NCBI GenBank assembly: GCA_006384855.1
Contig: VCJN01000861.1
Location: forward strand, 17,719 to 81,718
Direction: 5' to 3'
Source of the DNA: Tetraselmis striata
Lineage: Eukaryota > Chlorophyta > Chlorodendrophyceae > Chlorodendrales > Chlorodendraceae
Length of the DNA stretch: 64,000 nucleotides
Both the position numbers and the translations under genes were made by a program. Positions 1 through 64,000 of this stretch are shown one piece after another. The notes below the pieces were generated by a model that saw only the letters and a list, made by a program, of their open reading frames with translations, was not told the origin of the DNA and made no database searches. Positions within the stretch are counted from its first letter, which is position 1; the number at the start of each line of letters is the position of its first letter.

Positions 1-3000
1 GGGGCGCGGCGCGCGCGGTGGCGGGCGCCGCCTGCCCCGCTGCGGCGGCGGCCCGGCGGGTGGGCCGCGCCTGCGGAGTGGCAAACGCATAGCCCTGCCG
101 GGCAGGGGTGGGCTTGGCTGCCGCCGGCCGCTTGGCGGCTGTACGGGGCCCCGGCTGGGCGCGACCAGCCCCGGGGGTGGCGGCCTTGGGGGTGGCGGAG
201 CCCAGAGCCGCCGGGTCCCGCCGCCGCGGCGTGACGCCCTGGCGCTTGAAGGTGCGCGGGGCGCCGCGAGCCATGAGCTTGGTATAGGCAGTGGCAGGCG
301 GCGACTTGGGGATCGCCACCTTGGCGGCGCCCTCCTTGCGGCGAGGCGTCGTGCTGGACGACTTGGCGGCGGCGGCGCGGATGCTCATAGCCTGCGCCAC
401 TCTGCCGGAGGGCAAAGCAGGGGACTGCTGTCAGGCAACGACCCCCCCCCCCCCCCCCCCCCCCACCCTTCCCTCATCACCAGCACGCCACAGCGCCGCA
501 TCGTGTAACGTCAATCTCTGCATTCGGATCGGCAGTAGGACAGATCATCAAGAGGGGGCGGAGCCGGGCCACCGCACCGCGCCTCCAAGTCCTCGCTTGG
601 CTGCTTGCTGCTCATGCCAGACTGCGACCTATTCCACAAAAGAAGAGGGGGGCAGGAAGGGGCGCCGGGGGGGGGGGGGGGGGGGGGTTAGGAGGCGTGG
701 GAGCTGCTGCCTCACTATGCCATCTACGCGGGCGCTGATAGGGCATGTCGGCACCCTGGAGTGCCAACACACCTATGAGACCCCGTCATGCGAGCCTCGA
801 GGTTGGGTTGCATGCAACCTATATCAGCAACCCTTACGATACCGGGCCGCCGCACCCATGCAGTCCTTGCTATAACCATCAAATTGGGCCTCCAATAAAC
901 CTGTAAAAACCTAGAGGAACCTATTAAACCCCTATGACAACCCTCAAATCGGGTTTGCTAGCAACGTAAATGAACCTCTAAGAACATTCTCCGTAGTCAC
1001 GCCGTAGTTTTGTCTACATTTGTCCTCTGGCAGGAAGAGCAGGGTCTTCTTCGCAGTGGCTTTAGTACCGCGTCGGCACTCGTGCTGTGCCGTCGGTGCG
1101 CATAGGACACATTCTACTACAAGCCTGGCTCGCCATGTGCCGTGAGTATACGGCGGGTTTGTCCAGCGGGGCATCACTGCACACTAAACGAGGCAGGAGG
1201 AGGGGGTGGGGAGGCGCACACCGCCGCATGGCATCCTCCTGGCTGCTGCGCAGCTTGTTCTGCAGCTTGGCCAGCTCCGCCCCCAGCAGCTCCATGTGCG
1301 CCGCCGCGCCCGGGTCGCCGCGCGCCTGCTGCGGAGGGCGGGGCGCCCCTGCCGCGGCGGCGGCCGGAGCAGGGGCGGCTGACGGCCGCCGCGCGCCCGC
1401 CCCCATCCTGCTCCCCATCCCCGCCAGGGACATCATGCGCGGGGACAGCATCGCGTCCTCCGCGGCGCGGCGCGGCGTGCGGGGCGGCCTGGCGGGGTTG
1501 CCGCGCGCCGCGGGGGGAGGGGCGGCGGCGGCGGCCAGGGGGCGCGCCAGGGGCTGCGGCGGCGGGGTCGGCGCGGGCGGCTGGCAGGGGCCCATCGAGG
1601 GGGAGGCAGGGGGGCGCGCTGGGCTGCGCGACACCACGTCCAGCCACTCGTCGGTGCGTGTCCTCATGAGCGCATGTGGGGACGGGAAGCAGCCTGGCAG
1701 CCGCACCGCCACCAGCGACAGTCAGAGGCGGCCAGGCCATCCACGGGTGCCGCACAAGGGTACGGCGCCTTTTAGAACCCGCAACACAACCCTCACATCA
1801 GGGTGGCGTGTTACCTATAGGCACACCCCCCCACAGCGCCGTCATTGTTCCATCTACATGTGGCCACTCATACACAGGGCATATTCCTATTGGGATACAC
1901 AGGGCATATTCCTGTTCTAATCACTGCGCCGGTACGCGTAGGGTGCCCCCCCCCCCCCCCCCCCCCCCCTTCCTTTCGAGCTGATCCCGGGGTGAGGTGC
2001 CACGGGCAATGCAGCGCGGCTGGGTGAGTGAGAAGAGTGCCCCAAGGCCAGCCTTACCTGCCCGCGCCAGCAGCGACTCGCGCAGGGAGGCGCGGCGTGT
2101 GTCCCCCTTGCCGGGCGTGACCGCCCCGGGCGCCGGCTGCACTGCATACTCCTGTCGAATGCGGGGTGGGCAGGGGGGGAAGGCACCGTGAGCGCCCTGG
2201 CGACCTGTTCCTGGCCTCCGCATGCACAGCCCCCTGGCCATGCACACCTTGCCCTTGCCCTTGCCGCGGACCAGGCGCCTGAGGCTCTCCCTAATGCCGC
2301 TGCTGCGGCGGCTGCTGGCCGAGGCGGACGACACGCTGTTGTCGATGCTGTCCGGCCCGGGCGTGGCGGGCGAGCCCACCGCCACATCGGGGGCCGCGCG
2401 CAGCGGCGTCTCCGCGTCCGCAACCTCCTCGTCGCGTGCCCCGTGGATGCGGAAGCCGGTCAGGGAGGGGGAGGTCACGGGGTTCTGCCCCGTCTCACAT
2501 GCCGACTGCGCCGGTGGGAAGCGGTCCGTGGAGTCCGTGAGCCGGTTGCCTGCGCAGCCAACAGGGCGGCGGCGTGTTAAATAAGTTGCAACCTGCGGGA
2601 GGCATTTGTGCGGGTGATGACAGCGGAGAGTCGGCCTGCCGGGTTGGGCGCGCACTGATGGGCTGCAGCGCCTTGCCCATGGGGCTGGACAGCTTCTTCT
2701 TCGTCAGGGTGCTGGGAGGCCCGGTGGCTGCGGGGGCAAGGGGCAGGGGCAGGGACCAGCCGCGGGCGCAGCTTAGCACAGTCATGCTAGTCGGGTATCT
2801 GTGGGTCGAGGGCCCAACCGCGCGCTGTGTTTGTGTCTGTGGGTGCACGTGTGCGCGAGTCAGTATGTTGGGGTTGCTGTGGAAGGAGGGTGTGTAAGGG
2901 GGCGTCTGCGTCGCTGGGGATGTGGCACCCCCTCTCGTTCATTTGCTTTGCCATAACTGTCAAGCATTTGACCCTGCCAAGAAACAAGAGCACCGCCAAT

Positions 3001-3422
3001 AATACACTGCCCTACTTGTCAGACGTCGAACCTAGACAAGCTGGAACGTGCGTTCCTGTAGCTGGCACGCTCGTACTATTTTACGGGTTCTGATCGGTTA
3101 GTGCGGGCCCGGGCACCCGCAGATGATGGGACGCGTTGGCGGCTGCGGGTTGGCCCGCCTCACCGGCTGACTTGGAGTAGGCGCTGCAGAACTCGGTGGA
3201 GGTGGTCTGCGTGGGCGACTGGTTCTCATCGGCGCTGCCGCCCGCCGCTGCAGCAGCAGTCACCAGCCCGCCGCCGCCCAGGAAGGTCAGCACCTCGCTG
3301 ATGATTTCGGAGCTCTTCATGTTGCCGCGTACGCCGACCGTCTTGGCGACCGCCTGCAGCTCTCGCCGGCTCAGACTGCGCAGGGAGCCCTCGTCCCAGG
3401 AGGACGCAACGCTGCCAGCCAT
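1..3422 (-). CDS. SAP-domain basic protein, NuSAP-like (3' end outside window)
   Basis: Spliced minus-strand gene, incomplete at the left edge. Exon 1 (3164-3422) opens with an ATG and encodes a SAP-type helix-turn-helix (residues about 9-50, core ELQAVAKTVGVRGN), the arrangement seen at the N-terminus of nucleolar and spindle-associated protein NuSAP. A second exon (2593-2727, LTKKKLSSPMGK) follows in phase. Further likely exons lie at about 2240-2510 (acidic, then basic, ending in GKGKGK), 2050-2155, 1222-1668 (Pro/Ala-rich, then a short coiled coil) and 1 to about 402 (very basic, Lys/Arg/Thr/Pro-rich). A basic C-terminal half fits DNA or microtubule binding. The exon 2/exon 3 phase did not close in my model, so an exon or a base is missing there. 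NuSAP orthology is inference; another SAP-domain nuclear protein is possible. Confidence 0.5.
741..1085. repeat. Intronic repeat ending in a CTCTGGCAG-type block
   Basis: An AT-richer stretch inside an intron of the SAP-domain gene. Its right end (about 945-1085) resembles blocks at 21130-21295, 22905-23010 and 61480-61575: a TTTG/TTTC run, then CTCTGGCAG or CCCTGGCAG, then a GTCGGCAC-like motif. Similarity was judged by eye and is diverged. Probably a MITE-like family. Confidence 0.4.
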
Positions 3423-4591
3423 GCTGCCGTCACGTGGCCTCACTGTCGAGTGGGTGGGCAGTGGGGAGTGGTCAAGCTAGCACGCGGCTGGCTGACGGTC
3501 CGCCGCAGACGAGTTGGGCCGGCGTGGTCGTACTCACAGCCACCGCGGACACAGGCCGGCTGAGCAGCCAGGACAGGGCGTCCTGCTACGCGTCCAACAC
3601 CTCGCCGAGAGGAATACCTGCGGAGGTGCCGGCGTCAGGCGCCCGAGAACAACGTCGCGTGCACCGTTCGTACAGGCTTGCCAGCCAGCGATTGGACGGC
3701 CTCGCTCGGCCGACGGTCACCTTGGTGTGGTGTGTGGGCTCCCCCGTGCTGTACCGACAGACCCATCGCGGTCAAAGTGTGTGGTGTTGCGGCACCGCGG
3801 CGTAGTCCGGCTATCCGGCTATCCATCGGCCCGTACCAAGGTACCAGTACCAGAACCGTACCGCCAAGGCCGCCCGCCCGGGGCGGGCGAGCAGACGCGT
3901 CCGGCCGGATGACAGGCGGACGACATGCACACTATTCGCCGCCGCCTGATGGAACTTCAGAAACGCCCCCGCCGTTGACCGCCGTCCACACATTTTAAAC
4001 CTCACGCGGTTCATGTCGTGAGTTTAAGTACCCGGGTACTAGATGCTTACCACAAGTACTTTGGAGTCATGGACTACGTTGCTTCGGAGTACTGTACCTG
4101 TACTGCTATTTAAAAGGCGTCATCGGTGAAAACATCAACTGCACTTTGGCCTTATGTTCTAGCGGGGTGCGGTCACTGCTTGCGCGCGCCGTACGCTGGA
4201 TGATCCTTTGTAGTTGTCCTACAGTATGCAGAGGGCCCTCTGGTTGATGTGTCCCGCTGTCCGCGCCAAGACCGCCACTTGTCCGCGGCTGCTGTGGTTC
4301 TGCGCGCTGGGCGGCCTGCTGATGGCGACCCGGCTATGCTGGCGAACCGGCGGGCCGCGCAGATCCAGGCCTCCGCTGGTGCGCCGCCCTCGTCATAAGA
4401 ATTCCGCGCAGATCCAAGGAGGGCAAGGCCGGAATAATAATTGCGCCGACGCAGTAGTGCGCCCGTTCCAGTATTCGCGCCCACCCGGTTGCCGCGCACC
4501 GCCAGTACAGTCAGTTTGCCGCCTCTTGCGGGCTATAAAAGCCGCCGCGAAAATATACACGGTTCCCTTATTAACCGGTCAGCGTTCCACC
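3423..4591. promoter_or_regulatory. Divergent promoter region between the SAP-domain gene and UBA5
   Basis: The two genes start head to head, 1.17 kb apart. TATAAAA at 4534-4540 lies about 52 bases upstream of the UBA5 ATG and is the best TATA-box candidate in the window. CACGTG (E-box/G-box core) occurs at about 3432, close to the start of the SAP-domain gene. Nothing else in the interval is supported as coding. Confidence 0.45.
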
Positions 4592-6764
4592 ATGGCTGAC
4601 GGCGGCGGCAGCGAGGCGGGCAACAAGGCAATCCTGCTCCAGCAGGAGATCTCGAAGCTGCAGGTGCGGCTCTACCGGGGAGGGAGGGCCGCCGCCCGCT
4701 GTGCTGGCCCGCAGCTAGCGTCGCTTGAGTCGCTGACGACGGGGCCCTTGCTTCGGGTAGGCGCAAGTAGAGACGCTGGACGCGAGCGGCCTGCAGCAGC
4801 AGGTGCACAAGGTGGGGCGGCCTGATAGTCCCATCGTACCCCCTCCCTCGACCTTCGGAATACCCCCACTGCCCCCCGGACGCAGCTGCCCAGCGTTCGC
4901 AACAGCCCGCATATGACAAGGCGCAGGAACTCGGACGCTGGCAGGGAGCCTCACTCACCTCAGTGAGTGCTGGACGCCATGCCGCCTGCAGCTACAGGAG
5001 CAGGTACAGCGGATGAGCTCCCGCATCAAAGAGTCCGTGAGCAGCGTGGCAGGCGAGCTGGAACCTGGCGCCACCGCTGCGGTGAGGCAACCCCCCCCCC
5101 CCCCCCCCCCCCTCCCTCAATCTGCCCCTTGGGGAACACTGTCGTTCCTGCCGTCGGGGGCTGTGTGTGAGCGCCAGCATGTCTTGGCATTGCTGCGGGT
5201 CCCCAGCAGGCTCAGTCCAAGCGTGAGAAGATCGGCAAGATGAGCGCGGAAGTGGTGGACTCCAACCCGTACAGCCGGCTGATGGCGCTGCAGCGCATGG
5301 GGATCGTAGAGGACTACGAGCGCATCCGCGACAAGCGGATCGCGGTGGTTGGCATTGGCGGCGTCGGCAGCGTTGCTGCAGAAATGCTCACGCGCTGTGG
5401 CATTGGCAGCTTGCTGCTCTACGGTGCCCCCCCCCCCCCCCCCCCCCCCCCCCTTCCCTCATACCCCGTCCATTACCAAACGCGACTCCCTGCGTCACCC
5501 GAGGCCCGAGTCCATGCACTAACCAGGTGCCCCCCCTGCTGCCGCCAGACTATGACAAGGTGGAGTTGGCCAACATGAACCGCCTATTCTTCCGGCCCGA
5601 GCATGCTGGCATGACCAAGACGGATGCGGCCGTGCGCACCCTTGGTACGGCCCCAGCCGACACCGCCCCCCCAGGACCAAACAGCATTGCAATGGTGGCA
5701 GCAGGATCATTTCCTGCGCTGCCTGGTCCACTCGGCTGAGGTATGGCCAAATGCGCCCGCTGCCTAAGGGGAGATCAACCCCTGACGTGGCGCTGGAGTC
5801 GTACACCATGAACATCACCACGGTAGAGGGCTACGGCGAGTTTGTAAAGTCCATCACAGGCCCAGGACGGCGCCTCGCGCGTGGACCTCATCCTCAGCTG
5901 CGTGGACAACTACGAGGCGCGCATGACCATCAACCAGGCGGCGCTAGAGCTGGGGCAGACCTGGATGGAGAGCGGCGTCTCGGAGGACGCTGTGAGCGGG
6001 CACATTCAGGTCGGGGCAGGCCACCTGACAATTCATAGAGTTTGAGTAGGCAGCTTGCGTTGGTTTCGCCATGTGCAACCCCTGTGAATTCCAGCTCATT
6101 TCAATGCCATGAATAGCAAGTGTCAACCCCACATTCCCTGACCCCCCGTCCCCTCTTTGGGCAGCTCCTGGTGCCAGGCGAGACGGCATGCTTCGAGTGC
6201 GCGCCACCGCTGGTGGTCGCCTCCGGCATCGACGAAAGAACGCTGAAGCGCGAGGGCGTATGTGCCGCCAGCCTGCCAACCACGATGGGCATCGTGGCGG
6301 GCTTGCTGGTGCAGAATGCGCTCAAGCACATGCTGGGCTTTGGCCAGGTGTCGGCATACCTGGGCTACAACTCCCTGAAGGACTTCTTCCCGTCGTACTC
6401 CATGAAGGCCAACCCCAGCTGCAGCAACGGCCGCTGCTGCACCGCGCAGGCGGCACACGCCGCGCTGATGGCGTCGCCGGAGATGCAGGCCAAGCTTGCG
6501 GCTGCGGTGGCCGCTGCGGCCGCGTCGGAGGTGGCGCCGGTGCACAACGACAACGAATGGGGCATTGTCGTAGAGGGCGCAGACGCGGCGGTAGAGGCGG
6601 GCAGCGCGGCTGCGACGACGCAGCAGCATCCAGAGGGGCTGCAGTACTCGCTACCGATCGCGGACGTGGTTGACGCTGCGGCGCTTGAGGCGGACAAGGT
6701 GGACACCAACGGCGCCGACATGGACGACTTGATGGGCCAGCTGGCGGCGCTGCAGGGGTCATGA
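4592..6764 (+). CDS. UBA5: UFM1-activating enzyme E1 (UBA5)
   Basis: Adenylates UFM1 and passes it to the E2 UFC1 (ufmylation, cytosol/ER). Exons: 4592-4663, 4761-4811, 4992-5081, 5210-5423, 5549-5644, 5769-6009, 6165-6764. Visible hallmarks: nucleotide-binding loop [60 protein letters not shown]; zinc-site cysteines in CFEC and CSNGRCC; the catalytic cysteine in [12 protein letters not shown]; a C-terminal NEWGIVV motif (UFM1/ATG8-interacting type) and a terminal [12 protein letters not shown] helix matching the UFC1-binding end. About 453 residues, a little longer than animal UBA5 because of an N-terminal coiled coil (exons 1-3) and an Ala-rich linker. Exon 6 needs one C removed from each of two C runs (5779-5782, 5861-5863) to stay in frame. 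C runs of 22 and 27 bases lie in introns 3 and 4. Confidence 0.93.
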
Positions 6765-8389
6765 GCATCCGGGTGTAGGCGCCGACTGTCACGCCCTCTC
6801 TCCACCCCTCCAACCATCGCGGCGCTCCAGATTTCTAGCCCCGGCGATCCCAGGATATCACACACAGTCACATTTCCGTGTATCAACCCAAGGATGTCCA
6901 AGCACAGCGGTAGCTGTTTCCCAGGCTCCAGTGATGTTGACCTAGAGGGAAACGGTCTACACGGCACCGCTCTTCCCTCTGCCTCATCATGCTCCACCAC
7001 CCTGCCACTGCATCCGGTGCTCCATCTAGACAGGGACAACACTGCTCATCACGTGTTAGTGTGCGATGAAGCCCTAGCTGTGACCCACCGTTGCATCGCC
7101 ACTCATCTTCCCTGCGTCTTGTGTACGCCCCCTCCTCATCTCACTACGTATCAGCTAGTTACGCTGGGTGGTGTACACATAAGCAACCATCACCGACTTC
7201 AGCAACTATCAGCGCTGCAGCATAATCAATGTTTTCAATGATTAGAGGCTAAACAACCCGGAACAGAAGCTGCGGTGCTTTCTCAGGTAGGCCGATAGCC
7301 GCAATAGGGCGAATCAAACCATGCTGCAACTGGCAAGAGAAGTGGCCGCCTACTGAGCGGCATCGCTGTGTATTTCCATACTGAATGCATTAATGATTGA
7401 TAATAATGGTTTTGCATGTTTCTGTATAAATTTCTTGTGCCGGTATCGATACTCGTACTCGTCTGTACCTTACAGCAAGTGCTAGTAATACCTACAAACC
7501 CATCGCCAAATGAAGCCATAGCTAGGTACCGTACTTCGAGATTAACACAAATATATCTATATATATATTATATCTATAATATGTAGTCTCTAATAGATAT
7601 AATATGACGTCGGGGCGCGACACGAGTTTAGTACGAACACGTTCTACATCGTACGGTACCAGTAGGGATTTACCGGGTTTATTATTCCGGTATTGGCGCA
7701 CCACCGGCGAATCTATGAAGATATGGTGGTGGCGTAGTTATATTTGCGATTATCAGATTATTTGGCCGCCGAACTAATCTGTTCGGGTTTGTATATCGAA
7801 GATTAATTGCGAATATAGCCCGGTATCATTATGCATTTTAGCGATGGTCATGTGTTCTCTCCCCCGCTTCCCTCTCTTTTTCCCCTTTTCCCTTTTCTCT
7901 CTCCCTTGATCCCTCCCCCCTCGTTTCCCCCAGCATTTTCTTTCCTACTATCAGTTGGGATTTTCGCTTCCCTTGCCTACTTAATAGACGTGCTGACGTG
8001 GCACGGCACCATGACGCTGCTAGTATGTCCATGTGGCATGCCCGTATCGCCCGAGGAGCTGCATCAACGACAACAACACCTTGGCAATTTCGTCATCACC
8101 ATCCAGCGGAAATTGCCGTGCGCCCGTATACGGCATTACCCCGCGCGCGGTCACCGGTCACAGGTAGCATCGCTCCCGCGTGTTTCTCCGTCGTGTGCTT
8201 AATATCACAATGGGGCTTGTCTGTCCCCATCTTCCTTTGTCGCGGCGAATCCACCATGAGGTCTCGCCGCAACAGCTACTTCCTCCACTATACCCTTCAT
8301 CACTTCCTTCTCAAAATCTCCGACCACCACTCATACACCCCACAACTTGAAAGCCGCCCTTCGGAAACACGCCAACGCTACAGTTAGCT
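6765..8389. other. Intergenic, no gene recognised
   Basis: Contains the UBA5 3' UTR, an AT-rich stretch (7380-7830) with short TATA-type runs, and a pyrimidine-rich tract at 7850-7950. Open frames here show no codon bias or domain. Confidence 0.5.
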
Positions 8390-9500
8390 TCGACGCCCTG
8401 ACGGAACCCTGCACTTCCACCTCATAGACAAGGCGTTGGCCACAGGTTTAATGCCGGATCTCGTCGCCCCCTCGGACATCACCACCTCGGAAAGAATCCA
8501 CAGGCTGGAATTCATGTGGGGAATATACTCAAGCCGAATGAGACGCAAAGGCCAGCCGTCCTTCACATGCGGGGAATGCGGACAGCACCTCAGCAACGGC
8601 CACATACCTTGCAGACAATTGCCCCTCCATGCTGGCCGGCCTAATGACAGACCGACACAATAGCACGCTTGAACTCCTCCTCAACGAGCTGGAAGTCCTG
8701 AACGGCGGTCGCTGGCACGTACTATCCACGGAAGCGGGCAGCAAATATATGGCTGACTTCTCCTCCCCCAACAGAGACACCCTGATCTCCGACCTAACCG
8801 ACAGAATCACACACACCCGTGCATCAACATCCCCGATCGCCTAGCGGACACCCTAGAAGGGGCATCCGAAGGTCCCAGCGCGCCGCCCAAGCGCATCCAC
8901 CCTGCTCCCCACAACCATGCTACATCTTCACCTCCACCCTAAACACTGCAAGCCGGGCGCAATACGCATCGTCGGATTCGACTGGGACTCGGCCACCGAA
9001 ACCATATCTCCAAGCACCGATCCCAAAGTTGTCCCAAAAACACAGATAATCGAATTCAAATACTGTACTGATTTCAATCATGCCACCGTGCACACTCTCA
9101 TCCGCAAAAAATACCAACACATGGTGAGCGCCCTTATGTTCGTCAACAAGGCTTGCAGTGTTCGATTGAAATCCTCCCCGTCACCCTCAACCGCAGCGGC
9201 ACCATGCACAAACTCACACTAGAAGCCATCCATAGCCTCACGGTCCTCCGCCCCAAGAAGCAACTCCCGGACAAACCCCCTCCGCCTTCCAGTGCCGTTG
9301 CAATCCGCCTTTGTAGAAAACTCCAACGACACTACTCAATCGGATGGCTACATACTCTCCTCCGCATATCCCGACAGTCCCTCCAATTCCCGACATATCC
9401 CAGCGTCCAACCCCAGTACATGCCACAAATCCCGCACGCACACCCACCGTTAACATACACGCTTCCGCAGACCACCGTACACGACACCCCCGCCATGGCA
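8390..9500 (+). mobile_element. Decayed LINE-type retroelement, C-terminal zinc-knuckle and nuclease-like tail
   Basis: Three overlapping frames read as one protein if two frameshifts are allowed (near 8600 and 9155). The first (8436-8663) holds C-G-E-C-G-Q-H-L-S-N-G-H and then a downstream Cys: a CCHC knuckle. The next (8629-9222) continues with TDRHNSTLELLLNEL and then FDWD ... IIEFKYCTD, spaced like the D...ExK core of a PD-(D/E)XK nuclease. The third (9153-9611) carries NRSGTMHKLTLEAIHSL. From memory, this order (knuckle, helical RHN segment, nuclease-like fold, T-x-T/GTM block) is that of the region after the reverse transcriptase in algal and protist non-LTR elements. No RT domain remains here. 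It is clearly broken and is read as a truncated copy. Confidence 0.5.
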
Positions 9501-9989
9501 GAGGGGGACAATACCAAGCGGCATGGAAGGATGGAGGAGGGGCGCGGGCGACAAGGAGGAAGGCCGGAAACTGCATCAGTAATCCCTAGGGTTCCCACAA
9601 CATTTGGATAAAGCATGTCCTAAAGGCAACCTGGCTTGGGCAGTGGAGAGCAGCAAGTCAGCATGATGTAAATCAATTTCAATTTCTCAAAATCTTCGCG
9701 GGTCTGCCTCGAAGGCTTTGCGGCCCGTCCAAAAAGCTTGTAAAAGTGCCAGATCACCTTTTCGGACATACACATGCGCCCCCTCCCTCCCTTGAAATCC
9801 CTCTTCTCCGCCCGCCTCCGTTACCCCTCCTTTCCTCGCCCCTCTTTTCTCCTCTTTTTCCCCCTCATTTCCCCTCGTTTCCCCTCCCTTTTATCCTCTT
9901 TCCCCCATATCCCCCCTCCATTTCCCCGCGTTTTTATTCCGAATACATCTATTCGGTCCGGGACAGCAGCAGATATGAGAGGGTGGCGG

Positions 9990-10330
9990 ATTTGTACTGG
10001 CGGGCACGCCTGACGGGGCGCAGGATATTGCTGGCGCGCGGACATTGGCAGACGGATGGGATCCGCGGCAGGATTGCGAATAATCGATGCCGATTTGCCA
10101 GCGTGGTGGATCGGACGACTGTCGGCTGTCGGGGCTGGCGAAGTCGCGAACTTTTTTCCCTCCCCCGGGACAGGACCGGCAACAGTGAAACCCACGTCGC
10201 GAACTGCCGCACGATGATAGCAAATGAGCGCTAAGAGGGTTCTGCTTAAATGTAGGCTTTTTCCTTCCCCAGTACTTTGCGTGCATTCTCTTGACGCTCT
10301 CCCTGTAACCAAAAAGTATATGATAGCAAC
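9990..10330. repeat. Dispersed repeat, copy 1 (partner near 33.25-33.67 kb)
   Basis: Two blocks recur in the same order at 33385-33660: GACAGGACCGGCAACAGTGAAACCC (10168-10192) versus a close variant at 33391-33415, and CGCTCTCCCTGTAACCAAAAAGT (10295-10317) versus 33639-33661. The material between is diverged. It probably marks the end of a shared mobile element; element type not determined. Confidence 0.5.
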
Positions 10331-10670
10331 AGACTGACGGCGCGCTGTGCGCTACTTGCGGGGGCGCCTGATTTCCGTACTAGCGGCTACAGTAGTCGCT
10401 ACTGGTGTGAATGATAAAAAGGCCATTATTAACAAATCCCCCTGCCGCTAAAAGCAGTCCTAAAAGATCAACACAGTACGTGTACGTACTCGACGCGCGA
10501 GTACAGTACTCGTACAGTAGGCGCTCCTCGAGGCGTGCGGCGCTCCGGCCCCCCAAGCAAACGACCGCTGGTGTGCTGTCGTTGCCCACGACACTGCCAT
10601 CCCAGCCCGTCAGCACGCTCCTACCTACACTGCCTACCCCGAACACAGTCACAGCCACACACACAGCGAT
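10331..10670. promoter_or_regulatory. 5' region of the chloroplast-protein gene
   Basis: No TATA box seen. Short GTACG-rich stretch at 10475-10520. Nothing further can be supported. Confidence 0.25.
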
Positions 10671-11524
10671 ATGGCGTCATGCATGCGGGTCGCGGCTAGC
10701 CGCGGGGCGCATATGCAGGTGGCTCGGCAGACATCCGGCGGCGGCCGCCGCGCCCGCCAGGCGTATGGGCGGGTAGTCTGCGCGGCCGACGCTCGCCGGC
10801 GCGCTAGCGGGGGGCAGCGCGCGGTGGCGAGGCCCGAGCAGGAACGGACGGCTGCACAGGTGCGCTCTCCTCTCCCTAGCCTCGGCCGTGTCGAAAGCAC
10901 TGCGCTATGTGGCACGTAACCCTACTGTGCCCTCTCTTATCCGCGGAAAGAATTATTACTGGACAGCGCCGTTAACTGCTCCGCCGCGGGCACACGGGCG
11001 CGTTTCAGCGCAACCTTTCTGCACTACTGCCCCCCAGCCGGTGAACTCGACTTTTGGGAAGAAACCTCTCTGACTGGATCTTCGCCGTATTGTAGGCCCC
11101 TGCCGCCAGGAGCCTGAGCGAGTGTATGTTCGCGGCGGGCGAGACAGATTCGTATCTCAGTCTGGCGGCCATCTCCCTTGGCACGGCCGCGCTGTTGGCG
11201 GCGTCGGGGGAGTTGCCGGCTGGGGCGGCTGAGGCGGTGATAGGCGACGGCGCCTCGCACGCTGCACATCTGGCAGTGGGCGACCTTGCCTCGGATGAGA
11301 ATTTCTTGGTCAACCTGGGCAACTACGCAAAGTTTTTCATCAGCCTCATGACGGGGACCGCTTATGTGATCACAAAGCCCTTTGTCGCGCTGCTGAAGCG
11401 GCCCACAACCGCGGTGCTCTTCGTGGTGGGCGCCGTTGGCTTTGTGCTGTTCCTGCGCTTCACTATCGATGGCATGCTTGGCATCACGGAGCCCGTCGAC
11501 TACCAGTTCAGCCCCATCAATTAG
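10671..11524 (+). CDS. Predicted chloroplast-targeted membrane protein, unknown family
   Basis: Two-exon gene: 10671-10859 and 11096-11524, phase 0, 205 residues. The first 60 residues are rich in Arg, Ala, Ser and Gly and poor in acidic residues, as in algal chloroplast transit peptides (a VVCAA-type cleavage context is visible near residue 38). The mature part holds Ala-rich hydrophobic stretches (about 78-92 and 140-158) and a strong membrane segment with core TAVLFVVGAVGFVLFLRF, followed by a short tail ending in PVDYQFSPIN. I do not recognise the family. A thylakoid or envelope location is inference from the leader and membrane segments. Both splice sites are canonical (GTGCGC donor, TGTAG acceptor), and the reading frame is maintained over 429 bases of exon 2. 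Confidence 0.7.
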
Positions 11525-11979
11525 GCATGAGTGGTGGTGGTGGTGGTGCCAGACACCCTAGATGGAGCATCCTCTGGGCCTAGCACTCCAGCCCAGGTGC
11601 AGGTGCCAGCGCTGCTATGTAATGCCATGCCATGATGTGCTCAGCGCCACCTCTTGCCAGCGGCCACACAGCTGTCCATGTACAGATGCTGTGGGCTGCA
11701 CCCCGCGTCCCGGCTCAGCCTGACTAGGCCTTGGGGCACAAAAGGGGCTGCAGGCACACTCTGAGTAACATGCTCCCTGGAAGAGCATCGTGTTTATTTT
11801 ACATGATTGCGCAAGTAGCGCACCATCCAGCACGGACTGTAGGCTGGAATGGGTGTGTGTGTGTGTGGGGTGGGAGGGGGGGGGGGGGGGGGGGGTTCTC
11901 AGTGCTGCCTGGCAAGGCCAATGGGGAGGGGTGGATGCAGGGTTGCAGTACAGCCGGACGCTCCCATTATGGCCCGCGC
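11525..11979. other. 3' intergenic region between convergent genes
   Basis: Includes a GTG microsatellite (11530-11547) and a G run of 20 (11876-11895) preceded by a GT run. Lies between the ends of the chloroplast-protein gene (+) and the SAP30-like gene (-). No coding sequence supported. Confidence 0.5.
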
Positions 11980-12744
11980 TTATCGCCCCTTAGGCTTGCT
12001 GGCATGGCGCGGCTTCTTGGCTGCCTGCGGCGAGGCCTTGTTATTCAGGCTGTGCTTTTTAAGCGCCAACGTAAAGTTGAGCAGGGTGTCCTCCTCATCG
12101 ACGGTCTGCAGCCATCAGGCGGGGGGGGGGGGGGGGGGGGGGGCTCAGGGTGGGATCCTTTGATAGTGCTAGCGCCGGAATGACCGCGCCTAACTATGAC
12201 CAACACGGAGGGAAGGGGTGAAACCTGTGAAGCAAAATGGCGAGCCACTGCTGGGATGAGCTCCTCCTTGGTGCTGTTTTGCGCAACATCCCGGAGCTGG
12301 TAAACCTTGCGGTACTTGTTGAGCGAGGCCGTCTACGGGGTAGGAAGTCCAAAGCACAACGGGGGAGAAGAGGGCGCTGAGGCCGGACCGGGAAAGGGTG
12401 GGGGATCGCGAAGGCGACGGTGCCCTTTGCTGAAACGTCGGGACGGCGTAGTGCATCGCCAGGAAGGCGGGGGCGCACCTCCAGCTTGGAAAAGTCGACA
12501 CGCCCGGCGCGGCGGGAGGTGCGCGGGGCAGGCGGCGCCGCCTGCAAAAGCAGTGGCGTCGTCAGTCGTTGAGTGCCCCGGCGCGCCCTCCGCGCCCTGC
12601 GGTTCTCATCGCCGAGGGCAGTACTCGTACCAGCGTGGGCGGTTACGCAGTGAGGGCGACGGCACCCACCTCGTGCTCCTCCTCGTCGCTGGTGGCTTGG
12701 TGGTTGCCGTTGGCGCGCCCAGCCGGCTTGTTGCCGCGACCCAT
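11980..12744 (-). CDS. SAP30: SAP30-like Sin3-binding subunit of histone deacetylase complex
   Basis: Four exons (12670-12744, 12479-12541, 12225-12332, 11980-12105), all in phase 0, encode 123 residues. SAP30 bridges Sin3 and HDAC in a nuclear co-repressor complex. The recognisable core is the Sin3-binding helix pair: VDFSKLE at an exon end, then LNKYRKVYQLRDV and NSTKEELIPAVARHFASQ, which parallel the family's KL-x(3)-LR-Y-x(2)-x-F-L, NSTKEQL and V-x-RHF-x-SQ signature. The C-terminus (EEDTLLNFTLALKKH, then a Lys/Pro/Ala tail) fits the family's final helix and a nuclear basic tail. The N-terminus is short, with an acidic DEEEHE patch and no zinc finger, as in plant and algal members. A 23-base G run (12121-12143) sits in the last intron and reads as C on the coding strand. 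Confidence 0.82.
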
Positions 12745-13231
12745 CGCGACTCACTCTGCCGGACAATCTGCGAGTTTGGCCGCTTACCTGCGCCCGAAGC
12801 TAGAAGACGCGCGCGGGAGAGCGGAGTGCGCCGCCCCCAGAAACGTACGCCGGCGAAGAGCGCACCGACAAACCCGCCCGCCGCCTCCGCGCGATTGCTG
12901 CCCCACCGCTGCGTAACACTCCTGTCGCTACCGAGCCATTCAGAACATATATCAGCGCATGAATATACGGGAGTAAAGCGGCAGCTTCATGTTCCGGTCG
13001 GATAGCTTGGGCTTGATTAGGCGGCGCGCACCTGCGCTAGCCCGCCGCACCAACGTAAGTAGCGGCCGCGCGGCTGCCCCGCCGACCCGTGCCGGCTGTG
13101 ACGCGTGGCCCAGCGGGCAAGTCAAGAGCCCTGCCAAAAAAGCACGGCGCGCGGAAAACAATCAGCGGCGAAGACAAGACGGACAGAGGATTCTCGTCCT
13201 ATCTTCGGCAGGGCGACCTCCAAAGGGAAGT

Positions 13232-13266
<35 letters not shown>

Positions 13267-13695
13267 CGGGCGCAGCGGGCGGGCCTTGGACGGGGACCGT
13301 CACCTGCTGACCTGTTCGGCCCAACATGGCCGCAGCCCAAGCTGTGCGGTGGCGAGGGCGTACCTGCCTGTCGACGTTGACGAGTCCTGAGTGTCTTGCG
13401 ACTGGATGCTGGGTATCAGGGAGGCGCGTGGGAAGCACGGGGGTCTGCAACGGGTGTGGCGCGGCTGCTGTGTCGCTGCGCTGCGACGACGGGGAGGGTG
13501 ATGGGGCTAGCGTGATGGGGCTGTCCGCGCACGGCCGGGAGTCGGCGGGAGTTCGAGCGGCGCACTTTTCGCGGTGACAGCAAGCGATCGGCTACCATAT
13601 CGTTCAGTGTCAGTCCGTAAGACAACCCTAAGGGAGTGCAGGTCCCAGTAGCACGGGACAGTACAAATGACACGAATTTCACGTGCATCCCTCGG
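12745..13695. other. Intergenic region with the longest G run of the window
   Basis: Contains an uninterrupted G run of about 35 (13232-13266). Open frames overlapping it translate to Gly or Pro runs and are artefacts. The SAP30-like gene's promoter should lie here (12745 onward); no TATA box is seen. Confidence 0.5.
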
Positions 13696-13721
13696 TTTCA
13701 AAGTTGAGTCTGGTTTTGCCA
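13696..13721 (-). repeat. 26-base split repeat, outer copy
   Basis: Identical to 14001-14026. Starts TTTCAAAGTTGAGTCTGG. It forms one end of the recombinase element. Confidence 0.85.
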
Positions 13722-13814
13722 AAAAGGTCGCGCAGGCTGTTTTACACGGTCAAGAGCCGAAATTGGCAGGAAGGTTTAGCGAAAAGCGTGGAGGGAAAAC
13801 GGAGTCAGGGGGGG

Positions 13815-14000
13815 CGCTGCGTGGAACGCAGCGAAAACTGGAAGATGGCAGGCTCAGCTGTTCTGGCTGCTTTTATGTCTACTCGTGCTGCACCCAACAA
13901 GGGCGCAACAACAGTTACTAGTTCCCGTACCACTGCGCAGCACTTGTAGCTGAAAAGCGGTTAGGTCAAGGATGGAAACCCCATAAACTAGTTTAGATCA
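13815..14000 (-). repeat. 186-base split repeat, inner copy
   Basis: Matches 16727-16912 with about two substitutions over 186 bases. Begins with an 8-base inverted repeat, CGCTGCGT-GGA-ACGCAGCG (13815-13833). It abuts the inner 26-base repeat without a spacer. Confidence 0.9.
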
Positions 14001-14026
14001 TTTCAAAGTTGAGTCTGGTTTTGCCA
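14001..14026 (-). repeat. 26-base split repeat, inner copy
   Basis: Identical to 13696-13721. It overlaps the last codons of the recombinase frame. Confidence 0.85.
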
Positions 14027-15208
14027 GTCTTGAGCGAACGGAGAGAGCGGTGGATTGACGGAGAAGGGGTAGCGCCAAGTCATGAAGGAGGCACTGGGAA
14101 GGCCACCGCTGCGGAGTCCTGTTGGACTTGGAAGTGGCGGAGAGGGGCGATGTGTCCAAAGAAGAACCACGCGCCAGGAGAAGGAAGTAAGAACGTTGGG
14201 GTCGATGTAGTCCAGAACGACATCAGAGTTAGTGGCCCAACCGCCCTGGTAGCGGATGTGGGACAGTGGCGCTCCAATGGCGTTTGCTGCAGAGGCTGCG
14301 CCCTTGCGTAGACTGTGTGAAGTCCATGAAGTGCCAGCAGGGGGGGCAGCGTTGACTAGGTTGACTGCTGTAGACAACCAGTCTGACATCGTAGTAGCAG
14401 TCCAAGGTTTCGACTGCTCAGCCACATTGACAGCCCAGAAGTTGGAGGTAGCCAAGCCAACAGTAACCAGGGGGACAGACTGGACGTTGTCGATGAAGTA
14501 GCGCAAGAGACGTGCCACTCGAGGGTGCTCGGACACTGGAAGGAGAAGTACGCGCAGGTCGTCAGGTCCCCGCCGGCCGGCGCGACCCTTCTCGCGGTAG
14601 ATCTGCAAGGTGATGTTGTAGGTGTCGACATGCACATCTTGCACTCGACAGGAGACGCCAGTAAGGCCCCTGGCAAAGAACAGGAAGTTGACAACCGAGG
14701 CCAAGAGGGCTCGGTAGTCGAGGTGGGACTCTGGGTAAGGAGCAGACACAATTAGCTCGGCCTTTGAGACGAAGCGGTAAGCTACATCCGCAGGCAGAGG
14801 GACACGCAAAGGGGCAGCGTCCAGTCGACGCTGACGTAACATTAACCCACGTCTTGCCGAAGTGAGGTGTAGGCTGTCCTTGGCGATCGGGACGAGGTTG
14901 TGCAGCTCGAAGAAGGTGTTGATGGCAGACAGATAGGGCTGCAGCGACTTAGCTGCGATATGCCCTCGCTCCCCGATCCAGGCAACGTACCGAACAACAG
15001 TAGCAGTAGTCGCCTCTAGCGGGCTGATGTTCTCGGAGTCGTGGCAGAACTCAGCGAACTGAGCCAACCTGCCGGCGTAGCTCTTGAGGGTCTGAGCGCT
15101 GAGGGAGCTGGAGAGCAGGTCGAGCGTCCGCTGGCCTAGCTCGTCTGAGCCGAACGCGTCGGGATCGCAGTGACGCAGCCCACAGAGCGATAGCTGCGGG
15201 CTCGTCGA
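14003..15208 (-). CDS. Tyrosine recombinase (phage-integrase fold) of the mobile element
   Basis: Would excise or insert a circular DNA form of the element. The frame is open for about 400 codons. The N-terminal part (LSAQTLKSYAGRLAQFAEF onward) is a core-binding helical domain. The catalytic domain shows Arg in FFARGLTGV, a Lys in YREKG, H-S-L-R in SHSLRKGAAS, Trp in QGGWATNSD and the candidate nucleophile Tyr in VLDYIDP, so the R-K-H-R-W-Y set is complete. There is no ATG near the start: the frame begins after a stop at about 15209 and the first in-frame Met is well inside. Translation may therefore depend on splicing, a frameshift from the upstream frame, or a non-ATG start. The catalytic set is what matters for calling it potentially active. 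Confidence 0.8.
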   Translation of the reverse strand, partial: STSPQLSLCGLRHCDPDAFGSDELGQRTLDLLSSSLSAQTLKSYAGRLAQFAEFCHDSENISPLEATTATVVRYVAWIGERGHIAAKSLQPYLSAINTFFELHNLVPIAKDSLHLTSARRGLMLRQRRLDAAPLRVPLPADVAYRFVSKAELIVSAPYPESHLDYRALLASVVNFLFFARGLTGVSCRVQDVHVDTYNITLQIYREKGRAGRRGPDDLRVLLLPVSEHPRVARLLRYFIDNVQSVPLVTVGLATSNFWAVNVAEQSKPWTATTMSDWLSTAVNLVNAAPPAGTSWTSHSLRKGAASAANAIGAPLSHIRYQGGWATNSDVVLDYIDPNVLTSFSWRVVLLWTHRPSPPLPSPTGLRSGGLPSASFMTWRYPFSVNPPLSPFAQDWQNQTQL

Positions 15209-15701
15209 TTACGTAAGTGCGTCGTTTTACTGACAGAGTGCCACCGGGACGGCTACTGTTCGCAAAGTACTCGGCAGCAGCGGTTAGGTTCCCGGCGGTT
15301 GGCCGGTAGTTGCTGGACGGGTTTGCAGTAGCTCCAGTACGGGTTTGCGGGGCTAGGTTCAGGTAGGAGGGCCGCCCCGCGCGCCCTTCGCGCTCATAGC
15401 GCCTGTCCCGTGCGTAACGTACACGCGCGAAACTTGGTCGTTGCGAACCGGTTGTAACTCGTAGTGTAACAACCGACGAACGCAGAGATGGGGTTGTAAG
15501 AAAGGCGGATGGTTGAGCCGCCATGTGCAGGTGTGCGGATGGTTGAGCCGCACTCGGCTGTAGCTGTAAGAAGCGCCGCACCGAGGAAGGTCTAAATGAA
15601 GTCTGTAAGGTGGGGGGGTCAGGTCCTGACACAGGGCGCTCATCCCGTCGTTGAGCTGCAAGGGTGCGCCTTGCGGCGGTCACCGAAAGGTGGCCTCGCA
15701 A
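15051..15701 (-). CDS. Unassigned ORF between gag-like ORF and recombinase
   Basis: 216 codons, Arg/Ser/Pro-rich, overlapping the start of the recombinase frame. No domain recognised and no RT motifs (no Y-x-D-D). Includes a short direct repeat (GGATGGTTGAGCCGC at 15508 and 15537). It may be a linker region rather than a separate protein. Confidence 0.3.
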   Translation of the reverse strand: MRGHLSVTAARRTLAAQRRDERPVSGPDPPTLQTSFRPSSVRRFLQLQPSAAQPSAHLHMAAQPSAFLTTPSLRSSVVTLRVTTGSQRPSFARVRYARDRRYEREGRAGRPSYLNLAPQTRTGATANPSSNYRPTAGNLTAAAEYFANSSRPGGTLSVKRRTYVIDEPAAIALWAASLRSRRVRLRRARPADARPALQLPQRSDPQELRRQVGSVR

Positions 15702-15737
15702 GGCTCCTGCAGCTCCGACGAACGGCGCCCCACACCG

Positions 15738-16613
15738 TCACTCGTGCTCACCTTCGCGGCCACGTCCACGTCCGCCGCCACGTCCTCGCCCACGCCCGCG
15801 ACCTGCAGCTGCAGCCGCCACTCGAGAAGTAGCGGTCGCCTTGGCGCTGCTGGCAACGGTCGCCTCGAAAACACGACGCTCGTAGTCCCGCATGAGGTCC
15901 CCAAAGATCGCGGAACCCAGATGCTCCGAAGCAGGCTGAAAATGCTGAGCTCGCAGCACATCCAGAACACCTTGGTCACCGTGCACACGCTTGATCTCAT
16001 TGAGCTTCCGTAGGAAGGCCAAACGAAACCGAAACGCCTTGTCGATGGCCTCGGCGTGGTTCCGGGCTCTCGCGAGGTAGGGGGTGAAGTCCTGGTTGCT
16101 GGAAGGGACGTAGGGCAGTAGCTCGTCGAGCGCCACGAAAAGGGCGGCCATGTGGGCCCCGAAACACGACATCCACAAGTACTCCTCCTGGGCCGGCAGA
16201 CGCCGGTCATCCTGCTTGAGGTACTCGTTCGTTAGGTCGGTGCTCAAAGGGAAAAGTCCAGGCACTCGGCTGACCGGTCGAACGGCCTCGTAACCAGACT
16301 CTGCTCTCTGCAGTAGCTCTGGCACCGCGAGGTAATCATCCTCGGCACTCACGGATTTTGCTCCGACACGGCCGCTCTGGGCTAGCTCTAGCAAGTCGGG
16401 GCGCTCTGCGGCTCCCCCGCTGCCTGTCGGCTGTCTCGCGAAGCGCTGCCCTGAGCCGGAGCCATGTGCCCCTTCTCCATCAACAACGCGATCACGAGCC
16501 GTCAGTTGTGCCACAGCTGTAGCCAGCTCTCGCAGTAATGAAGACTGGGCCCTCATATCTGCGTTCAGCGACTGCAGCGTCGGCTCAGCGACGGGTTCTT
16601 CTCCATCTGACAT
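15738..16613 (-). CDS. Gag-like ORF of the recombinase element
   Basis: 291 residues from the ATG at 16613 (an upstream GTG exists in frame). The order is an acidic N-terminus, a central helical region (about residues 110-230; GLFPLSTDLTNEYLKQDDR, then EEYLWMSCFGAHMAALFVAL) and a C-terminal Arg/Gly run (GRGRGRGRGGGRGRGRE) typical of RNA- or DNA-binding tails. Position ahead of the recombinase and the RG tail suggest a structural or nucleic-acid-packing protein like the first ORF of DIRS-order elements. That role is inference; no conserved Gag motif was identified. Confidence 0.55.
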   Translation of the reverse strand: MSDGEEPVAEPTLQSLNADMRAQSSLLRELATAVAQLTARDRVVDGEGAHGSGSGQRFARQPTGSGGAAERPDLLELAQSGRVGAKSVSAEDDYLAVPELLQRAESGYEAVRPVSRVPGLFPLSTDLTNEYLKQDDRRLPAQEEYLWMSCFGAHMAALFVALDELLPYVPSSNQDFTPYLARARNHAEAIDKAFRFRLAFLRKLNEIKRVHGDQGVLDVLRAQHFQPASEHLGSAIFGDLMRDYERRVFEATVASSAKATATSRVAAAAAGRGRGRGRGGGRGRGREGEHE

Positions 16614-16726
16614 AGTAACGCACGGACGTACGGACGAGAATATCACACTCGGGTGGCGAGCCGGGTGTGGTCTTGAACAACCTGGGGTGACCTTGCTCGC
16701 AACGGGTTACGAGACAGTTTTTACAT

Positions 16727-16912
16727 CGCTGCGTGGAACGCAGCGAAAACTGGAAGATGGCAGGCTCAGCTGTTCTGACTGCTTTTATGTCTACTCGTGC
16801 TGCACCCAACAAGGGCGCAACAACAGTTACTAGTTCCCGTACCACTGCGCAGCACTTGTAGCTGACAAGCGGTTAGGTCAAGGATGGAAACCCCATAAAC
16901 TAGTTTAGATCA
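16727..16912 (-). repeat. 186-base split repeat, outer copy
   Basis: Pair of 13815-14000. The same 8-base inverted repeat lies at its left end (16727-16745). It forms the other end of the recombinase element. Confidence 0.9.
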
Positions 16913-17524
16913 AACACGAGGTGATGTGAATCTGAGCTTTCGACGTTTTCCACCCCTTAAACTAGAGACCCTCTCAGGCATTGAATAGTACTGATACCAT
17001 GCCGCATCGTCACTTTTCATCGCGGGACTTCGTCGCGTCAGCAGCATATGCTGAGTGCAGTAGTGCTTATTCATCAGACAGTAAATAATGTACAGCGACA
17101 ATTCACCGCCTACAGGTACTACCCGACTACTCTACCTTCACCCGACTCAAAACCTTCACCCGACTCTATCTATGCCCCCGCCCGTGCAGCATTCATTGAA
17201 CCAGCCACCTATTGAAATTGAAATTGAAGCACTGACGTGAATAGAATGAATCGGAGCAGGAAAAAAATAGAACGCATTGTCGCTATATGGGGATATCAAC
17301 CAGCCGGGCCGGCCATCGTGGGCTGCGTGATCCTGCAACGCAGCCCACCCATCCGTACGGCGTTATTGTTGCGTTGATGTTTTCCCGCTAGCGACTGCTA
17401 CGGCCGCCTACGACCACCCTGCGCCTTGCGTTCGATAGACGGGTGCATTGCTGCCGATCTCACGCAACCCCGTTGTTGCCGCCGAGCTCCGCCTCCCGTT
17501 CCCCTCCCGTTACCCACCGACCCC
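16913..17524. other. Intergenic, promoter side of the epimerase gene
   Basis: Contains two ACCCGACT repeats near 17125 and 17155. No gene or clear TATA box seen. Confidence 0.4.
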
Positions 17525-20237
17525 ATGTTCCGCCCTCACAGTAGCGCCCCGCCAGGGAGCCCTCACACGTCCTGCGCCATGCCGACTATTTACAGTCGAG
17601 TGCTGCCACGGGGTGCACCTCTCCAGAAGCGACTGCCGCACGCCGGGCGGCACGGCTCATCGGCCCCCACAGCGGGCGGCGGGAATGCTGTGGGCGCGCA
17701 CAGCATGGTGTGGACGGGAGGATGGAGCGAGGCCGACATGCGGTGAGGGCCACCATTTGTAAAGGGAGAGCTTATGAGTCCCTGTCGATTCGGGGGACGG
17801 AAGGCAGCCATCGCGCTATCGTGGTTGCAAGCTGCTGGGTCACTCGCCACGTCACATTTGCCGCGTCGTCGCTTGGTTACAGTCACCCCTCGTCCACTTC
17901 TAAGCCGATGTAAATTCATGTGCGCGCGATGTGACAGACTGGCTATTGGCGGCGCCAAAGCGGCGGGTTACGACCTGGTGGAGGGTGCGCCCGCCCCCCC
18001 CCCCCCCCCCCCCCCCCCTTTCCACTCCCATCTGCGCAGAGGTATAGGAAATCGCAGCTAGGTTCATACTCTGCCATCCATGACAGTGGTATTCCTTGGC
18101 GCTGCTGGTGACCGCAGTCGCCACGCTCAACCCGGCCACCTTCCTGGGCAAGGCCAGCGCGACGCGAGCGGTGCTGGAGGAGATGGAGATGTCCGTCGCC
18201 AACAGCCTGGTGCGCTTACACCCTCACAGACCCCACGCCCTACTCTCGTGCTCAGTGCAGCGAGCCAACGGCAGAAGGCACACCGGATGCCCTCCCCCCC
18301 CCCCCCCCCCCCCCAAATGGCAGGGTCTCCCGCCTGACAAGGACATCAACTCGGAGGACAAGGAATGTGTGGCACGCGGGGTGGAGGAGCTGACGGCCGC
18401 GGTGGAGGTGAGCTGCCCCCCACGGCTGGGAGACCACTGTCCACATGTTCTGTTTTTCTCAATATTTTTATCAGTTTACCGTATTTACGTTGGTACATTT
18501 CCTTGAAATTTTTGTCTTGATGTTCAATTATTATAAAGTACGGGAAGCGTTGATTAATGTCGTTATTGTTGATGTTTTAAAGTTACTGACATTTGTACAT
18601 GGGTTCACTGCAGCTCACTGTGGCGGCTGCGGGCTGAGCTGTGTCGTCCCTTATGCACAGGTCGCGCATCGCATGGGCTCCAAGTACGTGTGCGGCGTCA
18701 TCTACTGCGCGCTGCAGAAGTACCCGGGGCCGCCTACGCCCGCCGGCCGCCGCAACTGCGCCGCTGCGATCGCGCAGGTGGCCGACATCGCGGCGGACAA
18801 GGGTGTCACCCTGGGGCTGGAGGTCCCCATCCCCCCCCCCCCCCCCCCCCACCTCCCTGCTGCCGGCCCCGCCCGCCTCGGAGGCCAGCATGTTGAGTCG
18901 ATGACTTTGGCTCAGAGCCGAGGACGCATCGCTGAGGTAGTTGGATGTGCCGCCGCAGGTGGTGAACCGCTACGAGACCAATCTGCTCAACACCGCAGCG
19001 CAGGTGCGGATGAGGCATGGGCCTCCTTGACGGTCTGGGTGCGCTGCATTGGTAGGCCGCGGCCATTTAGCGGGCCCCCCCCCCCCCCCCCAATGCCCCC
19101 GCTGACCCAGCCCGCGGCTCCCTGTGGTGCGGCGCTTCCCAGGCAATGGACTTCATCTCGGACGTGGGCCGCGACAACGTGATGGTCCACCTTGACACGT
19201 ACCACATGAACATCGAGGAGGTCAGCATGCAGGATGCGGTGCGCACGTGTGGCAACAAACTCGGGTGCGTCCCCCCCCCCCCCCCCCCCCCCACCACCAC
19301 CACCTTCCTAACTGAATACAGTGTTAATACTATCCAGACAACCTCATTTATTCCTATAATTGACCTATCAACTCAGTTTATGAACTTGTTAACTTGTTCA
19401 TTATACCGCACTTGTTAATTTGTGAACTTGTTAACTGTTCATTGTGCCTTTAATAACTCATTCACAGGCGCATCAAATTCACGATGCCGATGCCTTTTCT
19501 GTTCTGCCTGTCAATACTCTAACCATGTGCTTTCAACAAACACCGTGTGCGCATCATGTGGTGCAACATCACACACACCCCGAAGCAAGTAAACACAGCG
19601 TTGCATGCCTCTGGAGCAGCCTTGCTTTTTCACACGCGCTTCCTCAGGCTCCGCGTCCCTGCTGGCTGCCCCCCCCCCCCCCCCCCTAGGTATGTGCACG
19701 TGGGAGAGTCGCACCGCGGCCACCTGGGCACCGGCTCCGTTGACTTCCGCGGCCTCTTTGATGCGCTGGCCGCCATCGACTACAGGCACGCGCGCCCTTT
19801 TCTCACGCGACGGCGCACTCCATGCCGCCAGTCCCGGTTGGCAGCGACAGCCAGGGCGCTGACTATCCGCCGCCGTGTGCTGTCCCGCTGTAGCGGACCC
19901 ATTACGTTTGAGAGCTTCTCCTCTCGGGTGGTCAGCCTGGACCTGTCCAACACGCTCGCTGTCTGGAGGGAAATGTGGGCGCCCCCCCCCCCCCCCCCCC
20001 CCCCAACAGTACTCGCACCCCGGCCTGCCGCATGCACCCCCTCTGGCACTGCGATCATCAGCCAGGTGGACTCTCAAAAACACACGGAGATCTAGCATGT
20101 ACGGCCCGGCGCAAGGGCCCGGCAGGACTGACGGCCAGGGGCGCACGCGCAGGTGGGACGACTCCGACGACCTGGCGGTGCGCTCCAAGGCCTTCATCGA
20201 TGCGCACCTGGCGAACGCAGCGGCGCTGCGGCCTTGA
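17525..20237 (+). CDS. Ketose 3-epimerase-like TIM-barrel protein (D-tagatose/D-psicose 3-epimerase family)
   Basis: Members interconvert ketohexose C3 epimers with a divalent metal. Exons: 17525-17742, 17938-17984, 18118-18209, 18324-18407, 18661-18822, 18959-19003, 19143-19264, 19690-19785, 19894 to about 19977, and a final exon (about 20135 or 20151) to 20237. Hallmarks in order: GAHSMVWTGGWSE; AKAAGYDLVE; INSED; VTLGLEVVNRYETN, with the metal-binding Glu; HLDTYHMNIEE, with metal Asp and the family His; YVHVGESHRG, with metal His; GPITFESF, with the last metal Glu. All four expected metal ligands are present. The start is uncertain (17525 or a second ATG at 17578); the extra N-terminal 60 residues are basic and could be an organelle leader. 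Intron 8 appears to use a GC donor. Seven introns carry C runs of 16-25. Confidence 0.83.
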
Positions 20238-20713
20238 AGCCCCCCCCCCCCCCCCCCCCCAACCCCCACCCCACCCCGGCTTCCCCCCGCCCTCTCCTCT
20301 CCTCTCCCAGGCCGACACCCTGGTCTGCCTCTGTGCCGGTAGAGCTTCCCGTGGTCGACTGACAAATGCGCGCATCGGCTCAAATGCATCCAACATGACA
20401 TATGAATGGCAGCGCTTCCCTGCGCACCAGTGTCCGCCGATATAAGCGTGACCGCCCATGGTAAATACATGTAAATATTTAAACGTGTGTATGCGCATCC
20501 GCCGTATGTATTGTTTCACGCGGCCGCCGAGCGGCACCCCGAAGGCTGTGCCGCACAACGTGGGTGCAAGGTCGATTTCGAGCCGGCTTGCCGGACGAGC
20601 CGCCCCACACGGTCGTGCGGTTGCCGGCTGCCATGTTCGCTCCCGAGTGAGGGGGGAAGGAGGGCGACCCTTCCCACGCGGCAGGCGACCTCGCGGATCA
20701 GGGGTGGGCTGCG
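20238..20713. other. 3' region between convergent genes
   Basis: A C run of 21 begins 2 bases after the epimerase stop (20240-20260), followed by a CCTCTC-rich stretch. No coding sequence supported. Confidence 0.5.
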
Positions 20714-23470
20714 TCAGGGCGCCCTCGCCTCCGCCCGGCCGCGCAGCGCCTGGATGATGTCCCCGAGCTCCTGGCTGAAGCGCTGCTCCGCCGCCAGGTC
20801 CCCCCGCAGCGCGTCCTTCTCCTCCACCAGCTCCTCCACCTGCCCCCGCCGGCATGCGCACGCCCATGAGCTTTATCCCTATAACCATGAGACTCGCGGA
20901 TAACCGCATCCCCCATTTGAGGTCTAGAATACTAAGGGATGCCCACGCGCCAACCGCATGAATGGCCTTATTCAACATTACCAAGTCTGGAATATGTTAT
21001 TGTTCTCATCATAATTACTATTTTCAAGTCTAATAATTAAGTTATTTTAATATTGATATACTAATATATTATTAATTGGCATTGTGCAATCGAGTCTGGA
21101 TTGATATAATTATTAATAAGTCTGGAACTGGGCTTGCATGAAGCCTAGCAGAAATATTCGTTATATCTTCGCTTTGCTTTCGTCTGTATTTGATCTCTGG
21201 CAGGCAGGGCGGGCTATTCTTCCCGCCATCGTCAGCAGTGTTCGCATGGCGACCGCTGCGGTCGGGTGGCTCCCGTAGGTGAGTCGGCACCCGTGTGGTT
21301 CTGGGCAGCACGAATTATGGGTTCCGGCGGCGGGGGGGGGGGGGGGGGGGTTCACCTGCTCCCGCAGCTCCTCCACCACGCCTGCCATCTCCTGCGCGTG
21401 CTCCCACTCCCGCGACGCCGCCGCCTTGAGCTCCCGGGCCTTGGCCGCCAGCGCGTCCCGCTCCGCCGCCACGCCCTGCAGCGCCCCGCGGGCCTCCGCC
21501 GCTGCCGCCTCCGCCGCCTCCGCCCGCGCCGTCGCCTCGGCGCCCGCCTTGTGGGCGGCCTCCAGGGCGGTACGGCACTCGGCGAGCTCCCCGCGGGCGC
21601 TGTCCCGCTCCGCCTGCACCTCCGCCACCTTCCCACCAGAATCACAACACGCAACGTGGTGCTCTGAATCTCCGGTGCAGGACCACCCAGCCACCCACCC
21701 AGTCCCGGTTCCGGAACTGCAGATGCGAGCAGGGTTGGCCGTATAAACCAGGGTTGGGCTGCAGTATCTACTGCACTGCAGACTGCAGTACTTCCCGAAA
21801 AGCGGCTGCAGTGCAGTTACCCAAAGTGCCCCACATATATGCCCTTCTCTGTCCCGCCCTTCCCTATAATCAACAGTTTCAGTGCTACTGCAGTCTGCAC
21901 TACAGCTCGCACTGCAGCCTGCAGTACTGCAGCCTGTTGACTGCTGCCTGCACTACAGCCTGCCTGCAGCCTGCAGTACTGCACTGCAGCCTGCAGTACT
22001 GGAAAGTGGACTGCAGCCCAACCCTGGTGCAAACGCAGGGGTAGCGACTAATTGCCCTTAGTCCGCTCAGTTGTTAACCGCGCGCAACCCGTTGACCTCA
22101 CCACCGAGAAAAGTGGGAAACGCACACCCATAATTATTACCATCATAGATTCCAGTGGCCTGAATCTTTTTACCTGGTCTACACCTGTACAAGGCCAGCC
22201 ACGTGAGGCTGTGAGGGCGCCCAGCATGTATAATAAAACGGCACTTTGTGACCCTGCTGAGTTGCGCTTGGGCGATTGAGTACCGAGGTCGGCGCGTAGC
22301 CAAGGTTCCGCTCAGTTAAGCAAGCTCAACGCGGACTGCCGCACCATCCCGGCGGGGGCGCGCACCTGCTGGTACGCGCGCTGCTGCTCCTGCTCCGCCA
22401 GCCCCCGCTCCGCGCCCGCCTGCTTCCCCGCGGCCTCCAGCTCCCCCGCCAGCCGAGCCGCCTCGCCGCGGGCCTGCGCCAGGTCCGCCTCCGCGCGGGA
22501 CAGCGCCGCGCGGGCGTCGGCTGCGCCGCGCCGCTCGGCCTCCAGCGCCGCGGCAGTGGCGTTGCCGCGCGCTTCCAGCTCCGCCAGCTGCGCTGCCGTG
22601 CGGCTTTGGCTTGTGGTCTGGAGAGCCACGAGAGCACGCCCGGCCGCAGAGTCGCTCAGCCAGCTCATCGCTGAAAGACTCCCCGCCGCTCAAATTCCCT
22701 CCAGAAAACTATCAATCGCAGCCAACATCTACCGGTGCCGACGCAGTAATAAGGACACTGCGGATAAGAACCTGCCCTGCCTGCCAGGGCTCAAATGTAA
22801 ACGAACCTATTGCGAGACTGTAGCGAATGTTATTATAGGTGGCATGCAACCCCAGTCTGAGTCATATAATAAGGGTCGCCGTAGGTGCGTCGGCATCCCT
22901 AAGCCTCACATCGGGCTTGCATGCCACCTATAGGAACACCCGCTATAGTTCCGCCATAGTTTCATCTGCATTTGGTCCCTGGCAGGCAGGGAAAGTTGCG
23001 ATTTGCAGCGTTCTGAATACTGAATTGGCACACATACGGGTAACTCCCTAAAACCCCCTAGAAAGCTCATCCGTGTTGGACACGCCCAGGTCCCCAGGTG
23101 AAACCGTACATGACCCAAGGTTTCTACCCCGTGCTTCGTGAGGGACCCATGACATCCTACGCGACTCCTGACACAAGGGAAAAAGGGGGTAGTCTGGGAG
23201 GAGGGAGCGCACGTGCTGCTGGCTGATGTGCATCGCACGCTTCTGCTCCGCCGCCGTCTCACGCCGGCTTGCCGCCAGCGCCTCCTCCAGCTCCCCCAGC
23301 CGCAGCTGCAGCGCCTCCTGGCTCGCGCCCGCCTCACCCGTGCGGGCCTTCTCCGCAGCGAGCTCCTCCTGATACGCAGCGGTCGCTCAGCACACCTAGC
23401 CCCTACCCCATTCAATCAAGATGCAAATCCGATGCAAGAGCATTATATGTGTATCTGTATATGTACCTGT

Positions 23471-23504
<34 letters not shown>

Positions 23505-23585
23505 GTCTGTGTGTGTGTGTATATGCACCTGTATATGTATATGTATATGTATGTATATATAATATGTTTATGTATATGTACCTGT

Positions 23586-23627
<42 letters not shown>

Positions 23628-23696
23628 GTGTGTGTGTGTATATGCACCTGTGTATGTATATGTATGTATATATTATATGTTTATGTATATGTACCT

Positions 23697-23740
<44 letters not shown>

Positions 23741-25329
23741 GTCTGTGTGTGTATATGCACATGTATATGTATATGTATGTATATATATTATACACACACA
23801 TATATATGATATATGTATATGTGTGTGTATATGTATATGTTCATAATTATGTCTATGTCTATGTCTATGTCTATGTCTATATCTATGTCTATGTCGATGT
23901 CGATGTCTATGTCTATGTCTATGTATGTTTATGGGCATGAGTAAGCTTCAGAGCCTGGCGATCTTGGCACTGCACAACCCTGCCACATCCCTGTGTATGA
24001 TGTAGAGCATTGCATCCTGCCCGGCCGATATTATTGCCCCCACCCAGACGCCGACTGATGCTTTGAGCAGGGGACGGGCATGGCGGTAGGGCTGATCCAT
24101 GTGGGCGGTCCCACCCACCCGCAGGCGCATGAGGTGCTCGTCCATCTTGGCACGCGCCCCCAGCAGCGCCTCGTTGTCCGCCATCAGGGCCTCGTTGTCC
24201 TCCAGCAGGCGCTGTGCGCCGCGCTCCGCCGCCGCCGCCGCCTCCTCCTGCAGCGCGCCACGCCGCACCGCTCCCTGCGCCTCCTCCGTCAGCTGCGCCG
24301 CCGCCTCCGCCTGCTCCTGCACCCGCATCTCCAGGTCCCTGGGGGCGCCGCGGCCAGGCAGTCAGCGCCCAGCGCCCAGCCAGGTGGCGCAGGGATGAAT
24401 GTGGGGCAGCAGGGCTGGCGAAGGCGCACTGCAGCATGGCCTCCAGCGTGACCACCCGGCTCTGCGTGGCGCCCATCTCCGTGCAGTCGGCCTCTAGGCG
24501 GTCCCGCTCCGCATGCAGCTCCTGCACGCGCACCTCCAGCGCATTGCGCAGCTCGGTCGAGCGGGCCAGCGCGCTCTCCGGCCCCTCCGCCGCAGCGAAC
24601 AGCGCCTCTTCCAGCCGCTGGCGGTCCTCGCGCAGCTCCTGCACCCACACCCTGAGACCCCCGCCAGCGACAATGCCAATGTACTCCTCAGTTGAGGTTC
24701 CTTGACCAAAAAATATAGGGGGGGATGGCGGGGGGCAGTGGATTGGGAAGGGAAGGGGGGAGGGGGGGGACCTCAGGCGACCCTCTCTCCGCACGCTAAG
24801 TGGCGCAGACGCGGTGTTCTGAGCGTTTCCGGCATCCGACGCGTCGTAGATCGAGGCGTTCAGCAGGCCGGAGGTGTCCGCAAGTTGCGGACCGCCGGGT
24901 CGCGGCGGTGGGCTGGGCGTGGAGCGGTTGTGCGCCCAGACGCCCAGGCCCGCCGGGCTGCCTGCGCTCGGAAGCGCGCTGCCGGCGACCAGTCCCGGCG
25001 CCGACACGTTCAGCTGTCGCAACCGTGCGCCCAGCGCCGCCACCTGCGGCGCCCAAAGGGCGAGGGACCCTCAGCGGCTGCCGGGCCGGAGCGGCAGCCA
25101 TCCCCGCATCCTGGCGCGGGCATGAAGAGCGAGCTGACCGTGCTGCTGTGCCACCTGGGTGTCACCGTCCTGCTGGCAACCCCCACGTTGGCAACGCCCA
25201 AAGCAGGCGCGGTTGGGGGCGGTGCACCAGGCGGGCAAGGGCGGCGCCGAGTAAAGTGCAGCCTACCCGCTGCAGGCGCGCCTCCAGCGCAGGGTCTGCT
25301 CCGGGCGGCGTGGGCGGCAACGACCCCAT
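20714..25329 (-). CDS. Long coiled-coil protein, function unknown
   Basis: Eight exons join with consistent phase: 25267-25329, 24772-25043, 24430-24651, 24119-24338, 23213-23368, 22366-22617, 21356-21628, 20714-20839, giving about 527 residues. After an N-terminal third rich in Ser, Pro, Gly and Ala, almost everything from residue 120 on is predicted coiled coil: VQELREDRQRLEEALF, LRNALEVRVQELHAERDRL, EEALAASRRETAAEQ, AAQLAELEARGNATAA and ELREQ, with dense Ala/Glu/Arg heptads and no motor or enzyme motif. A structural role (cytoskeleton, basal body or Golgi tether) is possible but unproven. The start is tentative: the frame stays open upstream to about 25490 without another ATG. Four long introns carry different repeats: 20870-21295, 21748-22026, 22725-23010 and 23450-23930. 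Confidence 0.7.
20870..21295. repeat. Intronic AT-rich insertion of the CTGGCAG repeat family
   Basis: AT-rich core (20990-21120) followed by a block with TGATCTCTGGCAGGCAGGG and GAGTCGGCACCC, matching the family described at 741-1085 and 22725-23010. Confidence 0.4.
21748..22026. mobile_element. MITE-like element with 18-base terminal inverted repeats and many CTGCAG sites
   Basis: Left end CCAGGGTTGGGCTGCAGT and right end ACTGCAGCCCAACCCTGG are exact reverse complements. The interior is dominated by CTGCAG, CTGCAGTACTGCAG and related palindromes, so the single strand would fold extensively. Non-coding, inside a coiled-coil-gene intron. No convincing target-site duplication found. Confidence 0.7.
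22725..23010. repeat. Inverted-repeat (foldback/MITE-like) element in an intron
   Basis: Left arm (about 22765-22850) and right arm (about 22908-23000) are imperfect reverse complements: CTGCCAGGGCTCAAATG pairs with CATTTGGTCCCTGGCAG, and TATAGGTGGCATGCAA with TTGCATGCCACCTATA. It has relatives elsewhere in the window (see 741-1085). Confidence 0.65.
23450..23930. repeat. Compound microsatellite/minisatellite
   Basis: Three tandem units of about 114 bases, each with CCTGTACAC (23466, 23581, 23694), then a CA run, a TA run, a GT run and GTATAT repeats. A TCTATG hexamer array follows (about 23850-23925). Lies in a coiled-coil-gene intron. Confidence 0.9.
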
Positions 25330-26480
25330 GGCCCTCAGTCGCGTCTGCACGCGGGTAGCACTACTGCTGGCAGCAAAGTCGCGCTGCGACGCCTCGCCGC
25401 CCAGGGGAGAACGGCCGACTCGGTCACCAGCACGAGGTAAGGGTGAACTGGAGGGGGCGGGGGGGTGGGGGGAGGGGGGGTCAGTAAGCACGTGTGTTGG
25501 GTGTGGGTGCGCGAGAGTGGCTCGCTCAGGCGGCCGGGACTGGAAAGAGTCAGGCGGTTTTATTTAAAAGCATCAGCAGGGCACGTACATAAATCAACGG
25601 GCAGCAGGTCGCCGCTCGACCCGGACCCGGCCGGGTTTACTTGGAACATAAACAAAGACGCGCGCGACCAACCGATCAGCGGCTAGTGGTATTGTGGGGC
25701 AGAGTGCGACACGTCTCTCACACCTCTGACTTGCCGGAGACCCAATTGCGGACGCCATCTGTCCCGCGCCTGGCACCTGCGTTCGTTGACCAATCGTTGA
25801 CCTCAGGGGGCGCTCTGTAAAGGGCGCTTCTTATCAGGCGCTTCGCAAACGACGCTTCTTATAATCAGGCGCCCGGTAATCCGCCGCGCAGTTCCGGGCG
25901 GCCCGCCCAAGTTGGCTCGAGTTGGCCCGGACGACCGCGACCAGAGCGACCGACCGACCAGGATTAGTCGCTATAATTAAATTACCGCCCGTACCCCTGC
26001 CCCCCCGGCTGGCCAGCAGAATAATCCGAAGGGGCGAAGGGGGGGCGAAAGGGGGCGGAGGCGGGGGGGGGGGGGGGGGGGGGGCGGGGGAGGGGGCGGC
26101 GAAGCGGGGGCGGAGAAGGGGCCAAAGGAGGGGGCACATACCGGGGAAATTGGTACCTGTATCCATACAGGTACAGGCTCCGCCATAGGAGGGAGATTTA
26201 GATACACCTATTCATATGCGGGCAGTTTTCACGCATTAGATGACAAAGACTGACCGAAACGGGGAGGTTGTCGGCTCATTTTGATGCATTTTAGTAGCGC
26301 TTGTAGCTAGGCAAGCATTTGCACTCACATGCTACGGGCTGCTATTGGGTAGCACTCGGGTGTCCAAGCGGGTGGGTTAACCCGATTATTGAAATTCGTC
26401 ACGGCGACTGCCAGAGCGACAGATCCCCAAGCGCGCACCACCTCTAGCTACCGAACCTAGCCTCACGCGATTGTGCGAAC
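25330..26480. other. Intergenic, no gene recognised
   Basis: 5' side of the coiled-coil gene. Contains a G-rich block with a G run of about 22 (26063-26084) and an imperfect repeat of the type AGGCGCTTCNNANNNNGCGCTTCTTAT (25820-25865). Frames over the G run are low-complexity artefacts. Confidence 0.4.
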
Positions 26481-26482
26481 CC

Positions 26483-27176
26483 TGAGCATGGCAAGGGCAA
26501 GCACAAGGGCAAGGCAACGGATGAGGGTGGTCGTGGGGGGTACAAGAAATACACGAGCGCTGCCGACATGGTGAATGCCTTGAGCGCTCTTGTGAACGGA
26601 ACGCACTCGTTCCGCGTTGCCGTGCAGTGCTTCCGCGTACCGAAGACCAGCCTCCAGCGCAACGTCGAAATTGCTAGGAAGGCTCTTCCGATGACCTACC
26701 TCGGTTTCCAGCCTCAATATCTTCACCGCAGAGGAGGAGGCGCGGGTGATTGCTTCTATCATATTCGTGGTGGCTGGGAAGGCAGCGTTGCCGTGGATTG
26801 TCAAGGCCATGCGACGTAAGGTGCTGGAGATCGTAAAATATTGCTTGCTCGAAATCAAGACCGACCGACAACAGAAGATCATCCAAGGATGGATCCGCCG
26901 TGGCAGTGCTGGAAAGGATCGGTTTATTTCGAGCATTCTTAAATGGGCACATGGACGAACTCTTAATCCGTTGCACCGAGAAACTGGGACGCAAGCGTTG
27001 TATGGTGACATGGAGGTCAACATGCAGCACCTATACGAGATTTTGAGGGATGTGGGTGAGTTCCCAGGACTTCACTTTGCCCTAGTGATGAATTTTTATC
27101 CGACATCGTTTCGGCCAGATAGCCATGTGCCGCGCGTAGTGACTTATTGTGGCGCAAAGCGGACACATTATGGTTG
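26483..27176 (+). pseudogene. Transposase N-terminal fragment, CENP-B/pogo-like
   Basis: Two frames join with one frameshift near 26715. The first reads KKYTSADMVNALSALVNGTH ... FRVPKTSLQRN, a Psq-type helix-turn-helix. The second begins FTAEEEARVIASIIFVVAGK and continues through WIRRGSAGKDRFISSILKW to a stop at 27176, which matches the second DNA-binding helix bundle (HTH CENP-B) preceding the DDE catalytic domain of pogo/Tigger-type transposases. No DDE domain follows. Broken and probably inactive; a domesticated DNA-binding protein is less likely given the frameshift. Confidence 0.55.
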
Positions 27177-27379
27177 ATGGAATTGGAGTAGTATCACCCT
27201 CACTCCCTGCATTTTCGGCAAGGGTTCTTGTCTCCTCATCATGTATAGCCATCCTGCGGGGTTGTAGTGGGACTGGTGACCCGCTTAAGGATTTGCCCAA
27301 ATGGGGGTTCGACAAGAAGCTGCAAGCAAGAGAAAATCGCTAACTCGCCAATGAAGGGTAGGGTATCGCCCGTCTAGTG

Positions 27380-29990
27380 GAAGAAGGGCTACAACGACAG
27401 CCACCTCAACCAGCTCATATGGGAACCTGCGACAACGTTGTGTTGTAATACACGCCAGTGACGGCCTTCAAGTGCCGGGAGGTTCATGAGCGCGTCGCCA
27501 TAGAGGTCGACAGTGACGGAGCTGTGCTCCGTCGAGGGCGGAATGATATGGTTCCCACCCCCCGGGGCCATGCATGGGCTAGGCAGAAAGATGTACCCGG
27601 GAGCGACCTCCCGCAGCTCCTGCATGCGGATTCATGGCCGTAGTCCGCGCAGTGGGGATGGCCATCATCGTCCACATGCCCGGCGCCGCATCGAGCAGGC
27701 CGAAAATGATCCGTTATTCCCTTCATGTGACATGGAGCGTGCCCACCTAAGTCTGAAGCCGAGAGTTGTTGGCATGGTCTAGAAATGCCGTAAGCTCCTT
27801 TTGCAAGCCCGGCGCAGCCTCCGCCTCCCGCTACATCACGCGGGCGTCCGCATCGTTGAGGTGCCCAGCATTAGCCGCCTGAATATGGCGGCCCCACGCC
27901 TCGCGCACCGCGGCGGCGTAGCTTGCCGACGCTCAAGCATAGGGGGGAGTGATCATACTGGCGGGCGGAAGAAGTTGCCTTGAAGATGCCTCGGCCAAGT
28001 ACGGACTCAAGCTTTGGGTCAAAAAGAAAGAAACCATGGATGGGGCGGTGTTGGTGTCGGTATTCCTAGTGAGGAACCTCGGGAGGATGTCGTTCATGCA
28101 GCCGATGAAGTCGGCATCACGAACGGTAGCCAGACGGTGGATGCGAGCGCCCTTCAACCGAGTGGGGAGGTGAAGCATGATGCGTGCCATGCCACTGCAT
28201 GCTCGCTCAAAGTAGCTGCCTCCGCTGTCGTGGGGTCGGGGTTGTGCAACAGCTCCGCCATGAAATCGGTGACCACCGGATTGATGTCGGTGCCGTACGT
28301 GGAGGAATCAAAAGAGGCCCATGGCAACCGCTCGACCAGCGTGAGAACGGTGGCATCCACCGCCTCCGCGAAGGCCTCCACCTTAGAAGGGAGGAAGTTG
28401 CGGAGCCAATAACCCGCCGCCATGATGTGATGCATGCAATGCTTAAGCATGGCCCATGCGTGGTGCTGCATGGCGTGGGTGTCGTACCGACGGCGGTTGG
28501 GCTTGCAAGCACATGATGATTGATAGGAGCTTGCTCAGGCTGGGTCCACCTCCTCTTGTAGCTCCTCCGTCTTGCCGCACACATAGGTCTGCACGTACCC
28601 TGACGATCCGAGCGGCACTACGTTGAAGACTGGGATGTTGTGGTGGCCGTCCAGATGGGGACATTCGATGTCGGCCAGGGCCTCGAGCCGCGCGGCCTCC
28701 ATGTCCGCGTTATACGCGTGTGTCTTGTCGCAGCGCACCTCAAGCCCCACGGACGCCTTGATGGACATCCGGAAGGCGTGAAGGGCCGGCCAAACGTGCT
28801 CCGGTAGGCCCACCAAATGTCCATAGTCGGCGTTGAAGCGCGCCGCCACGCCCCTGACCTCTAGCGTGTTGTCGCACTCCTCCCCCTCGGGGTAAATCGC
28901 AACGCAGAAGGACGCCGTGGCCAAAGGCGCGCCCTCTTGCGCGCCGTCCTCCGACCGCATAGGCGCGGGCCGATTGTCCACGAGCGAAAACGAGTCCGTG
29001 GAGAGGGAGGCAAGGTGCGCAAGGATGACATGGTGGAGAGGAGAGCTAACGATGTGGCGTTTGATGATGGTGCGGCGCCACGCCTCGTTAGAAACGTTGC
29101 GAAGATCAGTGTGGACGATGACGGCGCGCGGGCCAAGCTTCTCGGCGATAAGGCGGACACCGTGGATGCGCACGGAGGCCCTTGCGGTGATGCCGACGCC
29201 GAGGTGAGACGGCGCAAGCACCGATACATACGGCTTCATGCTGCCCACCACCGCCCGCTCCGATGCGCGCCGCTCCGCGTCCCCGAATGCCACAAGCCGA
29301 AAGTTCGGGGGCCGGCCCTTGCCTAGCTTCTTGACAAGGCGGGGCACAAGCCTAGCAGAGGCAAAGAGCTAGTTAAATCAGCATGGCGAGCGACCTTTGG
29401 AGGTTCATTGCGGCGACCTCCGTCATGGCGCGAACCGCCGCAGGCCCCGACGCCGGAGCGTATTCGCCCATCACCAAGCAGCGGAGATACTCGTTGCGCA
29501 TGCGTGACAGCCCCGCCGCCACGTGCTGCTTGAGCTGTTGGTATGGCACGCGGCCGCATGTCCACCATCAGGGCGGCCTCGTCGACCGGAATATCAAACG
29601 CAACGTCTGGGATCGGGTGGCCACGGGACGGGTGCTTGTCGCGCTGCTAGGCGAGGATACCGTAGCATGATCGGATAGGTCGCCCATACCATTGGAAAAT
29701 AGGCGGCCCGCCGCTCGAGACAACTCTCCGTCCTCCACCAACGCCACCACGGTGTCCGCGGCGGCCACGAATAGCGTCGGAAAGAGGTATGTGTCCGCCC
29801 GACGCTGGCGGGCATGTCCGGCATAGAGCGCATCGGTGCGGGTGTCGTCCCATGAATGCACGAATTTGTTCATGCGGCGCTCGGCGAATGCGTGGAAGCG
29901 CCACGCCAAGGCTTGTTCTCGCCGCCGCCCGCCTCGGCCCGGCCCCTGTGCAATCGCTCTGGCGGAGCAAGGCCCGTGCTACTTGGTTCA
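27380..29990 (-). mobile_element. LINE-type retroelement remnant with reverse-transcriptase-like ORF
   Basis: Order on the minus strand: a pre-RT segment (about 29909-29570, GELSRAAGRLFSNG), the RT-like ORF (29347-28535), post-RT helical segments (28471-28154; then 28190-27933, PTRLKGARIHRLATVRDADF) and a decayed tail to about 27390. Several frameshifts separate them. This is the layout of algal non-LTR elements. Confidence 0.55.
28535..29347 (-). CDS. Reverse-transcriptase-like ORF without a recognisable Y-x-D-D
   Basis: 270 codons uninterrupted. RT landmarks: FRLVAFGDAERRASERAV (the family's RP-[IL]-A-[VI]-G-E-x-x-R-R block), VIVHTDLRNVSNEAW (the D-[LV]-x-N-A-F-N catalytic block, with the first Asp kept), EGAPLATASFCVAIYP (the Q-G-D-P-L-x-P-x-L-F block) and VGLEVRCDKTHAY (the L-x-L-N-x-x-K-C block). 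Where Y-x-D-D is expected the protein reads ARFNADYG, so the second catalytic pair is not visible. The long intact frame next to a lost catalytic motif is odd. Either the copy died recently or I have misplaced the motif. Confidence 0.5.
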   Translation of the reverse strand: MPRLVKKLGKGRPPNFRLVAFGDAERRASERAVVGSMKPYVSVLAPSHLGVGITARASVRIHGVRLIAEKLGPRAVIVHTDLRNVSNEAWRRTIIKRHIVSSPLHHVILAHLASLSTDSFSLVDNRPAPMRSEDGAQEGAPLATASFCVAIYPEGEECDNTLEVRGVAARFNADYGHLVGLPEHVWPALHAFRMSIKASVGLEVRCDKTHAYNADMEAARLEALADIECPHLDGHHNIPVFNVVPLGSSGYVQTYVCGKTEELQEEVDPA

Positions 29991-31030
29991 CCGACGATGT
30001 GATTAATCAATACAACGACACTACCTATATATAGTGAACATTCGGGGCTCTCCCTGTTCGCTTCAAGGGTGGGTTCATTATCGGGTTTCAATTAAAGTAC
30101 TAACACGCTCCTTTGTGGCCCCTGTTCACTGTGGGGGTGGGTTTATGAAAGGGGTTTATGTGATAGTGTAGTGTCACTTGCAGTGCCGTCGCATGTTCGC
30201 ATTCCCGCGTGGGGCGCTGTCACCAACATATTGGGCGGGTAGGTCTTGGTTGTCCCGTTCTTCGTACGGACATGACAGATGCTACGGCAGTTAGTAGTAG
30301 TATAAATACGGTCAGAACGAGTTGCGACCGTCATCGTACCCGTAATATGTACCGTACCGCCCGGTATGAGTGTTGCTGGTATTACGGGCGATAGTCGTCA
30401 GCGGCGATGAATAAGAATAGCTTTGCTTACATAAATGATTTAACATATGCGCACTATAAACATAACTAAAAGCAACAATGAAAGGTTGCCAGCAAAAGAG
30501 AGAATAAGCCTGAAACCAAGGGTCAAGCATGAGGCCATGGAGCCAAGAACCAAGGAAGAGCCCAGGGAACCAGGAAGTCGCCAACCTGCCAAGGAACCAA
30601 AGGGTCAAGGGAAGCACTGAAGCCAAGGAACGACCAGAAAGACCTAAAGGGAAACATGAAACCAATAATGGGGACCACCGCCCCGAGGTAGGCCATTCGC
30701 CGCGGCAAGTACGCTTGCAGCCGATGACCCGGGTCTTCGCAATACGTGCCGACCAGTGACGCGACGCAGGCGCAGGAGCACCATGCATCACGTGCCGCGC
30801 GCGCCGCCGCGACCCCGCCAAGAACGTTGTCTGCATGTGCCATGTTGATGAGCAAGGAGAAACGGCGGCGCCACGCAGACAAGAGCTGACCGATTTTTGG
30901 CCAGTGTGCGTGTGGCTAGCTTTCGCGAGCTCCACCAAGAAGGCCTAAGCGTGCGGGGCCATCGAACCGAGCTCGGAGAGGGGAAAGGAACAAAGCGAAG
31001 CATATGCCGGCGGCGTTTCGGACACCCTTG
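29991..31030. other. Gap between two retroelement remnants
   Basis: Includes a purine-rich AACCAAGG-type degenerate repeat (30480-30665). No domain recognised on either strand. Confidence 0.35.
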
Positions 31031-32000
31031 TCATACTTTTGGATTTTGTGGCGCTCTGCAGTCCGCAATGCAGTCGTTGGATCCGAGCTTTACACGCCGA
31101 GGATAGGGGCAATGGTAGGTGGTATCGACAGCAACCGTGTTCCCGCGGATACCGCCATACCCGAAAAGCCCAACATCGGCCGGCCGGCCGTCGCTGCCCT
31201 TCTGGAGAGAAACAAGCACCGACGGATATGTGAGGATTTGGACACCCGCGCCTAGGGCGGACTTAACGTCGTTGCAAACGTCGGAAAGGCCATGTGCAGC
31301 CCACTCGCGTGCGGCGTGATTGGAGTCGCCCCGAGAGCAGCGTGTCACGTGATCAGCGTACGCGAGCGCCCAAGTTGAAGGAGTGAATTCCACGCCAGCA
31401 TCCTCAAAACGGGCCAGCATGCCTTGTACCGAGAGGGAGCAAAAAACACAAGGGCATGGCTCGCCGAGGGAGAGGACGGGAGCTAGCCGCCGGAAGGCCA
31501 AATGGGCGGCAAGCGGCAACACGGAACATAGAATCGTAGTACTCATGGGAACGCTCACGGACTTCACCAAGGCGACCCTCACTTGGAAGATCAGTCACCA
31601 GAACGTTGTCGCAACGCGTAAGAGGCGGCCCCGGAAGCAGTTATTGTCAGGGCCGCTTGTAGGCATGCGCGCAGCAAGCTTTGCGAAGCGGACCGAATGG
31701 ATGCGGTGGCTCAGTATTCCTCTTCGGGCGCCAACGTTGGGGTGGCCAAAGCCTACTGGTGAATCGAGGACGCGCCAAAAAGGTAGAGGCTATGAGTGTT
31801 GGATTCGCCTGACGGCTCGGAAAGGAACGCGCCGGCGTCGTTCAGGGTAGCGTGTTGAGCACGGAGGAAAGTCACAGCTTGACCAACCACAAGGGCGACG
31901 TGGGAGGCATCTGCGATAACCACGTTATCGCCGATGCCGAGGCCGCCAAATTGGACCGTGAGGGACAACTGCGTGCGCATGGACCGAGGGCGTATCCAAG
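31031..32000 (-). mobile_element. Second LINE-type remnant: post-RT and nuclease-like C-terminus
   Basis: Minus-strand frames 31980-31753 (SLTVQFGGLGIGDNVVIADA, the post-RT LP-x-x-x-G-G-L-G block) and 31582-31031 (183 codons). The latter has a Cys/His knuckle (CPCVFC ... DHVTRC) and then RPADVGLFGYGG ... AVDTTYH, the D-x-T-like core usual in the C-terminal nuclease-like domain of algal RT proteins. It lies upstream of the first remnant in the same orientation, so it comes from a separate copy. Confidence 0.5.
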
Positions 32001-32414
32001 AGGTCGGGCTAACACCCCAAATGCCGGCGAGCGTTGAAAACGCGGCGGCGTCGGCATCTTCGAATAGTTTTGCTCCTCGCGGGATGGGGCCCGCCCCAAC
32101 CCGCGCGCATCTAAGGATTATACCTTTACGGATTACTAGTACGGATAGTGTCCATACTACTATACCATCATGGATCGCATCATATAAGGATTATTTACGA
32201 GATACTCGAGTAGGCCGACAGTTCCGACACCCAGACACGTACTAAAGCAGACCTTGTGTCAGTGCCGGGTATTCTGATGGGAGTGTTTTATATTATAGGT
32301 TTCAACATTAATAAACGGGTTTTTAACAACTCAACTTCAAATCAGTGCCCCACACCGTACGGCAAGCCATTCGGTACCGGGTATATATATAACAAAATAA
32401 AGCATCGTTGTAAC

Positions 32415-32500
32415 TTTCGGGCTGCGGCCTGAGCGTTTAAGCGGCGCTCTCCGTTCGCGCGCACGCCCGGGCGCAAGTTCGATTCTCGCCGTCGGCACAG
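32415..32500 (+). repeat. tRNA-like sequence, possible SINE head
   Basis: GGCCTGAGCGTTTAAGCGG resembles a tRNA A box and AAGTTCGATTCTC a B box, about 45 bases apart. No 7-bp acceptor stem can be formed and the T stem has a mismatch, so it is not called a tRNA gene. A tRNA-derived SINE is the likeliest reading. Confidence 0.35.
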
Positions 32501-33240
32501 TTCCTCGTAGTGAGGCGGGCATGCCGCGCGCGAACCATGGTGCGCGGATTAAGCTTAGACATAGCGGGTGCGTACGCACACAGTTTACAGCTACACTATG
32601 ACCTTCTGTACTGCGCGTTTATACTGCGATTTTCGCGCATGTATTGCTGATTGGCAATTTCCGTATTTTCGGGCCGCACTATTGGGCGGCTATCGCTGAT
32701 TTTGAAAGGCATATACGCCAAGCGCGGCTGTGGGCTCGCGACGCAAGATAGCCGCATAAACATGACCGCGCATGTTTTCAGAGTATGGCATAGAAATAAT
32801 ACCCTAGATAACCCTAGATGTACACCGCATTCATGCGATGTAACGCATTGTTTGCATCCGGCAAGATATCTAGCATTTTACCAATGCCAAATATAAATGC
32901 GTATATGTCAACCATACGCCATCGCATTCATTGTGGCTAGCTGGAGGGAAGATGAGGGTGTATGCCCACAGGCCTGCAATCACTTTGGCGACATGTGGGA
33001 CGCAGCCTGCGCACGGATTAAGACCCACCAGTTCATTACTTTTGACGCCTATAGTAAACTGATGCAACAGCCTTTGCTGAAATTCGTCCCTGCTCGTGGG
33101 CCTGCAAATGGTCTCGGGGAATGCTCACGCAATTTGCTTGAACCCTCTATCGCTACATGGAGCGATATGAATGGGGCGTCGCCGCCTACCCAGGGCTTTC
33201 CGTAGCGCTGGATCACTGCCGAATAAACGATTATATTGGG
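32501..33240. other. Intergenic, no gene recognised
   Basis: A plus-strand frame at 32897-33205 has no recognisable domain. Likely decayed mobile-element sequence. Confidence 0.3.
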
Positions 33241-33249
33241 CAGCGATCT

Positions 33250-33670
33250 ACGACCGTCGTGGAGCAAGGCGGCCAGTGTAGTTGTCCCGCCCGGGGGCGG
33301 GAAATAACCCTCGTTGTCTGGTGTCAGGCGGAACTGCCATTATTATTTGGTCTGGCGCCGGGGCGATTTTTTTGTTTTTTCCTCGTCCCCGTGACAGGAC
33401 TGGCACAAGTGAAACCCTTGCAGCGTCTCTACGACGGCCGTTATTTGCGCGGCGATCCAATTTCGGAAAGACCTGGGGAGGCGACGCTCCCTCATGGTCA
33501 TGAAGCAAACTGCCGAAGCATTCTGTAGGGCTAATTGAAGGCTACTGAATGAATTTCCAACACTGTTGGATCACCGTCTAAAACACCGCCATCAAAACAC
33601 CCGGCACTGACCACGAAACTTTGCGTTCATTCTGTGGACGCTCTCCCTGTAACCAAAAAGTTTACTGACC
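33250..33670. repeat. Dispersed repeat, copy 2 (partner near 10.0-10.33 kb)
   Basis: Shares with 9990-10330 the GACAGGACTGGCACAAGTGAAACCC-type block and the CTCTCCCTGTAACCAAAAAGT block in the same order and similar spacing. Confidence 0.5.
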
Positions 33671-34007
33671 ACGAAAGGTCCGCCCTACCCGTTTGGGCGT
33701 CGGCCCATTCGACTACTGCGAGTTGGGGCAAGCCCCATCCCGCGGAGCGGGCGGGGAGGTTATCCCGCACACGACCCACCTGACTCGCGGATCAACTGGC
33801 GGCGCGCAGCAGACGAATCATCGTTAGCTCACCCGGCTGGCGTCACTGCCCCCCCCCCCGCCCCCCCTACCCCCCCCACCACCACCCCGGACCCCGACGG
33901 TGGGTATTCCCAGGTCACACCTCCTTGCGCCGTCCGGGTGCTCAGGCAACTTGGTGCATCAGCCGGTGCACACGAGCCACCCTACCTGACGGCGGCCCCG
34001 TGGCGGC

Positions 34008-37000
34008 ATGGAGCGCGCCTTGGAGCGCAAGCTGCAGGGCGCCAACACTGCGGCGGAGCGCGCTGCGGGCCCGCTGCCGGGCGGCGGCTCTACCAAGCTG
34101 GTCCCCCCCCCCCCCAACCCCCCCACCCCTACCCTCGACCTCTCAATTACCCAAACGCACATACCTACTCACGACCACATCCAAGCTCGCACCAATACGC
34201 ACACTCACGCTCACACAACCCTTCACCCTCACCCGCACTCACATGCACGACCACACACACACGCACAGCCTGAGCATTGCGACCCTATCATCACCAAAGC
34301 AATCTAGCAAATACGCTGCTGCCTATGAATGCGCCATTGCCACCTGGCTGCGTCCTTGCCTGTGCGAGAAAGTAGACAAGTGGGTTGGGAACTCCTAACA
34401 GCGTTGGCCATCCCCCCCCCTCCCCGTCCCCTATACCCTCTCCTGATGATCTTCGTGACGCCCACTCCCTCTCCCCCCTGTCTGCACCAGCAGGACAAGG
34501 CCAAGCCGCCGCCAGAGCAGGCGGACTCCTGGGACGACGCGGCGCCCATCTGCGTGGAGGACGCCATCCCGCGGATCCTCACCTACGCCAAACAGCGGGA
34601 CTACTTCCGGTGCGCTCGCCTGCTCGCGCACGGCGTGCGTATACAGGGGGGGGGGGGGGGGGGTTGCTTGCGCGGCTCCCTGAGCGCAGGCTGCGGCTGT
34701 GTGCAGGTGCCTGGAGCTGCCGCAGCCGTCATGCGACGAGATCAATCGCCCAGTGTGGAGCTGCACCAGTAGGTGGTACCTGGCAGCCCCCGGCGCCCCT
34801 CCCTCCCCTGAAAGCCGGCTGCATGCACAGGTCCGCGCGCGGTGACTGAGCAGCGGCGCCGCATCCCGCCCGCTAACCCCCCCCCCCCCCCCCCCCTTCC
34901 CCCGGTGCGCCCCGGGTGGCAGCGACATCTCGAGGGGCTACCGCTCCATCTCCAAGTTTGTGCACCCCGACAAGAACCCGCACCCGATGGCGCGCGAGGC
35001 GTTCGAGGCGCTCAACCTGGCCGTGCGCTGCCTACGCGACCCCAACCAGCTGGTGCCCCTCCCCCACCCTTTTCCCCTCCCATGTACGCATGGATCTCCG
35101 CCGCCGTCAGGGCTACTAACCCCCCCCCCCCCCCCTCCCGTCTCTTTCGATCCATTCACAGGAGACGCTGATGAAGGAGGCGGCGGAGCGCGCGCGGGAG
35201 GAGCGGGACCGGCGGGCGGGCGGGGGCGACGTGCACACGCGCATCACGGAGCGCATGAACTTCAAGCAGCGGGAGCGCGAGCTGCAGCGGGAGGAGGTGC
35301 GGCGGGCCGGGGCAGAGGGGGCGCCCGGATGGGGGGGGGGGGGGGGGGGCATCCTGGGCACGGTGGGACTGTGCAGGCTGGAACACTGGCGCTGGGTCAG
35401 GTAACACGAGCATGGCGAGTGAGCCGTCCAAATCATCATCAACCCGCACGTGATGCGTATTCATACACTCCTTGCTCCCTCCTCCATGCGCCAAAGTGGC
35501 TGCCCCCGCACCGGGATGCTCCAGGCATCAATACGCGCGGTTCACTACAGACAGTCCTCAGACAAAGTGATTGCGACTACGGCCACCGGCGCGCCTGCCA
35601 TAAACCCTGTCACACAGGCCTCATCCGGGGCCTGCGTGCTACCTACAGGCACATCCATTAGAGTTTCGACGGTGTCTTGCCGCTGACAGCTGTGGCGGGC
35701 TCTTGCTCGCAGTAGCGTTCTTATCGCCGCATCGGCACCTGTGGTAAGTAACATCTTCAACATCGAGCCCTACGTGGTTCGAATGCGTCCCAGATCCCTC
35801 TGCCTGAGACGTGATACGCGACACTCGCGAAAGCCGGACTCACGTTTGATATACATATATATATTTATATCTATAAATATATATTTATATGGAGCCCGGG
35901 TAACTCGACCGTCTATTCGGATTGAAGCGCGACAATTAGAAATCGAATAGAAACTGTGTTGATAGTTCAGATGATTTTGGATAAAAACTGACAAATACAT
36001 CTTTGTCGTATTGCGAGTCCATTTCGGAATGCACAAATAAGTACATTGTTTGGATTTGTGTTGCCCATTGATTAGGGAAATGTTCACGTGCCTTGTTTAA
36101 AAATAGGTGGCATTGCAGGAATGCGGACCGACGCACGGCGATCTGATTTCGTTGTTCATCCTGGCAACGATTTCAACCAGTATGCGTTATTGGGTCATCC
36201 TTCCCGGACCGGATGCCGTAGTAATCCTTAAACAGTATAACGCATACACAACACGTATATGTGCTGGTAAGGATTACACGTGATTCTTGGCAGTGTATAT
36301 ACGCGTTATCCGTTTTGCAAAGTATATGTGTGGCCCGTGTTGCAAGGATTACAAACGCCGTCGTGTAATCAGGTGATGCGACATGGATGATACGTAATTG
36401 TGAGTGCCTGGTCTACGCAAGCTGTTGCAATCGAACTTAAGCAAGAATAAGAGGATAGAATAACACGTCAGAATAATAGAATAGGAAATACACAGAATAT
36501 GAAAACATAAGAAGAATATAATAGAACCTAATGCGAATTAAAAAACGCTGGAAGGTGGGCAAGTTAAACATGGCCCGGCACCGCAGTTTAAAATGTTTGC
36601 CACCTACGCGCTGGTGTGTATACAGGATGAGAGAGAGAGAGAGAGAGAGAGAGAGGACGACCCAGACGACCCCCACGTTCCCTTCGGTAGATTAGATGCT
36701 CCAGGAGCTACGGTGCTCTCTCTCTCTCTCTCTGCTGCAGCCACCAGTACGCGCCTGACCTTGCGCCCCCCTCTGCTACCCCCCCCCCCCCCCCCTCTTC
36801 CCCCCGCGCATATGTGGCAGTCGACCGGGTTTGACGCGAAGATCAAGGCGCAGATGCGGGAGCGGCAGGATCGCTTCAAGCGCAAGAAGGCGATGGCGTC
36901 CTCGTCGCGGTACCGGCGGGCGGAGGAGGAGGCGGAAGAGGCGGCGGCGGGAACAGACGAGGAAGAGGCGGAGGCGGAGGCGGACCGGCGGCGCAGAGCG

Positions 37001-37039
37001 GCTGCCAAGGCCAAGCGCAAGCCCAAGATGATCTTTTGA
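34008..37039 (+). CDS. J-domain (DnaJ-like) co-chaperone
   Basis: Six exons: 34008-34100, 34491-34609, 34707-34772, 34923-35052, 35162-35296, 36821-37039. They sum to 762 bases with all phases closing, giving 253 residues. J proteins stimulate Hsp70 ATPase. The J domain (about residues 70-135) includes SRGYRSISKFVHPDKNPHPM with the obligatory HPD, then AREAFEALNLAVRCLRDP. After it come a long charged helix (MKEAAERAREERDRR, FKQRERELQREE) and an Arg/Lys/Glu/Ala-rich tail ending KAKRKPKMIF, which looks nuclear. The layout recalls DNAJC8/Spf31-type spliceosome-associated J proteins, but that assignment is weak. The 1.5 kb last intron holds a dispersed repeat (35925-36095), GA and CT microsatellites and a C run. 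Introns 1, 3 and 4 have C runs; introns 2 and 5 have G runs on the sense strand. Confidence 0.8.
35520..35745. repeat. Possible decayed member of the CTGGCAG intronic repeat family
   Basis: GCCTGCGTGCTACCTACAGG and a terminal CATCGGCACC recall the 22905-23010 arm. By eye only. Confidence 0.25.
35925..36095 (-). repeat. Dispersed repeat family X, copy 1
   Basis: About 170 bases resembling 58540-58720 (same orientation) and 61245-61400 (opposite orientation). Shared blocks: AACTGACA(A/G)A(A/T)ACATC, GTCGTATTGCGA, AAGTACATTGTTTG. Lies in the J-protein's last intron. Confidence 0.6.
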
Positions 37040-38393
37040 GCGGCGGACCGTGCTGCCGGCTTCCGGCACAACAAAGTGGGGTATGTATAAACACCGCGCC
37101 CTAGTAGCGCCCGCATCAAACCTTGCGAGCTGAATATCGATACACTTTGATATTTATTTAGTAATAAGTATCAATCGTTTGATCCGATCCGATCTTGAAC
37201 TTTCGTATTCGAACGTGTAAAGGTCGATGCATCGATGACAGTAGCGGCTAAAGATCAATGCAGCTGATAGATCATCTCTGGGGATCGGTGCATCACCGTC
37301 GATTCACCGCCCCTCCCTCCCCGGCGAGGAAGGGGCGCGCGCACACGTGCACCTCGCCTCTGCACTTTCAATGCAGGCACTGACGGGGGCGTCCCAAGGC
37401 TCTGCAGACGCCTGGAGCGTGTTTTGATTGAGCACTGAGTGATATATGAGGGCATACGAGGCCCGACACTGTCGATGACACGCCGAAGCCCGGTTGATCT
37501 TGATACGATTTGTTGTTGATCTTATTCTTCTGCAACAGATGCATGCATCGATTAATTGAGCGGCGAACGATCGAGGTGTATACCGTACAATTCCACACGG
37601 TTCGCGGCGCCAACAAAAATGAGTTAATTTGCAGCTTTGAGTCTAAACCCTAAAACCCTAAAAACCCGTCGGAATATGCGAGATCTGTTCGTGCTATATT
37701 CTGATTTATTTATCCGTTTTAATGGTTGTTTTCCTCTTCACAGGACAAGGGGTCGAAATCTTTATATATCCGCAGAACATTATGTGTGTCAGCGGTATTA
37801 GTTCAACGGCCAAGGATCGATTCACCGATGTCATGATCCGGCTGATGCATCCGATCCTAACTATTAAGATGCAGGTAAGACGTAGCAGGCCCTAATACCA
37901 ACTCAGTCTGAGCAGTGGAGAGCCGCAGACCAGCGCGTTGTGACCAATTCCAATTCCATCTGATCCTGGTCTTCCACCGGTCTCCGATGCGGATCCGTGT
38001 ATAACCCCACAACCCCCATGCACGCCAGCGGTGGGGGCGCCCCCTCTTGCTGAGCTGCACCGCCCACGCAACAGAGCAATGTCTTCTCGCAGGACATGAG
38101 ACTCATGAGCCGTCTCGAGCGCAAAGGATAGGCACGGCCGTGCACAGGGAGGTGCGCACGCGGCCCCTGGGCGCTCCCTCTGCCGGCGCAGCGCTAGCTC
38201 GCGCGTCGTCATTTATTCACAGCGGTATTCAAGAGACTGTAACGGATGCCTTCCCGATAAAGACACCGTTCCACGTCGCAACGGAGGGGGGCGTTTTGTA
38301 GCAGAGGGGGGGTATAGTAATGGTTGCGTTGTGGTGCCGTTGCGGGGCAGAGCCGCAGCCCGCAGTCTGGCAGGAGCGCTTGGCCGGGCACCC
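37040..38393. other. Intergenic between J-protein and transporter 3' ends
   Basis: Contains TAAACCCTAAAACCCTAAAA (37644-37663), a short telomere-like array. The rest is unassigned, including a region with several ATCGAT/GATC repeats (37190-37560). Confidence 0.45.
37644..37667. repeat. Short interstitial telomere-like repeat (CCCTAAAA type)
   Basis: Three CCC(T)AAA(A) units. The 8-base unit equals the Chlamydomonas telomere repeat TTTTAGGG. Too short to prove origin. Confidence 0.45.
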
Positions 38394-41300
38394 CTAGTCG
38401 CGCTTGCTGGCCGCCGCGTCGCGCGGGCGCCGCAGCGCGGGCGAGTGGAGCGTCCAGAGCAGGCCGCCGGCCGACACGACGAGCGCGCTGGCGCCGCGCC
38501 AGAAGGTGAGGCACTGCCACGGCGCGGCGGGCGAGCAGAAGAGGAGGCCGCTGAGGAAGGAGACGGCGGCGCCGCGCATCGCGGTCGCGACCGACACGCC
38601 CAGCGCGCCGTCCTCCTGCTTGAACAGCAGCGCCTGGAAGTAGGCGTTGCAGTTGAACAGACCTGGGGTCGCCATTCGGGGGGGGGGGGGGGGGGGGGGG
38701 GGGTGGGGAGCCGTCACCACGTGCGGTCCGTCAAGGCATGCGCCTCCTCGGTGTTTGGCTATCGCGATGCCATGTTCGGGCGCCGGCGCGGTGACAAGCA
38801 CACTGCAAATGAGAACCAGCCCAATGAGCCGATTTGAGGCTTGTAGCAACGGTTCCGCCTGGGCTTCAGAGGGCGGCACGCTACGCGCTTTCATTACCGC
38901 ACCCTATGCGGGTTCGTTCTGCCGGGCCGTAAGACAGCTGGCCCGTCTAGCATCAAAGACTAAGCAGGAACAAATTTGTGAGAAATCTCAAATTTCACAC
39001 TAACGGCTCCTAATGGTGTGCTTTGGCATCCTGACGGCGGCGGTATCGCAAGCGCATACTGGAAGATCTAAGAGCAGAATGCCGCCACATGAGGGTGGAG
39101 TATGCCACCAACATTCGGGACGGCAGGGGGGCTGTAAACCGCAACGAGGAAAGCCTCAACTGTGGTGTTACAGGCCCCATTACCTGTCGCTCCCTCGTAC
39201 AAGAGGTCGCCGGTTGGATGCCCGGTTCTCCCAGTTGAGGGCAGTATCGACCCGGCCCGCGCCCCGAGCTTACGTGGTTGATATGCATTAGCCCTTGAGG
39301 GCTCGAATGAGACAACGGTCCAAGGGCTATGCCAGACCTACGACGGCGGTTGGCGCACCAAGAGGTTGAAGACCCGGCCGGGGCGAACTTGACTTAACGT
39401 TACTCCACCGGCATCCGGGCATCGAAACCACTTTCTTTTTTGCAAGCGGATATAGTTTGCATGTGTGCACACGTGGGTGCTGGGCACGCGATGCGGGCGG
39501 CAGGGCGCCACCTCCAAAGCAGACCAGCATCGCCGCCAGCTGCCACCCGCTCGTGCCGCTGGCCTCCAGCTGGCCGGCCACGTGCGTCTGTCAATAGCAG
39601 CGACAGAGGAAAGAAAGGAGGGGGGGGGGGGGGGGGGGGGGCGGGGGTTTTAGGGTGTACTCGGCCATCCCTCCCTCCCCGGTAGCGCCACTCAAGACGG
39701 AGTTCCCAGGCAAACAACTCCGTCGGGACAGTGCCCTGGTAGGAGGGCGTGAAGCAAGGCGGGCCGCCGGGGGGGGGGGGGGGGGGGCGGTCTCCACTGC
39801 ACCTCCCAGTGCGGCACTGTGTACGCCAGTTGATAGGCCGTGGCGGCAACGAGGCCGATGTAGGCGGTGCTGCGCTGATACTGCGCCCAGCGCGGGGTGC
39901 AACATGGTGAGGGGCGGGGGGCAAAGGGTCGGCGACAATCCGGGGGGGGGGGGGGGGGGGGGTCTGGGGTGGATCACGGCAGGCAGGCAGGGGGGTGCGG
40001 GTTGAGAGCAGGGTGGTGCGTTAGAGGAGGCAACGGCCCGCACCTGGAAGTGGCTAAGCTGCGGACTGACGGCCAGAATCCCCTGCGGATGTGCCAAGAG
40101 GGCCGGGGGAGGGGGGGGGGGGGTCTCCTTTTCACCTCATCTGCCCCCCCAAGTGCCTCTCACCCCAAAGCTGTCAAACAAGTTAGCGCCATGTGTGTGT
40201 GGGGGGGGGGGGGGGGGAGGACGATTGGCGGGGGGGGGGGGGGGGGGGGGGGACTGGAGGGGGAAAAGGGGGGCACCTCGTACAGGACGCCCAGCACGGA
40301 GTACCCAAAGGAGGACGCAGCAATGCACGCTGCCCCGGCTGCCACCTCAGGCGTCCACTCGCCCGCCAGCGCCGCGCCGCCTGCGACCACATGGCCAGCA
40401 GGTCCCACCCCCTGCTCAGCTCGGCTCCGCTCCGCTCCGCTCAGGTCAGGTCAGGGCATCGCGCCGCGGAGGTGTTGCCGCCGCTCTCACCCTCGGCCCG
40501 CAGGTAGTCCAGGCTGCGCATGCCGGTCCCCAGCGCCACCACCGCCAGCGCCGCCTTGCGCCCGGGCGGCAGCTGCCGCTTCATGACCAGAACGGACAGC
40601 GCGGCGTTGGAGGCCTGCGAGCAGGCGGCGCCCACGGTGCTGCGCCCCATCACCCCCCGCAGCCGCCTGTCAGCGCGGCCGCCGACCATGTGCCCCGCAC
40701 GCCCTGCCACTGCGTAGACGCCATGTATCCACGCATCCAGCTGGCCAGAGGGGGGGGGGGGGGGGAGGCTGGAACCCACATGCTGATGAGCGTCCCGCAG
40801 CGCGCAAAGCCCAGGCACGAGAAGGCGTAGGAGGAGACATCCAGGATCCTGCTGGGCCGCACACCCGGGCGCTCAGTGCCCGGCATGGCAGCAATGGGGG
40901 GGCATGGGAGACACAGAAGGCTGGGCTCTTGCCCGGATAGCGCCAGCAGGAGGCGCCCGCGCGGGGGCAGCCGCACGGCCTCGGCACCGCGGCGCGCGTC
41001 CAGCAGCAGGGAGGAGAGGAAGACGAAGGCGTACTTGGTCCAGGCCAGCAGGTGTGTCCGCGCGTCGACCGCCCCCTGAGGGTGTGTTGGAGAGGGGGGG
41101 GGGGGGGGAGCTGAGCCCGGGCGAATGCTGAGTCGTCGACATGATGCGTCGACACCCAGCTGCCACTGCCACCGCTGATGCCGCGCCGGTGCAGGAGTGC
41201 AGAGCCAAACGATACCCCGGGTGTTTCTTATCACTATTACTTCATTTTCTTTTGCAGGCGGTAGATGCGGTGATACTTCCCGGCGCAGCGACAGAGTGAG

Positions 41301-41540
41301 CGCGGAAGGGGGCCGCGGGGGGTGGGGGGGGGGGGGGGGGGGAGGGGGAAGTCTGTGTGGGAACAAGTGAGGCGTAACGGGCTCCATGAGGGTGTTAAAG
41401 GCGGCACGTCGTGTCGGTGATGGCGCGGCGCCTCGTCGCACCCGTGCGGCGACCCACTGGCTGTAGAGCGTGATGACCACGCCGGACGCGAGGTACAGCA
41501 GCTTCGGGGCCAGCTCCTGGGCACACCGCCCTGCGTTCAT
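38394..41540 (-). CDS. Multi-pass membrane protein, DMT/SLC35-like transporter
   Basis: Exons that close in phase: 41442-41540, 40933-41075, 40780-40848, 40491-40666, 40277-40380, 40044-40082, 39803-39880. Likely exons follow near 39685-39732 and 39500-39590, and the last one runs from about 38662 down to the stop at 38394. Hydrophobic segments: KLLYLASGVVITLYSQ; YAFVFLSSLLLD; VSSYAFSCLGFARCGTLI; AALSVLVMKRQLPPGRKAAL (the drug/metabolite-transporter pattern of a membrane helix, a short K-R loop, then another helix); IAASSFGYSVLGVLYE; AAMLVCFGGGAL; AAVSFLSGLLF; LVVSAGGLLW. Arrangement and length resemble nucleotide-sugar or SLC35F-type transporters; substrate unknown. Intron 2 has a GCAAGA donor that is phase-consistent, so a GC-AG intron. 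At least nine introns carry G runs, which read as C on the coding strand. Confidence 0.6.
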
Positions 41541-41756
41541 CGGAGCCGCGGGTCAGGAAACGGGGTGTGGGGGGGAGGGGGGTGCCGCGGCGTGGTCGAT
41601 CGTCCTCAGTTCGGTGGGTATGTGGTGGTCGCCTCAGCGGGTCGGACATCAGCAGCAGCATTATAAGCGACAATACGAGGTGGCGCTTCGCATTCATCTC
41701 GATCGCGCATCGTCATCGGAAACATCACCGCCTGCTCCGCCTGCTGTCATCCATTT
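41541..41756. promoter_or_regulatory. 5' region of the transporter gene
   Basis: Short gap between the transporter ATG and the left end of the old DIRS-type element. No motif stands out. Confidence 0.25.
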
Positions 41757-41929
41757 TTGGAGGGGCTGGGCCGCAATCAATTTAACCACAGTGCCTGTAC
41801 ATTACATTGTTTGCTCGAAGTGGCCCCTGCAGGCTGCAGCACAGTAGTATTAGCCCGTATGTATGACTTTATGAGGTGCCGGCTATAGCTTCATCGATAT
41901 TCGAGAAAATAGATAAAAGAGCACCCAAG
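41757..41929. repeat. DIRS-type element split repeat A, outer copy
   Basis: Diverged match to 42434-42582; shared TTTGCTCGAAGTG, TAAGCCCGT-like and GGCTATAGCTTCATCGATA blocks. Confidence 0.7.
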
Positions 41930-42041
41930 ATATGGATAGTAGCGACTGCCTTCGACCCGACTCCTACTCCTCTGGCTTAACAGTAGTCGCAAATCGAGTA
42001 TAGATAGGGCGAGGTGATGGGCGGGAGCGACTAAAAACAAA

Positions 42042-42149
42042 CCGGAACTGAGCCGGATTTTGCAGACCTCCTACCGGTAACTATTTGTAGCAGTGAGATA
42101 GCCGAGGTTCCTACGACCCCCGCGGCCCAGCCACTACACCCTGACCTAG
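42042..42149. repeat. DIRS-type element split repeat B, inner copy
   Basis: Diverged match to 48407-48501; shared CCGGAACTGAGCCGGAT, TTGCAGACCT, GACCCCCGCGGCCCA and ACACCCTGACCTAG. Confidence 0.75.
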
Positions 42150-42433
42150 TGTCGCTTGATCTCCCTCTTTCGTTGCTCTTGCAGTTATATTGCCCGTTGG
42201 AGGGCAACGCTTCAACTGCTTCAACTGTCGCAGCAGCTGTCGGTAGGTGAATAACTAGTTGAAATATTCGTAATTTTAATTATTAGTAGCAGATGCCTCC
42301 TGCTTGGCGAGAGCGCACGACGCACGGAGAACGGAGAGCGCACGACGCATGCGGCCATGTCGCCCCTTCCAAAAACATTATTTCGCCGCCACTCTCACCA
42401 TAGCTCAAAAGTCGGCAAAATAATAGACCTTTC

Positions 42434-42582
42434 TGGAAGGGTTGGGCCAGAATCAATTGAGATGTACACACAGTACATTGCAATGTTTGCTCGAAGTGCC
42501 CCCTGCCGCACAATAGTCTAAGCCCGTCTGAGGTGTCGGCTATAGCTTCATCGATAGTCGAGATTGTCAAAGAGCAGCCAAT
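42434..42582. repeat. DIRS-type element split repeat A, inner copy
   Basis: Pair of 41757-41929, next to the recombinase side of the coding region. Confidence 0.7.
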
Positions 42583-43519
42583 ACCTTACACGTTTCCCGA
42601 CGGGCTCCGCTTACATACGTAAGGTTACGCCGTAGGTTACGACGCCCGTTTTAACACCCGTTGGGCCAGGTAAGTGTACGCCGGCGTATACGCGGTTGCG
42701 TAATCCACATCGTCATCAACGGCGTGATCGCCGCCAGAAAGATAGTTCTGAATGCACCTCCGACTCCGACCACCGATCCCCGCAGGTGCGCATGCTCGGT
42801 GAGTATGTGGGGCGCCATCCGAACTAGCCCCTCGCAAGAAATGCGAGGCACGCCAGCGCGTATGCGCTGCGTAAAGCGGGGCGTCATCAGCGGAGAAGTC
42901 ACCCGCCGGAGAACTTCGTCCGTGTAGGCTCATGCAACGCGATCGTGCACGGCGCGACGGTAAGAGGTTACTACTATTGGTGCGCGTGCCGCGCGCTTTG
43001 GGGCGCGGCGCTGGATGCTAGCCTGTCCTATAAATTACGAATCAACAGCAAAATCTGTGCCACATATGTGCGAAAGTATGCATCCATCGCATCCTCCCGG
43101 CGGGCCCATTGGCCCACGTCCGCGGTCAGACACTGACGATGGTACGCGTTCCACAATTATGTGGCAAGCGACTTCCAACCCGAATGGTTGGACACCCGTG
43201 ACAATTCCGCGGTGCGGGCTACAACGTTGGGATACGCCCGGACGTATGCATGCTTGAAAGGTACTGAAATCCAGCATAAGGCTAACCAGAAAAGGTAACT
43301 GGCCCCAACCCATGTGTGGTTGGTGATTTGAGCAAAACACCGCATGTCGGAGGCCAAAATACATTCGGGTATATTGTTCTGGCAATTGCACCGGTGTGAC
43401 ATTTAATGATGCAATGTCATATGGGATACAAGCAAAAGCCGCTTGCCTACTTTGCATTTTATCGACATTAGCGCAGATGCAAATGTGTGGGTGTGGGGAG
43501 TGCGCATATCTCTACAAAT

Positions 43520-44065
43520 TTACACGTCTGAGGCTGGGTCAAATGCCACTGACCCCTCCTGGAGGATACCGTATAATGTCCGAAGTTGCGCTGCAATTGT
43601 ACCTCTCCTCAAACAACCTAGTTTCATAAACACCATGCACAACCGTTGATGGAAACCATATGATCTATTGAGGTTAAAACCCCGCATGTAGATATTGCGG
43701 AATTCGACTAAAGTGGGGGCATGGCGTGGGCCGGGCTTGCGTACAACTCGCTTGGCCACCAACTTCCCTAATTCCTTGACAACCGCCTCATCATTGGGGT
43801 TGGTCATCGACCATCTGGCGCGTGACAGCGAGCGATCCCGGCGACCATGTCAATCGATGATACCGGCTATTCTAGCGCCTACCGTTATAGGTTGAAGCTT
43901 GAGGTCGCAAATTAAATGTGCAATAAATGATCTCAATAATCCCACCGTTGCAGGAAGGGGTGACACACCTCTTGCATTGCAGAAGCGCTGGAAAATGGCC
44001 AGCGACGCCTCGTAGGTTTCCTTACACGCAGTCCTCAGGCGACGCGCTTCCGGGTGGTCCGCCAA
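43520..44065 (-). pseudogene. Tyrosine recombinase, core-binding domain (decayed)
   Basis: Two frames, 44065-43850 and 43807-43520, join across one frameshift. The first (TYEASLAIFQRFCNARG, then LLRSFIAHLICDLKL) is a SAM-like core-binding domain; the second (EFRNIYMRGFNLNRSYGF, then RTLYGIL) would be the start of the catalytic domain. A possible terminal fragment (NHSGWKSLAT) lies near 43160. Catalytic Arg/His/Tyr residues cannot all be placed. Confidence 0.5.
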
Positions 44066-44070
44066 CTGCC

Positions 44071-44751
44071 CTAGTCTAGTCTATTCTGCGGCATGACCAG
44101 CTCCGCCTGATGGCAAATTGCACGTTGTGCATCTGAACCATTCATGCGCAACGGTGTCTCCTCGCCCCGCACAGCTCGCGCACAAAGCCATCCCATAGTC
44201 CGCGTAACAATAGACAGTCCGCATGTATGTTGCCTGACATGCGAGGTAGATCGACGTCCTGGAAGGTGTTCCTGCAATGATTGCAATAATTCCGCATCGT
44301 CCGAAAGCAAGGGTAAAACCGACTTGTCCAATTGCGTACTCAGGCCAGCATCGCCCCAAAGGCACGGCCGCGCGAGTACCACGTCCTCGATCGGGTTGTA
44401 CTCCTCGACCCGACGGCAACGCACACCCGCGTCGTAGCAAAGCCCGCGACCAGCGAAGTTCCGAGATTGTTGGGTTGCCGACGTGGCGCAGTTCGTCCGG
44501 GCCCCACTCATCAGTCAAGCTGGACGTCAGGCCGGTGAGGAGTGTGCCACTCACTGCATATAATTCCGTCAAATAGGCATGCTCTCGAGGTGAAACCGCG
44601 CAGCACCATTGCATCGTACCGACGACAGCGGCCAATCGCCCACAAGGCACCGACCCCGTGGCCGGAGCCAAATCGTAGACGGGTTGGGCTGCAGCAGCTC
44701 ACGTAGCCGCCCGCATTGCCGTGACGGCCACCGCTCCCCGCAAGGAATCAA
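44071..44751 (-). pseudogene. RNase H-like region of the DIRS-type element
   Basis: Minus frame 44671-44071 contains GRLAAVVGTMQWCCAVSPRE and LTELYAVSGTLLTG, matching the connection segment between RT and RNase H in DIRS-order elements (L-A-x-x-V-G-x-L-x-W-x-x-x-V-x-P-G-R). An upstream frame (44751-44511) overlaps it. Low-quality remains. Confidence 0.45.
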
Positions 44752-44924
44752 TCATCACGCCTGCGGTATATTCCGTCCGCGTGCTCGGTCACTCGGTGTG
44801 TACGTTCTTCACTAGAAAGCCGTAATCGTCGAAGGCCAAAAGTACGGAATATAACATCATTTGTTGCTGCCACCGCATGAGCGATCATCATCGGCAGAGT
44901 TTGAGTAGGAAATCGTCTAGCAGG

Positions 44925-45690
44925 TTAGCCTTGGCGCCGTCGCAGCAGCTTCGAATAGTCAGCCTCGGGACTACCCGGGCGACATTGTATCAAGCCCTCT
45001 GCGAGTAGGATAGTGCGAAACACTCGCGCCCACAGCTGATGTAAGGCCGGCGACGACGCGACTCCCATCATGGCGAATCGATATCGAAAATACTTGCCGG
45101 TCAACGGATGTTTGAACCCCATATGTCGGCGTCGCCGACGTAAACGGACCAGGAACAAAATGCATCCGTGAGGCCGAACTTCGCAAACGAATGAAATTGT
45201 TGAATACTCAATATGTCCGAGCGTACATCGGAGAGGAGGTCTAATCTGCATTCGCGCCGCGCGATATTCGGGTTTACTTCAGACAAAGGAAGTTAAATAC
45301 GTTCCGAACCTTTTACGGGTCATGCTTGATAATATGCACGCAATTGCCAGCGCCTGCTGTAATGGGCCTTCGACATACCCATGCACGTGTTGCCGGCGGG
45401 CCGCATCGGTCCCAGCCGCAGCGCCGCCTTCCTGGCACGATCGATAGTTCTTCTTGCGTGGCTTCGGTGGCCGACAAGTCCACGGTTGGGCGTACCCATT
45501 GAGCAACGCCTCATTCAGTCCCGCGGGGACGTGTTGTGACGCTAGTAAACCCTCGACTTTAACCCGCATCCCGGGCTGGTAACTATCGCACACGGCGTCA
45601 AAACGCCATGGTCGCCGCTCGTACCACGCTACTGCCCACTCCAACGGCTGTTGCGGCTGTACGTTAAGCGTGAGCATGGCCGGCATGTCA
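44925..45690 (-). pseudogene. Reverse transcriptase region of the DIRS-type element
   Basis: Frame 45251-44925 reads HMGFKHPLTGKYFRYRFAMM then GVASSPALHQLWARVF, the F-x-H-P-x-T-G-x-Y-Y-R-Y-x-x-M-P-F-G-L-x-x-A-P block of DIRS-type RTs. Frame 45286-45101 supplies the upstream SFAKFGLTDAF (catalytic Asp block) and RLDLLSDVRS. The frames differ, so at least two frameshifts are needed. No Y-x-D-D found. Confidence 0.6.
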
Positions 45691-45699
45691 TGCCCGCGC

Positions 45700-48400
45700 G
45701 TGCCGCCTAACTCAACATAATGCCTCTGGGCGTCGGGACTACTATACCCGTATTACAGCGCCGTTAGTTGGGATTGCGTTGCGATTTAGATGCGTCATGT
45801 CCTCATGTCCTCAGAAGAGAACGATGAAATGTCATTGTTACACAACCCATCGTCTTCGCTAGTCGTACAGCAACCAACCGTTTGTAAACCGGACCCGGGG
45901 TCATGTTGTAAGCTTTAGGCGAGAGGCTTTAGCGTGTAGGCAGAAAGAGGTTTGCAGCAAAGGAAATTGTTACAATGTACCGGGGCGTACACGGCTTGGC
46001 AGCCGGTTGCATGTAGGCATTTAGGCTTAGGCATGCTATCTAGGCTTCTTTGTCATCAAGAAGTAATTGGGGCGTCATTGTTGACGAGGGCATGACGTGT
46101 AACGTGTACGAGGTGTAGGTGTATGGGCGGATGAGCACGATGAGTATAGGTAGTTGCGTGAGTAAAAGGAAGTGAGTAGTACGAGTATAGCTGTATACTC
46201 GTACTACACAGCCAGGATGGCTATAGTGAAGATGGAGCGGTTGCGCTTCTCTTCGTCGAGGCATTCGGCGATAACTAACATCAAAGCCGACACATGGGGG
46301 CTCGGACAGCCGTCTCCCCGTCATTCTTCGATCGGCGTCGCCCTTTGGTAGCCCGGCAGGGGGGGGGGGGGGCACACAACGAAGGCATGGCCTGGTGATG
46401 GACACGTTAGCGGGGTGCTTGCGTGCATTGTGTTGGTCAGTGAGAGCCACATGTAAAGCAAGGCTTTGCGGGGAGGCTGCAGCGGACCGCCACTCCTCCC
46501 GCCGCCCCCTGCCCCACCGCCCCCTACAACGATCGGCCCGACCGGCTCGATCCACATCGTGTTGATGTTGCGCCGCGCGAAGGGGTTGAAATGTGGCGCC
46601 GTGGAAATGTGGCGCCACACGTGCATAGAAACGTGTAGCTCACGTTCCAACGCATGATGCAGAAACACGCCCCACGCCCCAAATGTGGCGTCGGATTGCT
46701 AATGGACATCGCGATCGTGCATGCTGCATAGACAACGATAAATTGTATCCCACGACAGCTCATTGCCCAAGCGTGCTCGGCCCTCCTCGAGCGCAAGCTT
46801 AATGCCGCAAAGCAAACACAACCGAACAACGACGCGCACCACGCTCTAGAGTGAGCGCACGCCTAGTTGGGTCGAGGGGTCGAACCACGCCACATCGCGC
46901 ACGCTGATGAGCCGAGCGCGATACGCTAGCATGTTGCGCCCGTATGTCTCGGGCTTCTGACGGTGGCTAGTAACGTGCATGCGGTTGAAGTCCATCAGCT
47001 CCAAGAAGACCGAGCCCTTCTCGCCCTAGCCATGTGCCGTATAATTTATTTCAATCCATCGGGTAACCAGTGTGCAAGTAATGCCATGGCGATGGCACGG
47101 GGCGGCCCACCGGATCGGTATTGGCCTTAGCACCGACAAATTCTGAATGATCCACGAGCGGCTCGTCCGCGGAACTAGGCTCGTCGAGCGGCAGCCGGGA
47201 GGCAGGCGCGCCTTATTGGTTGCAGTCCGTGACGAACGTCACATATGACGTCCCGGAGCCGCATCGGGCCATACCCAAGTGGAGCAGGCGGATGGTCGGC
47301 GCGCATAGGTCGGTAGTCCTCAGCTGCGGGCGCGGGTTGCTTGAGCCCCCCCCCCCCCCCCCCCCCCCCGGTGTCTGCTGGACGTCCTCCATGCGGTAGG
47401 CGATCCCTTGCATCAGTTCTGCCACTGCTGCTAGTGCGGGTCATTCTCGTTGCACCGCGTCGCCACCGAGCGTCGGCTCGTCAACTGGCGGTCCTTCACG
47501 TTGTCCAGGTGCGGGTGTCGACGCTCCTCCCGGGGGTGTCGGCACGTGCTTTGGATCGCGGAAAAAAAAGACTCGTGCATCGGCCTGCGCGAAACGGAAC
47601 TAGGCATCACTAGCGCGTTGTCGTAGTCGTTCCAACTCCCGACCGAGTAGAAGGCCCCACTCCAAGCAGGTGTCGTAGCACATTGAGCACACGTGCACGT
47701 ATCGGTCGGCCATGAGCACATAGTCGTCGAGGATCTGAGTGCAAGACTTGACGGCGCCGCAAGCGTAGTACTCGCACCGCACCACCTCGTCCGGACAATC
47801 GACAAGTGCTCCTCCGGTGTCTTGGCGCATATGCAAGAAATCGCCAGCGGCCGGACCACTGTCCGCCCGTGCTCGTCCCTTGATGAAATCTGTGGAGCGT
47901 GTGACTTGTGGTTGCCCCGGTGCGGCACGTTACCAGCCAATGCGTGAGGGCAACGCCTGCCATCATTTCGTTGTGCGCCGCACCGTGCTAGCGGCAGGCC
48001 GTTGCCCGAACTACACACCAAAAGGCTGTCGTACAACGCCACATAGCGTGTCTGGTCGGCTGAGTTCCGCGCTACCAGGTGCCCTCGGCCCGCGAGGTGG
48101 CGTGCTTGCATGGTCAGCTCGGCGATGCCGCCTCCCTTCTTGCCCACGAACATGTCCTTTTGTACATCGGCAACGCTTACCTTGCGGCGCAACCAACCAT
48201 CAATCGCGGAGTGTCCGTCCTCTCCCACACGACGCAGCTCGGGTACCAGCGTTGCTGGGGTTCCAAGGTGAGCTTCGTTCCCCCACGGCCCCTTTTGGGC
48301 GATTCGGGCTAGAAGCCATGATACGGTTGGCAGGGGTGATGAGTGTAAGAGTGGGTAGGTGAAGCGAGACGGAAGTCTTGTCTGTATAATATCATCAATT
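45700..48400. other. 5' part of the DIRS-type element, content undefined
   Basis: Minus frames at 46040-46668 and 47431-48228 (265 codons) have no recognised domain. A smaller frame (47836-47600) is Cys-rich (CEYYACGAVKSC, then CSMCYDTC). One of these may be the former gag. A C run of 22 lies near 47347-47369. Confidence 0.35.
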
Positions 48401-48406
48401 AAGAAT

Positions 48407-48501
48407 CCGGAACTGAGCCGGATCTTGCAGACCTTCTAACTACTTCTAGTTGGATAGCCGATGTTCCTAGGACCCCCGCGGCCCACGACACCCTGACCTA
48501 G
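48407..48501. repeat. DIRS-type element split repeat B, outer copy
   Basis: Pair of 42042-42149. Marks the far end of the element. Confidence 0.75.
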
Positions 48502-51060
48502 ACATCATTTTTCCCATTCCCAATGAAATACAGGGTGTCTAACGCCGTCAAGGGAGGGAGGGACCCCGCTCAGAATAATAAAAGCTAAATTCTCGGGTGT
48601 TGACGCAATCTGAATACTACTAGACTACCTAATTAACTCTGGATTAACAACCCAAAATTGTGATGGCGATACCCCACTGCGGGCACTATACGAAGCAGCA
48701 TACGTTCGATTGTCTCAGACTCACTGCTGCCGCATGCATGGCAATGTTCAAGGAACCGCTCTAGCATGGCATGAATCCGGGGCATCAATCGGCGGGCAAT
48801 GGAGAATGCTCGGGTGCGCGACATTGTATCATAATGCGCAGCCCGGGCACAAATCCCGCAGATGCAAAGACACCGTGCCGTACTATATATGGCAACGGCT
48901 TTGACGAATAAGACGCATGGACGTGTATACCCCATGTGACTGTTAGTATTGGGCTATCGCTGCCGACGATTCGTAATGTGCCCGTATCGATGTTTTCCGT
49001 AGTTTACCGGCAACGCGTGCGCCCGGCTAGTGAACTCCATTCATCAAGTGTGCCCCCTCAGCTAGCCTTGCGTTCGCTACTCTATCTAACCACCGCACAG
49101 TCCCCGACGTCCACTCTGTGTAAGGGCGCGCCGGGCTTGGTTGGTCCACTACATGGGTTTTACATCGTGTATTCAAGTCGGGTGTTTTAAGCAACGCCCG
49201 AGCCCATGCGTGCCGCGGCGGCCGTAGCCTCTATGGCCGCGATATATGTATAGTAATCCAGCAAAGCGTCGATTGTTCGATCAGTACGCTTCGCTTTACT
49301 GCCGTGCCCGGCCGGGGGCGAGTATCGGGGCATCGGGGCGGTAATCGCCTATTTGGTAGCCGAACAAAGCGCTTATCTACTGTGATGTACTACTAAGTAC
49401 TATAATCCACCCACCCGGCCGGCCAACCAGGGCCAGCCACGGTCGTTAATTACACAACCGTGCGATATGAAGGAGTGAATCCAACGGTGAGCCCCATCCT
49501 GACGCAACGCCCCGTCCCGGACCATACGAGTGCATGTACGAGTAGTCGCTACCCCGCATCCAAGCACCTCTGCCCGGGTCATGCCCCGCATCCCACCCTG
49601 CCCGGCGGCCAGGCGCAGCCCCCGCACCCCGCCCCGCGCAGCCCGCCACAGCCCCCGCACCGCGCCCCGGTCTAGCCTTCCCGCGCATACAGCCCGCCGC
49701 AGCCGCGCACGCAGCCCGCAGCCACCCCGCCGCAGGATTCGTATTTGTAATAATGCACCTAATAAATCAATAGTACGCCCGGCAACAGTCTCGAACAATC
49801 GACGCATCGCTCTCCCAAGTTTCCTCGTATTATTATTCCCGCATCAAGGATATTATAATTCCCGCATCATCGGTGCAATGGCCACCCTGGGGAATTTTAT
49901 ACCCACTACCCCAGTAAGTCGCCGCAAGCATTTATAGAGTACGATTTATTGTACTCTATTTGCTCCGCTGCTAGTATTGTTCATCATGCCCCATGCTTTC
50001 ATCATGCCCATACTTTTCATCATGCACCATATTAGTTCGAAACGGTAGAGTACATGTGTAAACGACAAAACACGCACATTCATAGGAATTATGCCCGTCC
50101 ACCAAATAATAGATATATATTGAATCGAGCGCCTCAAGGGCGCGCTCGGATGAACGATGGTCCCGCTGATCGCCCCGCGCTCGACTTGATCCACGGTGTG
50201 GAATATTCAAAGTCGTCAGTCGCCACGCGGCGGTCTTGTAGATGCTAGCGCCAGCTGAAGCGCGGTGGCGGCTGGGCGGCAGCAACAAGAGTGGTGGAGA
50301 GTGCATCCCATCTCGTACAGCAAACGCCCTTTCAGAAATAAATGGCACCCTATATATTAGTAACTGTACTCGTAGTAGAATTCCCGCTGGCGATTATGGG
50401 CAGCCAATGCGCTGCATCCATGATGAAACTGCCAATAATTGGCAGTGCGTTGTGGTATTCGCTCATAATACAAATTATTCCCTCGTACTGGCGACCGCCC
50501 GTAGTTATCCGGAAACTAACACAGCTACTGATCACGTGATGGAAGGAGGCGGGGTTTGGAAACGAAAGAGGATGGCCGGGAGCTTGAGCTGTAATTACAC
50601 TACATGTGTTCCCTGCTATGGCTAGAGATGGGAGGTCCTAAGAACAATTCAGTCTAGGCGGAGGAGAGCACCATGCTAACACGTTGTAATCGATTTCAAT
50701 TCAATTTGCGCGGCGCCACTAGATATACATCAGCCGCCCTAGCGGTTGTTGTCTTGGGTATCAGTCAGCACTCCATACATGTTTCTGACCTCGGATTATT
50801 TTGCGTCTCACTTCGTGCAGACAAATTTAATATGGCGTAATTGCATGTCGCCATATTTCTGTAGTACATTTGCATTTCATGCTCGCACTGGTAACTTGCG
50901 TGGAAATTCTCGTCAATACTATGTATACCGGTATATGCCAATACATCACTGTCCAAAATTGTCAATTTGACGACAAATATGGATGCTCTCTACTCATGTT
51001 AACACAAGTAGAAAATTTGCGCGATTACAAGATGTGAGGCAGGCAATATGCTCTATCGCA
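48502..51060. other. Gene-poor region
   Basis: No supported gene. A GC-rich CCCCGCA/CAGCCC repeat island (49555-49735) makes long frames on both strands without domain content. Otherwise AT-richer unique sequence. Confidence 0.4.
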
Positions 51061-51065
51061 ATCAT

Positions 51066-51475
51066 AGCGTGACAATTAAGATGTAAATATAAGCTACGAG
51101 TACGTGCATGATAGGTCCCTGATGAGTTTACGACGACGGGTATATATACGATATCATCACGCCGCCGTGTGGCAAGCGCTGTGTTTTTTACGTGGGTCTC
51201 ACAACGATAGTTACACAGTTACACTGGTTTCAGAGCATGTGTTGTCGATCCAAGGAACTAGAGGTCAATGTTTCGATCCCTACTGAAACCGAGAATTGAT
51301 ATCTCGCAGGGAAAGAATGTAGTGTGACAATTAGGATGTCTATACATACGCCACGAGTTAGCGTACGGTGTGTACCTGAGGTTACGCGACGGATATAACT
51401 ACATACGACATCATCACCTTGCAGTGTCGTCGCAAGCGTTGTGCTTTTGATGGGGACGTCGCCTCGATTGTTATA
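51066..51475. repeat. Two diverged direct repeats of about 150 bases
   Basis: 51066-51215 and 51317-51475 share GTGACAATTA(A/G)GATGT, ACGA(C/T)ATCATCAC, GTCGCAAGCG-like and TGTGCTTTT-like blocks at an offset of about 252 bases. Confidence 0.55.
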
Positions 51476-51737
51476 TATAATATAGACCGTAGCGGACGAT
51501 GTCACACCGCTTGTTTCATGTGTCAACCGTGCTCGCCGCATCATGTTTTGATAACTAGAAACATTACATCACATGTCACTATACGTCACAATGAATAGTA
51601 AGTACAAGTGCACTTATTGATACACGGCCGTGATTGGGCGCCCAATTGGCACACTAACTAGACGATGCTCAGTACAGTCATCGTATTGATACGGTGTACC
51701 GAACGCACCACATAAAACCCGTATTTAATATTCTGCT

Positions 51738-52145
51738 AGGACATGTGGATGATGGCAAGGCATGCAACAGAGACACTGATGATACTAACTCTCACGCCGC
51801 AGCATATGTAGCAGCGGACGAAAAGCGGGTAGCGCAGAGCAAAGGGGTGCATGGAGTTTATTGCAGCTCTAAGCCACGTGCTCCGCGTGGCTAGAGTGAG
51901 AGATGCTCACCGCACATGTACTGAAAGTACTGTTTATTCATCTGCCATGGCATGTGGATGATGCTGCTGGCATGGCATGCGATAGAGACAATGATGATAT
52001 TAAGTTCCATGCCGCAAGATTTGCAGCACCGGACGGAAAAGCGGCTAAGCGGGTAGCGCACCGCAAAGGGGTGCAGTGAAATCAATGTTGCTCTAAGCTA
52101 TGTACTCCGCGCGGCTAGTGTGAGAAATGCTCGCTGAGCATATAC
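51738..52145. repeat. Two diverged direct repeats of about 190 bases
   Basis: 51738-51920 and 51946-52140 share CATGTGGATGATG, AGAGACA(C/A)TGATGAT, GCGGGTAGCGCA, GCAAAGGGGTGCA and CTCCGCG(T/C)GGCTAG. Function unknown. Confidence 0.65.
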
Positions 52146-55100
52146 CATTTGTCCAGAGCAGCGTACCTACGCCCAACAGACGGTTCCTGAGCACGGCATA
52201 TGCTGCGAGTGACACGGCAAAGTAAGGGGACATACGTCCACAGTAGCGCATCCCTGCAGCAATGTGCAGCATCTTCACACGGCAATCGGCGTCGTACAGC
52301 ATAGGAGACGGAAATGGCCGGAGGTATATAGTGCTAACACATATGTCAAAAGTCTGTAGTGATTGGGAAGTGATCGATATGGCTTTATCGCTATATCTCG
52401 TGATATATCTCCATCGTTAGTTACTTGGATCTTTATACCTCCATATGTCGTTATTTGGTGGTATCGGCATATATGGTTGTATCCGTTACTGAAGAACTGT
52501 GCGCACAAAGGATGCGGGTGAGAACCATACTGGGTCTCCGCCAACTGCGTCAGCAATGGCGAGCGCATAAACTCGCTAGTGAAACTCGGCTGCTACACCA
52601 ACCGTCAATACATTGCAATCCGATATACACACCCTGGCGTCGCTCCTAATCTATCACAATGAATATGCATTATACACGCGCTCGCTGCCTGAGTGAGCTC
52701 GCTGCCTCGAAGCGTTCGGCGGCACACAGTGGCTCGGCCGTGCTACTGCCCCTATCGACGCAAAGCGGGATGTGGCTGAGGGCGCACAAAGCGAGTGAAC
52801 CGGCAGTGCAGCCGCAAACGGGATGGGTTCGTGGGGGTGAGCGGATGTACACCCATCCACATAGGTCTTAGGCCAGTTCTTCGCCGAATTCGAGTTCGCA
52901 AAAATCAAGGCAACTAAATATAGGTTTATTTTGGACCTAATACCCTGTAATGTTCACGTTATGTTAATTCGCCATCACCATCGGGTTTTATCAAGACCTA
53001 ATGCCCTAATAGATGTGCCGTACAAGCCGTCCTATCGATAGATTGAGCGTTCCATGTACGCGTACACCCTTCACACATGGGTTGGTGCCCATGATGTGCC
53101 GCTGCGCATACACATATGCCATTGGATGGTGGCATGGATGGCCATGGATGAGTGAGGAAACATGTTAGGGAAGGGACTAGGATGAGTTTAGGCGGGGTGT
53201 GGGCATGTGAGCGTGGGCCGCTACCGCACCTTATGTATTGATACCGTCGCGACTGTCGTGTTGCCTCGTTAAGCAACCGTTAAAATTCAAGCGGAAATTG
53301 AGGGGATTGCTCAAAAAATCAAAAGTAATATGGCGATGATTTACGCGAAAGCGTTACTTTGGATGTAACAATCTCGCGGGCGTCCGGGCACATCTAGACC
53401 CCTTTTCGCCCCTACTAAACGTAGTAATAGTAGGCGGGAACACGACGCGCATTATTGCAACAATTTGCCACATCATGGGCGTGGAACTTTACAGTGCATA
53501 CGTCTCAATACCCCATACCCGGTGATGATGCAGTATTTTGGGTGTGGTTGCGCGCACACTTCTCATACTTGGTTCATGCCCCCCTTTGGCGATGGGTATG
53601 ATGGACGCCACGCTTTGTCCCATCTTTTCAAAGCATCGTTTCCACCATCCCATCATCAATGCAATAAAGGGCCACGCCATTTTCGTTCCACTCGGCCCAC
53701 GATAACGCGCCATGGGCACGTAACCATGCACTACCATGCACTACAGCAAGGAGACCGCGAGCGAAACCTTCTCATGCTTGAGCATGCAACGATTACAACA
53801 ACAGTATCCACTGAATTTGCTCCAAAACCAACGAAACTGGTAGATACGGCTTGCTACATACCGTGGATGGCTTTATTTGAATGCCCTACATACTACATTG
53901 CCATCAGTTCGCATACCAAGGGGGACGTGTGTAAATTTGGCGCCGAGTGGGGCCCATGGCTACGCATATGGGCATGGATGGCGCAATTTCTGATTACGCA
54001 CTGCTTTTGCATAATGAAATCGTTGATGGCAACGGCTACGTCGCGGCACCATCGAGTATGACGCGCTATCACATCATTCGACACAAAGCGTATACTAGCC
54101 TTTGCAACACGCATGCACGCGCCCCACGGCCTCAATGTAATCATTTATGGGCGTGTCGATTGAATCCGTAGTCCCCATACTTTTGTGGAGGGGTGTAGAT
54201 ATACTATTCCTTATTCCTGCCCCCCTCCCCGCCCTTCCCCCAACACAACTCCTCTCCCTCTCGGCCGCCACTGCGCGTCCTCCAGCTGGCCCAGATCTGC
54301 ACCTACGAACGAATGCGAACAATCCACATTGTGGAGCAGGTCAAGCGGGGCGTCATCATCATCGTCATTATTATCATCATCATCATCATCATCACTGTTC
54401 ATCTGCCTACGCGTCAGGCGCGCGCGCCAAATAACTGTCAAGCGCAGAAGGCGCAGCAGGCGGAGCTGCGCCTTTTACTAAACTTACAGTACAATAAGTA
54501 CTATAATCAATACTCAAATCCTAGGCGCGTGGCGGGGGCGGCGCAAATGGGTTATATTTCGTCTGTGAGTAGGGACAGATGTGTTCCAGGAAATACTGTT
54601 GTACGCGAATGCGTGGCGATGGCGACTGAAAAGTTGTTTCAGGATTTCGCTACAAAGGTTTCACTGGTGCCAATCATGTCACGGAGGCGGAAAATGACTA
54701 CTAAGTTATGATAGGAAGGTTAGCTTACATTATCTCCTGCAGAGAGATAACAATTCTCTTCTCAGGAGACAATAATAGTTAGATAATATACAGTATGTAA
54801 GACGGTAGAATAATTGCTACTATCACCGTACGCATTAAATAAACAACTTCCAGAAAGATTGCTTGACAATGACAACTTCTAATTATTCTCACATCTTCTT
54901 TCGATATTCGTCGCCTATTCAATAACATCGCCAATAATTACGGCGGGTATGTTGGCGCGACGAGTGCTGTACTTATATATTGTTGTAGTAATCAATTTCA
55001 GCAGCATACTTTATTATTATGCGGCATCAGAGCAGTTGTGATATAATCAATTTGATGCAGTAGTCGTGCGTAATACGGTGGCGCGCGCCCGCCATAAATA

Positions 55101-56729
55101 CTAGTGGTTTATTTATGTCATCATATATGATAGGGGGCGTTACACGCATATATATCGGTGATAGTAAGTACCGTCTCCCGCGCCTAACACATGTACACCA
55201 GAAATCAATGTCGGTATACATAGTGTTCATAACCAGCAATCTTAATACAAGGGCACGCACTCGCCAATATCACAATATTAGCTAGCAATCCAGCATACCT
55301 GTAGTTATATCATGCTATATAATCATCGGTGCTCATTATCATTTTTTCGTATTAGTTAGTCACTATCACGATGAATTGATAATGTATGCTGGCTTTGCTA
55401 TATGTATCGGCTCCGTGTCCCCTGGGCTTCCATATGCGCGCTGCACGCGCTGAACAATAGTTCATCGTGTGAAGATTTACATCGTACCATTTTTTTACTA
55501 CTAACGCATACCATATGTCATTATCGTCAAATATTTATAGCTTTCCAGCAGCAGGGACTTTGAGAAAATAACGCGCATCTATTACGTCGTACAGTGCGCG
55601 CGCTCTACGGCGCACTACAAATGATTTCACTCCCTTGGCTTGTCTCGGCATGTAAAGTTGCGCCACACAGTAAGTGGCGACGACTGGGGCGGGGTATAAA
55701 TTGCTGGACATTTGACAGTATTAGTATGCAATAGAGGCGCGTTGCACGCGCTACTTCAGCATAGTAGCAGACGATGACATATGTTGCGTCCGTTGTCCAA
55801 TACTCATGTGAGAGTTAAACATACCGAACATATTCAATTCGATTTTGTTAGCAAACATTGATTTTATTGGCAGCAAGTACATCTCACATCCCGCGTGCTC
55901 ATGCTAAAAAGCAAGTCCCAATTATTGCATTGAAGCACAGAAGTTTCAAAGCGATAACCGCCCCTATTTTATCATTGGCGGCTTCGCGGCATGAAGAAAA
56001 CCATTCCCACCCCACTATTTACAGTCCCGGTACAGTAGGCTCGTATTGGAGCCGCATATTTTATCAAGAAGCGACAGACGGCACTGCCCACACGCACGCG
56101 TATAGTTCGGCGGTCGACTTGCAGGTCGCGAAAACTGATGGTCTCTTTTAGGACTCCGAGCAAGCCACAGTCATCTCGTTATCGTGCGGACGCTCTTTCC
56201 TTCGTCATCAACTTCATCACTCCTTTCACATCGTACGCGTCCGTACGACGGTATGCCAGCCCGCCTGCGTGTACAGGGTGGTGGTGGTGGTGGGGAAGGG
56301 GGGTCGCCGAGGTCGGTCAGTTCTTTCGAAAATCGGAGGACATAATCAGATTATCATTAGCTTGGCCAGCTTTAGCGTCATCTCGACGTGTAAAGCTATC
56401 CAAAAAGACCCCGGACGCCCGCACGAATCTCGCTATGGCGCGGCGACATTCATTTCTGATGCATATCCTGCGACTATGTGCTCATGAACTTCGGGCGAAA
56501 ACCCAGCACGATCGGCACCATTGCATGTCGTGCGCACGGCAATGTCGCGCTTCAAAGAGAACTGGCCACAAGTCGACTTGCCCACATGTTGAACTGACTA
56601 TTCAGGTGATTATATGACAGCCGTTACCTGAGGAATTCTGTTTGACACTTACTAGGCGCCGTGGTAATTGACAGGGCTCGATCGAGACTGGACGGCAGGC
56701 ACCGCTGCCCGGGATAGTACTCGGCCACG
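52146..56729. other. Gene-poor region
   Basis: No supported gene. A 198-codon plus frame (53465-54061) and opposing minus frames show no domain. An ATC/ATT trinucleotide array lies at 54345-54395. 54,720-56,600 is AT-rich, with TATA-like runs and no coding signal. Confidence 0.4.
54345..54395. repeat. ATC-type trinucleotide microsatellite
   Basis: Run of CATCATCATC/TTATTATC units; it explains the Ile/Ser/His runs of overlapping frames. Confidence 0.85.
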
Positions 56730-58124
56730 ATGGGTGTGGCGTCGATCCTGATGCTGCTGGCGGTACAGCTAGCACTGCACGTTCCCGGTGCCAATGCCCA
56801 GCCGGCATTCGGAGGCACGACCGCCTTGCCGGGTCTTCCCCTTATTGCTAGCGGGCTGCCGGCGGGTGGGGCTGGAATGCAGGTCATACGGGTCGGCTCT
56901 TCTCCCGTCATGGCAGGCTACTCCGACACAACCAGCACGCACTATGGATGCGACCAATCGATCGCCGAGGCGTTGAAGGAAGTCGACGACCTGTCCGTAC
57001 TGCGCGTGGTTCTGGATGCGGTTGGCTTGTTCGACATCCTCCGGACCCGCTCGCTGGCTCTTACGCTCCTGGCCCCGGACAATCTGGTGAATCCTTTTGC
57101 AGCGCGGCCACATAGTTATCATCGATGAATAAATTACTCTCAGTGCACAGCGCCCGTCGGTATACTATTTACATAACGACCCAAATTTCGGGAATATTCA
57201 ATTTAACATTGTTTGAGAAAAAATACGTCTGCAATGCAAGCCGGTATGGAATATCGTTCGATGGACCATTTCGATCTCTGTACATATCCTTTTTATATAG
57301 TTGCGCTCAGGTGCTTTCTTCGGGTGAAACTCCCTTGGCACTGTCGACATTCCATATTCAGAAATCACTATTTACTTGCTTGCAATTATTATATGGTGCC
57401 GTGATTGCAACCTGCTACCCGGCGATCCATATCAAATGATAATCATGGCTGGCTTGAGACCATCACTATAGTTCGATTCAGCCTGAATAACATCGAATGT
57501 GCGTCGTGTCACAGGCTTTCCAGAATGCACTAAATGCGCTGGGCATCACCCTGGATGATCTGCTGGCGGACCCAGCCCTTCTGTACCGCATCCTGGCACT
57601 GCATGTGATCACCGTCCCCATCACCGACAAGGCACTGCAGGACGCCATCATTCCCGACGAGATACGCGCGCCGACCCTCAACGGAGAGCACCTCCGCATC
57701 AAGCTCACGCCCAGCGATGGCACCGTCACTGTGTTCAACGACGTTTCGTCCGCCATGTTCCTGGACGTCGACTTCCCGAAGCTGTGCCCGGTAAGCCGAC
57801 AAGCGATGGTTCATGCTTGCGACGAAAAAAAGTGGCACCAACTCGGCACTCGGCTGTGCCGTCGCCGCCAATATAACAATATCTGCAATTTCCTCCACGC
57901 TGTGTCGGGAATACCGTCTGTCACATTATAAATGCGAGTTTAACCATCACCAGCCGCATCTCTCCCGTGGCGGAGTCTAAAATGCGTACCGTTGGCATGC
58001 GTTTCTCAGCTGCCCAGTCCCGGCATCACCTGCACGTACTGACGGAAGCCCTGGCCGCCTGCCGCAGCCGTCAGAGATCTACGTCATCGACGCCGTTCTG
58101 CTGCCAGAAACTCTGTCATTCTAA
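56730..58124 (+). CDS. Secreted fasciclin (FAS1) domain protein
   Basis: Three exons, 56730-57086, 57515-57790 and 58068-58124, all phase 0, give 229 residues. FAS1 proteins act in adhesion at the cell surface or matrix. The N-terminus is a clear signal peptide (MGVASILMLLAVQLALHV, cleavage near GANA-QP). One FAS1 domain follows: SIAEALKEVDDLSVLRVVL (first helix), LTLLAPDN joined to LAFQNALNALG (H1 box, split by intron 1), LYRILALHVI (the conserved Y-H region), LNGEHLRIKL, and IYVIDAVLLP (H2 box) in the last short exon. No GPI or membrane anchor after the domain. The piece between exons 2 and 3 is shorter than usual, so a small exon may be missing between KLCP and PSEIYV. Confidence 0.82.
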
Positions 58125-58535
58125 CAGAGCTGCTACTACCGCGCCCGATGGTGCTGGGGAGGGGGGTGGGGGCGGCTTGCATTTAGCCCGTCATATTGTG
58201 TGGTGGAGCTATGGGCGGTGCTGCCAGACACGCAGCGCCACACATCTGGTGGCAGGAGATGAGCCGCCGCTAGAACTACTGGCCGACCTCAACGCGCGCG
58301 GCGCTGCTACTGAGCTGAACCCCACAGCATGACACTTGCAGTTGTCTGCTCGGATTGACAGCGACACTGTAAATACCATTGAAGTCGCAATTGGCCCGTG
58401 TCTACCCCCGCGCTAACCATTGGCCAGCACACACTCAACACTCTTCGCCGCAGCTGAGGCGGTCACATCCATGTGATGCTCTGTGTCATATTCAAATGGT
58501 GTGCAACAGCGTTCGGATTCATTGCAGGGACTTAA
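58125..58535. other. 3' region of the FAS1 gene
   Basis: A plus frame ending at 58332 (PPLELLADLNARGAATELNP) has some codon-like character but no splice connection I can support. Confidence 0.3.
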
Positions 58536-58539
58536 TTCA

Positions 58540-58720
58540 ACAGCCTATTCGGATGAAAGTGTGGCAATTAGAATAGAATAGAAACTGTGAGGATGATAGT
58601 TTGGAGTTTTTAAAAGAAAACTGACAGAAACATCTTGGTCGTATTGCGAATCGATTCCGGAACGCTCCAAGTACATTGTTTGAGTTTGTATTGCCACTTG
58701 ATTCTGAAATACTTCGCGCA
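58540..58720 (-). repeat. Dispersed repeat family X, copy 2
   Basis: See 35925-36095. The shared blocks stay in order across about 170 bases. Confidence 0.6.
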
Positions 58721-59116
58721 GATTGTGAACATTGGGCCATCTTTGATTAAGATCGATCGACAATTATGTAACGATTTGTGACTACTGATTATCATATCCG
58801 CACCTCTTCAGAAGTCCCTGTGGAAGAGTGGGTGATTCTTCAAATACAAGTACGTCGAGGCTATCCGAATAATTCGCCTGGACAGCGTGTACCCGAGGTG
58901 AATCATTTATTCGAGTAACTCGCCTGGACTGGATTTCGTGACGATTCAAGAACGATGAATCATATACCATAGCTCGAGTAGACCTAAGAAAAACAATGAG
59001 GATGATTGTCCCAGTGGCTCATTGCCCAGAGAAGCCGCAATATTTCGTTTGCGGCCCATCGTCCATGAATCGGCGTAGTTTTGTCAAACGTAAAATCTCG
59101 ACAGAACGTGCGCAAC

Positions 59117-59149
<33 letters not shown>

Positions 59150-59680
59150 TTGTCATATACTGGCTACGTCGCTAATAGAAATCCTGGAAATTACTTGTCA
59201 TTTTGTTTTATATACGCATCTTTCATACTGCGATTACTGTTCGCGTTTTCGATTCGTGTTGCACCGGTGCTGACACGGAATGCGCAAACCAGAATAAGGG
59301 TGGCAAAGCGTTACGGCTCATCGCCGCCTCCTGGAACAAAAGGATTGCCGCCAACACGCTACAATAACAATATGGATACTATTCCAAAGCCGGTCCCTTT
59401 ATAGTATACCATGGATACCATTCGCACGATCGTCCGATAACATAGCATGGGTTGGGTGGTGTATGTGTTTTCCGGTTTTATTATACCGCGACGCTGTGTT
59501 GACACACGTTGCTCCTCCGCTGTTGCAACGCAGGGACAACCATCCGAAGACCGAGTTGCCGAGTTGCGCCGAAAGGGAACAATTACAGCGCTTTTCAAAC
59601 ATGGCGCATCTACCCACCCCTAACTAGTAACTACCCCCTTCCTACCCGAGCCATCACGCAGCCGCTGGGCCAAAAGATGC
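58721..59680. other. Intergenic, AT-richer
   Basis: A TGAC tetranucleotide run (59118-59142). No gene recognised. Confidence 0.4.
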
Positions 59681-59729
59681 AGGTTTGGTTAGTTGGCTAC
59701 CATTGCCGCCGGGTGAGTATCACGACACC

Positions 59730-60190
59730 CCATGACAGGCGCCCCGGGGGCCCGCCCCGCATCGCCGTTTTCCCGGGCAGGTGCGCGCCAAGCAGCGCCG
59801 GCCGAGTCGATCCGCTTGTGGTCAGCGCGGCCGAGGAGCTCGGAGGCGCTCCTCCATGCTGCCTCCGTGTCACCGGGTCCTGGCGGCACGCCCGCATCAC
59901 GGTGGGGAGGCCGTGGAGGCAGCGGGCGCGGGCGCGTCCTGGTTGCCGGCGCCTCTGCCTGCGCTGGCCGCCCCGCCACGCCGCCGGCCGCGGCCTCTCC
60001 GCCCCGCAGCCACCAGCCTCTTGTCGTCGCCCTCGGCGGCAGGCGCACCGCCGCCGCCATTGCCGGCTGCGTCGCTGTGCTTGCCCCCGCTGCCGCCCGG
60101 GGCCCCGGAGCGCCCGGAGCCCCTGCCCCGGCTCGCTGCAGTGCGGCCGCCCCGCGCGCGCCTTATTGCACCTGCGTGCGCCGCCGGAGC
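59730..60190. other. GC-rich island, possible exon, unassigned
   Basis: A sharp GC-rich block like the exons of other genes, open on both strands (minus 60242-59697, Arg/Gln/Gly-rich; plus 59781-60278, Pro/Ala-rich). No domain or convincing splice partner. Confidence 0.25.
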
Positions 60191-60520
60191 CGTCAGTCAA
60201 AATCATTCCCCATGCCGAAATAAAGCGGATGAAAAGTGTCATGGGCTTGAGATCCAGGATTCACAAAAACGTGAATAGCAACCAATGTGAATTCACAATA
60301 AGTACTACACTCATTATTCGCGGGTGCCGGCGCTTCCTGTTGGAATCCTTATTATTTAGTAGCGTATAGGAGGCAATTAAATTTAGACGGCGTTGCCTGG
60401 CCGTGTTTCATGTGCCACCCTTCTAGCGTTTTTCTATTCCTCTTTGTCGCATCATGCTTATTATTATTATCATTATTACTATCACTGTTACTATCACTAT
60501 TACTAGTTTGATAATATATA

Positions 60521-60945
60521 ATTATTTATAGGATGATGATGATCATTAAGATTATTATCAATATTGTTATGGATTCTGTTTTCCCTATAATTGCCGAAGT
60601 TCCATTGCAGCAAACTGTATAGAAGCGATAATAATAAGGATTACGTCATCATTCATGTCTACACTTCGATTATTGATTCATACACTGTCTATATACAAAC
60701 CTTACAGGTATGTACTTTACTATACTTTACTATGATTATAATTATTTATATGATGATGGTGATTATTAAGATTATTATCAATATTATTATGGATTCTTTT
60801 TTCCCTATCATTGCTGAAGTTCCATTGCAGTAGACTGTCTAGAAGCGATAATAATAAGGATTACGTCATCATTCATGTCTACACTTCGATTATTGATTCA
60901 TACACTGTCTATATATAAACCTTACAGGTATGTACTTTACTATAC
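60521..60945. repeat. Tandem duplication, unit 220 bases
   Basis: 60521-60725 and 60741-60945 are nearly identical at an offset of exactly 220 (for example CTTACAGGTATGTACTTTAC at 60701 and 60921). The AT-rich core carries GATGATGAT and ATTATTAT runs. Confidence 0.9.
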
Positions 60946-61244
60946 CGTGTACCGGCACTGGTAGAAGGAGCTGCTTACTGGTAGTACGAGGTACTGCTTT
61001 TAGCGGTGGATTTGTTATTTTACTGGCCTTTTTGTAATCACACCAGGAGCTGGTACCGGTTCCAGGCTATACCAGTGATTTGTAAGGATAGCGAAGATAC
61101 GGTACGGCACGATAATACAGTAAGGATTAATACGGCCGTACCTTGTGGCAGACAACGTGTAGTAGTTGTTAATGTAATCTTTTCTGTGTGCATCTGTACG
61201 CATATCCTGTAATTTCAAAGAATGCACGTTTATTTCCTCCAAAT

Positions 61245-61400
61245 ATATGGGAAATAAAAACTCAAACCGTGTCCCCAGTGATATCCGAAATAGATTCGCA
61301 GTACGGACTGAGATGTATCTGTCAGGTTCTTCCAAAATACTCCATAGTATCAACATACTCTTTTCTCCATTATATGTTCATTCATCACATTTTAATATAT
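61245..61400 (+). repeat. Dispersed repeat family X, copy 3 (inverted)
   Basis: Reverse-complement relative of 35925-36095 and 58540-58720: AAAACTCAAAC, TAGATTCGCAGTACG, TCTGTCAG. Confidence 0.5.
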
Positions 61401-61479
61401 TTCTAATTGCCGAAGTTCCATCCTAATAAACTGTTCGAGTTAGTTGATATCTCAAGTTGGGGGTGCGTGCCGTCGTGCA

Positions 61480-61575
61480 TTTCTAATAACATTCGCTACA
61501 GTTGCGTCTACTTTTGACCCTGGTAGGCAGGCTCGGCCCTTAATCTGAGCGTTCGTCGCATCCGTAGTGGAATAA
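61480..61575. repeat. CTGGCAG repeat family, partial copy
   Basis: TGACCCTGGTAGGCAGGCTCGG after a CTACTTTTG stretch, as in 21160-21210 and 22965-22990. Confidence 0.35.
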
Positions 61576-61870
61576 TGTCTTGTCGCAGGCGATTTGGCAT
61601 TTGGGTGGGGACAATCGCCGCACTTGCGGGGGCCGCCATCACCTGGCCCGCGTGGCGCCGCCTCCGGGGAGACGCTCCTTGGCTGCGCGCCACCGCCTCT
61701 CCCGCCGCCTCTCCCGCCACCGCGCTTCCCGCCGCGGGCGCCGCCCGCCCGGGCCTCCGCGTGCTGCTCTGCCGCGGCGCCGCCTGCGCTCGGCGCGCCC
61801 GGCTCCGGCGCAGCATCCCCTGGCGGCGCACGCAGCAACGTAACATCATGGGGGCGAAAAAACAAATCAC
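61575..61870. other. GC-rich island, possible exon, unassigned
   Basis: Open on plus (61575-61886; Ala/Arg-rich with a hydrophobic start) and minus (61988-61452; Ala/Gly/Pro-rich). Could be a further exon of the minus-strand gene to the right, or nothing. Confidence 0.25.
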
Positions 61871-62189
61871 GATCAGTGGGCCCTAGTGATGACCGCACCG
61901 GATGGGCACTGCAAAGCGGCGATAGCGCAGCATGGCGCTGTCCACCACACACCACACAGGCCTTCTGCGCGATCGCGATGTCGTCCAATCACCACCATAC
62001 TACCCCCCATGGTGTGCTCGTGATCGCCGCTCCCAATCTCAATTCCGCCACCTTAGCAACTACCCAACCCAACGGTGACTGGCACAGATCGGTGCACCCA
62101 GGTGACGGCCTCACGGGATCGCGTTCTTTCTCCTTGTAATCAGGCTACGTTCTCTGTGGGCTGCTCGCCCTTCGCTGCCGGATCGCAAT

Positions 62190-64000
62190 TTAAGACGCTT
62201 CCTTGTTTCTCATTAAATGCAGCGCCAATATCGGCTGCCGCTGCCAAAAAACCCGAGTTGATATCCAGGAGCCTGTTCCTGTTGTAGCGTCGTCGGAATG
62301 CACCGTCATAGTAGTGCGACATCTTAGCGGGTTACTAGCGGCAATTGGTGCGGTTGTCGGCGTGTGGGCCGGGGGATAACCTGTACGATTCCTCCCGTCT
62401 CGGGGCGGCTCTCCCCGGCCGCCCTTTGGCTCGCCTGCCCCCGGCTGCCGTCGACCGCCACGACCCCCTGTTCGCCGCCTGGATTCCTTGGCAGTCGTCT
62501 TGGGCGGAGGCGGCGCGTCGCTTCCCCCCTTGTCGTCGGCAGGCGCGCCCCGGTCGACAATCTCGCCGCCCGGCGCAGGCGGTGGTTTAGTACTCGCGCG
62601 TTTCTTCGGCGCCGCTCGGCCGCGCGGCTCCTTCTGCTTCTTTCTCGTCAGACCCATCGCGTCAGCCTCGACAGCGGCTGCCGCCGCCGCAGCAGCCGTA
62701 GCGGCCGCCTCCTGGGCTTCCTCCGTCTGTATGTCCGTCAGCGACACGATGGTGTGGCCGTCGGGCACGAACCACTTGTTGAACTGCGGGCTCACCGCGT
62801 GCAGCTTGCCGGGCTGCAGAGCCACAGGGGCGGCCGGGAGACCCGCCGAGCCGGGTGCGCGCGGGGGAGACGCTCCGCGCGGCGCGCCAGCTTGGGCGCC
62901 GCCGCCGGGGGGTCGGCCGCTCTCGCGCAGCTGCTGCGCCTGCCGGTCAGCCAACAAGCAGGTTACCAGGGTCGGTGGTTGGGTGGCGCCGGGCGGGGGG
63001 GGGGGGGGGGTGGAGGGGGGGAGGGTTACGGGCGATGCGACCCTTTTAATAGCCACTAAATGCAATGCGCCGAAAGGGTTGCCGACCCTTATGTATAGTT
63101 AAGGAGCAGCTCTCGTAAACTAAGGCTACTCGTAAACTTTATTATTGTCAGCTAAGCCCAATTAAAAAACATGCAACGAAGTGGTCCAGGCTGCAAGCAA
63201 ATGTGCGATTGACCATGCTGGCATAAATGTAAAAAGCAGAGTTCGCCCGCTTTCAAAGAGCGTAGCACTCGCTCGAAGGGGGAAGGGGGGGGTGATGGGC
63301 GCCCACCTGAATGTCGAGTAGCGAGGCGCCTGCCGCCGGCGAGGGCGAGGGCGCCTTCGGCCGTCCCCAGGCGGGCGCGCTCGACGCGGCCGAGCGGGGC
63401 TTTGCGCCGGAGCGCGCGGGCGTGAGGAAATCCGCGAGCGAGAGGCTGCCCTGCCCCGGCGCGCCCATCACGGCGGGCGTGCCGGACGGGGAGGCGGACA
63501 ACACCCCGGCCTGGGCGCTGCCGGGCGACCGGCCGGCCACCGCGCTGCCGCCGACATCGACGCGCTTGGCCTCCTGTCGATGCACGCGCCCGTTGAGGCC
63601 AAGCACGCGCGACGGTTGTGATTATCGGCATACCAGGCAGATATACAGTAGCAATGCCGATCGACCCCCCTCCCCTCTCCCCCAGCTTGCCCCCGACTCG
63701 CGGCAGCTGGCATATCCCACCTGCTGCTGGATGTCCTTAAAGCTCTGCGTCGCCGGGGAGGGGCTGCTGCGCTCGCGCGGCGCCTTGCCCCCCCACGGCA
63801 GCGGCCCCGCGGGCAGCGGCAGCGGGATCATCATCGGCGGCGAGGACCGCGCCTCCTTGTCGAGGTCGCCGCGCAGGAACATGGACAGCCCACCCGTGCG
63901 GGGCGCGCTCCGCCGCCGCCCCCCGCTCCCGCTTGGCATCTCCTCCAGCCCCGTGATCTCCAGCTTGCCGGCCAGGACGGTTGCTGCGCTCGCCCCGCGC
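62190..64000 (-). CDS. Low-complexity protein with three S-x-x-D-I-Q motifs (5' part outside window)
   Basis: Three exons close in phase 0: 64000 (edge) to 63721, 63573-63307, 62939-62190. The visible 3' part encodes about 430 residues, rich in Pro, Ala, Ser and Gly. Each exon carries the same linear motif near a Trp: WGGKAPRE ... SFKDIQQQ, WGRPKAPS ... SLLDIQ, and WFVPDGH ... SLTDIQTEE. In the first two the motif ends at the exon border. The tail is Lys/Arg-rich (RKKQKEPRGRAAPKKR) and probably nuclear. The motif recalls the C-terminal segments of IBtk- and GYF-type adaptor proteins; that is a hint from memory, not an assignment. The end of the last exon is uncertain, since an unseen intron could shorten it. 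A G run (about 62997-63010) lies in the intron before it. Confidence 0.55.

Follow-up and report, generated by a model that had tools for sequence, protein, structure and literature searches.

Related mobile elements

Retrotransposons are usually classed as autonomous elements or as parasites of these. The Ngaro and PAT/TOC3-type elements of the DIRS order have split direct repeats (A1-ORFs-B1-A2-B2), a Gag-like ORF and a tyrosine recombinase (YR), and insert without target duplication, as described in passages of three reports (PMC4157794, PMC3266345, PMC8547959). Cryptons, according to an excerpt of PMC3212892, lack terminal inverted repeats as well as long direct repeats, and carry only short direct repeats at their termini. 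SIRE appears in excerpts of PMC6681497 and PMC12278014 as a short, truncated, non-autonomous form of VIPER that shares ends with its helper. The rice elements ePVCVL and ePVCVL2 are non-autonomous pararetroviruses that divide coat protein and RT/RH between them and share a regulatory sequence, and a mutualistic partnership is proposed for them in the part of PMC5491270 consulted. The titles and abstract openings searched describe no YR retrotransposon whose genes are divided between two elements, with subscription papers and Repbase outside the scope.

The element described here lies in a 64,000-nt stretch of Tetraselmis striata DNA (the window). Its family has the same A1-ORFs-B1-A2-B2 split direct repeats, Gag-like ORF, YR and lack of target duplication as the Ngaro and PAT/TOC3-type elements of those passages, but it is without reverse transcriptase (RT) and RNase H, has a 93-nt spacer ahead of the last repeat, and shares the genome with a different element that encodes RT-RNase H and has a matching junction. 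A YR without an RT is a feature in common with Cryptons, whereas the long split repeats (186 nt and 26 nt) and the Gag relative set the family apart from Cryptons as that excerpt presents them.

Repeat layout and family

An earlier note on this DNA had described two 186-nt B repeats with two differences, two identical 26-nt A repeats, and the minus-strand order B - ORF1 - recombinase - A - B - A. All of this holds (Table 1), with the addition of the spacer between the last B and A. Both differences between the B repeats sit in the left B of the window copy. The predicted crossover within the A/B junction is at 14000/14001.

Table 1. Features of the gag+YR element in the window
Feature	Position	Strand	Remarks
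Whole element, gag+YR family copy	13696..16912	-	ends common to 34 of 40 long genome matches; flanks clean
Left (5') B repeat, 186 nt	16727..16912	-	direct repeat; two changes private to the window copy
Internal B repeat, 186 nt	13815..14000	-	direct repeat
Internal A repeat, 26 nt	14001..14026	-	same as terminal A, no mismatch
Terminal (3') A repeat, 26 nt	13696..13721	-	same as internal A, no mismatch
Spacer, 93 nt, internal B to terminal A	13722..13814	-	one per copy
A/B junction (A + first 27 nt of internal B)	13974..14026	-	presumed circle junction/recombinase site
ORF1, Gag-like, first ATG to TGA stop	15738..16613	-	open in all 38 young copies
ORF2 first part	15051..15737	-	ORF1 frame resumed past a single TGA
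ORF2 YR frame, 401 codons stop to stop	14003..15208	-	Pfam, conserved residues, dN/dS

A whole-genome search with the element, as the note had asked for, gave 40 long matches, and the 34 that span the full query have both ends in common. The family is large and young, with many near-identical copies that share the same boundaries, and A/B junctions of the gag+YR type occur at 948 sites in the genome. The comparisons below use 38 young, near-identical copies and two older full-length relatives (83% and 87% identical).

Insertions are precise and without target duplication. The flanks of the copies look unrelated and the ends of the element are clean, no target site duplication of at least 4 nt was found in any of 34 copies, and the first base of the right flank is C or T in all 34. 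A precise nested insertion was also found among the copies.

The two B repeats of one copy tend to change in concert. They are identical in 32 of the 34 young copies in which both are complete, and in L033_98 and L042 the private changes are present in both B repeats of the same copy, with more such cases in the old relatives. Changes restricted to a single B number three among the young copies (two in the window copy and one in L027).

Coding capacity and selection

ORF1 aligns to the Gag-like portions of P0135 (E 3e-13) and P0189 (E 4e-4), which identifies it, at the level of sequence, as a relative of the Gag of YR elements. It has no Pfam match and no direct match to the Gag of the P0136 family, and its AlphaFold model is helical with a mean pLDDT of 45.7.

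ORF2 was said in the note to encode an intact recombinase with R, K, H-S-L-R, W and Y. The residues are present in the YR frame and conserved in the family, and we take R, K, HxxR, W and Y to be catalytic. The frame itself is not intact in the window copy, where ORF2 consists of two overlapping frames. Compared with the young copies, it has lost 8 nt near 15160, because of which the first part of ORF2 runs into a stop, and gained 4 nt near 14188, which alters the C-terminus of the YR. The frameshift is ruled out as a family trait, ORF2 being continuous over 553 codons in 34 of 38 young copies. Pfam assigns Phage_int_SAM_1 to the YR frame, with Phage_integrase below its cut-off.

Both ORFs are under purifying selection, with a dN/dS of about 0.2. 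Against the two old relatives the values are 0.18-0.21 for ORF1 and 0.15-0.20 for the YR part. An intron across the N-terminus of ORF2, implied by gene models, is disfavoured by the dN/dS of 0.17 and 0.24 from codon 71 on against the same relatives. The corresponding value against L033_98 is 0.79, from six changes, and the shared ORF2 variants by themselves are compatible with neutrality (p 0.12).

The note's statement that the element has no RT or RNase H stands: Pfam gave no match to either in the three frames scanned, and the longest of the 40 aligned copies does not exceed 3230 nt. Neither the 38 young copies nor the two full-length old relatives contain an RT, and no RT-bearing parent of the element is present among the families examined. 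The purifying selection on both ORFs implies that the lineage has long been RT-less and is not a fresh deletion.

An RT-only element as candidate partner

The P0160 family of the same genome is a 3.05-kb split-direct-repeat element that encodes RT-RNase H. It has the same type of layout as the gag+YR element, with 215 junctions in the genome. Between its ends no match to YR or Gag was found in C450, the single copy whose left end was read. In 21 of 40 tails, A-B-spacer-A comes immediately after the RT ORF, 18 of the 40 tails are without an RT among the 72 scored loci, and 46 of the 72 scored RT loci have no stop inside the match. The two elements are thus complementary in content, Gag and YR on one and RT-RNase H without a YR or Gag match on the other, the left end of the latter being known from one copy.

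The A/B junctions of the two elements match with a score of 35, where the shuffle maximum is 16 and none of 500 shuffles reaches 35. The likeness is confined to this junction, and the remainder of the two elements is unlike. A third element, of 2.6 kb and without recognisable genes, has the same A/B junction as the gag+YR element and gives no match to Gag, RT or YR, so that its A'/B' tail is not supported as an RT parent. This element is of the same kind as SIRE in the excerpts cited above. The window family differs from the truncated SIRE of those excerpts in retaining two ORFs under selection.

Because of their complementary genes and matching integration site, the gag+YR and RT-only elements look like complementary halves. 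The window element is probably (roughly 0.6) the gag+YR half of a two-component YR retrotransposon, with RT-RNase H on the P0160-family element and the YR sites shared. We consider it slightly more likely than not that the pair is an obligate bipartite retrotransposon: one mobile element would carry Gag and recombinase and the other RT-RNase H, with neither of them autonomous, and a shared recombination site would hold the pair together while selection maintained it. We infer complementation in trans between the two, each of its steps, packaging, and the existence of RNA and circle intermediates. The Gag of the gag+YR element would package both RNAs and the RT of the RT-only element would copy them. 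The internal A-B block would serve as template for the missing cDNA ends, so that a circle with an A/B junction forms, and the YR would recombine this junction with short, similar genomic sites without target duplication. Of the two proposals in the note, the first, in which the element is non-autonomous but retains its recombinase and relies on copying in trans, is favoured. The candidate partner is the element that encodes RT-RNase H, lacks a YR and has a matching junction, the copying itself being presumed.

Within the part of the rice report consulted, ePVCVL and ePVCVL2 are similar in being two complementary non-autonomous retroelements with shared cis sequence. Those are fossil viruses with no YR and no split repeats, whereas the present pair are transposon families with many open frames and a shared recombinase junction.

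Alternative explanations

The main rival reading, possible though unlikely, is that a hidden autonomous helper, a further Gag-RT-YR family with the same junction, mobilises the gag+YR and RT-only elements, which would be separate derivatives that each retained part of the gene set. The genome holds additional RT families (P0193/P0220 and singletons), and ends are commonly shared by helpers and their dependents, as in the VIPER/SIRE case of the PMC6681497 excerpt. The check for a complete helper covered the junctions of two RT+YR families, P0136 and P0203. Both have A/B junctions of another class, only weakly like the gag+YR junction (4 and 5 of 500 shuffles score as high), and the P0136 family is therefore not supported as a helper with shared ends. 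P0136 is also the sole protein of the genome with a Pfam RT among proteins of at least 825 aa whose YR resembles that of the gag+YR family (21 matches). A structure-database search with P0136 gave matches to RT only, viral contigs searched with P0007 and P0136 gave no relatives, and a PF00078 profile search of the genome gave 150 matches, as a count alone. In the YR tree the window-family YR is a long branch among RT-linked YRs, and the deep forks are open, so the tree places no parent. The RT-linked YRs of the genome are distant from it in sequence, which speaks against such a helper, and a mere passenger would not need selection on Gag and YR.

Less probable still is a parasite of the RT+YR families that has its own Gag and YR and borrows RT from P0136 or P0203, the RT-only element being a further client of that YR. 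P0136 is represented by many loci (52 scored candidates gave 71 matching pieces), the family has the same repeat geometry as the gag+YR element, and its loci in some cases adjoin a gag+YR element (L053). However, the abundance of stop-free RT frames in the RT-only element is not expected of a mere client.

The other proposal in the note, a recombinase-driven circle element without RT, would make this a DNA-only, Crypton-like element whose YR excises and reinserts DNA circles with no RNA step, the split repeats being two tandem recombination sites. The YR without RT and the precise insertion without target duplication fit this reading, and site-specific exchange could produce the copy that stops at the internal A, one base short (L044), and the tandem copies in L055. 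It is weakened by the Gag homology, the selection on Gag and the concerted B repeats. In addition, about 950 junctions demand a replicative step and RT-bearing families have the same geometry, and we regard it as improbable, a shade more so than the RT+YR parasite.

A dead deletion derivative of an RT-bearing parent, with copies decaying or spread by segmental duplication, would account for the missing RT and the broken ORF2 of the window copy, but is highly improbable given that ORF1 is full length in all 38 young copies and ORF2 in 34 of them, and given the dN/dS of about 0.2 across a long divergence, and the clean ends and unrelated-looking flanks.

Implications

If the two-component reading is true, the bipartite element would be the transposon equivalent of a multipartite virus, and the pair would show how the genes of a retroelement may become divided among independent mobile units that nonetheless reach copy numbers in the hundreds. 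Split-direct-repeat replication would also become testable as a model, because polymerase and recombinase are encoded by separate elements and either can be taken away without the other.

Anatomy and copies of the gag+YR element

On the minus strand, the element has the order B - ORF1 - ORF2 - A - B - 93-nt spacer - A, where ORF1 is Gag-like and ORF2 is a tyrosine recombinase (YR). This is the split-direct-repeat order A1-ORFs-B1-A2-B2, plus a short spacer. The earlier note had described A repeats of 26 nt and B repeats of 186 nt with two differences between them, and both pairs are as claimed (table). The genome search that it proposed gave 43 matches in the 224 Mb assembly, 40 of them long and 34 spanning the whole query, and places the window at G000:C681:17719-81718. 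Tetstr1-labelled proteins match the element at up to 98%. The A|B junction pattern, presumed to be the circle junction and recombinase site, occurs at 948 sites genome-wide (466 and 482 per strand; up to 3 mismatches allowed), and the reversed-pattern control gives 0.

The aligned set has 40 copies, from the window and 36 further loci: 38 young copies, including that of the window, and two old relatives (87% and 83% identical). Mean pairwise divergence among the young copies is 0.39%, with no identical pair among 703. Counted from stop to stop, ORF1 is 322 codons long in all 38, and ORF2 is 553 codons long in 34, the exceptions being the window copy, L015, L037 and L041. The two ORFs share one frame, with a single TGA between them.

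Coordinates of the element, of other features in the window and of the gene-less element copies
Feature	Position	Description
Element	13696-16912	minus strand
A repeats	13696-13721, 14001-14026	26 nt
B repeats	13815-14000, 16727-16912	186 nt, two differences
Homopolymer runs	13232-13270, 17990-18018	long G and C runs flanking the element
Tandem repeat	23456-23791	113-nt unit x3
Tandem repeat	60517-60945	220-nt unit x2, 94% matches
Gene-less element copies	L057+L024 (C1898), L056+L021 (C1077), L058+L014 (C175), L041 (C1103) flanks	

Coding content and selection

ORF2 has a SAM-like match in Pfam and a Phage_integrase match below cut-off, and R, K, HxxR, W and Y are kept in 6/6 aligned rows, including YRs from RT-bearing elements. 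ORF1 has no Pfam match, and aligns to the Gag-like parts of P0135 (E 3e-13) and of P0189 (E 4e-4), which is encoded in the same genome and has a Pfam RT. P0135 contains a YR as well as its Gag-like part, and its RT presumably lies in another frame. A direct comparison of ORF1 with the Gag of RT+YR family P0136 gives no match (E 1.2); that Gag matches P0135 (E 2e-8).

Both ORFs are under selection. Against an expectation of ~2.2 nonsynonymous variants per synonymous one, the young copies carry 36 synonymous and 25 nonsynonymous distinct variants in ORF1 (p 5e-6) and 46 and 38 in ORF2 (p 8e-6), with no nonsense variant in either; variants common to at least two young copies, taken alone, give p 3e-4 for ORF1 and 0.12 for ORF2. 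Comparison with the two old relatives (the 87% one first, then the 83% one) gives dN/dS values of 0.21 and 0.18 for ORF1 (dS 0.25 and 0.38) and 0.20 and 0.19 for ORF2 (dS 0.37 and 0.48). Since both old relatives are full length and likewise lack an RT, the RT-less state predates the split from them.

Insertion and repeat identity

Insertion is precise. The right end is complete in 34 copies, the 83% relative among them; no target duplication of at least 4 nt is seen in these, and the flanks match at 2 nt in three and at 3 nt in two. All 34 have C or T as the first base of the right flank, and in the left flanks of 40 copies G is absent from the last two positions and C from the third. At L055 (C764), one copy lies nested in the B of a second, splitting it between positions 17 and 18, and the insertion neither added nor removed a base; it is the starting point of an array in which element copies follow head to tail every 3203 nt. 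One copy at L044 ends at the internal A, one base short. At L054 (C2579) the B-spacer-A terminal unit forms a tandem array with a 349-nt period.

The B repeats change in concert. Both B repeats are complete in 34 young copies, and in 32 of these the left and the internal one do not differ. Private changes are present in both B copies of L033_98 (one) and L042 (two), with more in the old relatives. Changes confined to the left B occur in the window copy (two) and L027 (one). Copying of one repeat from the other during the replication cycle would produce such concerted change, and gene conversion could do so too.

RT-bearing families and the junction

A search for proteins of at least 825 aa with a YR like that of the gag+YR element gave 21 hits, among which P0136 (RT-RNase H-YR) is the only one from this genome to carry a Pfam RT. 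Its YR is 36-38% identical to that of the window family. The family has 71 matching pieces, from 52 scored candidates, and the same repeat geometry (B 177 nt, A 30 nt, spacer 92 nt) with a different junction. At L051 (C158) two of its elements are joined head to tail through an A|B junction, and at L053 (C1567) a gag+YR element begins 28 bases past the end of one. Four gene models of the genome (P0126, P0128, P0130 and P0132) fuse a recombinase with host-type domains (AAA, methyltransferase, WD repeats), and could be annotation artefacts or captures.

P0160 is among the further RT families of this genome listed by protein search, with 72 scored loci, 46 of them without a stop within the match. 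It has RT and RNase H matches and, by domain matching, no YR domain. In its C450 copy, A directly follows the RT stop, then come B, spacer and A, and the left B ends 265 nt upstream of the open frame. The pieces read of this copy gave no Gag or YR hit, and the middle, outside these pieces, is spanned by a single gap-free P0160 match. Among 40 P0160-type tails found by DNA search, 21 immediately follow a listed RT ORF, one is 353 nt away from it, and 18 are without a listed RT. P0160-type junctions number 215 genome-wide (control 0).

A gene-less element of ~2.6 kb adjoins four of the gag+YR loci read (L024, L021, L014 and L041), and has the same split-repeat layout and junction. Searches for Gag, RT and YR in it gave no hit; a 511-codon open frame in the L056+L021 copy, from a forward-strand frame scan, is not kept in the two other copies. 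It is probably a passenger.

Around the crossover, the junctions of the RT-only element (P0160) and the gag+YR element align with a score of 35, reached by 0/500 shuffles (maximum 16); beyond it, the remainder of B, the spacer and the interior pieces compared are at shuffle level (189, 160 and 102 of 500). The gene-less junction scores 34.5 against that of gag+YR (0/500). The RT+YR families P0136 and P0203 (one copy) score 15.5 and 13.5 against it, reached by 4/500 and 5/500 shuffles, and 22 against each other (0/500). These scores place the junctions in two classes, one of the RT+YR elements and one common to the gag+YR, RT-only and gene-less elements.

A possible division of labour

With its split repeats, its Gag and YR, and its insertion without target duplication, the gag+YR element resembles half of a Ngaro/PAT-type element (PMC4157794, PMC3266345, PMC8547959), but it has no RT and is not classed as one. 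The simplest reading is a division of labour between the gag+YR and RT-only elements. The main rival is a putative complete family bearing the gag+YR-type junction, among the further RT families of this genome. Selection on the Gag relative and the concerted change of the repeats make a DNA-only circle, of the kind proposed for Cryptons (PMC3212892), less likely. None of the titles or abstract openings in the literature searched describes a YR retrotransposon whose genes are divided between two elements; conceptually, the closest precedent is the complementary pararetrovirus pair proposed from rice fossils (PMC5491270). Under a division of labour, the gag+YR element would retain the functions that must recognise RNA and ends, and the RT-only element would provide the polymerase. 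The YR may act on the junctions of both, Gag may package the RNAs of both, and the RT would copy them.
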